Source of the DNA: a virus | Virus record (IMG/VR): IMGVR_UViG_3300037827_000653 | Coordinates: 1-34,876 of that record | DNA length: 34,876 bases | Strand: one strand, 5' to 3' | Shown: positions 1-34,876 of the stretch, piece after piece | Layout of the letters: each line of letters begins with the position of its first letter | How positions within the stretch are numbered: the first letter of the stretch is position 1 | Program-made: the position numbers and the translations under genes | The notes under the pieces: model-generated | Database searches by the model: none | Told to the model about the DNA's origin: nothing | Seen by the model: the letters and a program-made list of their open reading frames with translations, nothing else

Positions 1-665
1 CTAAATACTATAGGAGTCGTGCCAATTGTAAAAGGTCCCTGACCAGTTTCTACATATAAATTTGCAGCATTGACTGTTCCCTCCGATATCACACAATAAG
101 AACCTTCAACAACTTCATTCGGCGCACCAGTATCATAATCGGTAGCTCTAGTCAGCACCCAGTTCGTCGCTCCACTCCCTACCGTCGTTACTACATATAT
201 CCCGTTCTGAAATGTACTAACCTGGTCCTTTACCAACACTCGGTCATTCACAGATAACGATACTCCGTCTATCGCTAGGGCAGCTTGAGCACCAGCGTTA
301 GTCAACGTCGCCCCAACCCCAGATGCCCCATTATTATATGTGACCGTAGAAGCAGTCGTGCTAGCTACTCGACAAGAAGTCCTAGGTGAAAGTCCTGAGG
401 ATACTGAATCTACATATTGTTTAGTAGCCGCCCCAAGAGCCGTTACAGGATCTGCACTCAGTATTAATGGACCAGTCATCGTACTACCTGCTATATGTAC
501 CATAGCTGGTAGTGTCACATTTGTTCGGGTATTACCAGGATCATCTGCAACAGTAAAATCAATACCTACAAAATTTAAAATAGGCTCCTGAGCAACGGCA
601 CTCCCATTGCCTTGAATAGTTGTAACACCGCCTGTCGTGTTTAATATTCTATTAAACTGCGCCAC
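1..665 (-). CDS. Tail fibre B, N-terminal part (gene continues across the contig ends)
   Basis: This is the 5' part of a phage tail fibre gene that runs off the left edge. The start is GTG at 665-663, directly abutting the TAG stop of the upstream gene, and the protein begins MAQFNRIL. It aligns along its whole length with fibre A (30371-32767), which also starts with GTG and MAQFNRI. The fragment ends in VYVETG..PIVF and resumes in frame at 34876 as VFSAFNSAAN when the ends are joined over the 8 shared bases. The shared N-terminal part probably attaches to the virion. The product would be 729 aa. The fibre family is clear from repeats and context; the attachment role is inferred. Confidence 0.85.
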   Translation of the reverse strand, partial: MAQFNRILNTTGGVTTIQGNGSAVAQEPILNFVGIDFTVADDPGNTRTNVTLPAMVHIAGSTMTGPLILSADPVTALGAATKQYVDSVSSGLSPRTSCRVASTTASTVTYNNGASGVGATLTNAGAQAALAIDGVSLSVNDRVLVKDQVSTFQNGIYVVTTVGSGATNWVLTRATDYDTGAPNEVVEGSYCVISEGTVNAANLYVETGQGPFTIGTTPIVF

Positions 666-998
666 CTAATATATCTCTAATGAAGCATTTAATGTAGTCG
701 TACCTGTTGATCCGCTTTGCACTGCTCGCACTTGTTCATTTTGAACTAAATATTGTAATGTGCATTGAGCATTAGTTGTAAAAGACAAGTTGTTACCATT
801 CATATCAGGAATATTGATCCAGACAGCTGGATTTGTTTGAGGCGCTAAAGTTTGCAAGATTATTGATGCTCCCCCAAAGGTCCCCCACACCTTAACAACT
901 GCAACTTTATTAGGATAATTGACTGTTACTGGCGTACCATTTCCATCCGTTGTTTGATTACTGAATAAAAAATATGTATTAGAATTAGTAACAGCCAT
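666..998 (-). CDS. Small beta-rich virion protein (110 aa), hypothetical
   Basis: The product begins MAVTNSNTYFLF and is rich in Thr, Asn, Gln and Val with little charge, the composition of a beta-sandwich surface protein. It lies in the late operon just upstream of fibre B, and its TAG abuts the GTG of the fibre, so translation is probably coupled. I see no catalytic motif, signal peptide or membrane segment. A decoration protein or a small tail component would fit the position. I do not recognise the family. Confidence 0.7.
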   Translation of the reverse strand: MAVTNSNTYFLFSNQTTDGNGTPVTVNYPNKVAVVKVWGTFGGASIILQTLAPQTNPAVWINIPDMNGNNLSFTTNAQCTLQYLVQNEQVRAVQSGSTGTTTLNASLEIY

Positions 999-1002
999 TT
1001 AA

Positions 1003-1209
1003 TCAATCCATAGATGGGTTAGTTTTTTCTGCTTCAATTTTAACTTTTAAATCTACAAACTCCTTTAATGAAAGTATTCCCTCATTTGACTCTTTTAGGT
1101 CATGTAAAATCGTCACATAAGGGAGCACGTTTTTATACGGAGAATTATAAAATACATCTAATAGCTTAATTGCGTCATCTGCAGAAATGATAAAATTCGT
1201 TGTCGTCAT
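1003..1209 (-). CDS. Hypothetical protein, 68 aa
   Basis: A small helical, mildly acidic protein beginning MTTTNFIISADDAIKLL. It sits 4 bases upstream of the 110-aa gene in the late operon, on the same strand as all the structural genes. A Shine-Dalgarno-like GAGG lies a few bases before the ATG at 1209 in the transcript sense. No motif or family is recognised. The tight packing and uninterrupted frame support a real gene; the function is unknown. Confidence 0.65.
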   Translation of the reverse strand: MTTTNFIISADDAIKLLDVFYNSPYKNVLPYVTILHDLKESNEGILSLKEFVDLKVKIEAEKTNPSMD

Positions 1210-1239
1210 TAAAACCTCAATTAGGAATAAAGAATAATA

Positions 1240-2130
1240 TTACGGAGCCATGATAGTAAAATGCATGATTATAGTGCCGTTTAGGGCGGTAGCAGCAGTA
1301 TTATTATATATAGTTATAACTGCTGTGCCACTTCCTGGTACTGCAGCAATAGTAAAGTTTCTGGTAGTATTAGTTCCGCCATTGTATGTCACATGTAGAA
1401 TAGAAGTAGAAGCAATGTAACTATTAGTCAGGGTTATTGCATAGTTTGCTCCACCAGCGGTGGTAAGTGAAGAAGTAGTTATGACACCAGTAAGATTATT
1501 AATGGTTACGGCATTCGCTGCCTCAGTGCCTGTACCTTTGTTTTGTAATACAAAAGACGCTGCGGCTTTGCCGTCAGGAATGGTATAAGTAAAAGCTCCG
1601 CTCTGAGCAGCGTTTGTTATAGTCATCGTAGTATTCCCTGTATTATCAACTGGAGTAAATAACCATTTACCTTTTGACGCCGTTCCAGAAAATAAGCTTA
1701 ATGAACCTGCAGTGCCAGAAGCACCTATATTCAATGTATTAATCTGTGTTGTACCCGTTATAATCTGACTTCCTGCGGTCAAAACGAAATTCGCAGTAGA
1801 AGCGCCTGGATCAGGAATGCTAATAGTACTAGCCTGTCCCATTGCAGCATTAGTAACTGTCGTAATAGTGTTGCCAGTATTATTTGTAGCTACAAATTGA
1901 AGATTTCCTTGGGAAGCCGTGGCTGGGAAAATATTGAGAGTTCCAGCTGTTCCAGAACTACCTAAGTTCAAAAGAGGTGTATCTGCTCCACCTGCAATCA
2001 AATTTGCTACTGTTATTTGCCTTGGTTCATATTGACCCGACACACTATTGAAGTGTTGTACCAAAACCATATCAGTACTACTTGCAGTCGTTACAACAGT
2101 ACCTTCAGCTCTTACTACACCAGTCCACAT
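1240..2130 (-). CDS. Repeat-containing virion surface protein (296 aa)
   Basis: The middle of this protein holds two tandem copies of a unit of about 65 residues. The units start LNLGSSGTAGTLNIF and LNIGASGTAGSLSLF and end in STISIPDP and FTYTIPDG. The rest is rich in Thr, Ala, Gly and Asn, as in beta-structured fibre or spike components. The C-terminus is a compact beta-rich segment ending IIMHFTIMAP. The start ATG at 2130 has a TGGAG site 9 bases upstream. It lies between the ejection-protein genes and the fibre genes, so an accessory fibre or receptor-contact protein is likely. This is inferred from composition and position. Confidence 0.7.
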   Translation of the reverse strand: MWTGVVRAEGTVVTTASSTDMVLVQHFNSVSGQYEPRQITVANLIAGGADTPLLNLGSSGTAGTLNIFPATASQGNLQFVATNNTGNTITTVTNAAMGQASTISIPDPGASTANFVLTAGSQIITGTTQINTLNIGASGTAGSLSLFSGTASKGKWLFTPVDNTGNTTMTITNAAQSGAFTYTIPDGKAAASFVLQNKGTGTEAANAVTINNLTGVITTSSLTTAGGANYAITLTNSYIASTSILHVTYNGGTNTTRNFTIAAVPGSGTAVITIYNNTAATALNGTIIMHFTIMAP

Positions 2131-2198
2131 ACCTTATGCTCCAAAAAATTATATTGTCTCATAAAATACTATAGAAGTTTTATATATATTCCAAGCAC

Positions 2199-4796
2199 TT
2201 AAATCATTTTCTTGGTGAAAAAATCGTATAATTGAGCGGTACTAATAGGCCTGCCATTTTTGTAAAACATGGTACGATTCACCTTGGCCTCATTTGGGAA
2301 CAATTGAGCAGCTGTTTTCTCAGAGTCATAATTGCTGATAAGCTTTTTGATGCCCCCCAATCCCAATACATGACTACCATACACTTCCCCTTGGGTGGGA
2401 TCTCTATGTAGAATATTTTGTAATTGTTCTGCATTGTTTTTTAAATAGAGAGATGCCATAACAGCATTTGCTTTAGGATCATTTTTATCTTGCAAATTGA
2501 TGTTTTTCTCCTTTCCATATCTACGCACCATCTCTTTCCAAGTGCCATTTGTAAATTGAAATAGACCTGAAGCACTTGATTTAGGATTCTTGGCTTTAGG
2601 ATTCAAATTACTTTCTACTTTTGCAATCTTCTCAACAAATTGTGGACTCAGTCCATTTTCTACCGCACTGGATTTAATGACATCCTGCACATTGTTTTCT
2701 TGTGAATTACCAGCTCCTTCCTGCAAGCTCTCATTATATAACCTATTAAACTCTTCGTTAGATAGATTTTCTAAAGGTAAGGTAGAAGCCTCTTGTGGAT
2801 TACCATTGGAAGTAGAGGGACCTCTTGCCGCATTACTAATAATTAGTTCCGGCGACATCTTTTCTTCTGCACGATTTAATATCTTTAATTGTTTATCAAG
2901 ACCATTTTGATTCACTGCCTTTTTGGCCTGATGTGCATAATAAGCATGCGGTACTTCTTTTACGAAAGGTAACGCCATGGCTTCTTGCATATAGGGTAGT
3001 TTTGTCAGTGCATTGACTAAACCGCTTTGGGTAGGGTTGCCGACACTTTTTTTACTTTGAAACATCAAGCTACCCAGATCCCCAAGATCATAAAGTTGTT
3101 TCAGTTCATTTGGTGATAACAGTTCCTTCAATATTACTTCATTTTCTTTTAAATTGTTCTTATAGGTTTGTATGTAAGGACTATTAAAGTTGAGCTCTCC
3201 TTTTTTGTTTAAAAGAGGTTTTATGATCTTTTGAGTCGCATCTAATTTCAAACCATTAAATTCAATGCTGTTTGCTCCCAAATGTTTCTTCAGCTCCTTT
3301 ATAATACTTACTGCTTCCGGCTTAAAACCATATTTATTAGCACCAAAGATCTTGTCACTTATCATTGAATATGTGTAGGGTTCTTCTGCGCTTAATACGT
3401 CTTCAAGAAATTTCTTACCAAATTGAGATTTATCCTTGGCAGTATATTTTTTCTTCCAATCGTGAGATAATTTGCGAGCATTCTTGAATTGTTCTAAGAC
3501 TGCTGTATCTCCGTGTATTAATGCTGTTTCAATCGTGTCATCCAAATAATCATCGAATTGGTGTTTTAATATATCTATGCCATATCTGTCTTGTTCTTGC
3601 GCTCCTTTCGAAGACCTAATCAATCCTTGTCTGAAGGCCTCAATCCTCCTGAAATCAACTCCCTTGGCGCCCTTTGGAACTTTAGCAAAAATCCGATTAA
3701 ATGATTTTAATTGCTGGTAAGCATTAGGTGCATTCTCTGGTGTTATCCCTTCTTCAACAAACTTTGCTCTAGCCACTTTGTCGAAACCTTTTATATCTTT
3801 GAGGTCCAAATATCCTACGTTCTCTTTAGCTATTTTATATGCGTCATCTATCGCTCGCTTTTCATTTTTGGAAGTTTTAGATATCTTATCAATGAGACCT
3901 TGTAGAGACTGTCCTTTTTCAATGAATTCTCCACCGCCAATTGTTTTTCTGGTTTCTTTCGCTGCATTCTGAAAAGCTTCGGCTCCTTCTGTGCGGGCAG
4001 TGTTAATGATGTTGGCCGCCTCCATTCCTTGTGCACCGCTGGCTAGCAAATCTTCTTTTGTCATTTGCATGAGATTTTGAGAAGCTTGGCCTTGAGTTAG
4101 AGGGACTTTGAATTTATCTGATAATGCCAAAGCAGTTTGCTGTTGAGGAGGTAATGTCTGATGGTTCAAAGCATTTGAGAACTTTTCAGGTAAAGATCCT
4201 GCAATTTTCTTCCCTGCGCTCTGTGCGGTGCCAGCGCCAAGACCGGCCGCACTACCGCCAATTAGGGCTCCCAAAAGAGGGACCGCTATGCTCTCAGGAA
4301 CGGCTTCTTTCCCTGCCTCTAAGCCCACTCCAGTACCAGCCAAAGCAGCATAATCTCTAGCATTTTGCGGCGCTAACCAACGTTGTGCGCCTGAAGATGC
4401 AGCTTTTGTGGCTCCAGCTCTCGCTATATTAGCTCCCCCTCCTAACAAGTCGGAGCTGGTATTAATAGCCTTCTCACCAAATGTTCTAGGCACAAAATAA
4501 TCATTTGTTAGTTTATTGATCCCCTCATTGAGATAATCCGATACATAAGGTATGGGAGCCGGAATATTTTTCAAGGCATCATTCCCCAATAGATAGCCGG
4601 CTAAATTGGCTGCATATGTCGGCACATTTCCAGACAGACTAATAGTATTTGGGATTGCGGTGAGGGCTCCTACTGCAGCTCCTTTGGCCCCAATCGCCAG
4701 TTTTCTACCGATAGAAGATTCTTTAGAAGCGGACGCCTCATATAATCGAAGAAGCTCATCGTTAGATAAATTCTCTAAATCGTTATTTGATCTCAT
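2199..4796 (-). CDS. Ejection protein with C-terminal lytic transglycosylase domain (gp16-like position)
   Basis: An 865-aa protein at the position of P22 gp16. Residues about 704-830 form an SLT-type lytic transglycosylase domain. It has the catalytic Glu near residue 728 in AKVESNLNP, then SSASGLFQFTNGTW and later GSHVLGLGG. The N-terminal third contains Gly/Ala-rich stretches (GAKGAAVGALTAIP and others) that could enter membranes, as in DNA ejection proteins. The middle is long, helical and charged. The motif LENLSNDELLRLYEAS at the N-terminus recurs as LENLSNEEFNRLYNES at about 675, just before the enzyme domain. Its ATG overlaps the stop of the 349-aa gene. It probably enters the host with the DNA and opens peptidoglycan locally. 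Confidence 0.85.
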   Translation of the reverse strand: MRSNNDLENLSNDELLRLYEASASKESSIGRKLAIGAKGAAVGALTAIPNTISLSGNVPTYAANLAGYLLGNDALKNIPAPIPYVSDYLNEGINKLTNDYFVPRTFGEKAINTSSDLLGGGANIARAGATKAASSGAQRWLAPQNARDYAALAGTGVGLEAGKEAVPESIAVPLLGALIGGSAAGLGAGTAQSAGKKIAGSLPEKFSNALNHQTLPPQQQTALALSDKFKVPLTQGQASQNLMQMTKEDLLASGAQGMEAANIINTARTEGAEAFQNAAKETRKTIGGGEFIEKGQSLQGLIDKISKTSKNEKRAIDDAYKIAKENVGYLDLKDIKGFDKVARAKFVEEGITPENAPNAYQQLKSFNRIFAKVPKGAKGVDFRRIEAFRQGLIRSSKGAQEQDRYGIDILKHQFDDYLDDTIETALIHGDTAVLEQFKNARKLSHDWKKKYTAKDKSQFGKKFLEDVLSAEEPYTYSMISDKIFGANKYGFKPEAVSIIKELKKHLGANSIEFNGLKLDATQKIIKPLLNKKGELNFNSPYIQTYKNNLKENEVILKELLSPNELKQLYDLGDLGSLMFQSKKSVGNPTQSGLVNALTKLPYMQEAMALPFVKEVPHAYYAHQAKKAVNQNGLDKQLKILNRAEEKMSPELIISNAARGPSTSNGNPQEASTLPLENLSNEEFNRLYNESLQEGAGNSQENNVQDVIKSSAVENGLSPQFVEKIAKVESNLNPKAKNPKSSASGLFQFTNGTWKEMVRRYGKEKNINLQDKNDPKANAVMASLYLKNNAEQLQNILHRDPTQGEVYGSHVLGLGGIKKLISNYDSEKTAAQLFPNEAKVNRTMFYKNGRPISTAQLYDFFTKKMI

Positions 4797-5842
4797 AATA
4801 AACCTGCATCTTTTCTACGTCTCATTTCTTTCTCGAGCTCCTCACGAGAATATACCGACTGCTTCTTCTCTTGGGGCGCCAAAAACACCCCTTCCGCAGT
4901 AGGCTGCGGGTTTGCTGGGTTTTGATGTTTATTTATAGGATTGATGTCACTTCCAGCATTATAATCAATAATTACATTTTTAGGATTAACTTTATTCCTA
5001 CCAGCTAAAGCTTCATATTGCTGCGTTAATTTTGTCTGATTCTTGTATTGTGAAGCATAGAGCTGTCCAGCACGCTTTATAAAATCAGCACGCATATTGT
5101 TAGTAAGTTTCTCTCCATTTAATGCTTTGTTATATTGTTGTCTAATGCGATCTGGCACTCCTGCGGCATTCTCGGCAGTGGCATATTCTGATTCTCTAAC
5201 TGTAGAGGTAGGATCATTAAGTTTCATAAACCCATAAAGTAAAGAGATGTCGCCCGCAGGACTTGGATCTTGTGCTGCTGCAAGTATCTTTGGGTATGCA
5301 TCATTTATCTCTTTCCAGGATTTCGATTGTTGTATAAACTCATCTCTTAATTTGTTTTCTTTACCAAATATTTCTTTGGTATCCTCCATAGGAGTGCCGT
5401 ATAGCTCCTTGAGTACCTTCGCTTCACTGGGTTCAAATGCTCCACTTAGTAATATTTTATTTAAAGCCTGATCCCTCGATTGTGCATTATCAGGATTATT
5501 CATAACATTGCCCAGTTTTTGAAATCCTTGATTTCTTTGCAGAGATTGGTTTTGTTCGAAAGCATGTTTTTGCTTCTGAATTAAACTCTGTTCCTTATTG
5601 TGCACGATCTGCGCTGCCTTAGTATACGCTTCATTAGCAGGCACTCCTTGTGCTTGTAATAGGCCTGCAAGACTTAGCGTTGAGGGGTTACTACCAAAAG
5701 CGTTAGTTTGGCCTTCAGAATTAGGACCGAATAGACTAGCTAAGCTAAAACCGTTATTCATGCGTTGATCCTGTTCCTTTGTAGGAGGACCCATTTGTTG
5801 CGGGTTATTCATACCAAACAATTGTGCGATTATTTCTCTCAT
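4793..5842 (-). CDS. Putative internal virion / DNA ejection protein (349 aa, gp20-like position)
   Basis: A Gln- and Asn-rich, largely helical protein beginning MREIIAQLFGMNNPQQMG. It lies in the middle of three overlapping genes between the tail genes and the transglycosylase gene, matching the gp7-gp20-gp16 order of P22-like phages. The segment from about residue 80 to 260 looks coiled-coil-like (for example KEIFGKENKLRDEFIQQSKS), and the C-terminus is strongly charged (EELEKEMRRRKDAG). It overlaps both neighbours by 4 bases, so the three are probably translated together in fixed ratio. The assignment rests on position and composition, not a recognised domain. Confidence 0.7.
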   Translation of the reverse strand: MREIIAQLFGMNNPQQMGPPTKEQDQRMNNGFSLASLFGPNSEGQTNAFGSNPSTLSLAGLLQAQGVPANEAYTKAAQIVHNKEQSLIQKQKHAFEQNQSLQRNQGFQKLGNVMNNPDNAQSRDQALNKILLSGAFEPSEAKVLKELYGTPMEDTKEIFGKENKLRDEFIQQSKSWKEINDAYPKILAAAQDPSPAGDISLLYGFMKLNDPTSTVRESEYATAENAAGVPDRIRQQYNKALNGEKLTNNMRADFIKRAGQLYASQYKNQTKLTQQYEALAGRNKVNPKNVIIDYNAGSDINPINKHQNPANPQPTAEGVFLAPQEKKQSVYSREELEKEMRRRKDAGLL

Positions 5843-6762
5843 TTACGGCCTCCAAGATTGTTACCAAACATGTTACTCCACCAGCCACCACCTGAATTAT
5901 TATTCGAATTCGCACCCAAATGTTGTCCAAATCCAGCTAAACCGATATTTCCAGCCATTTTAAAAGGACTAGGTTGAGATGCTATTGCTCCAACAGAACT
6001 ACTTTGACCAGCATTTGGAAGGCCTGCTAGCAATTGCATATAAGCTAAAGCTCTACCAAATGCAGGATTGGACATAGCTAATCCTTTGCCACTTGCAGCT
6101 TCTAGACCTGCTTGGTTATGACCCTGTATTGCATTTCCTGCACCTAACATATTAGCTAATGACATTTCTCTTAAGCCTAAGGCTTTTTCTCCAAATCCAC
6201 CCTCCATATCTGCTATTGCGCGCGCTCTTGCTTCCTCTATAGCAGGTGCTTGACGATCAATTGCACCGTTTCTACCCAGGTTACCCATTTGAGAAGATCT
6301 ATCTGCAACATCAGAATGAGCTCCCATAGTCCCTCTATTTATACTTTCTAAAGCCCTATTTCTTGCCGCTTCAAAAGGTTGTAAATATTGTGATAAACCT
6401 GCCTGTGAATAATCAGGCTTAGCATACATATCAAATGCATTTCGTTGTACTTGATTAAAAGGCTCTTGCACTCCGATTGGCCTCACGCCCTGATTCGGTT
6501 GAGTTTGCTGAAGGTTATATAACTCTTGTGAACCAAAAATATCATTAGGCTTTTGTGCAAATCCCATCCTACGTTGATCATATGGATTTTGTCCTAAATT
6601 ATTCAACATGGAAAAATATTGTTGATATGCCCTTTGAGCCTCAGGTGGTAAAGCATTATAACCTGTTGTTTCTGATCTTCTTTCTGGCTGTGCTTCTTGG
6701 TCATTTCCCCCAAACAGACTTCCTAACAAACTGGCGCCTGCAAACATTGTAGCTGGATCCAT
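5839..6762 (-). CDS. Putative internal virion / ejection protein (307 aa, gp7-like position)
   Basis: The protein begins MDPATMFAGASLLGSLFGG, a hydrophobic Gly/Ala-rich N-terminus, followed by NALPPEAQRAYQQYFSML, a pattern often seen in phage internal proteins. The rest is rich in Gln, Asn, Ala and Gly, with a helical Ala/Arg segment at about 130-230. The C-terminus is Gly/Asn-rich with SGGGWWSNMFG. The stop overlaps the start of the 349-aa gene (ATGA). By gene order it corresponds to the first of the three injected proteins of P22-like phages. No catalytic motif is visible. Confidence 0.65.
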   Translation of the reverse strand: MDPATMFAGASLLGSLFGGNDQEAQPERRSETTGYNALPPEAQRAYQQYFSMLNNLGQNPYDQRRMGFAQKPNDIFGSQELYNLQQTQPNQGVRPIGVQEPFNQVQRNAFDMYAKPDYSQAGLSQYLQPFEAARNRALESINRGTMGAHSDVADRSSQMGNLGRNGAIDRQAPAIEEARARAIADMEGGFGEKALGLREMSLANMLGAGNAIQGHNQAGLEAASGKGLAMSNPAFGRALAYMQLLAGLPNAGQSSSVGAIASQPSPFKMAGNIGLAGFGQHLGANSNNNSGGGWWSNMFGNNLGGRK

Positions 6763-6770
6763 AAATTACC

Positions 6771-7055
6771 TCAAAACGTTGAAATTGCTATTCTTACCCA
6801 CTCTAGTGTACCCGCATTATTTATTAAAATATATTCATAACTAGTATCAGTCACTCTATCATAAAGTCTATCTGGTGTTTGAACATCTGCACTATTTGCA
6901 GGCGCCGTTCTATCAGTTCTCAATCTCCCTTTTAGAAAATATTGCACTAAAGTATTATTTAAGTTTCTAACATCATTTTCTAATGAAACTAATCTTTGTT
7001 CTACTTGAGATGAAAGATTAAAAGTAGCTTTCTGTAATTGATCATTATATTCCAT
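6771..7055 (-). CDS. Small coiled-coil virion protein (94 aa), hypothetical
   Basis: The N-terminal half has heptad-like hydrophobic spacing (QVEQRLVSLENDVRNLNNTL), suggesting an oligomerising coiled coil. The C-terminal half is short and beta-like, ending NAGTLEWVRIAISTF. It lies 1 base from the 716-aa tail gene and just before the ejection-protein genes. A short trimeric tail fibre or needle-like component would fit the shape and position, but no family is recognised. Confidence 0.65.
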   Translation of the reverse strand: MEYNDQLQKATFNLSSQVEQRLVSLENDVRNLNNTLVQYFLKGRLRTDRTAPANSADVQTPDRLYDRVTDTSYEYILINNAGTLEWVRIAISTF

Positions 7056-7056
7056 A

Positions 7057-9207
7057 TTATCTTACCGTAAAAGGTTTGAGCATTTCATATATCTTTTGGA
7101 TTCTTATGCCTAAATTTATAATAGGCGTACCATTATCCAGGAATGTATAAACATATTGTCTTTGCCTCCCTACGATTCTGGTGTCAATTTTTGTAGTGTT
7201 AGCAAAGATCTGATAAGGTCCGAATACTCTAGGATTATCTCCATCATATTCTTTTGTATTAACAGTCATCGAATAGAGAAATTGGCCGTAATTAGAACTA
7301 CCTAATGGTAAAAGTATATTGCTTGGGATAATAGAGGATATTTGTTGTATAAAGTCTCCAGCACCTATTTCAGAATAATTAGTTGTTAAACTAGCTCCCA
7401 TTGGAAAACCATCATCAGTATAATCATTATAAACTTCATGAATATATAATTGAGTAGGAACACTGCCATCACAGGATCCATTAGCCATATACTGTTCTCT
7501 TATAGGATTATTTGGGATTTCTGCTGCAGTTCTTCCCAATTGTCCATTGGTCCAATGACCTTCCTGATAGTTCCAAATAACATAATTATCAGGCTCATTA
7601 CCGATAGGGAAAAACCACCAGACTTCATTGTATTCTATTACTTTTCTAGCGAAGCTTAAATAAGCTAATGGAGAATTTATATTATCTAACATCCAATGCA
7701 GAAGTGTATTATTAGGAATTTGGGAAACTACGGAACCATTATATATGTAAAAATCATTCTGGCCCATCCAAACTATGCCATCGGGAATTTCCATGACTGC
7801 ATTTGGCCCTATTATTCCGTCCGCTTCAGTTAAAAGTCTTATATTCCATATATCAGGTTTCCCTACATAAATCATGATATAAACGGCATTCAAAGTAAAA
7901 AGTAAATATTGTCCTTTAACATAAGCACTCGCAATTAATTGGATCGCGCCTGCTATCGTACTTTGAAAAGCTGTATTAGTTGCACCATTAGGTGTCCATA
8001 CAGTAATACTTTGATTATCACTGCTAGAGATATTATTTCCTGATAATGCAGCACTAATAGGAGCGCCGAATGTTACAATAGTATTTTCTGCCTGAGCTAT
8101 AAAAACATAATTTACTGCAGATGGAGCGTTAGTCAATATTACAGGAGCTACATTAATCGAGTTTGACCATTGATAAACCGCTCCTTGTTGACCTGGGGTC
8201 AATATCAAGGTCCCATTGTAAATTCCCAGAGACCAGATTCTAGGCTGTGTATATCCTTGATCCATTGATAGGCCTATACTATATGCGCCACTTCCATAAT
8301 TCCCTGCGCCAAATCCTTTATTATAAGTTAAACTACATTGTCCACCAGCTATTTGACCTTGTACAATAGTTGCTGCACCTCCAGCATTAACATATACACC
8401 ATCTGGAAAATCAGTAGTTTGATTCATATAATAATAATATGTATTCGCTGAGAGGAATCTTACTGTACTTTCAATATTAATATCAGCTGCAATTAATCCA
8501 GTTCCTATTCCTGTTGAAAGAGAGATTTTTATTCTATCTCCATCTAAAAAGCCATGTGCTACTTGCGCTACGGTCAACACTCGCGTCGCAAGATTGCATC
8601 CTATGCCAGCTGTCTGCGTTGATGAAGCGATAGATGGGAAAATATTGAATGTAAATGATGTCGTAGCAGCATTTACAGAATTAATTGTATATCCAACTAC
8701 TTGATTAAAGACTGCTGCGGCTATTCCTCCTATTGAAGTTGAAACACCGCTTATCTGTATCACGTCTCCAACATGGAATATTAATGGATTAAATTGCCCA
8801 AAATTAAAAGTTACTACTGAACTTCCTATTGCTGTTGTAATAGGGTTTAGCGCCACAAAACCGCTATAATTAGTAGTTAGACTATTTGGAATAGCAACAG
8901 CACTTCCAACGGGCACAAGAGGGGTAATATTATATAAATTGCCACCTTCATAGGTATATAGACGAGTATTTGTTCCAATGATTATATGTTCGACATTATT
9001 ATTATCAAAATAACTATAAATATTCCTTATTACTCCTGTTAAAGTTTGATCATTACCATATTTCAAGCTTATCCAACCTCCGATTGTTTCGGGTAAACCT
9101 TGATAAAAACGTATTCTATTAGCATCTGTATAAATTAATGAAGTAAAACTATTATCTTCTTTGTTTACTCCTGCAGGGATATTAACAATGCTTCGTGTAC
9201 CGAGCAT
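7057..9207 (-). CDS. Tail/stabilisation protein (716 aa, gp10-like)
   Basis: A large beta-rich protein. Its N-terminus resembles a family of podovirus tail-hub or DNA-stabilisation proteins: NRIRFYQGLPETIGGW at about 30, then HIIIGTNTRLYTYEGG and LYNITPL at about 75-100. Aromatic and Gly repeats later on (IWSLGIYNGTLILTPG, VWMGQNDFYIYNGSV, VIWNYQEGHW) suggest a propeller-like fold. It lies between the collar/adaptor genes and the ejection genes, where P22 encodes gp10. The role would be plugging the portal channel after packaging and joining the tail. Assigned from remembered family pattern plus synteny. Confidence 0.7.
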   Translation of the reverse strand: MLGTRSIVNIPAGVNKEDNSFTSLIYTDANRIRFYQGLPETIGGWISLKYGNDQTLTGVIRNIYSYFDNNNVEHIIIGTNTRLYTYEGGNLYNITPLVPVGSAVAIPNSLTTNYSGFVALNPITTAIGSSVVTFNFGQFNPLIFHVGDVIQISGVSTSIGGIAAAVFNQVVGYTINSVNAATTSFTFNIFPSIASSTQTAGIGCNLATRVLTVAQVAHGFLDGDRIKISLSTGIGTGLIAADINIESTVRFLSANTYYYYMNQTTDFPDGVYVNAGGAATIVQGQIAGGQCSLTYNKGFGAGNYGSGAYSIGLSMDQGYTQPRIWSLGIYNGTLILTPGQQGAVYQWSNSINVAPVILTNAPSAVNYVFIAQAENTIVTFGAPISAALSGNNISSSDNQSITVWTPNGATNTAFQSTIAGAIQLIASAYVKGQYLLFTLNAVYIMIYVGKPDIWNIRLLTEADGIIGPNAVMEIPDGIVWMGQNDFYIYNGSVVSQIPNNTLLHWMLDNINSPLAYLSFARKVIEYNEVWWFFPIGNEPDNYVIWNYQEGHWTNGQLGRTAAEIPNNPIREQYMANGSCDGSVPTQLYIHEVYNDYTDDGFPMGASLTTNYSEIGAGDFIQQISSIIPSNILLPLGSSNYGQFLYSMTVNTKEYDGDNPRVFGPYQIFANTTKIDTRIVGRQRQYVYTFLDNGTPIINLGIRIQKIYEMLKPFTVR

Positions 9208-9210
9208 GTA

Positions 9211-10008
9211 TTATACTCCGCTATAGATGAAATAATTTCCTACAAATAATGTTGGTTGCATAGTATTGTGCGCGCCGTCGCCTCCAGTATTACCAGTAGT
9301 AGGCGTTTGACTTACCGAAGTTCCTGGGCCCGCCCCATTTGCACCGCCCGTCACAGTTACCAAGAAATTATCTAGCCCACCTCCTGGGGTATGACTATGA
9401 CTTGGAATTTCACTTGTTATTAAAGTATGTTGTTCTTCTCCAACAAATTGTCCTATCGTGCGGGTACTGGCTCCAGAATATGTTCCTGTTCCAATTGCCG
9501 CGGGTACTTGTCCTCTTAAATCAGGGAGATTAAAAGTTGTTGAGCCATCACCACTTCCGAAAGGATAGGCAGGTGTTTGCTGCGACATTAAGAGGTTAAG
9601 AGCCGAATAAGTCACTCTTGAAACTGCTGCACCATTACATAATAACCAGCCTGTTATAGAAGTCTGCATAGAATGCTTAAAGTCGCCAATCGAAAATCCA
9701 GTTGAAGTAGCTGTAAAAGTATGTGCGGTGGTATTTAAGGTACCTATTGGTACATATTGAGTGCCATCATAGATATTTAATACATAAGGATTAGAAGTGC
9801 TATTTAACCACATTGAACCTGTAGAAAGTAAAGGCAAAGTTGAAGGTGCGGTATTACTAATATTATTCCTTTGAATAGAATAAAGCATCGTATCTAAGCT
9901 AGTTGGTGACGCAGCACTATAAATAAAACTATTTATTCCTTGACCCCAAACGTCAAAGTCTCCAAAAATAGTTCCTATATACCAGCCATAATTGGGTGTT
10001 GTAGTCAT
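9211..10008 (-). CDS. Collar-domain tail protein (265 aa)
   Basis: Residues about 108-170 match the phage Tail Collar domain: IGDFKHSMQ, then GWLLCNGAAVSRVTYSAL and FGSGDGSTTFNLPDLRGQVP. A histidine pair follows in EIPSHSHTPGG (204-206), then a Gly/Thr-rich tail ending in NTMQPTLFVGNYFIYSG. The first 100 residues are a separate beta-rich segment, probably for virion attachment. Such proteins are tail fibres or collar components found in phages and related secreted proteins. It lies between the adaptor and the gp10-like gene. Confidence 0.85.
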   Translation of the reverse strand: MTTTPNYGWYIGTIFGDFDVWGQGINSFIYSAASPTSLDTMLYSIQRNNISNTAPSTLPLLSTGSMWLNSTSNPYVLNIYDGTQYVPIGTLNTTAHTFTATSTGFSIGDFKHSMQTSITGWLLCNGAAVSRVTYSALNLLMSQQTPAYPFGSGDGSTTFNLPDLRGQVPAAIGTGTYSGASTRTIGQFVGEEQHTLITSEIPSHSHTPGGGLDNFLVTVTGGANGAGPGTSVSQTPTTGNTGGDGAHNTMQPTLFVGNYFIYSGV

Positions 10009-10009
10009 A

Positions 10010-10639
10010 TCAAATACTCAATTTATTAAATACTAATCTTTTATTATTCTTACGACTTAGATTGTTGCTATAATCCATGAATATAGGGACATAAGTATCA
10101 GCTATTTCTGGACTCTGTAATGTGTCCCTATAGAAAATTTCCAATGCTTTGTTTCGCACAGCATCAATAGTCTCATTGTTGAACCAAACAGAAGTATCGG
10201 TATCATTAGCGGGATAGAAAGCGTCTGTGAAATTATAATTAATGTTTATTGTGATTGCTGTGTTTGTGTATGGATAAACATATAATTGATCTCCATAGAC
10301 AGCATATTTCCTAGGAAAACCTTCTTCATTTGTATTACGGAATAAATTAAACAAATCATCATAAGACATTATCGTAAAACCTTGTCTTGAACCCCAAAGA
10401 CCAGTGCCATTAATAAATTGTGCATCTAACAGTTGATTAAAATCGGCCGGTAAAGATCCAACATTTGTATTTGCTGGTATTATAATTTGTCCTGTTTTAG
10501 CAAAGACCCATGGATGCTTTTGTTCCATGTGAATAATGGCAGTAACTATTGCATTGTTGGCACCATAAGTAAAATCTGAACCGCTTTTATTCGTTTCGTA
10601 TAATATTCTTGTGCGCAAATCCAATAAATTGCCTGCCAT
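10010..10639 (-). CDS. Head-tail adaptor / tail accessory factor (209 aa, gp4-like)
   Basis: The protein begins MAGNLLDLRTRILYETN, with helical ends around a beta-rich centre (YGDQLYVYPYTNTAITININYNF). Hypothetical podovirus adaptors of about 200 aa between capsid and tail genes have the same size and pattern: an N-terminal helix, an aromatic beta core and a C-terminal helical segment (NETIDAVRNKALEIFYRD). It probably binds the portal ring and nucleates tail assembly, like P22 gp4. The family match is by position and general pattern only. Confidence 0.6.
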   Translation of the reverse strand: MAGNLLDLRTRILYETNKSGSDFTYGANNAIVTAIIHMEQKHPWVFAKTGQIIIPANTNVGSLPADFNQLLDAQFINGTGLWGSRQGFTIMSYDDLFNLFRNTNEEGFPRKYAVYGDQLYVYPYTNTAITININYNFTDAFYPANDTDTSVWFNNETIDAVRNKALEIFYRDTLQSPEIADTYVPIFMDYSNNLSRKNNKRLVFNKLSI

Positions 10640-10653
10640 TATTTACCTCAATT

Positions 10654-11160
10654 CTAGTATTCGCCAGAACAATAGAAAATCACTCTTAGTCTTACTATAC
10701 CAGTGGTTGCTGCTGTTGCTACTGTCCCACCTACAGTTACTACTATTTGTGGAGGGGTAGTAGCCGCGGTATTGGAGCCATACAAATAACCTGATCCCGC
10801 ACTAACAACGCCTGCTGTCAGTACTTGATTTTGGTTAATCCATACATGCAATTGAGCGTTTGCAGTAGCATTCCCTGAATTTGCAGCATTAACAAATCTT
10901 GTTGCTAAACCTGCATCACCAACACTTATTGTTGCTGTAGGAGTGGCATTCGTGTCAAGCGGAGTCAAAATGAGCTGGGTATCTACAACCCTAAAGCCAT
11001 TCGCAGGTAAGGCTCCAGAAGGAGTAGTATAAGTATCTCCCGTCACCACAGTTGCAGCGATTGTTTTTTCGAAATCAATCGAGTACAAGTTACCTGCTTC
11101 AAATTTGGGTGGGTACATAGTATATGGTAGTATTTGTGCGAAAGTGTATGCGGTTGCCAT
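10654..11160 (-). CDS. Putative capsid decoration or minor virion protein (168 aa)
   Basis: A low-charge, Thr/Ala/Val/Gly-rich beta protein beginning MATAYTFAQILPYTM and ending RLRVIFYCSGEY. It is directly downstream of the major capsid gene, with 12 bases between them, the usual place for a decoration or head-completion protein. GAGG lies about 11 bases upstream of the ATG. No membrane segment or catalytic motif is seen, and the family is not recognised. Confidence 0.65.
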   Translation of the reverse strand: MATAYTFAQILPYTMYPPKFEAGNLYSIDFEKTIAATVVTGDTYTTPSGALPANGFRVVDTQLILTPLDTNATPTATISVGDAGLATRFVNAANSGNATANAQLHVWINQNQVLTAGVVSAGSGYLYGSNTAATTPPQIVVTVGGTVATAATTGIVRLRVIFYCSGEY

Positions 11161-11172
11161 GTTTTAATACCT

Positions 11173-12324
11173 CTATATAGCGCTGTAGCAGCTGATTACA
11201 ATTACTCCAGAATCATTTTCGGTTCCAGAACCAAGACCATTAGCACCTGTAGCGAATTGAAGCTTGATAATCCCAAAAATACCGCTCATTGCAAAACGTT
11301 GCATTCTACCTATGTCCCAGGTATCCTGTTTGATAACAAATCCAGCGGTATTTTCTCTACCTGAACTAAATCCACGACCAAAAGCTATGGCTCCTGCATC
11401 ACGTCCTACAAAAATGTTACGACGACAATTTGCAACTTCAACACTAGTACTGCTGTTCACGCCTAATGGAATCTTATCGGAGTTAAATACTCTTGTTTGT
11501 GAAAATACAAAACTTCTTTGAATTTCTCCCTCACCACGTCCAGAAGTAATTAACGCTTGTTGAAGATCGCGATATTGGAAAGGTGAACTAGTGTCTTGTA
11601 GCAAATCTTGATAGGCTTGAGTATGACAATATAAATGATATTTAATCTCGCTTGTTTCGCTGAGAGGTCTAATATAAGGCCTCGAGGTTTGCGCGATAGT
11701 TTCAGCTTGTAAAATATAACTTAATTTCATTGTAGCAGTAGTATCGGCGGCAACTGCCTGATCTGTTGCGAGATTATTGCCTCTTATGATACGTGTAACA
11801 TTTGTTGAAGTGGTAGGAGCAACTGGAGAATTTAAACCAGTAATCTTTGGAAGATTTCCACCAGAATAGGCCACTCCATCATATGTAATTGTTGTTGCTG
11901 TGTTGCCCGCTAATTGATTGAATGCACCAACGACACCACGAGTCTTCATCCACTCACTCATTACCCTGTAGGAATCTTCAGGTAAATCGTATGGAACCCT
12001 TTGTCTATCTATAGTATAGGTAGATGGAATTTCTACAGGTATTCTTAATTCATCTATATTTAAGTTATCTGTAAGATATGTTAATGCTGATTCGTTACCA
12101 GTAGCTGCTTCGGATCCTAATAATCCCATAGAAGTTAATCTATTTAACCAAGAAATAGTAACTCTATCTCCTGCGCCTCTGCTTGTCTCATCTTGCCTTC
12201 TAAGTACACCTGACTTGATCATTTGACCAAGTAACTCAGTGTCGGAAACGAAATCGTACAACGTACGTTCTGACCATAACTTGACTGTACTTAGAGAGTT
12301 TGTGGAAAAATTGGTATTTGCCAT
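11173..12324 (-). CDS. Major capsid protein (N4 gp56 / DUF4043-like, HK97 fold)
   Basis: A 383-aa protein beginning MANTNFSTNSLSTVKLWSE. This start is typical of the N4 gp56/DUF4043 capsid family: a short Thr/Asn leader, then KLWSERTLYDFVSDTELLG and GDRVTISWLNRL. The C-terminus has the expected GREN-AGFVIKQDTWDIGR and GIFGIIKLQF segments. It lies between the scaffold gene (beyond an inserted cassette) and the adaptor. The ATG at 12324 has GAGG 8 bases upstream. An independent promoter and a 170-nt leader precede it, as expected for the most abundant virion protein. Confident as capsid from family pattern and order. Confidence 0.85.
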   Translation of the reverse strand: MANTNFSTNSLSTVKLWSERTLYDFVSDTELLGQMIKSGVLRRQDETSRGAGDRVTISWLNRLTSMGLLGSEAATGNESALTYLTDNLNIDELRIPVEIPSTYTIDRQRVPYDLPEDSYRVMSEWMKTRGVVGAFNQLAGNTATTITYDGVAYSGGNLPKITGLNSPVAPTTSTNVTRIIRGNNLATDQAVAADTTATMKLSYILQAETIAQTSRPYIRPLSETSEIKYHLYCHTQAYQDLLQDTSSPFQYRDLQQALITSGRGEGEIQRSFVFSQTRVFNSDKIPLGVNSSTSVEVANCRRNIFVGRDAGAIAFGRGFSSGRENTAGFVIKQDTWDIGRMQRFAMSGIFGIIKLQFATGANGLGSGTENDSGVIVISCYSAI

Positions 12325-12493
12325 ACAAAACCTCGTAAAAATTAATAAAAAAACAATTGCTTGTCTTTCTGCTTTATTTCACGAGATCTTTTACCGAGGC
12401 TATCTAAGCTCGAACCTTTTAAGGAGTTGCTTATCTCCGTTAGCTATACCGCTGCCCTTTTGCAAGAAAGTCTATAAGTATCAATTACTTATG
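12325..12493 (-). other. Structured 5' leader of the capsid gene
   Basis: About 170 nt of RNA leader lie between the predicted start of capsid transcription and the ATG. In the transcript sense CTTTCTTGC (12470-12462) pairs with GCAGAAAG (12372-12365), with one bulged base, and encloses about 90 nt. Inside are smaller stems, including GGAG/CTCC around an 8-nt loop. Downstream, AAGACAA-GCAA-TTGTTTT (a GCAA tetraloop) runs into a U7 tract, before GAGG and the ATG. It could stabilise or attenuate the capsid message. Seen by eye, not folded computationally. Confidence 0.4.
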
Positions 12494-12499
12494 TTCTTT

Positions 12500-12528
12500 A
12501 TATAATATTAGTTTTAGAAACCAGTCAA
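12500..12528 (-). promoter_or_regulatory. Probable capsid-gene promoter
   Basis: On the minus strand TTGACT (12528-12523) is followed after 17 bases by TTATAT (12505-12500); an overlapping TATATA gives 18-base spacing. Transcription would begin near 12493. The site lies about 30 bases from the divergent cassette promoter on the other strand, so one short region fires both ways. The -10 is imperfect. Confidence 0.45.
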
Positions 12529-12556
12529 TGTTTATATTTGCGATATAATTTTAGTC

Positions 12557-12585
12557 TTGACACCTCCGTCTTCAAGTGTTACAAT
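12557..12585 (+). promoter_or_regulatory. Near-consensus sigma-70 promoter of the plus-strand cassette
   Basis: TTGACA (12557-12562), a 17-base spacer and TACAAT (12580-12585) match the sigma-70 consensus at 11 of 12 positions. It points away from the capsid gene into the ParD-like gene, whose ATG is at 12611. The upstream frame extension past that ATG runs through the promoter and is not coding. Confidence 0.85.
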
Positions 12586-12610
12586 CCTTTTAACTAACTG
12601 GAGAAACAAC

Positions 12611-12811
12611 ATGGCACACTCTGTCACAATATCTGATAAGTTTTATGAAGAGGCCAAAAGATACGCTACACTCGAATTACGTTCTGTACCTATGCAGCTT
12701 ATGCACTGGGCTAAAATAGCTATTGCTGTTGATGAAAAGCATAAGATCAAATCTCATCAAGACCTACTTGATGTCTTAGAAAAAATGGAAGATATATATC
12801 AAAATGGGTAA
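12611..12811 (+). CDS. ParD-like protein (66 aa)
   Basis: The first gene of the reversed cassette begins MAHSVTISDKFYEEAKRYA. This is the ParD-like (PF11903-type) pattern: a short beta strand (SVTISD) followed by two helices (EEAKRYATLEL, MQLMHWAKIAI), a small ribbon-helix-helix-like fold. GGAG (12600-12603) lies 7 bases before the ATG. No ParE/RelE-type toxin follows; instead two DUF1640-like membrane proteins do. It may regulate the cassette promoter. The family is clear; the partner and function are not. Confidence 0.75.
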   Translation: MAHSVTISDKFYEEAKRYATLELRSVPMQLMHWAKIAIAVDEKHKIKSHQDLLDVLEKMEDIYQNG

Positions 12812-12815
12812 TTAT

Positions 12816-13088
12816 ATGACAACAGTAACATTCGATACACACGCAATGATTGAGTCTTTTATTAAGACTGGAATTCCAAAAGAGCAAGCTGAGGCTATTG
12901 TACAAGGCATACAACAAAGTGTTGATATAGATTTAAGTGATGTTGCTACCAAGCATGATTTATTATTACTAGGTAATGCTACTAAGAATGATTTATTGGC
13001 ACTGGAGAATAAATTACTTTACTGGATGATAGGTAATTCTTTAGCAATTATAGCTGTGCTTACTAGTATTAAGATATTTGGAGGATAA
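12816..13088 (+). CDS. DUF1640-type coiled-coil membrane protein 1 (90 aa)
   Basis: The pattern is that of DUF1640 (CCDC90-like) proteins. FDTHAMIESFIKTGIPKEQA at the N-terminus is followed by AEAIVQGIQQ, a region with ATKHDLLLLGNATKNDLL, and a single C-terminal membrane helix (LLYWMIGNSLAIIAVLTSIKIF). The start at 12816 is chosen because MTTVTFDTH parallels MTVITFDTH of the next gene; an ATG at 12804 would add four residues. It is likely anchored in the inner membrane with the coiled coil in the cytoplasm. The family's function is poorly known. Confidence 0.75.
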   Translation: MTTVTFDTHAMIESFIKTGIPKEQAEAIVQGIQQSVDIDLSDVATKHDLLLLGNATKNDLLALENKLLYWMIGNSLAIIAVLTSIKIFGG

Positions 13089-13090
13089 TC

Positions 13091-13369
13091 ATGACAGTTA
13101 TCACATTCGATACACACAATGCGATTAAGAGATTAATTCAAGTAGGTTATAAGGAAGTTCAGGCAGAAGCTTTTATTAAGATTATGCAAGAAAGTAGGGA
13201 ATTAGATTTTAGCAACTTAGTTACTAAGTCTGATTTAAAAGCAGAGATTTCTGAAGTAAGAGCAGAGATTTCAGCAGTAAGAGCTGAAATTGCTGCATTG
13301 AAATTTGAGCTCTTAAAATGGCTAATTCCCTTTCTTCTCGGCATCATTTTGGCAATATTTTTGAAGTAG
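13091..13369 (+). CDS. DUF1640-type coiled-coil membrane protein 2 (92 aa)
   Basis: A paralogue of the preceding gene. It begins MTVITFDTHNAIKRLIQVGY, then has KEVQAEAFIKIMQES, a heptad stretch with short repeats (SEVRAEISAVRAEIAAL) and a C-terminal membrane helix (LLKWLIPFLLGIILAIFL). A perfect GGAGG spans the end of gene 1 and lies 7 bases before this ATG, so translation is coupled. The pair may form hetero-oligomers through the coiled coils. A role in membrane protection or superinfection exclusion is only a guess from the cassette layout. Confidence 0.75.
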   Translation: MTVITFDTHNAIKRLIQVGYKEVQAEAFIKIMQESRELDFSNLVTKSDLKAEISEVRAEISAVRAEIAALKFELLKWLIPFLLGIILAIFLK

Positions 13370-13376
13370 GAGTATA

Positions 13377-13559
13377 ATGCGCGATATCACAGACCATCTA
13401 ATAAAAAAGTATAATTTTAGCCAAGAAAAGGGCCAGGAAATTTGCGCCTGGATAGATAAATTAATAGTTTTAATTCGCAAAGAGGAAGCTATCAAAGTTC
13501 TTGACCAAGACGGCAACGAAATGGAAATAGACACTCAACCGGAGAAACATAATGACTGA
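13377..13559 (+). CDS. Hypothetical cassette protein (60 aa)
   Basis: The last full gene of the cassette begins MRDITDHLIKKYNFSQEKGQ and is helical in its first 40 residues (EICAWIDKLIVLIRKEEAIKV), then polar. AGGAG lies 5 bases before the ATG. No family is recognised. Its stop overlaps a 12-codon frame with a good ribosome site, which runs into the 3' end of the convergent scaffold gene. Confidence 0.65.
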   Translation: MRDITDHLIKKYNFSQEKGQEICAWIDKLIVLIRKEEAIKVLDQDGNEMEIDTQPEKHND

Positions 13560-13590
13560 AATAAGAAATAATATTAACTTCTTAGTCTAG
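13552..13590 (+). other. 12-codon frame with strong ribosome site, possible gene remnant
   Basis: An ATG at 13552 overlaps the stop of the 60-aa gene and has GGAG 7 bases upstream. The sequence around it (GGAGAAACATA) resembles the one before the ParD-like gene (GGAGAAACAAC). The frame reads MTEIRNNINFLV and stops inside the end of the convergent scaffold gene. It may be a truncated last gene marking the edge of the inserted cassette, or simply chance. Confidence 0.3.
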
Positions 13591-14626
13591 CTAAAGCTGC
13601 ATGAAATTTATCTGGATCAATACTGCTCATAGGGTTTTTAGGGTCCCTACGCATACTATTGATATCGTCATTCTTATTTTCAGACATATTCACGCTATTA
13701 CCTAAAGAATTAATAGAAGCATTGTTTTTCATGTTTTTATTAATGGCATCTAAGTTTACTTTAGGTCCTGCATTGTCTTGTTGATAGTTAGGACTATAGC
13801 CATAAGTTTTAGCCATATTATATACTACTTCAGCTGCATTCTTTCCTGATTCAACAGAATTAATCAATATATTCTGTAATTTTTGCGATACATAAGAGTT
13901 CACATTTTGTTCTGGCATTAAATTGGCTGCAATCTGGACTTCTATTTTCTGTAAATGTTTTAGAGCGTCTCTAAAATCGGGATGATCCTTTTCAAAGTGC
14001 TGCTCCTGATTAGTAATCATATTGTAGTATTGTAACTGCTTTGTTTGTTCGTTTGTAGCACGTGACGTATTATCTAGTTTTTGCTCCAATTCGTTTATTT
14101 TTCTCATGTAAAGATTATGAGTATCTGGATCAAGAGGCTCAATTTCTGGCTCTGTTTGCCTCATTTGTTGGTTATTCTGAGGTTGTTGGTACATATTATT
14201 AGCTGCCGTTATCTGCTCTTGCAACATTCTCAGTTGGGCTTCATATTTAACCCTTTCAGTGTGTTCACTCTTGAGTTGTTCTTCAAGTGCCTTTCTTTTC
14301 CCTATTTCTTGGTTAAACCTAGACTTAGGAATGAACTTATTTTCTTTATAATCCCCTGTAGATACATTTGCGACTTCATCAACTCCAGCGTTATCGGATT
14401 CCTCTTCCTGAGCATCAATCTCATTGTCATTTCGTGCTCCATTCTCATTGGATTCTTCTTCTGGTCGTATATTGATATTCTCTTTAGGTGTGTTATCGAC
14501 ATTATTTACCTCATTTACTTCGTTTACCACATTTTCTTGAGAGGGATTTGTTTCTGCCCTAAGTTGTTCAAGTTTTGCATGAAATTTATCTGGTGATGAG
14601 AATATATCTCGTGGATTATCGGACAT
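13574..14626 (-). CDS. Scaffolding protein (350 aa)
   Basis: The protein is highly acidic and rich in Asn, Gln and Glu, with long coiled-coil segments (RKALEEQLKSEHTERVKYEA and others), as expected for a capsid scaffold. It lies between portal and capsid genes, the standard place. The motif PDKFHAKLEQLR near the N-terminus recurs as PDKFHAALARLR at the extreme C-terminus, each preceded by an NP pair. In P22 the scaffold's coat-binding helix-turn-helix is at the C-terminus, so these ends may both contact coat or portal subunits. Assignment from composition and order. Confidence 0.75.
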   Translation of the reverse strand: MSDNPRDIFSSPDKFHAKLEQLRAETNPSQENVVNEVNEVNNVDNTPKENINIRPEEESNENGARNDNEIDAQEEESDNAGVDEVANVSTGDYKENKFIPKSRFNQEIGKRKALEEQLKSEHTERVKYEAQLRMLQEQITAANNMYQQPQNNQQMRQTEPEIEPLDPDTHNLYMRKINELEQKLDNTSRATNEQTKQLQYYNMITNQEQHFEKDHPDFRDALKHLQKIEVQIAANLMPEQNVNSYVSQKLQNILINSVESGKNAAEVVYNMAKTYGYSPNYQQDNAGPKVNLDAINKNMKNNASINSLGNSVNMSENKNDDINSMRRDPKNPMSSIDPDKFHAALARLRS

Positions 14627-14639
14627 TAGTACCTACTTT

Positions 14640-16697
14640 TTAATGATTAATATTGGCATTCATACCATTTACATATGGTTTGCTTGAGTGCTGACTTTTT
14701 AAGAGTTCTGTCATTGTCTTGGCTTCCGTTAAGCCAACATTTGCCCCTTCTCTTATCGGCTTAATCTCTACTTCTTGTAATTTAATCTGTGATTCAATCA
14801 TCAAATTCTGTGCTTCAGCTTTAATCTTCTCAGCACTAGCATTCTTATAGTTAACTTCACTTTCTAATATAGCATTATTCAATGGATCAGGCTGAGGAGG
14901 TGGTGGTGGCTTCATCATTTCTAACATTTGCTCTCTTATATCAGTCGGCACCGGGGCGAATTGGATCACCAACGGCATAATATCCACAGGGTTAGGTTTG
15001 TTCATCATCATTGATTGTAATTCCAATAATTTCATGAACGTATCATTATCTTCATCAGGAGTTATCGGCATATCTTCAACGACAATGTCGTATTCTGCAG
15101 CAATCCTATCCTTAGTTAAGGGTAGATATTGTTCTTCTCCTTTATCAAGCACGTTCTTAATCAATCTGCCCTCTGAATTCTCAGCCAGAATACGAACACA
15201 ATCACAATATAATTTCGCTTGCTCCTGCATATACACATGTTTAGCGTCAAAGTAAGTAGATAAGGTGGTCAATCCTTGCTTGATCAGCTGTCTTAGAAAC
15301 GAAGCATTCATCTCTTTACTATTCATCATGCCCATTAACTCTTGAGTAACACCGCAAACCTGCATAATTTGTGAGTCTGCATATTGTATCATCTCAAGTA
15401 TACCTGTCGGCATTGGAGGCGCCATCTTAGGTCTGGATTTTGCCAATCCACCAGGGGAATATAATGTAACATGCTTTGCTTTGGTATAAGTATCGACAAA
15501 AGCCGCTATATCATCAACAGCATCTTCTTCCATTTCTACTCCACCTTTAGGAATAGTTTGTAAGTAACCTTCAAAATCAGCAACAGTTTGATTTAACAAT
15601 CTTTGAGGGTCTTTACAACCTCTACCTAATCCATAATAGCTCTGAGTAAGTTCGCTGAATTGTCCTGTCATGAACTTAATTGAAAAACCGTTTTGACTAT
15701 AATTTTCCGATTTCTCTATGACCTTACCGCCCGTTATAATTGCACGGTAATATTTGAATTTGTTTTGTGTCGTACTCTTAATCTCTATACCAAGAGGCTC
15801 AAAAATTCTTTTGATATCTGCCAGATCATTCTCTTTCTCAACACTAAAAAGAGCGTCCATATCAGGGCTGAACTTATATTTTTGGGCATATTCCGTTTTT
15901 AAAGCTTCGAGTATTTGAGCAACTATTGGTGGGTATTGTTGGAAATCCAAATTAAGAAATGGATTCTTAACGCGATAGAACTTCTCTTTTTGACGCCACT
16001 GATACTCATATACTACACCTAAGGTTTTCACTGCTAAAACAGCATTAAAAAACTCAAGAATACGGGCATCAAGTGACACACTATATACGTTATCATAGTA
16101 ATCAACCCTATATTCTTCTTGGATTATATCTGTGTTTAATATTTTCAATAGTATTACCAAGTCACTATCAGTTATATTTTTAGCTCGTGCTGCGCTATCC
16201 CAGAAAACAAAAGCAGGGAATATTCTCTTAATTATCGTTTCACCATCAGGGTTATTATCATAGTTTACCACAGTATCGGTCGCTCCCACACCGCAGATCA
16301 ACATATCTTTAAAGGCTAATGAGTATTGGTTATAGGCATTAGAATTCTGCTCGATATATCTCACGACATTATTCATGATATCACTGTAGCCTATCTGCTC
16401 GGCATTGCGTACTCGTGGCGTATACTTAATATCAAGTCTATTTTGGATCTCAAAGCCGCTTATAGCCTCTAATACTGGCGCCACTCTATTAATTACAATA
16501 GTAGACATATCATTCTTGGTTTGCCTTTCCGCAGCGGCTTTATCCCATTGGTTGCCTTCGAATATGGCAAAGTTCTCCCTAACCTCAAATTGACGCCAAT
16601 CCTGAGATATGGTGAGAGTTTCGTTTAAATTGGATTCCAATGATGACAAAATATAATCGTCATCAGGCATACCTTTTTGTGGGCGGAAATTATCCAT
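14640..16697 (-). CDS. Portal protein (P22-like, 685 aa)
   Basis: A 685-aa protein of the P22-like portal family. The N-terminal region has WRQFEVRENFAIFEGNQWDK and VINRVAPVLEAISGFEIQNR, and the centre has QSYYGLGRGCKDPQRLLNQT. A helical stem-like segment follows (VTQELMGMMNSKEMNASFLR). The C-terminus is a long helical region (NAILESEVNYKNASAEKIKA) that could form a barrel. Twelve copies would form the vertex through which DNA enters and leaves. It follows the large terminase gene. Confidence 0.9.
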   Translation of the reverse strand: MDNFRPQKGMPDDDYILSSLESNLNETLTISQDWRQFEVRENFAIFEGNQWDKAAAERQTKNDMSTIVINRVAPVLEAISGFEIQNRLDIKYTPRVRNAEQIGYSDIMNNVVRYIEQNSNAYNQYSLAFKDMLICGVGATDTVVNYDNNPDGETIIKRIFPAFVFWDSAARAKNITDSDLVILLKILNTDIIQEEYRVDYYDNVYSVSLDARILEFFNAVLAVKTLGVVYEYQWRQKEKFYRVKNPFLNLDFQQYPPIVAQILEALKTEYAQKYKFSPDMDALFSVEKENDLADIKRIFEPLGIEIKSTTQNKFKYYRAIITGGKVIEKSENYSQNGFSIKFMTGQFSELTQSYYGLGRGCKDPQRLLNQTVADFEGYLQTIPKGGVEMEEDAVDDIAAFVDTYTKAKHVTLYSPGGLAKSRPKMAPPMPTGILEMIQYADSQIMQVCGVTQELMGMMNSKEMNASFLRQLIKQGLTTLSTYFDAKHVYMQEQAKLYCDCVRILAENSEGRLIKNVLDKGEEQYLPLTKDRIAAEYDIVVEDMPITPDEDNDTFMKLLELQSMMMNKPNPVDIMPLVIQFAPVPTDIREQMLEMMKPPPPPQPDPLNNAILESEVNYKNASAEKIKAEAQNLMIESQIKLQEVEIKPIREGANVGLTEAKTMTELLKSQHSSKPYVNGMNANINH

Positions 16698-16790
16698 TTA
16701 AAATATAATATATTACAGAACCTTAAAGCTATAATACATTTCTTTGAAACAAAAGCAAAATCAATTAGTTGTTTTTATATGACATCTGAT

Positions 16791-18197
16791 TCACTTATAC
16801 AAATTATAATAATCTATTTTACTTTTTTTTGGATAACCTATGTGTACGTCGCATATACGACTCAGAGCATCAATCATGTCGTCATGTCTACCTACAGGAA
16901 ATGGCAAATATTCTTCATTTATAAAGTAATTGATCAAGTCTACTTCCTTTCCCAGATAATTATTTTTCTTAAGAAACTGCGGTAAGAATAGTTTGCCGTC
17001 TTCAAAATAAGGAGCTAAGCGTTCAATCCTATCTTCTTTTGCCATAGAGCCTCCAATCTCATCAATAGCAAATCGGTAATTTCTATGATCCATTGCCTGC
17101 TTCATATACTCTATATCTATTTGCATACCGTATTTTTCATAGTACACCTTGCGAGGACTATATATTTCATGCACGTGAAATAAAACGTTCTCACGCTCTT
17201 TTATATTCATCTTGTCTACCCAGGCATCTAACATATAAAGATTACCATCCTTATTTGCCCCGATAACAACTATGGCCGTATTATCGCTATTCTTATTCTT
17301 AGAGTTGGCGGGGTCAACGAAGACATAGATATTCATATCTGATAATGTAGGCTTCTCTCTGTAGTATTGCAACCATTCCGATTTAAATACACTGCCGCCT
17401 TGCTCAACGGGAGTTTGCATATAAAGAGCAGCCCAGTCTCTAGAGGAAGTAGATGGGTTGTTTTGAATTTCTTTTAATGCCTCTAGTGAATACCGCTCTG
17501 GCCAACAGGCTTCTTCAACACCATCCACAACACTAATAGCAGGTATACCAATTACATGCCAATCTTGCTTGCTTTCCTTTAATAACCAGCCGCTTAGATC
17601 GTCATTATGCCATCGTGTTTGGATGATCACAATAGCGCCATTAGGCTCCAGACGTGTATAAGCAGTCGATGAATACCAATCCTTATGTTTTTGTCTTATA
17701 AGGCTACTGTCAGCTTCCTCTCGGTTCTTAATAAGATCATCAATAATGAATAGATGAGCACCGCGCCCAGTTATAGATGAACCAGGGCCAACTGAATAGT
17801 AAACACCACCACGAGTTGTATGAAATCTATGAGCTGCACTTGAGTCATCACTAACAACTGTAGTTGGAAAAATATCCCTATAATTCTCACTTCCCATATG
17901 ATTACGTACTTTACGGCCAAAGCCGCTAGCGAATTGTGAATTATATCCAACGAATATCACTTGTTTTTCAGGGTTACGACCTAAAAACCATGCAGGAAAG
18001 ATTTCAGAGGCCAATAAGCTTTTGCCATGTCTTGGGGGAAGGAATATCATTAACCGTTTGATTTTACCCTCTTCAACGTCTTCTAAAGCCTGAGAAATAC
18101 GTTTTATATGTGGGGCTTGATCTTGAAAATCAGGATAAACTGCTTTTGCGAAAGCTCTTAGCCTTGAAAAAGCAATATAATTAAGTGGCTTCGTCAT
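16791..18197 (-). CDS. terL: Terminase large subunit (468 aa)
   Basis: This is the packaging motor ATPase and nuclease. The Walker A motif PPRHGKS lies at residues 54-60 and Walker B LFIIDD at 149-154. An SSITGRGAH loop precedes Walker B and IIQTRWHNDDLSGWLL follows it at about 191-205. The C-terminal RNase H-like nuclease shows YVFVDPA (291-297) and GRHDDMIDAL near the end, giving the metal-binding aspartates. The size is normal for the family. Its ATG overlaps the 54-aa gene by 17 bases. A circular map with no defined ends fits headful packaging, but the mode is not proved. Confidence 0.95.
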   Translation of the reverse strand: MTKPLNYIAFSRLRAFAKAVYPDFQDQAPHIKRISQALEDVEEGKIKRLMIFLPPRHGKSLLASEIFPAWFLGRNPEKQVIFVGYNSQFASGFGRKVRNHMGSENYRDIFPTTVVSDDSSAAHRFHTTRGGVYYSVGPGSSITGRGAHLFIIDDLIKNREEADSSLIRQKHKDWYSSTAYTRLEPNGAIVIIQTRWHNDDLSGWLLKESKQDWHVIGIPAISVVDGVEEACWPERYSLEALKEIQNNPSTSSRDWAALYMQTPVEQGGSVFKSEWLQYYREKPTLSDMNIYVFVDPANSKNKNSDNTAIVVIGANKDGNLYMLDAWVDKMNIKERENVLFHVHEIYSPRKVYYEKYGMQIDIEYMKQAMDHRNYRFAIDEIGGSMAKEDRIERLAPYFEDGKLFLPQFLKKNNYLGKEVDLINYFINEEYLPFPVGRHDDMIDALSRICDVHIGYPKKSKIDYYNLYK

Positions 18198-18345
18198 TAA
18201 CTAGCCATACTTCACAACCTTCCTCATCTTCAGGAATTAAGATCCTAATTTCATCGATACTAAACGTTTTCTTATTTCCTGAAATAACAATATATGTCTC
18301 AGGAGGCAAAGCTAATAAAATTGCAGCTAGCAAATGTGCCTTCAT
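18181..18345 (-). CDS. Small protein between the terminase genes (54 aa), copy 2
   Basis: The product begins MKAHLLAAILLALPPETY and ends VNDEAT. The N-terminus is nearly the same as that of the next upstream gene (MKAHDLAKILLALPEHTD), so the two are tandem paralogues. The ATG overlaps that gene's TGA, and its own end overlaps the large terminase start by 17 bases. Small phage proteins with an N-terminal helix and an LP..-V segment are common near structural genes, but I know no function. The gene is well supported by the overlaps and the paralogy. Confidence 0.75.
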   Translation of the reverse strand: MKAHLLAAILLALPPETYIVISGNKKTFSIDEIRILIPEDEEGCEVWLVNDEAT

Positions 18346-18524
18346 TCATTTGTCTCTTCTGAATCCATTATAATATCAAGTACCAATACTACTTGAGGAG
18401 TTAGAGTTATTTCATCAATTCTAATACCTAATATATTAATCTCAGTGTCTTTTAGATCTTCAAATGATAAATCCGTATGCTCAGGAAGAGCTAATAATAT
18501 TTTGGCTAAATCATGCGCTTTCAT
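18342..18524 (-). CDS. Small protein between the terminase genes (60 aa), copy 1
   Basis: The product begins MKAHDLAKILLALPEHTD, followed by a beta-like segment (INILGIRIDEITLTPQVVLV) and an acidic tail. GGGAG lies about 8 bases before the ATG at 18524, which is inside the end of the small terminase gene (14-base overlap). The TGA overlaps the start of its paralogue. The tight coupling suggests co-production with the terminase subunits. The function is unknown. Confidence 0.75.
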   Translation of the reverse strand: MKAHDLAKILLALPEHTDLSFEDLKDTEINILGIRIDEITLTPQVVLVLDIIMDSEETNE

Positions 18525-18963
18525 CTATTTCGCTCCCTATTCTGACAATGGCATCTATTTGTTCTTTTGTTACATTACTAATAGAATGTGCATGCTCTAT
18601 CGGCTTACCGTCGGGGCCAGATTGTTCTATGCGTTCAACGTAACCTCTATTTTTTGCTTTGGTCTTTAGATAGAATATAGTTGAAGCAGGAACATTATCT
18701 GCTATTTGTTGGTAAAGATGGCCTTCAACAAAATCTATAACCGTTTCCTTGACATCATCGCAAGCCTTTTTGAACTCAGGGTCGGCTTCATAATGATTAT
18801 AATACCATTCTCTCGACATTCCGACTCTTTTACAAGCATCTGTTACAATTCCCAAGCTTTCTTGAAGTATTTTTGGAAATTGTCTTTTAAGTTCGTCAAC
18901 GATGTGTCTCTTTACCACTTTAAAACTGTTTTTAACATTTAATATTATAATTACTTTAGTCAT
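18511..18963 (-). CDS. terS: Terminase small subunit (150 aa)
   Basis: The pattern is that of a small terminase. An N-terminal helix-turn-helix region (GIVTDACKRVGMSREWYYNH) is followed by DPEFKKACDDVKE, then VEGHLYQQIADNVPASTIFY and LKTKAKNRGYVER, which in this family form the oligomerisation helices. It would bind the packaging start site and load the large subunit. The start at 18963 (MTKVIIIL) is the first ATG but has no clear ribosome site; an upstream TTG would add six residues, and GTG at 18918 is also possible. Confidence 0.85.
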   Translation of the reverse strand: MTKVIIILNVKNSFKVVKRHIVDELKRQFPKILQESLGIVTDACKRVGMSREWYYNHYEADPEFKKACDDVKETVIDFVEGHLYQQIADNVPASTIFYLKTKAKNRGYVERIEQSGPDGKPIEHAHSISNVTKEQIDAIVRIGSEIDESA

Positions 18964-19015
18964 TAAGTATTTGAAAAACAATAAATATTTTTAGGAGAGG
19001 AAGTTTTAAAAAAGC

Positions 19016-19057
19016 ATGGCCGCAGGGAATATATCAGGGGAACTGAATGGCGGCCAT
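19016..19057. repeat. GC-rich inverted repeat upstream of terS
   Basis: ATGGCCGC (19016-19023) and GCGGCCAT (19050-19057) form a perfect 8-bp inverted repeat around a 26-base loop that holds CAG-GGGAA-CTG. On the minus strand a T6 run follows after two bases, so it could terminate leftward early transcription just before terS. It could also be part of the packaging recognition site, which often lies in or near terS. Confidence 0.45.
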
Positions 19058-19098
19058 ATAACTAACACTAATATGGAAACTATAAGAAGAAACTTAAG

Positions 19099-19117
19099 TT
19101 AACATATAAGATGTTAA
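19099..19117. promoter_or_regulatory. Dyad TTAACAT-ATAAG-ATGTTAA upstream of terS (operator candidate)
   Basis: A perfect 7-bp dyad with a 5-base spacer lies in the 184-bp gap upstream of terS, with flanking CTTAA and TTAAG that extend the symmetry loosely. This gap is the only space before the late operon, so a regulator site is plausible. The protein that might bind is not known, and I found no convincing -35/-10 pair here. Confidence 0.35.
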
Positions 19118-19147
19118 GGTGATTATTTATAATAAGCAATTGTAATT

Positions 19148-19567
19148 TCAATCATTTTTATCTACCCATTCTATTGTACATATTGGTGAGCATTCCCAGT
19201 CATTTTCTTCTTGAGCTATTTTAGTTAATCTCCAAAAATTTCCTTTTCCTTTTTTTCTATTATCACCCTTCGCAATTAAATTATCTAATTGGATAATAAG
19301 ATTAGCTGTGTCTTTATCAGAATACATTTTCCAAGGTAAAGTTTTATCTCTCATAAGATCATCGCAGAGAATCTCTTTTTTAAAGGATTTTCCTTTCATA
19401 TCTTCTTTTAGTAATTTCTTAGACTCTTTAAAGTTATCCTTAAGTTCTTTAAGTTTTTTCATATCCCCCCCGAGGGAGGCTTTTAACTTTTCAAAGTCAT
19501 CTTTTTTATTTACAATTGCTTCATTCATATATTGAATTAAATTATCAAACAAATTATTGAGTAACAT
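19148..19567 (-). CDS. Lys-rich coiled-coil hypothetical protein (139 aa)
   Basis: The product has a charged helical N-terminal half (DFEKLKASLGGDMKKLKELK, then FKESKKLLKEDMKG) and a more globular C-terminal half (YSDKDTANLIIQLDNLIAKG, ending CSPICTIEWVDKND). I chose ATG at 19567 (MLLNNLF); a TTG at 19594 would add nine residues. It overlaps the start of the divergent VRR-NUC gene, so the two 5' ends interlock. The family is not recognised. It is the last minus-strand gene before the terS gap. Confidence 0.6.
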   Translation of the reverse strand: MLLNNLFDNLIQYMNEAIVNKKDDFEKLKASLGGDMKKLKELKDNFKESKKLLKEDMKGKSFKKEILCDDLMRDKTLPWKMYSDKDTANLIIQLDNLIAKGDNRKKGKGNFWRLTKIAQEENDWECSPICTIEWVDKND

Positions 19568-19934
19568 ATTGACGTCACAAGCAAAACCTGTCAAAGAAAA
19601 AGAACTTTGTAAAGCATTTTATAGACAATATCAATCACTACGACTGTACAATCAATTTAAGAATAACGCATTAGTATTTCACATAGCAAATGAGCAGAAT
19701 TGTTCTAAGGCATATACTCTTCAATTAAAGCGTATGGGGCTCCTTCCTGGGGTAGCAGACTATTGCATCCTATTAAAGGGCTGTAGAGTGGCTTTCCTTG
19801 AGTTTAAAAGGGATAAGAAGAGTAAGCAGAGTATTAATCAAAGAAACTTTGAACTTGAGTGTTATGATCTGAGTATTCCTTATCTTTTAACGCATGATGT
19901 GGATAAAGCTTTAAGTTGGATTCAAGCACTTTAA
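19557..19934 (+). CDS. VRR-NUC domain nuclease (125 aa)
   Basis: The protein shows the VRR-NUC pattern of the PD-(D/E)XK nuclease superfamily. HIANEQNCSKAYTLQLKRMG is followed by LLPGVADYCIL (the catalytic Asp in GxxD), then RVAFLEFKRD (the E-x-K motif) and KQSINQRNF (the conserved Gln). Stand-alone phage VRR-NUC proteins act on branched DNA, as Holliday junction resolvases do. Resolving junctions before packaging would fit its place beside the terminase genes. The start is TTG at 19557 or 19569, neither with a clear ribosome site. It is transcribed against its neighbours. Confidence 0.8.
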   Translation: MSNILTSQAKPVKEKELCKAFYRQYQSLRLYNQFKNNALVFHIANEQNCSKAYTLQLKRMGLLPGVADYCILLKGCRVAFLEFKRDKKSKQSINQRNFELECYDLSIPYLLTHDVDKALSWIQAL

Positions 19935-19937
19935 GAG

Positions 19938-19960
19938 TAATGGCCCAAATCGAGCCATTA
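19938..19960. terminator. Hairpin between convergent genes
   Basis: TAATGGC (19938-19944) and GCCATTA (19954-19960) form a perfect 7-bp stem with a 9-base loop, just after the VRR-NUC stop. It lies between genes converging from both sides. There is no good T-run on either side, so intrinsic termination would be weak. Confidence 0.35.
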
Positions 19961-20049
19961 TAGGTTTGAAGTCTTAACACAAAAAAACTATATCAATCAA
20001 AAAGTTAAAGCAATTGATAACAGAAATAGAATGTGGGGCAACGGGAAAG

Positions 20050-20511
20050 TTAGTGTGGTTTATTTTGAGTTTCAGTGTAAACATTAGGGGCTTTATTAGT
20101 AATATTATATTTATTAGAAAGGATTTCCCTCTTAATCAAAGCAAATAAACAATTAAACAAATTATAAATCTGGCTGTAGCTAAAACATTCGGGACATCTT
20201 CTTTTTAAAGTATTTATAGTTTGATAATATACAAAGAAAGCTTGTTTTTTATTTTCCTCAAACATTTCTTGTTTAAATAAAGGACATAAGTAAATATCAA
20301 ATGCTTCACAAGAAATAATTTTAAATGCTATTCTACCACCTTCATTTTGGTTGATGATATCCAATGCATGTTTTTCATTATCTTCCTTACAACCCTCGTG
20401 ACCAAATAAAATTTCTTCGAACTGTTTAAAAAAAATAATAGGCATACTGGTTAATTCAAAACCAAAAGGGAATTCAGCAGTTTCACTACTTTTTTTTATC
20501 TTATCAGTCAT
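20050..20511 (-). CDS. Hypothetical protein after the initiator gene (153 aa), lambda-P-like position
   Basis: The start MTDKIKK at 20511 lies inside the end of the initiator gene (8-base overlap), so translation is coupled. The protein has an aromatic, helical middle (SMPIIFFKQFEEILFG), then KKQAFFVYYQTINTLKRRCP and a Cys pair region. Nothing matches a family I know. In lambdoid phages the gene after the initiator O is the helicase loader P, which is the obvious guess, but no sequence support for it is visible. Confidence 0.6.
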   Translation of the reverse strand: MTDKIKKSSETAEFPFGFELTSMPIIFFKQFEEILFGHEGCKEDNEKHALDIINQNEGGRIAFKIISCEAFDIYLCPLFKQEMFEENKKQAFFVYYQTINTLKRRCPECFSYSQIYNLFNCLFALIKREILSNKYNITNKAPNVYTETQNKPH

Positions 20512-21844
20512 ATTTCTTAACCCCGTACAGCTTTTTGTATAAATCATCTAGACCCTCTAGTAGATCTTCAGGAGGCATAATATTAGAGCTCCAGCCAGTT
20601 TCTTGATATTCTGTAGCCACAGGCTTTTTATCACTGGATACATAGCGAGTGAGGCTTTCTTCCTGGCTTTCAGGTTGATTGTATCCAGTGTGTCCAAGGA
20701 TTTTCGGGGTAATATCCGACAATTGTTTCATTCCAGTTTGTTTCATAGCTGGATCTTTATAATCGCTTGTATGTTCTTTGTCTACATTTTCTATTAAGCG
20801 CTGTTCAGCTATTTGGGTGTGATAATTAGGTTCGTCTTGTTTCCAAACTGTGCCACATGTTTTGTTTTCATTGAAAGCTTCTCTTTCATGGGAAAAGTGG
20901 AAAGGAATGCCTTTAGAGATAAAATCTTTCCTGATAGCGAATGTCTTTAGGAAGTTGTTAATGAAAAGCTCATTGAATCGCTCTTGAGTAACAAAGCCCT
21001 TTTTCTTTTTCACTATGAATCTTTGAATGTCGTATCTCGCTGCATCAACAAACTTGTTTCTAAGTTCGAGGTTATTTCTACCAATCTTTTCATCCAATAA
21101 TTCGATCGCTTCTTTTGTCGGCCAAGCTTTCATAACATCGATGTCGACAATCTCAGGTAAATTTGAATAATGGATTATCTCTTTTTCGGTTTCAAACTTC
21201 AAAGGAATTTCATCCTTACCCTCACTGAAATATTTTTCAATCAAGTTTTCCTTTTTAAAACTAGTTTCTTTCTTTCTTGTAATAAGTAGTATGCCAACGT
21301 GTGGCTGGCCCATGGAGAGATCTGGCTTGTAGGGGACATTTTCCATAACGCGGGATTTGGAAGCAGCCTTGTATAAGGGGGCAGCCTTGTATAAGGGGGC
21401 AGGATTGTTTATGTAATCGAAATTGATTTGGAAAATGTTTCTTGTTTTTGATGTCTCAGGAATTCTCTCAGAAGTGATATTAAAAATTTTCCACAGTTTA
21501 CCATAACTAAAAATTCTGGAAATTGTCCGAGTGCTAATAGATTTACCAGTTATATTAAAATAATATTTTTGAATAACCTTAACACTTGGATTATATATTA
21601 AATGACCATTTGAATCTTTGAATATTTGGATGAGATATCTATAAATAATACCATAAGAAGAAGGTATGCTTTTACCACTTAAAGGATCAACAGTAAGCGC
21701 TCCTTCAACAGCTTGCAGCATTTTTTTAGTGAGTGCACATACTGCGGCATCAACATCACACTTCTCAGTGTTTGCTACAATATCTTCAGATTTAAATGAA
21801 TTTATATTTGACTTGTTTGTATTATGCTCTATAAAAATATTCAT
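20504..21844 (-). CDS. Putative replication initiator (446 aa, lambda-O-like)
   Basis: The N-terminal 150 residues look like a winged helix: PSSYGIIYRYLIQIFKDSNG, VKVIQKYYFNITGKSISTRT and ISRIFSYGKLWKIF. A low-complexity linker with a tandem APLYKA duplication follows, then a helical C-terminal half (WPTKEAIELLDEKIGRNNLE). Phage initiators of the lambda O type have the same order: DNA-binding N-terminus, a linker whose DNA holds the iterons, and a helicase-recruiting C-terminus. Here the linker DNA also contains 18-bp direct repeats. It is the longest gene of the leftward early operon. Function inferred from architecture. Confidence 0.55.
   Translation of the reverse strand: MNIFIEHNTNKSNINSFKSEDIVANTEKCDVDAAVCALTKKMLQAVEGALTVDPLSGKSIPSSYGIIYRYLIQIFKDSNGHLIYNPSVKVIQKYYFNITGKSISTRTISRIFSYGKLWKIFNITSERIPETSKTRNIFQINFDYINNPAPLYKAAPLYKAASKSRVMENVPYKPDLSMGQPHVGILLITRKKETSFKKENLIEKYFSEGKDEIPLKFETEKEIIHYSNLPEIVDIDVMKAWPTKEAIELLDEKIGRNNLELRNKFVDAARYDIQRFIVKKKKGFVTQERFNELFINNFLKTFAIRKDFISKGIPFHFSHEREAFNENKTCGTVWKQDEPNYHTQIAEQRLIENVDKEHTSDYKDPAMKQTGMKQLSDITPKILGHTGYNQPESQEESLTRYVSSDKKPVATEYQETGWSSNIMPPEDLLEGLDDLYKKLYGVKKYD
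21363..21413. repeat. 18-bp iteron-like tandem repeats inside the initiator gene
   Basis: The unit GCAGCCTTGTATAAGGGG occurs twice exactly (21363-21380 and 21381-21398), and a degenerate third copy (GCAGGATTGTTTATG) follows at 21399-21413. Each unit contains the dyad CCTT-GTAT-AAGG. They lie in the middle of the initiator-like gene, with AT-rich DNA from about 21400 to 21600 beside them. Candidate replication origin. Confidence 0.5.
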
Positions 21845-21958
21845 AAAAGAAATCTATTTTCCTCTTTTTGAGTGATTATTGATGAGTGGAAAGTAGTTTC
21901 TTTTATGACCCTTGTAAAGTACTTTTCTCATAATCTGCCTCAACATTAATTGTTAATA

Positions 21959-22237
21959 TTACTCTTTTCTTTCTAGTACTAGATTGTCTATTGCCAACGC
22001 TAGGCTTGTAATAGCATGATCTAGGTGGTGTAATTTACTCTCGTGGTCAATGGGATCTTCGTACCAATATTTATAAATATGTCTTATAGAAGCTTCCAAA
22101 AAATGGTCAGAATTAACAGAATAATGTGTATCATTACCATATTTATCTAAACCATATTCTCTACCCCTAGTTATAGCTTTTAAAGCTTCCCAAGGTATAA
22201 GACTTACTTGTGGTTTATCTTTAAGATCTTTACTCAT
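21959..22237 (-). CDS. dATP/dGTP diphosphohydrolase-family protein (DUF5664-like, 92 aa)
   Basis: The pattern is that of the DUF5664 family, named dATP/dGTP diphosphohydrolase N-terminal. KPQVSLIPWEALKAITRGRE is followed by YGLDKYGND, then FLEASIRHIYKYWYEDPIDH and a histidine-rich SKLHHLDHAITSLALAIDNL. Members are small helical MazG-like nucleotide pyrophosphohydrolases common in phages. It may adjust the dNTP pool for phage replication. It lies between a winged-helix-like gene and the initiator gene. Family fairly sure; activity not shown. Confidence 0.75.
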   Translation of the reverse strand: MSKDLKDKPQVSLIPWEALKAITRGREYGLDKYGNDTHYSVNSDHFLEASIRHIYKYWYEDPIDHESKLHHLDHAITSLALAIDNLVLERKE

Positions 22238-22333
22238 TGAAATATATGGAGTTTAGGACTCACAGAGTGAATACCTTTATTAAATACTTGTCTAGAAGAA
22301 TTTTCAAAGGAGCACAAATTTCTCATAAGAATA

Positions 22334-22702
22334 TCAATGCTCCGACAGTGAATCTAATAGTTTAAAATTAAATTTATAAGAATTCAATCTTCCATTACCT
22401 TTACGGGTAACATAAATAAACCTTCTCGCCTTAAGGACACTTAAATATCTACTAATAGATTTACTACTACGATAAAATCGTGGGTTCATTTTATGAAAAG
22501 GAAGTGGAAAACTTACATTACCTTCGCTATCGCATTCAAAAGATAATAGATATTGAAAAAAATCACAGCACGAATTAGTAATCACAAAGACCTTTTCTCC
22601 TTTAGGAAATCTATTAAAACCACATTCCAATAAACCTCTGTCTGCATAAAACATTTTCTGAAATAATACGAATAATCTTTCTTTTAAATACTCATTTGTC
22701 AT
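22334..22702 (-). CDS. Winged-helix-like hypothetical protein (122 aa)
   Basis: The ATG overlaps the TGA of the ProQ-like gene (ATGA), so the two are coupled. The C-terminal half has RSSKSISRYLSVLKARRFIY followed by VTRKGNGRLNSYKFNF, which looks like a recognition helix and a beta wing. The N-terminal half is helical and aromatic (LKERLFVLFQKMFYADRG). It could be a DNA-binding regulator of early genes. No family is recognised. Confidence 0.6.
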   Translation of the reverse strand: MTNEYLKERLFVLFQKMFYADRGLLECGFNRFPKGEKVFVITNSCCDFFQYLLSFECDSEGNVSFPLPFHKMNPRFYRSSKSISRYLSVLKARRFIYVTRKGNGRLNSYKFNFKLLDSLSEH

Positions 22703-23163
22703 TTTATTTTATCTCCTCTTCTTAATTTCTCTTCTGCTTTCGTCTTAGCTTTTAAATTTCTTTTTATATTTCCTTTTGTGATAGCAAGATTATCCAAATG
22801 TTTTTGTGTTACCAAACCTACAAAATTACCTTTAAGGTCCACCCTTTTAGCATTTAAGACATGAATCTTATTATAAGAAGGTGTATTACAATATTTCATA
22901 AGAAATAAACCAATCTTTCTATGACTCATATCATAGTGCTTTGCTAAATCTACTCTAATTCCCACCTTCAAAGGCTTGGGATGTTCTATAGAAAAACACA
23001 AAGGAAATTCATGTACCACCTTCTTTAAGAACTCAACGTAATCCTCCGAAGATATTTTAGAAGTTAGTTTTTTTACAAGATTTACTACTGGTGGCTTAGG
23101 TTTATTAAACATGCCTATTGTAGAGCGTCTTAATATTGTTGGCTTGACGATATTGGGTTGCAT
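22699..23163 (-). CDS. ProQ/FinO-domain RNA-binding protein (154 aa)
   Basis: Residues about 40-125 match the ProQ/FinO domain: VVHEFPLCFSIEHPKPLKVG with FPLCF and PLKVGI, then YDMSHRKIGLFLMKYCNTPS, a YNKI stretch, and RVDLKGNFVGLVTQKHLDNL. The tail (RNLKAKTKAEEKLRRGDK) is basic, as in family members that bind RNA hairpins and help small RNAs pair with targets. GAGGATAACAT precedes the ATG. It is the second gene of the leftward early operon. It may act on phage antisense RNA or on host small-RNA networks; that role is inferred. Confidence 0.85.
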   Translation of the reverse strand: MQPNIVKPTILRRSTIGMFNKPKPPVVNLVKKLTSKISSEDYVEFLKKVVHEFPLCFSIEHPKPLKVGIRVDLAKHYDMSHRKIGLFLMKYCNTPSYNKIHVLNAKRVDLKGNFVGLVTQKHLDNLAITKGNIKRNLKAKTKAEEKLRRGDKIK

Positions 23164-23258
23164 ATGTTATCCTCGCAAAGTTAATTGTTATTAAAAAAGT
23201 ATTATTAGACCTTTTAGTGTTGAAAATCACATTTTTTGATGCATATAGACATTGACTT

Positions 23259-23681
23259 TCAACGCTCTGATTCCTCAAATTGGGGCGTAATTTCTTCTTC
23301 AGAATCTTCTTTCTTTGGTATCTTACTAAATTGTCTCCCAGGTTTTCTATTTCTAGCGATTATATCTTCCAAAGGAGGCATTTTACTTAAGATATCCAAA
23401 AGATCTAGAGAAAGATGCCCATTCTCATGATGTTTAGCTTCTTCAAGAAGATATTTTCTTAAAAACCAATCAAGATAATTAGCTTTATTAAATGTAGAAT
23501 GTGCTGTAAGTAAATATATCACAGTTACTAATTCAGGTGTAACCCAAGCTTGCAAAGTCCGAAGTCCTCTACTATCACGTTTTCCAATTTCCCCTTTTAC
23601 ATAACGTATATGGCGGTCCCTTTTATAAACCTCGACAATTTTCAAAGGCGCACTTATATCTGATACTTCTTTTAATGACAT
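23259..23681 (-). CDS. Hypothetical early protein, first gene of leftward operon (140 aa)
   Basis: The first gene read from the leftward arm of the bidirectional promoter. The start of transcription would be about 30 bases before the ATG, and there is no clear Shine-Dalgarno site. The N-terminal half is basic (KRDRHIRYVKGEIGKRDSRG), then helical (AWVTPELVTVIYLLTAHSTF, then YLDWFLRKYLLEEAKHH), and the tail is acidic. A DNA-binding regulator is a reasonable guess for a first early gene beside a control site, but I recognise no domain. Confidence 0.65.
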   Translation of the reverse strand: MSLKEVSDISAPLKIVEVYKRDRHIRYVKGEIGKRDSRGLRTLQAWVTPELVTVIYLLTAHSTFNKANYLDWFLRKYLLEEAKHHENGHLSLDLLDILSKMPPLEDIIARNRKPGRQFSKIPKKEDSEEEITPQFEESER

Positions 23682-23695
23682 GTAAATAATAATAA

Positions 23696-23745
23696 TTGAC
23701 AGTTGTGTGTAAATCAGTTATAATGAAAATTAAGGTCAATGTCAA
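23696..23745. promoter_or_regulatory. Overlapping bidirectional early promoter
   Basis: On the plus strand TTGACA (23696-23701), 17 bases and TATAAT (23719-23724) are a perfect sigma-70 consensus. On the minus strand TTGACA (23745-23740), 17 bases and TATAAC (23722-23717) match at 11 of 12 positions. The two -10 elements share the palindrome TTATAA. RNA polymerase cannot occupy both at once. It drives the recombination genes rightward and the replication genes leftward. Confidence 0.85.
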
Positions 23746-23767
23746 CACTAAAATTTGAGGTAAAAAA

Positions 23768-23857
23768 ATGTGTGCTTTATTATGTGCCATTTTGAAGATT
23801 TACGGAACTATTATCATCGGCACTTTTATAATTATGTGTTTCGTGGAGGGTAATTAA
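23768..23857 (+). CDS. Tiny membrane peptide 1 (29 aa)
   Basis: The frame begins MCALLCAILKIYG and ends FVEGN. It is almost entirely hydrophobic and long enough for one membrane span. GAGG lies 8 bases before the ATG, and the start is about 37 bases after the predicted transcription start of the strong rightward promoter. The stop is 2 bases from the next peptide's start. Placement as the first early gene invites comparison with small toxic or regulatory peptides of lambdoid left operons, but there is no sequence match. Confidence 0.6.
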   Translation: MCALLCAILKIYGTIIIGTFIIMCFVEGN

Positions 23858-23859
23858 AA

Positions 23860-23934
23860 ATGTCCTATTTGTGGTTTAAATTATTCAGTGCATATATAAT
23901 ATATGTAATATGCTTTACAGACTATAGTAACTAA
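23860..23934 (+). CDS. Tiny membrane peptide 2 (24 aa)
   Basis: The frame reads MSYLWFKLFSAYIIYVICF plus a short polar tail, which fits one membrane span. The ribosome site GGAGGG lies 9 bases before the ATG, within the end of peptide 1. Its stop is 2 bases before the exonuclease ATG, which has no ribosome site of its own. It may therefore also serve to deliver ribosomes to the exonuclease gene. Function unknown. Confidence 0.55.
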   Translation: MSYLWFKLFSAYIIYVICFTDYSN

Positions 23935-23936
23935 TA

Positions 23937-24842
23937 ATGGCTTTAACAATTGAGCAACGTCGCGAACGTTGCAAATATATAGGCGGCTCTGATTGCGCTG
24001 CTATATTTAATATATCAAAATGGTCAACTCCTTTAGATATCTTTTTTGAAAAGATACAGGATGAAGTAGATGATGAAGATACAAGTAATGATGCTATGGA
24101 ATGGGGTAATAAACTAGAACCTCTGATCATTCAAACATTTCAAGAAAAAACAGGAAAAGAATGTAAGATAGATAATGAAACCTTGTTTCACCCTAAATAC
24201 AAATTCATAGCGGCTAATTTGGATGCAAGACTTATAAATGAAAATGCTATTTTGGAAGTAAAGACAGCTCGTTTCCCTGGAGATTGGGGAGATCTAGCAA
24301 GTGATCAAATTCCAGATCCTTATTTAATGCAAGTGGCTCATTATAGCGCTGTTATGAATTTGGATAAAGTATATATAGCAGTTCTTATCAGCGGCTCAGA
24401 TTTTAGGGTCTATGAATATAATAAGAATCCTAAGTTAGAAGATATAATTATACAAAGGGAAGTGGACTTCTGGAATAACCATGTGCTGCCAAAAATTCCG
24501 CCCACTCCTTCTAATGCACTTGATGCTTTAAAACTTTGGAAGCAAGCGATATCTGGAAGTATTATCACTGCAAATCCCGATATTGCTGATATTGTAAGTG
24601 AGATCAAAGCCTTAAAAAATCAAATCAAAACTTTGGAGAATCTTCAAAATGAGCATGTAACAGTATTAGCCTCTTTCCTTAAAGGAAGCGAAACGCTTAT
24701 TGATGAAAAAGATAGGGTGTTAGCTACTTGGAAAAGCCAAAATACCAATCGTTTTGATCTAACGAGATTTAAAGCTGAAAATGAAGAACTTTATAATAAA
24801 TATATTAAACAATCATCAACTAGAGTATGGAGAATAAAATAA
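23937..24842 (+). CDS. YqaJ-type recombination exonuclease (301 aa)
   Basis: This matches the YqaJ viral recombinase family of lambda-exonuclease-like nucleases. CKYIGGSDCAAIFNISKW at about 13-29 is followed by MEWGNKLEPLIIQTF with E61, then NLDARLI with D96 and ILEVKTA with E107 and K109. These give the PD-(D/E)XK active site. The C-terminal third is a helical coiled-coil-like region. It would resect one DNA strand to make 3' tails for RecT, which is encoded one gene downstream. Translation probably depends on the preceding small peptide. Confidence 0.9.
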   Translation: MALTIEQRRERCKYIGGSDCAAIFNISKWSTPLDIFFEKIQDEVDDEDTSNDAMEWGNKLEPLIIQTFQEKTGKECKIDNETLFHPKYKFIAANLDARLINENAILEVKTARFPGDWGDLASDQIPDPYLMQVAHYSAVMNLDKVYIAVLISGSDFRVYEYNKNPKLEDIIIQREVDFWNNHVLPKIPPTPSNALDALKLWKQAISGSIITANPDIADIVSEIKALKNQIKTLENLQNEHVTVLASFLKGSETLIDEKDRVLATWKSQNTNRFDLTRFKAENEELYNKYIKQSSTRVWRIK

Positions 24843-25255
24843 TGGACGATACAACAATAATCAAAGATGCATTTTTAACCATTTGCAGAATACAAAACTT
24901 TACAAGGGAACTTTTTGTTTTTCTAAATGACGAAGAAATCTTGGGAGAACTGGATCAGGTGAGAAATAGAATGATACATAATATCTTTAAGAAAAATTTA
25001 CCTTTCTATGCAGAATCTTTTTATAGTTTTCCTTCGGATTTTATTACAGTAGCAAAATTAGTAAAAAATAAATATCCGGAAGAAACATCTAATTTATCTA
25101 CTAAAGCAATAAGTATGATACTTAGTATCTTCTCAAAAATATGGTACGAAGGTATGATATGGTTTGAAGATTATCGCGAAGATTTATTGGGTATAGGTCT
25201 TTATAAGGATATAGATCGTAATACTAATAATGTTAACGATAATTTTTATCAATAG
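24842..25255 (+). CDS. Hypothetical protein between exonuclease and RecT (137 aa)
   Basis: The ATG at 24842 overlaps the exonuclease TAA (TAATG) with GGAG 9 bases upstream; an in-frame ATG at 24827 is a weaker choice. The protein is helical and acidic (RNFTRELFVFLN and similar), begins MDDTTIIKDAFLTICRI and ends NNVNDNFYQ. No family is recognised. Co-translation with the exonuclease and RecT suggests an accessory role in recombination, but it could be unrelated. Confidence 0.65.
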   Translation: MDDTTIIKDAFLTICRIQNFTRELFVFLNDEEILGELDQVRNRMIHNIFKKNLPFYAESFYSFPSDFITVAKLVKNKYPEETSNLSTKAISMILSIFSKIWYEGMIWFEDYREDLLGIGLYKDIDRNTNNVNDNFYQ

Positions 25256-25267
25256 GAGAGTAATACA

Positions 25268-26077
25268 ATGAACCAAGTAACCGTACAATCTAAAAACAAA
25301 ATCATAGAATACTTAGAGAATCCTAAGTTTAAAGAACAACTCAAGACAGTTTTACCTAAGTATTTAACTCCTGAACGCATGGTAAGAATTGCTCTGACTG
25401 AACTTAGATCTATTCCAAAATTAATGGAATGCCATCCCTTATCATTTATAGGAGCTATCATAAGATGTGCACAAATGGGGTTAGAACCAAGTAGTGAATT
25501 GGGTCATGTTTATTTGATCCCCTTCTTTAATGGTAAAACCAAGCAACAAGAATGTAAGATCATGATAGGTTATAAAGGCATGCTTTATCTTGCTTCGAAA
25601 GCACATATTCATATGGAAACAGGAGTTATTTCCGCTAATGATAAATTTGAATGTGAAAAAGGTTTAGAACCAAAATTAAAACATATTCCTCATCTAGGTC
25701 CTAAATCTGATATGGTGGGAGTTTATGCTCTTGCAAGGTTTCAAGATCCAAGTATTCAGCCTATATTTGAGTTCATGAATAAACATGAGATCGATGATAT
25801 AATGGTGAGAGCCGTGCAAGGCAAATCATCTACGCCTTGGCAAACTGATTATGAAGCTATGGCTCGTAAAACAATAATAAGAAGATTATTTAAATATTTG
25901 CCGATGAGTGAAGAAATAGAATATGCGGTGGCGACCGATGAGCAAGCAGATAAAGGAACACAAAACCATGCTAGTTTAATTGATGATACTTTACTTGACG
26001 AATCTATTGAATCAACCTCTAATAAAGCTGAAATATTAGCAACAATGTTAGAGAAAGAAAATGGATCAAATAATTGA
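25268..26077 (+). CDS. recT: RecT single-strand annealing protein (269 aa)
   Basis: The pattern is RecT. The N-terminus is helical (LPKYLTPERMVRIALTELR), followed by HPLSFIGAIIRCAQMGLEPS, then LGHVYLIPFFNGKTKQQECK and IMIGYKGMLYLASKA. Further on are GVYALARF and WQTDYEAMARKTIIRRLFKY before an acidic C-terminus. GGAGAG lies 7 bases before the ATG. With the YqaJ exonuclease it forms a two-component homologous recombination system acting on double-strand ends, for phage replication or repair. Such a pair would also act on the long repeats in the fibre genes. Confidence 0.95.
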   Translation: MNQVTVQSKNKIIEYLENPKFKEQLKTVLPKYLTPERMVRIALTELRSIPKLMECHPLSFIGAIIRCAQMGLEPSSELGHVYLIPFFNGKTKQQECKIMIGYKGMLYLASKAHIHMETGVISANDKFECEKGLEPKLKHIPHLGPKSDMVGVYALARFQDPSIQPIFEFMNKHEIDDIMVRAVQGKSSTPWQTDYEAMARKTIIRRLFKYLPMSEEIEYAVATDEQADKGTQNHASLIDDTLLDESIESTSNKAEILATMLEKENGSNN

Positions 26078-26255
26078 AGCATTCATGAATAATCCGGCCT
26101 ATATAAATAATAGGCCACTTTTCATATTAATAAGTGGGTTATTATTTCTAATGGTATTAATGTGGATAGTTGTGGCTATACAACATTATATTTTGAAGAG
26201 TTTTGAGAAAAAGAAGAGAGAAGTAATTAACAAATCTTTTGAAGATACACAATGA
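26061..26255 (+). CDS. Single-span membrane protein (64 aa)
   Basis: The ATG lies inside the end of recT (17-base overlap). After about 20 polar residues there is one clear membrane helix (LFILISGLLFLMVLMWIVVA), followed by a basic helical tail (KSFEKKKREVINKSFEDTQ). The positive charge after the helix suggests the tail lies in the cytoplasm. The stop overlaps the next small frame. Function unknown. Confidence 0.65.
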   Translation: MDQIIEAFMNNPAYINNRPLFILISGLLFLMVLMWIVVAIQHYILKSFEKKKREVINKSFEDTQ

Positions 26256-26353
26256 AAATGAATAATCTAGAAGGCTTGATAAGCCTATATAATTATATAA
26301 ATAAACATACGAGTATTGGCGCGTATTTGAGAGCTTCTTCAAAAGATGAGTAA
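26252..26353 (+). CDS. Small peptide with HTSIGAYLR motif (33 aa)
   Basis: The ATG overlaps the TGA of the membrane protein gene (ATGA). The frame begins MKMNNLEGLISLYNYI and ends with KHTSIGAYLRASSKDE. The segment HTSIGAYLR is repeated as HTSICAYLR in a second small frame at 26717-26785. The shared peptide and the coupling make a real product more likely than chance, although the underlying DNA repeat may be what is conserved. Confidence 0.45.
   Translation: MKMNNLEGLISLYNYINKHTSIGAYLRASSKDE
26305..26351. repeat. Direct repeat R1, left of the HTH gene
   Basis: An imperfect repeat of about 45 bp whose core gcgcgtatttgagag (26319-26333) is identical to 26763-26777 in the second copy. The similarity continues past the peptide-coding part into aaaagatgagt. 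The copies are 444 bp apart and flank the minus-strand HTH gene. Confidence 0.6.
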
Positions 26354-26377
26354 ATAACATTATTAATATTTTTCATA

Positions 26378-26635
26378 TTATTTCCCCCCAATATCAGCGG
26401 TATTATTCCGCATCCTTTTATTGAGCCATTCAACTACGTCACCCCACCGATAACGTACAGCTCTTTTGCTGATATATATATATGGCGGAGTATCTCCTGA
26501 CATTCGACGCCTTTCCCAGAAGCGTACTGTTAGTTCGGTATAGTTAAAAAGTTGTCGTGTCGATACTAATTGGTCCGGGTGTGGAAAATTTTCATTTGTA
26601 TTCATTTGTACATTTCTCATTAAATTATTGCACAT
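26378..26635 (-). CDS. AlpA/excisionase-like HTH protein (up to 85 aa)
   Basis: The pattern is that of small MerR-like HTH proteins (AlpA, excisionase). LVSTRQLFNYTELTVRFWER is followed by SGDTPPYIYISKRAVRYRW and DVVEWLNKRM, i.e. a recognition helix and a wing. Several ATGs are possible: 26635, 26620 and 26605. The last gives MNTNENF with GAGA about 9 bases upstream and is my preference. Near a recombinase gene, an excisionase or a regulator of early genes is likely. It faces the early operon and lies between two direct repeats. Confidence 0.75.
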   Translation of the reverse strand: MCNNLMRNVQMNTNENFPHPDQLVSTRQLFNYTELTVRFWERRRMSGDTPPYIYISKRAVRYRWGDVVEWLNKRMRNNTADIGGK

Positions 26636-26716
26636 AAGCCATCATGGTAATTTGAAGGGCTATGTGCTTATCAATGATTAAGTATGTTGGTAGTTAATTT
26701 GGGGAGAAACAACAAA

Positions 26717-26785
26717 ATGCTTAAATTAAAAAAAATAACCTTGATACAACACACTAGCATTTGCGCGTATTTGAGAGGTTTTTAA
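26717..26785 (+). CDS. Small peptide with HTSICAYLR motif (22 aa)
   Basis: The frame reads MLKLKKITLIQHTSICAYLR plus GF. GGGGAG lies about 10 bases before the ATG. It shares HTSI-x-AYLR with the peptide at 26252-26353. It is followed 14 bases later by a hairpin and T-run, which would end a short transcript. It may be a real micropeptide, a leader peptide, or a by-product of a repeated DNA site. Confidence 0.4.
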   Translation: MLKLKKITLIQHTSICAYLRGF

Positions 26786-26793
26786 AAATGAGT
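26749..26793. repeat. Direct repeat R2, right of the HTH gene
   Basis: The second copy of the imperfect repeat, with the same 15-bp core at 26763-26777. The flanking bases (actagcatt against gagtattg, and aaaaatgagt against aaaagatgagt) are similar but not identical. It lies in the 22-aa frame, just before a terminator-like hairpin. Confidence 0.6.
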
Positions 26794-26799
26794 TAAAAA

Positions 26800-26839
26800 A
26801 TAGTTAAGCATTGTAGTTACTACAGTCTTAACTATTTTT
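26800..26839 (+). terminator. Rho-independent terminator candidate
   Basis: ATAGTTAAG (26800-26808) pairs with CTTAACTAT (26827-26835), and inside it TGTAG-TTA-CTACA (26812-26824) forms a second perfect stem. A run of T follows (26835-26839). It lies 14 bases after the stop of the 22-aa frame and would end rightward transcription before the integration region. As a long inverted repeat it could also bind a recombinase. Confidence 0.55.
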
Positions 26840-26911
26840 AAGTAAAGTGGAGTGGTTAAGAAAACACTTATGAAAAAAGAGAACAGAAGATTAGATATAA
26901 AATAAGCTGAG

Positions 26912-26966
26912 CAGCGGCCAACCGCCTGAAAACCATTTCGTTGATATCCACGAAATGGTCGATATC
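26912..26966. other. GC-rich double-hairpin element, candidate recombinase core site or small RNA
   Basis: A first small hairpin is GCGG-CCAA-CCGC (26914-26925). The second is a perfect 9-bp inverted repeat, ACCATTTCG (26932-26940) and CGAAATGGT (26951-26959), around the 10-base centre ttgatatcca. Inverted 9-bp arms around a short centre are the usual layout of a tyrosine recombinase core site, and the recombinase gene starts about 250 bases away. The centre contains GATATC, which recurs at 26961-26966 and could pair with it in RNA. Confidence 0.45.
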
Positions 26967-27151
26967 GGCTCCGGCGCTAAATATATTTGTATGATGTACC
27001 TAGCAGTAATACTTTATGTAATGAATTTTTTCTTTTAGGCTATTTTTCAACATACTAACACTATTAAATAAAGCATCTTCCGTATAATATCGCGCGTTAC
27101 TTTTAAGGGAAATAAAAGGCTACAAGTATATATTTCAAAGGCTTAGAGGGC

Positions 27152-27180
27152 TTGACATGGGTAAAGAAGAGTGTTATCAT
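27152..27180 (+). promoter_or_regulatory. Promoter of the tyrosine recombinase gene
   Basis: TTGACA (27152-27157), a 17-base spacer and TATCAT (27175-27180) match the sigma-70 consensus at 11 of 12 positions. The recombinase ATG with its ribosome site is 26 bases after the -10. This argues that the longer frame starting at 27152 is not translated. Confidence 0.75.
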
Positions 27181-27205
27181 TACACACTTATTATTGAGAG
27201 GCGTT

Positions 27206-27733
27206 ATGGCATATCAGTTTAGAAGACAACCTTTGTTGGCAGAAGAAGTAATCAAATTAAATAATGCCTGTGATACTTTTGAAGAAAAGTTAATCATATG
27301 GACCTTATTAGATACAGGACTGCGAATAGGTGAGCTTGCCGCACTAACTAAGAATAACATTCTGTGGCAAGAAAAGGCAATAAGAATTGATGGAAAGGGC
27401 GGCCCTTACGGTAAAATGACGAAGAAAAGACTTATTCCGATGTCTGATAGGGTATTAGCTTTGATGACTAATTATTTTACCCAGCATAACAAATGGTTTT
27501 TACAAAAGCGACAAATGCAATTGAAAGTACGACAAATTGCCAATAAAGCCCAGATAATTAGTCCTGTAAGTCCTCACGTATTAAGACATACTTTTGCTTG
27601 CACAGCTATTCAAAAGGGTATATCACTGGCTGCATTAAAAAAGATAATGGGTCATGATAGTATAACTACTACAGAAATTTATCTGAATCTTAATGATCCG
27701 CACCTAATAGATGAGTTTAGAAATAAATGGTAA
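27206..27733 (+). CDS. Catalytic-domain-only tyrosine recombinase (175 aa)
   Basis: All catalytic residues are present: R40 in TGLRIGEL, a Lys-rich strand region (GKGGPYGKMTKKRLIP), H124 and R127 in SPHVLRHTF, H150 in MGHDS, and the nucleophile Y159 in TTTEIYLNL. The usual N-terminal core-binding domain (about 80-100 aa) is missing. The length resembles FimB/FimE-type recombinases rather than a full phage integrase (over 300 aa). The start at ATG 27206 has GAGAGG 5-8 bases upstream and a promoter just before. It may integrate the phage or drive another site-specific rearrangement. Confidence 0.85.
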   Translation: MAYQFRRQPLLAEEVIKLNNACDTFEEKLIIWTLLDTGLRIGELAALTKNNILWQEKAIRIDGKGGPYGKMTKKRLIPMSDRVLALMTNYFTQHNKWFLQKRQMQLKVRQIANKAQIISPVSPHVLRHTFACTAIQKGISLAALKKIMGHDSITTTEIYLNLNDPHLIDEFRNKW

Positions 27734-27808
27734 AAAAAATAAAGCAAGCTAGATTTAAATAAGAAAACTTAAACACACCGCATGTAGCGGACATTCACTT
27801 GCTCTCTT

Positions 27809-28234
27809 TCAGAGATTATAAAGGAAAAGATTACTTTCTGCAATTCTTCTATTAGTTAAACCCTTTATTGGTTTGCCGTGTACCTTGTTCCATTTTAGGA
27901 ACTCTAGACCAGCTGATTTATATTCTTGTCTATTTAACTTCATTCTAAGGGTTGATCTTTGATATGCCCCTCCACCTAAATTATAAATGAAATCTATCAA
28001 AGCTATAGATTGATGCTCAGTAAGTGGTACTTTTGTCAATTTTGACAATTTTGACATAACATTAGTTAAGTCATCTATAAGATAATCGCCTGCATCTTCT
28101 TGTGTTATGGTCATACCTTCTATGATTTTTCTTGTAGTGCCATAACCTATGGTCCATATGCCGCCAGTATCTTTATAAGACTTTAATCTTAATCCTTCCC
28201 AGTCCATAACAAATGCAGCAGCTTTCACCAGCAT
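27809..28234 (-). CDS. Endolysin, GH24 lysozyme (141 aa)
   Basis: This is a T4-lysozyme-type muramidase. The triad has the classic spacing E13, D22, T28 (E-8-D-5-T) in WEGLRLKSYKDTGGIWTIGY. The later helical part (HQSIALIDFIYNLGGGAYQR and ending KPIKGLTNRRIAESNLF) is typical. It has no signal peptide or signal-anchor, so it needs the holin encoded just upstream to cross the membrane. The repeated ttttgaca in the DNA at about 28030-28055 encodes SKLSK and is not regulatory. It ends the late operon, converging on the recombinase gene. Confidence 0.95.
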   Translation of the reverse strand: MLVKAAAFVMDWEGLRLKSYKDTGGIWTIGYGTTRKIIEGMTITQEDAGDYLIDDLTNVMSKLSKLTKVPLTEHQSIALIDFIYNLGGGAYQRSTLRMKLNRQEYKSAGLEFLKWNKVHGKPIKGLTNRRIAESNLFLYNL

Positions 28235-28235
28235 A

Positions 28236-28676
28236 TTAACTCATTATCTTTTCGTTAGCTCGTGCGCCGAAATAAAAACCTATCACCGAACCTAAAATAT
28301 TATTATCAGCTTCCGTCCACATTAGGTCTGCGAATGCTGCAGGAGGCAAGCCTTGTAGATTTTGATAATAGATAAAATTGATAAAAATATATAGAAATAA
28401 AAAGCCATAAGCATAAGCGGGTCGCACTAGACCATTTAAAAGATTTACGAACCGATTATCAGATTTATAAGTTTCATATCTAATTTTGAGACCATCCATA
28501 TCATTGTGCAGTTCTATTTCATGCAATTTCTCAGTAACTACTGCTTGATTCGCCTGCATTTGTAATTGCATTATAGCTAGTTCTTGGGCTTTATCAGACT
28601 TATCTTGCCAAATCTTTAATACTGAAGGTAGACAGGATGTAATAAAGCCGAATAAGAGGCTCAATAAAGTTATCAT
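28236..28676 (-). CDS. Holin, 3-TM (GTA-type) (146 aa)
   Basis: The protein has three hydrophobic segments: residues about 1-20 (ITLLSLLFGFITSCLPSVLK), about 85-107 (GLVRPAYAYGFLFLYIFINF) and about 126-140 (ILGSVIGFYFGARANEKIM). A charged helical region lies between the first two. The C-terminal GFYFGAR-NEK pattern resembles the 3-TM holin family described from gene transfer agents. It overlaps the upstream gene (TAATG) and lies directly before the endolysin, completing the lysis pair. It would form the membrane lesion that releases the lysozyme. Confidence 0.8.
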   Translation of the reverse strand: MITLLSLLFGFITSCLPSVLKIWQDKSDKAQELAIMQLQMQANQAVVTEKLHEIELHNDMDGLKIRYETYKSDNRFVNLLNGLVRPAYAYGFLFLYIFINFIYYQNLQGLPPAAFADLMWTEADNNILGSVIGFYFGARANEKIMS

Positions 28677-29185
28677 TATACCTCATCATGAACATGAGGG
28701 GGGGTAGGTGGAACATGTAATTCTTCAGGTTCGACTTTTGGAGCAGTATAAGTTTTCGTTTCGACTTTACCAACTAGCCAATTCTCAGCTCTACTGATCA
28801 TATCACTGGTTAACACACCTAAAGCTGCAGTACCCAAAGCCATCCCTTTGCTCAAATATTCTATTTTAGTGGCCATGAAGTTAGTGCTTTCTGTCAGTGG
28901 TTCTGCACCAGAAGTTTTAGCATTTACGAAAGCTGTATATTTTGTAACAAAAGGCTCAGCCATATTATTACCTAATAATGCACCCATTATACTGTAGGTG
29001 ACATAATAAGAATCTGTCACTTTAAAGTATTTTAATCCTAAGTCTATAACAGAGGTCCCTGCGGCAATTCCAGCGCATTTGACGCCACATACGGCATAGC
29101 CAGTTATTGCTGATAGAGGTATTATTGTAGGTATTTGGATTACTTCGGTTGTAAGAAATTTCTTAATAGGTGCAAGGCTCTTCAT
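28676..29185 (-). CDS. Membrane-associated protein of the lysis region (169 aa)
   Basis: Hydrophobic Gly/Ala-rich segments at about 17-48 (PTIIPLSAITGYAVCGVKCA), 60-75 and 115-128 (GMALGTAALGVLTS) suggest membrane contact. The C-terminus is Pro/His-rich and polar (PPTPPHVHDEV). GAGGATAAC precedes the ATG, and the stop overlaps the holin start. A holin regulator (antiholin) or a virion membrane protein are both possible. No family is recognised. Confidence 0.6.
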   Translation of the reverse strand: MKSLAPIKKFLTTEVIQIPTIIPLSAITGYAVCGVKCAGIAAGTSVIDLGLKYFKVTDSYYVTYSIMGALLGNNMAEPFVTKYTAFVNAKTSGAEPLTESTNFMATKIEYLSKGMALGTAALGVLTSDMISRAENWLVGKVETKTYTAPKVEPEELHVPPTPPHVHDEV

Positions 29186-29238
29186 GTTATCCTCATATTG
29201 AATGAATTAAACAGTTATCCTAAAAAGCGTATATCTAA

Positions 29239-29424
29239 TTATTTTTTCTTACAAGACATCTTTACATGTTTTAAAGCAGGGTTAGCTTTCTTTGCAGAAG
29301 GAGAGGCCTTTCTAGCCGCAGAGGCTAAAATGGCTCCAGCGCTTTTTTTACTTACACCTTCCTTTTTCATGATTTTTTTCTCGACCTTCTCAAATCCGGG
29401 ATGGTCTTTTTTTTTCTTATCCAT
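29239..29424 (-). CDS. Small Lys/Ala-rich basic protein (61 aa)
   Basis: The product begins MDKKKKDHPGFEKVEKKIMK, continues EGVSKKSAGAILASAARKAS and ends with a basic tail (KHVKMSCKKK). Small basic phage proteins with the pattern HPGF--V---I---EGVSK-AAGAI are known to me from several phage genomes, always without a function. AGGA lies 6 bases before this ATG, which favours it over longer alternatives. A nucleic-acid-binding role is suggested only by charge. Confidence 0.65.
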   Translation of the reverse strand: MDKKKKDHPGFEKVEKKIMKKEGVSKKSAGAILASAARKASPSAKKANPALKHVKMSCKKK

Positions 29425-29578
29425 CATTTGTCCTTTTTTTTGATTTATCTTTACTATCATTAGCATCAGTAGGCTTTTTAGTGTTAGAAGAAACTATTTC
29501 TGGGCTACTTCTTTCGGTATCAGTTATATATTTTTTGCCATCAGCTGCTTCTAACTTCAGTCGGTGACAAATTGTCAC
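29417..29578 (-). CDS. Small protein started by GTG in a hairpin (53 aa)
   Basis: The frame starts at GTG (29578-29576), four bases after the TAG of the 43-aa gene, with GAGGG 10 bases upstream. It reads VTICHRLKLEAADGKKYITD, then a polar Ser/Lys-rich tail ending KKRTNDG. LKLEAADGKKYITD faintly recalls a segment of BRO-type phage antirepressors, so this could be a remnant of one. The end overlaps the ATG of the 61-aa gene. The start lies in the stem of a perfect hairpin. Confidence 0.5.
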   Translation of the reverse strand: MTICHRLKLEAADGKKYITDTERSSPEIVSSNTKKPTDANDSKDKSKKRTNDG

Positions 29579-29583
29579 CGACT
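29559..29583. promoter_or_regulatory. Perfect 11-bp hairpin at a gene junction
   Basis: AGTCGGTGACA (29559-29569) and TGTCACCGACT (29573-29583) are exact inverse complements with a 3-base loop. In the minus-strand RNA the hairpin covers the last bases of the 43-aa stop codon and the whole GTG start of the 53-aa gene. No T-run follows, so it is not a normal terminator. It probably makes the downstream start depend on translation of the upstream gene. Confidence 0.65.
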
Positions 29584-29713
29584 AGTTACCCTCTTTATTT
29601 AAACGCTCTTTCAGCTTATTCCAATATTTTCTAGCTGCTTGATAATCAGGTTGTTCTATCAACACTCTTTTAAAAGCCTTACTTTTACCGAATCTAAGCT
29701 TCCATTTCGCCAT
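29582..29713 (-). CDS. Small basic hypothetical protein (43 aa)
   Basis: The ATG at 29713 has GGAA 4 bases upstream and lies 20 bases inside the end of the 79-aa gene. The product begins MAKWKLRFGKSKAFKRVLIE and ends KLKERLNKEGN. It is strongly basic and helical (YQAARKYWNKLKERL). No family is recognised. The overlap and the ribosome site support a real gene. Confidence 0.6.
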   Translation of the reverse strand: MAKWKLRFGKSKAFKRVLIEQPDYQAARKYWNKLKERLNKEGN

Positions 29714-29933
29714 CTTGTTCCATATGCTTCATTTTACGCATAGATCTTTCTTCTTTTGGTTTATAAGCTGATCTTGTTTGCTCTTGTACACCATTTAAAT
29801 GAATATCTTTTATTATACATTCTTTATAATTGTAATGTTCTGATTGAGCAGGAGAGAAATCATAATTATCTTTAATTTTTCCTTTCATATTAGAAGAAAA
29901 ATTACTTGAAACGTCGTAACTTTTTTTAGCCAT
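29694..29933 (-). CDS. Small polar hypothetical protein (79 aa)
   Basis: The product begins MAKKSYDVSSNFSSNMKGKI and is highly charged, ending RKMKHMEQDGEMEA. It is probably largely disordered. TGGAG lies just before the ATG. It lies between the fibre A partner gene and the small genes before the lysis cassette. No function is visible. Confidence 0.6.
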   Translation of the reverse strand: MAKKSYDVSSNFSSNMKGKIKDNYDFSPAQSEHYNYKECIIKDIHLNGVQEQTRSAYKPKEERSMRKMKHMEQDGEMEA

Positions 29934-29952
29934 TGGAGTAACCTATTAAAAT

Positions 29953-30366
29953 TTATGTACTTTTCTTTTGTAACATGTTCTGAATTTGCAGTAAAGTTTT
30001 TTGAATATCTGGAAGCAACATCATGAATCCTTTTATAGCGTATATTGCACTTTGTACGTCATTAAGTTCATTTTTTGATTGAGATTCAAGGATTTTTATT
30101 TTCTCATTAGTTTCATTTAATTGTTTTATCATTTCATCAATACCAATTTGTTCTTTTGTTTGAATTCTTATGGATTCTTCATAAACGGGGTTTGCAACAA
30201 AACAATTGCTTGTAAAATCAAATCGTAATGAAGATAAATCATTTGCTTCAGATACTTTAATTGCAGAATCTATTTCTCTTTTGGATATTAAATTATTTAT
30301 AAAAGCTTGATCGGCCTCAATAATGTTTATTATTTTTTCATTCTTATAAATACGATACGTAGACAT
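29953..30366 (-). CDS. Putative fibre A partner / assembly protein (137 aa)
   Basis: The gene starts 4 bases after the fibre A stop. The N-terminal 70 residues are a compact mixed domain (YRIYKNEKIINIIEADQAFI). The C-terminal half is a coiled coil (MIKQLNETNEKIKILESQSK) ending in GFMMLLPDIQKTLLQIQNML. The protein encoded after fibre B has the same kind of ending (GFLLMLPKIEKSISSIN). The shared C-terminus and equivalent positions suggest fibre-specific chaperones or capping proteins; this is inferred. Confidence 0.6.
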   Translation of the reverse strand: MSTYRIYKNEKIINIIEADQAFINNLISKREIDSAIKVSEANDLSSLRFDFTSNCFVANPVYEESIRIQTKEQIGIDEMIKQLNETNEKIKILESQSKNELNDVQSAIYAIKGFMMLLPDIQKTLLQIQNMLQKKST

Positions 30367-30370
30367 TCTT

Positions 30371-32767
30371 TTAAGACCTCTTGATATATTCGGTTATTAT
30401 AACGTAACCTGCACTACCGTTGCCGCCCGCTGCAGTAGAGCCTGTACTCGTGCAGGCTGCGCCACCGCCTCCAGCACCTACACCTGTAGCATTACTGCCT
30501 ATCTGGCTATTAATACCGCCGATTCCACCGCTGCCATATTGAGTAGATCCCCCCATACCGCCAACTATCGTTACCGAAGATGCCACTCCTGCACTAGAAC
30601 CAAAATTACCATATTGTCCAAAGCCTGTGATTATATTACCTGTACCGCTTGTTCCTCCAACGCCTGCGGCGCCGTTTTGTGCCGTAGCAGTGCCGCCACC
30701 TCCTGCGCCCTTTCCTATACATAAAGCACCGACCGAAGTGTCTCCACCAGCACTACCATTATTTGCGCCTGCCACACCCCCGTTGCCTCCAGCTCCAATA
30801 GTGACTACTTGCGAGGCACCAATAGCAGCGGCGGTTGCTACGTGTCTAGAATTACTCCCTGCTCCTCCTCCACCTGCCGTCCAATATTGCCCCACAGTAG
30901 CACTAGCAGTTCCACCACCACCACCTCCGCCTCCCCAACATTCGATAATGCAATAAACCATTCCTGTAGTAGGAGTATAAGTGCCTGAAACGGCAAAAAC
31001 TTGAGTTGTCACCTGATATAAACAAACATCAACTCCTAGATTAGCTCTTGAAGTAGCAGCACTAGAAACATCACTTAAATTATTTGTATTCGCTAATAAT
31101 GTACCCGACGTCGGTAATGTAACTGTAGTAGTATTACTTAGAGTAAATGTAGATGCAAATGCACCAGAAGTAGTAAAGTTTCCCCCCAACGTGATGGTTT
31201 TTCCTGTATTCGCTACTCCTGTCCCTCCATATTGACCAGCTATAACCCCTCCGTTCCACGCGCCGCTCGCAATAGTACCAGTGCTTGTAATATTACCTTG
31301 AACACCCGAAGGTAAGGTCGTGCCTATTGAGGGTATGCCTCCTGCTGAAGTAATTAACACTCCACTATTCGCTGTGGCTAATCCTGATAACACATTCGCT
31401 GCTGAGGAATATAATAGCTGATTTATCGTGGTCGTTGCTGGATAGGTTGCTGTTGACCACGCAGGTGCTGAGCTAGAGCCAGATTGTAATATCTGGTTCG
31501 CCGTCGCTGTCCCTGACAAGATCGCTCCCGTTGTCGCTGTGCTGTAGAAGATTCCACCGTTATTTGCCGTTAAGTTAGTGCTGGTGCCTCCATTTGCTAA
31601 ACTGATCGGTAATGTCGGTATTTGTGATGTCGTCGCAAGTGTGCCCGATGTCGGAAATGTCACGTTCGTCACTCCCGTCATCGTGAATGTACTCGCAAAC
31701 GCTCCAGATGTCGTTAAACTCCCTCCTAATGTTATCGTACTCGTCCCATTATTCACTCCAGTCCCACCATATATAGGCCCTATTAACGTCCCATTCCATA
31801 CCCCAGTCGTAATTGTCCCTATCGAAACTAAGCTCAGTAAAGAAGTTACCGCCGTATTAACCAATGTACCACTAGTAGGCAGCGTCACATTCGTCGGACC
31901 AGATGTCGTAAATGTTAATGAATTCGCTCCCGACGTGATTAACGCTCCCGCTGTAGAAATATTACCTCCCAACGTGATCGTGTTACTATTCGATACTCCT
32001 GTTCCCCCAAATGTCGCTGCTAGTGGTGTCGTCAGTGCGATAGTATTACCCATTTTCGTCAGCGGAGCTGTAACATTTATGTTGGCTGCGCTATTAAAGG
32101 CGCTAAATACTATAGGAGTCGTGCCAATTGTAAATGGGCCTGGGCCAGTTTCTATATATAAGATAGTGCCATTGACAGTACCGTTTATAATAATGGTATA
32201 GCTTCCTGCTACAACTTCCGATGGAGAAGAACTATCATAATCGGTAGCTCTAGTCAGCACCCAGTTCGTCGCTCCACTCCCTACCGTCGTTACTACGTAT
32301 ATCCCGTTCTGAAATGTACTAACCTGATCCTTTACCAATACTCGGTCATTCACAGATAGCGATACTCCGTCTATCGCTAGAGCTGCCTGAGTACCTGCAT
32401 TAGTTAATGTCGCCCCAACCCCAGACGCTCCATTACTGTATGTGACCGTCAACGCTGCAGTTGTAGCCACCACACACGATGTACGAGGAGATAATCCAGA
32501 ACTCAATGAATCAACGTATTGCTTGGTTGCTGCTCCCAATGCCGTGACAGGATCTGCGCTCAGTATTAGTGGACCAGTCATTGTGCTACCTGCTATATGT
32601 ACTAAAGCTGGTAGTGTAATATTGGTTCTAGAATTTGCTACATCATCTGCAAATGTATAATCAGAACCTATAAAATTCAATGTTTGTTCTGTTGGAAGTG
32701 TGCTGCCGTTTCCTTGAATCGTGGTAATAGTTCCCGAGGAACTGATAATTCTATTAAACTGCGCCAC
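30371..32767 (-). CDS. Tail fibre A with glycine-rich tip (798 aa)
   Basis: The start is GTG at 32767 (MAQFNRII). Residues 1 to about 525 match fibre B closely. They include a conserved N-terminal part (TMTGPLILSADPVTALGAAT, then KQYVDSLSSGLSPR) and a shaft of beta repeats. Three shaft units carry GGTGV-N----TITLGG followed by a PTSGTL end. The tip from about residue 605 is a glycine-rich domain (CIIECWGGGGGGGGTAS and later AGGGGAGSNS) ending GYVIITEYIKRS, like the Gly-rich receptor-binding tips of some phage fibres. It probably binds a different receptor from fibre B. Confidence 0.85.
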   Translation of the reverse strand: MAQFNRIISSSGTITTIQGNGSTLPTEQTLNFIGSDYTFADDVANSRTNITLPALVHIAGSTMTGPLILSADPVTALGAATKQYVDSLSSGLSPRTSCVVATTAALTVTYSNGASGVGATLTNAGTQAALAIDGVSLSVNDRVLVKDQVSTFQNGIYVVTTVGSGATNWVLTRATDYDSSSPSEVVAGSYTIIINGTVNGTILYIETGPGPFTIGTTPIVFSAFNSAANINVTAPLTKMGNTIALTTPLAATFGGTGVSNSNTITLGGNISTAGALITSGANSLTFTTSGPTNVTLPTSGTLVNTAVTSLLSLVSIGTITTGVWNGTLIGPIYGGTGVNNGTSTITLGGSLTTSGAFASTFTMTGVTNVTFPTSGTLATTSQIPTLPISLANGGTSTNLTANNGGIFYSTATTGAILSGTATANQILQSGSSSAPAWSTATYPATTTINQLLYSSAANVLSGLATANSGVLITSAGGIPSIGTTLPSGVQGNITSTGTIASGAWNGGVIAGQYGGTGVANTGKTITLGGNFTTSGAFASTFTLSNTTTVTLPTSGTLLANTNNLSDVSSAATSRANLGVDVCLYQVTTQVFAVSGTYTPTTGMVYCIIECWGGGGGGGGTASATVGQYWTAGGGGAGSNSRHVATAAAIGASQVVTIGAGGNGGVAGANNGSAGGDTSVGALCIGKGAGGGGTATAQNGAAGVGGTSGTGNIITGFGQYGNFGSSAGVASSVTIVGGMGGSTQYGSGGIGGINSQIGSNATGVGAGGGGAACTSTGSTAAGGNGSAGYVIITEYIKRS
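31730..31834. repeat. 105-bp exact repeat, copy in fibre A
   Basis: This stretch is identical over 105 bases to 34496-34600 in fibre B, in the same orientation, by direct base comparison. It encodes the shaft segment with GPIYGGTGVNNGTSTITLGG. Mismatches return at both ends. Further exact tracts of 50-70 bp lie on the N-terminal side. Confidence 0.9.
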
Positions 32768-32789
32768 GAAGTGTTTACCCCACTATGTA

Positions 32790-33347
32790 TTATTCTTCAA
32801 AATTTAATATTTTTAATTGTTTATTATTAGTCACAAGAATATGTGAAATTTCATTTATAGAGGATATTGATTTCTCTATTTTCGGTAACATTAATAAAAA
32901 GCCGTGTAATGCTTGAAATGCTCCTTCTATATTTTGCATAATCTTATAACAATTTTCTATATTCTTTTGTAAAGTCTCTATTTTAGCATCGTGAAAAGTA
33001 AATAAGTCTAATTCTTTCAAAGTGCCGTTATGCATAAGGTCTATGTATCTTGAAAAAGTAATTTCTGGATAACGACTTTTGTACATTAAGTATGAGGATT
33101 TAATGACAATATCAGCATCATATTGTTTCTCTAAGGCTTCTCTATCTTTAGAATATTTGTCAGTTTGTACTTCGTAATCGGTTACCTGATCCAGAGCCTC
33201 TTTTGTCGGCTTAGGTATAGATTCATTCTCCCATACAATACCATCATAGGGATCTTGCCAGGGTGTACCGTCAGATTGAGTATGAAAATAAGATACCCTT
33301 TGTATACCAGGGTATAAATATAAGATTTTATCAATATATGTAATCAT
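32790..33347 (-). CDS. Putative fibre B partner / assembly protein (185 aa)
   Basis: The ATG overlaps the fibre B stop (ATGA). The N-terminal part (TPWQDPYDGIVWENESIPKP followed by TKEALDQV) recalls tail-fibre assembly or capping proteins, which often carry W-D--IP-PT--EL. The middle is helical, and the C-terminus (GFLLMLPKIEKSISSIN) matches the ending of the fibre A partner. It probably helps fold or trimerise fibre B. The N-terminal domain differs from that of the A partner, as the two fibre tips also differ. Confidence 0.65.
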   Translation of the reverse strand: MITYIDKILYLYPGIQRVSYFHTQSDGTPWQDPYDGIVWENESIPKPTKEALDQVTDYEVQTDKYSKDREALEKQYDADIVIKSSYLMYKSRYPEITFSRYIDLMHNGTLKELDLFTFHDAKIETLQKNIENCYKIMQNIEGAFQALHGFLLMLPKIEKSISSINEISHILVTNNKQLKILNFEE

Positions 33348-34876
33348 GGTGTCGTCTCCGTTATACGTAAGGTTGTTACCATTGTTCCGCCATATAAACG
33401 CGCTCCAGCTTGACCATTCACAGTAATAGTTACAGCGCCACCAGGGCCTATTCTAAGTTTAAAGGTGGTGGCCGATGTTGTGCCTGCAGTCATGGTGTAT
33501 AACAGAGGTAAAGGCTCCATTGCTCCTACTGCTGTTAATCGGAGACCAGTTGTTGCTAAAGCATTGGCGGTACTATCTTGAAATAACGCCATAGCAGCAT
33601 CTCCAGTACTAGTAGCTCGAGCTATGTATGTTAAGGCTTCTATATGTAATTTATTACTTGAGCTTGAAGGGGTAATAGCCAAAGTTAAAACTTGATCACC
33701 TTCTGTATTCTGAGGGATTGTATCATCGGTAGGTATCTGTGTAGTACAAGTTGTTACTGTTGTTAATGTTGCCTCTTGAATTTGCACTATAGTTTTGCCA
33801 GTCATATTTGCTGAGGGCAATACTCCTGTGACACCATTAGTTAGATCTACTTGTGCCCATGCCGGATTATTAGTTGTACCAGTATTAGATAGATATTGTG
33901 TTGCAGTAGTGTTTTTAGCTAATTTACTTAATGTATTTGCCGCCGATGCATATAATATATCTCCTTGTGTATAGGTAGTTTGATTCGTTCCACCAAACCC
34001 TTCTGTTATTGCCGTACCATTCCATACTCCAGTTGCAATTGTTCCTAATGAGGTAATATTACCTTGTACAGCTGAAGGTAATGTGCTGCCAATTGAAGGC
34101 ACGCCTCCACTAGAGGTAATTAACACACCACTATTCGCCGTGGATAATCCTGATAACACATTCGCTGCTGAGGAATATAATAGCTGATTTACCGTAGTTG
34201 TCGCTGGATAAGTAGCGGTCGACCATGCAGGTGCTGAGCTACTGCCTGATAATAACATTTGATTCGCTGTAGCCGTCCCTGATAAGATCGCTCCCGCTGC
34301 GGCTGTGCTGTAGAAGATCCCTCCATTACTCGCCACTAAGCTCGCATTTGTACCGCCGTTAGTTAAACTCACAGGCAAAGCAGGTATTTGTGACGTGGTC
34401 GCAAGTGTGCCCGATGTCGGAAATGTCACATTCGTTATCCCCGTCATCGTAAATGTACTCGCAAACGCTCCCGATGTCGCTAAACTCCCTCCAAGTGTTA
34501 TCGTACTCGTCCCATTATTCACTCCAGTCCCACCATATATAGGCCCTATTAACGTCCCATTCCATACCCCAGTCGTAATTGTCCCTATCGAAACTAAGCT
34601 AGATAATGTCGTAACAGCCGTGTTAACCAACGTGCCACTAGTAGGCAGCGTCACATTCGTCGGACCAGATGTCGTAAATGTTAATGAGTTAGCTCCCGAC
34701 GTGATTAACGCTCCCGCTGTAGAAATATTACCTCCCAACGTGATCGTGTTACTATTCGATACCCCAGTCCCTCCAAATGTCGCCGCAAGTGGTGTCGTCA
34801 GTGCGATTACATTCCCGGTCTTTGTTATAGGGGCCGTAACACTAATATTAGCTGCACTATTAAACGCACTAAATAC
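33344..34876 (-). CDS. Tail fibre B, C-terminal part (gene continues across the contig ends)
   Basis: The frame is open to the right edge and begins VFSAFNSAANISVTAP, joining in frame to the fragment at 1-665 over the 8 shared bases. The shaft is nearly identical to fibre A down to VQGNITSLGTIATGVWNG. After that come FGGTNQTTYTQGDILYASA and a tip (about residues 580-729) with AATTVTT-like beta segments such as GDQVLTLAITPSSSSNKLHI and ending RITETTP. That tip resembles compact jelly-roll phage receptor-binding domains and lacks the glycine-rich sequence of fibre A. Confidence 0.85.
   Translation of the reverse strand, partial: VFSAFNSAANISVTAPITKTGNVIALTTPLAATFGGTGVSNSNTITLGGNISTAGALITSGANSLTFTTSGPTNVTLPTSGTLVNTAVTTLSSLVSIGTITTGVWNGTLIGPIYGGTGVNNGTSTITLGGSLATSGAFASTFTMTGITNVTFPTSGTLATTSQIPALPVSLTNGGTNASLVASNGGIFYSTAAAGAILSGTATANQMLLSGSSSAPAWSTATYPATTTVNQLLYSSAANVLSGLSTANSGVLITSSGGVPSIGSTLPSAVQGNITSLGTIATGVWNGTAITEGFGGTNQTTYTQGDILYASAANTLSKLAKNTTATQYLSNTGTTNNPAWAQVDLTNGVTGVLPSANMTGKTIVQIQEATLTTVTTCTTQIPTDDTIPQNTEGDQVLTLAITPSSSSNKLHIEALTYIARATSTGDAAMALFQDSTANALATTGLRLTAVGAMEPLPLLYTMTAGTTSATTFKLRIGPGGAVTITVNGQAGARLYGGTMVTTLRITETTP
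34496..34600. repeat. 105-bp exact repeat, copy in fibre B
   Basis: This is the second copy of the exact 105-bp direct repeat at 31730-31834, 2,766 bp away. Recombination between the copies would delete the fibre B tip, its partner gene and the start of fibre A, leaving one hybrid fibre with the A tip. Confidence 0.9.

Follow-up and report, generated by a model that had tools for sequence, protein, structure and literature searches.

Gene context of the divergent region

The window analyzed here (the whole stretch of 34,876 nucleotides; its source record, IMGVR_UViG_3300037827_000653, is a linear viral contig) contains two sets of genes that diverge from an 86-bp gap. The genes closest to this gap are the following:

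22699–23163, minus strand: ProQ/FinO-domain protein (Pfam ProQ, 5.6e-18), the next leftward gene after p140
23259–23681, minus strand: p140, a candidate ribbon-helix-helix (RHH) regulator of 140 aa and the first leftward gene
23768–23857, plus strand: hydrophobic ORF of 29 aa (MCALLCAILKIYGTIIIGTFIIMCFVEGN, MCALL...), the first rightward gene, with a GAGG Shine-Dalgarno sequence
23937–24842, plus strand: YqaJ/RecE-type exonuclease (Pfam YqaJ, 3.1e-28; PHROG 434, 1.1e-81)
25268–26077, plus strand: RecT-type annealing protein (Pfam RecT, 1.7e-33)

On the rightward strand, a second small hydrophobic ORF is found at 23860, and the gene between the exonuclease and RecT encodes a 142-aa protein that matched no family. 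The left unit runs in the order p140, ProQ/FinO-domain protein, a 122-aa protein (no family match above the cut-off), a dATP/dGTP-diphosphohydrolase-like fragment, and a 446-aa protein (no family match). A preliminary description of this locus had set recombination genes against replication genes; the right-hand side agrees with this, encoding a YqaJ/RecE-like exonuclease and RecT, whereas nothing marks the left unit as a replication operon. In one related contig (L005), a 32-aa ORF (MCSFL...) occupies the position equivalent to that of the 29-aa ORF. The best annotated relative of the exonuclease (40% identity) belongs to a phage of Megaira, a Rickettsiales symbiont, and gives no more than a hint of the host. 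No DNA similarity to annotated phages was found, and a terminase search of genome contigs returned relatives that were only 26 to 46% identical.

The start of p140 is not preceded by a Shine-Dalgarno sequence. The protein gave no family match at threshold, none of the RHH family profiles matched it significantly, and a single-sequence search of viral contigs and annotated phages returned no homolog. Its homologs in contigs L007, L005, and L029 could be aligned with it over a 67-column core without gaps, and sub-threshold RHH matches were obtained for two of them (Antitox_RHH at 0.029 for L029 and FitA-like_RHH at 0.15 for L005). A p140-family profile searched against PDB sequences gave a likewise sub-threshold match to 2k6l, an RHH protein, at E = 0.31. 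Two low-confidence models show strand-helix-helix order, one of them (pLDDT ∼50–73) with a strand at residues 42–45 and helices at 49–60 and 66–84. A Foldseek search of the PDB with a low-confidence model gave no useful match, and PDB matches to designed helical repeats were judged to be artefacts of helical composition and set aside. Together, these sequence and model data are no more than suggestive of p140 being an RHH protein. A confirmed protein of this type is encoded elsewhere in the window:

12611–12811, plus strand: ParD-like RHH antitoxin-type protein (Pfam ParD_like, 7.4e-8, 32.7 bits against a cut-off of 23)

Facing promoter-like sequences at 23696–23745

Read directly from the sequence, 23696–23745 holds two facing σ70-type promoter-like sequences, as the preliminary description had reported, and a third candidate lies closer to p140:

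23696–23724, plus strand: rightward promoter TTGACA-17-TATAAT, 12/12 (−35 at 23696–23701, −10 at 23719–23724, predicted start ∼23731)
23717–23745, minus strand: leftward promoter-like sequence TTGACA-17-TATAAC, 11/12 (−35 at 23745–23740, −10 at 23722–23717, predicted start ∼23710)
23686–23713, minus strand: alternative leftward promoter TTTACA-16-TATTAT, 10/12, with T at −7 (predicted start at the p140 ATG, 23681–23679)

The rightward sequence is the sole 12/12 match in the whole window to the σ70 consensus, which is assumed to apply in the host, and on this match the promoter is judged to be intrinsically strong. The single mismatch of the leftward −10 is a C at −7. A T at −7 is one of the two most constrained positions of the −10 element, and the TATAAC site was absent from a promoter scan that requires it. 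Because of this C, the leftward arm is probably weaker than its 11/12 count implies and weaker than the rightward arm; the earlier claim of two near-perfect opposed promoters is thus borne out by the match counts (12/12 and 11/12) but overstates the strength of the leftward one. The two elements had also been said to overlap fully on TTATAA, whereas the −10 hexamers have just 4 bp (23719–23722) in common and TTATAA (23718–23723) is the palindromic core only. Outside the hexamers the two spacers, counted by eye, agree at only ∼5 of 17 positions, and symmetry is therefore limited to the promoter elements.

Published bidirectional promoters have starts 7 to 25 bp apart and exclude simultaneous binding of polymerase (PMC12825309, PMC10268837). 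The predicted starts here are 21 bp apart (23724 + 7 = 23731; 23717 − 7 = 23710), within this range for a bidirectional (shared −10) promoter, and assignment of 23696–23745 to the class would be by geometry only. The pairing of A at −11 with T at −7, a usual mark of a strong −10 that published definitions do not demand of this class, is present in the rightward TATAAT and absent from the leftward element. The likeness to the −10-symmetry promoters of Warman, Grainger, and colleagues (PMC12825309, PMC10268837) lies in opposite-strand σ70 promoters with overlapping −10s and in the 21-bp separation, which is not among the listed common spacings of 18, 10, and 23. Both predicted −35s of the phage pair are perfect, whereas the five E. 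coli bidirectional promoters that were tested had basal activity too weak for competition (PMC12825309). The arrangement had been called striking, a view that is tempered by the 19% of E. coli RNAs that arise by divergent transcription from shared −10 elements (PMC12825309) and by the overlapping switch characterized in plasmid pLS20 (PMC4207663). The best reading is that the site belongs to an already known class, as an overlapping divergent switch of the ordinary kind.

It is possible, if doubtful, that only the rightward promoter is real, with the leftward TTGACA falling within an operator word (TTTTAGTGTTGACA) and p140 being transcribed from TTTACA-16-TATTAT, possibly without a leader; the symmetry would then be partly coincidental. 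The leftward TATAAC, lacking T at −7 and missed by the scan requiring it, is compatible with this, as are the lack of a Shine-Dalgarno sequence before p140 and a TATTAT box that ends 5 nt before the ATG, from which a transcript would be leaderless. However, the alternative site scores 10/12 only, a match common in the AT-rich DNA here, and taken alone it is weak.

A fortuitous match of AT-rich intergenic DNA to both hexamers appears very improbable. In a first-order Markov simulation, 0.047 sites of 12/12 and 2.2 sites of at least 11/12 were expected per window on both strands, and facing pairs of at least 11/12 each with starts 0 to 25 bp apart were expected at 1.3e-5 per 86-bp gap, a rough figure that derives from only 3 such pairs in 20 Mb simulated. 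Four of the six window sites of at least 11/12 sit 30 to 100 nt before the start of a gene that reads in the matching direction (binomial P = 7.6e-5, with the gene list being our own reading of the ORF table), and these are the four with a perfect TTGACA, namely 12557 (ParD-like gene), 23696, 23745, and 27152 (integrase). Chance would be in keeping with the weaker promoter-like sites, which are not commoner in the region than in shuffles (47 versus 51.1), and with the viral contigs, where the geometry is not enriched: TTGACA-17-TATAAT-N15-TGTCAA occurs in 23 stretches, and in a scan of gaps from 3 to 33, 4 of 119 among the matches listed had a gap of 15, against a mean of 3.8. This flat distribution, without an excess at 15, argues that the geometry is not generally selected and is not a widespread phage design.

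The short integrase (27206–27733, ∼175 aa, Phage_integrase 4e-29) has a TTGACA-17-TATCAT promoter with TG before the −10. The earlier designation of the site as the master early switch of the phage is not supported; the integrase (27206) and the ParD-like gene (12611) are each preceded by a separate promoter.

Recurrence in related viral contigs

Exonuclease and terminase searches identified a p140 homolog divergent from an exonuclease operon in three viral contigs, L029, L005 (= L033), and L007 (= L032); RecT and second exonuclease scans revealed no p140 relatives beyond these. In the L029 gap, TTGACA-17-TATATT (5184) faces TTGACA-16-TATTAT (5246), both 11/12, with starts ∼7 bp apart. The leftward TATTAT carries T at −7, so that here a promoter free of the −7 defect faces the rightward one, which speaks against a single rightward promoter, and L029 gives a second case against chance. 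In the L033 gap, TTGACA-17-TATCAT (5838, 11/12) faces TTGACT-17-TAGTAT (5885, 9/12), with starts 23 bp apart, one of the common spacings of −10-symmetry bidirectional promoters (PMC12825309, PMC10268837); if TTGACT-17-TAGTAT were used, the regulator would begin at an internal ATG. The L007 gap contains no promoter of at least 9/12 even though the regulator gene is present, and this counts against a bidirectional reading together with the leftward −7 C and the p140 start described above.

The rightward promoter thus recurs in two of three relatives, with a good facing pair in one (L029) and a weak pair in another (L033). Both gaps lie between the exonuclease operon and the p140 homolog, and the exonucleases are just 46 to 48% identical. 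The preliminary description stands in its core, that of opposed promoter-like sequences whose polymerase footprints would overlap, with divergent genes on either side. The spacing between −35 boxes varies (38, 51, and 36 bp), which is easier to reconcile with promoters placed independently of each other than with a fixed palindromic operator.

The L029 regulator gene is followed directly by a 16-bp inverted repeat that is flanked by A/T. The repeat was not listed by the terminator scan but looks like an intrinsic terminator, in which case the left promoter of L029 may serve the regulator alone. In L005, a tRNA-like gene (2455–2531; anticodon reported as two bases) adjoins the regulator gene. 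A different conserved protein of 78 to 81 aa is encoded immediately upstream of the exonuclease, on the same strand, in L004 (1149–1385), L030 (4295–4540), and L031 (2553–2798); the p140-family profile gave no significant match to these small proteins.

Shared sequence words and a proposed switch

Short words in and beside the promoter pair recur at two other places in the window:

23740–23753, minus strand: candidate operator word TTTTAGTGTTGA, which runs into the leftward −35 (TTTTAGTGTTGACA)
23732–23743, plus strand: candidate operator word AAGGTCAATGTC, at the start of the rightward leader
23205–23285, minus strand: region before the ProQ gene, in which four words of the divergent promoter region are found in a changed order
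12523–12585, plus strand: third place with both main words, at the TTGACA-17-TACAAT promoter (12557) of the ParD-like gene (AGTCAATGTTTATAT, 14/15; TTTTAGTCTTGA, 11/12)

Between them, TTTTAGTGTTGA and GTCAATGTC reach into the leftward −35 and the leader of the rightward transcript, and they are found again in front of the ProQ gene and beside the ParD-like promoter; the words shared with the pre-ProQ region are these two, AAAAAATGTG, and AATTTGAGG. Positions 23730–23775 have 12 8-mers in common with the pre-ProQ region, compared with 0.30 for shuffled sequence (none of 5000 shuffles attained 12), both regions having been picked after a repeat was seen. A window-wide rank, which tests the first region against every other place, also gives the pre-ProQ region as its best match, the next non-overlapping place sharing 5 8-mers. 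The differing word order makes a simple duplication unlikely. The exact 12-mer TTTTAGTGTTGA is found again at 23212–23223 (plus strand) and, with one mismatch, at 12549–12560, where it is aligned with a −35 in the same way, while AAGGTCAATGTC has an 11/12 inverted match at 23248–23259 and a relative, AGTCAATGTTTATAT, at 12523–12537. At 12523–12560, TTTTAGTCTTGACA again ends in the promoter −35. An exact copy of TTTTAGTGTTGA within the portal gene (15838) is probably due to chance. A search for the shared words in L029, L005, and L007 found nothing convincing; one match in L007 was dismissed as a T-rich run. The gap before the ProQ gene (23205–23285) also contains an inverted repeat, GTTGAAAATCA / TGACTTTCAAC, that could form an RNA stem. 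As the words cover part of the leftward −35 and of the rightward leader and recur at two other upstream regions, the preliminary description was probably wrong in allowing no space for a normal operator.

Two of these copies bear on whether the leftward TTGACA is solely part of an operator. At 23212, TTTTAGTGTTGA is followed by AA and not CA and a near-consensus promoter is absent, which would favor transcription from the rightward promoter only; the last bases of the word at 12549 belong to the −35 of an 11/12 promoter, which would not. Alternatively, the words could act in RNA, with the leaders of the exonuclease operon and the ProQ gene being bound by the phage ProQ/FinO-domain protein. In both leaders the words do have the sense orientation of the predicted transcript, and a GTTGAAAGTCA...TGATTTTCAAC stem can form in the ProQ gap. 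However, the third copy (12523–12560) is upstream of the start of its promoter, hence outside that RNA, and is better explained by DNA binding; the folding of the rightward leader is weak (−5.6 kcal/mol), and there was no Rfam match. We consider an RNA site improbable.

On balance, we favor as probable an overlapping divergent σ70 promoter that sets p140 against the recombination operon, controlled by polymerase exclusion and by a regulator acting on the shared words. We infer transcription, competition, and the identity and binding of the regulator as follows. RNA polymerase would occupy the site in one orientation at a time, as is established for the class. On entry, rightward transcription would dominate, and the regulator would build up from the weak leftward promoter. 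Either p140 or the ParD-like protein, an equally good candidate for binding the shared words, would then bind TTTTAGTGTTGA / GTCAATGTC at the leftward −35 and just past the rightward start, adjusting output both ways; most likely this would be an autoregulated repressor on the words that overlap the weak arm. The same words before the ProQ and ParD-like genes would make this a three-site regulon, and the right operon under its control would be one for early recombination (small membrane ORFs, exonuclease, and RecT). A wider proposal, that this phage family uses a near-consensus symmetric-promoter exclusion switch between an RHH regulator and a RecE/RecT operon, with the words tying ProQ-type and ParD-like genes into a three-site early regulon, is tentative and rather unlikely. 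On that view both arms, in contrast to the weak E. coli examples, might have enough strength to compete at basal level.

A close functional parallel is pLS20, in which Pc and Pr overlap divergently as a switch, one arm being strong and the other weak, with the regulator RcoLS20 and a second operator (PMC4207663). In both systems a strong operon promoter overlaps a weaker divergent one for a regulator (here a candidate), and exclusion with autoregulation is proposed for the phage site. pLS20 differs in being a conjugative plasmid for which looping and activation were demonstrated, whereas the leftward weakness of the phage site is read from sequence. The PRM/PR pair of phage lambda likewise drives a regulator gene and the early genes in opposite directions, but the two lambda promoters are adjacent, with a tripartite CI/Cro operator; here the promoters overlap, and no CI-type helix-turn-helix gene was recognized among the proteins examined. 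In phage P22, the immI promoters overlap and Mnt and Arc are both RHH proteins. Mnt represses arc and ant, and Arc represses mnt (PMC11016777). The likeness is that of phage repressors acting on divergent transcription; the difference is that immI controls an antirepressor and not an exonuclease-RecT operon, and the RHH fold of p140 is only a candidate. As a natural pair with two perfect −35s, one perfect −10, and one −10 with a single-base defect, the site would offer a test case for competition becoming regulation, in the recombination operon of an uncharacterized phage group.

The pattern search also returned sites elsewhere. In L193, an unrelated contig, 2041–2090 is a nearly perfect 50-bp palindrome (TTGACACTTGACTATAGG..ATTATAAT..CCTATAGTCAAGTGTCAA) with two 12/12 promoters, flanked by a leftward gene that by its sequence resembles an XRE-type repressor and by a rightward 66-aa ORF. 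The two-way pattern was present on both strands in L199 (7015–7064), L205 (4145–4194), L207 (6253–6302), and L198 (3542–3591), where the sites adjoin related genes for a protein of 202 to 203 aa.
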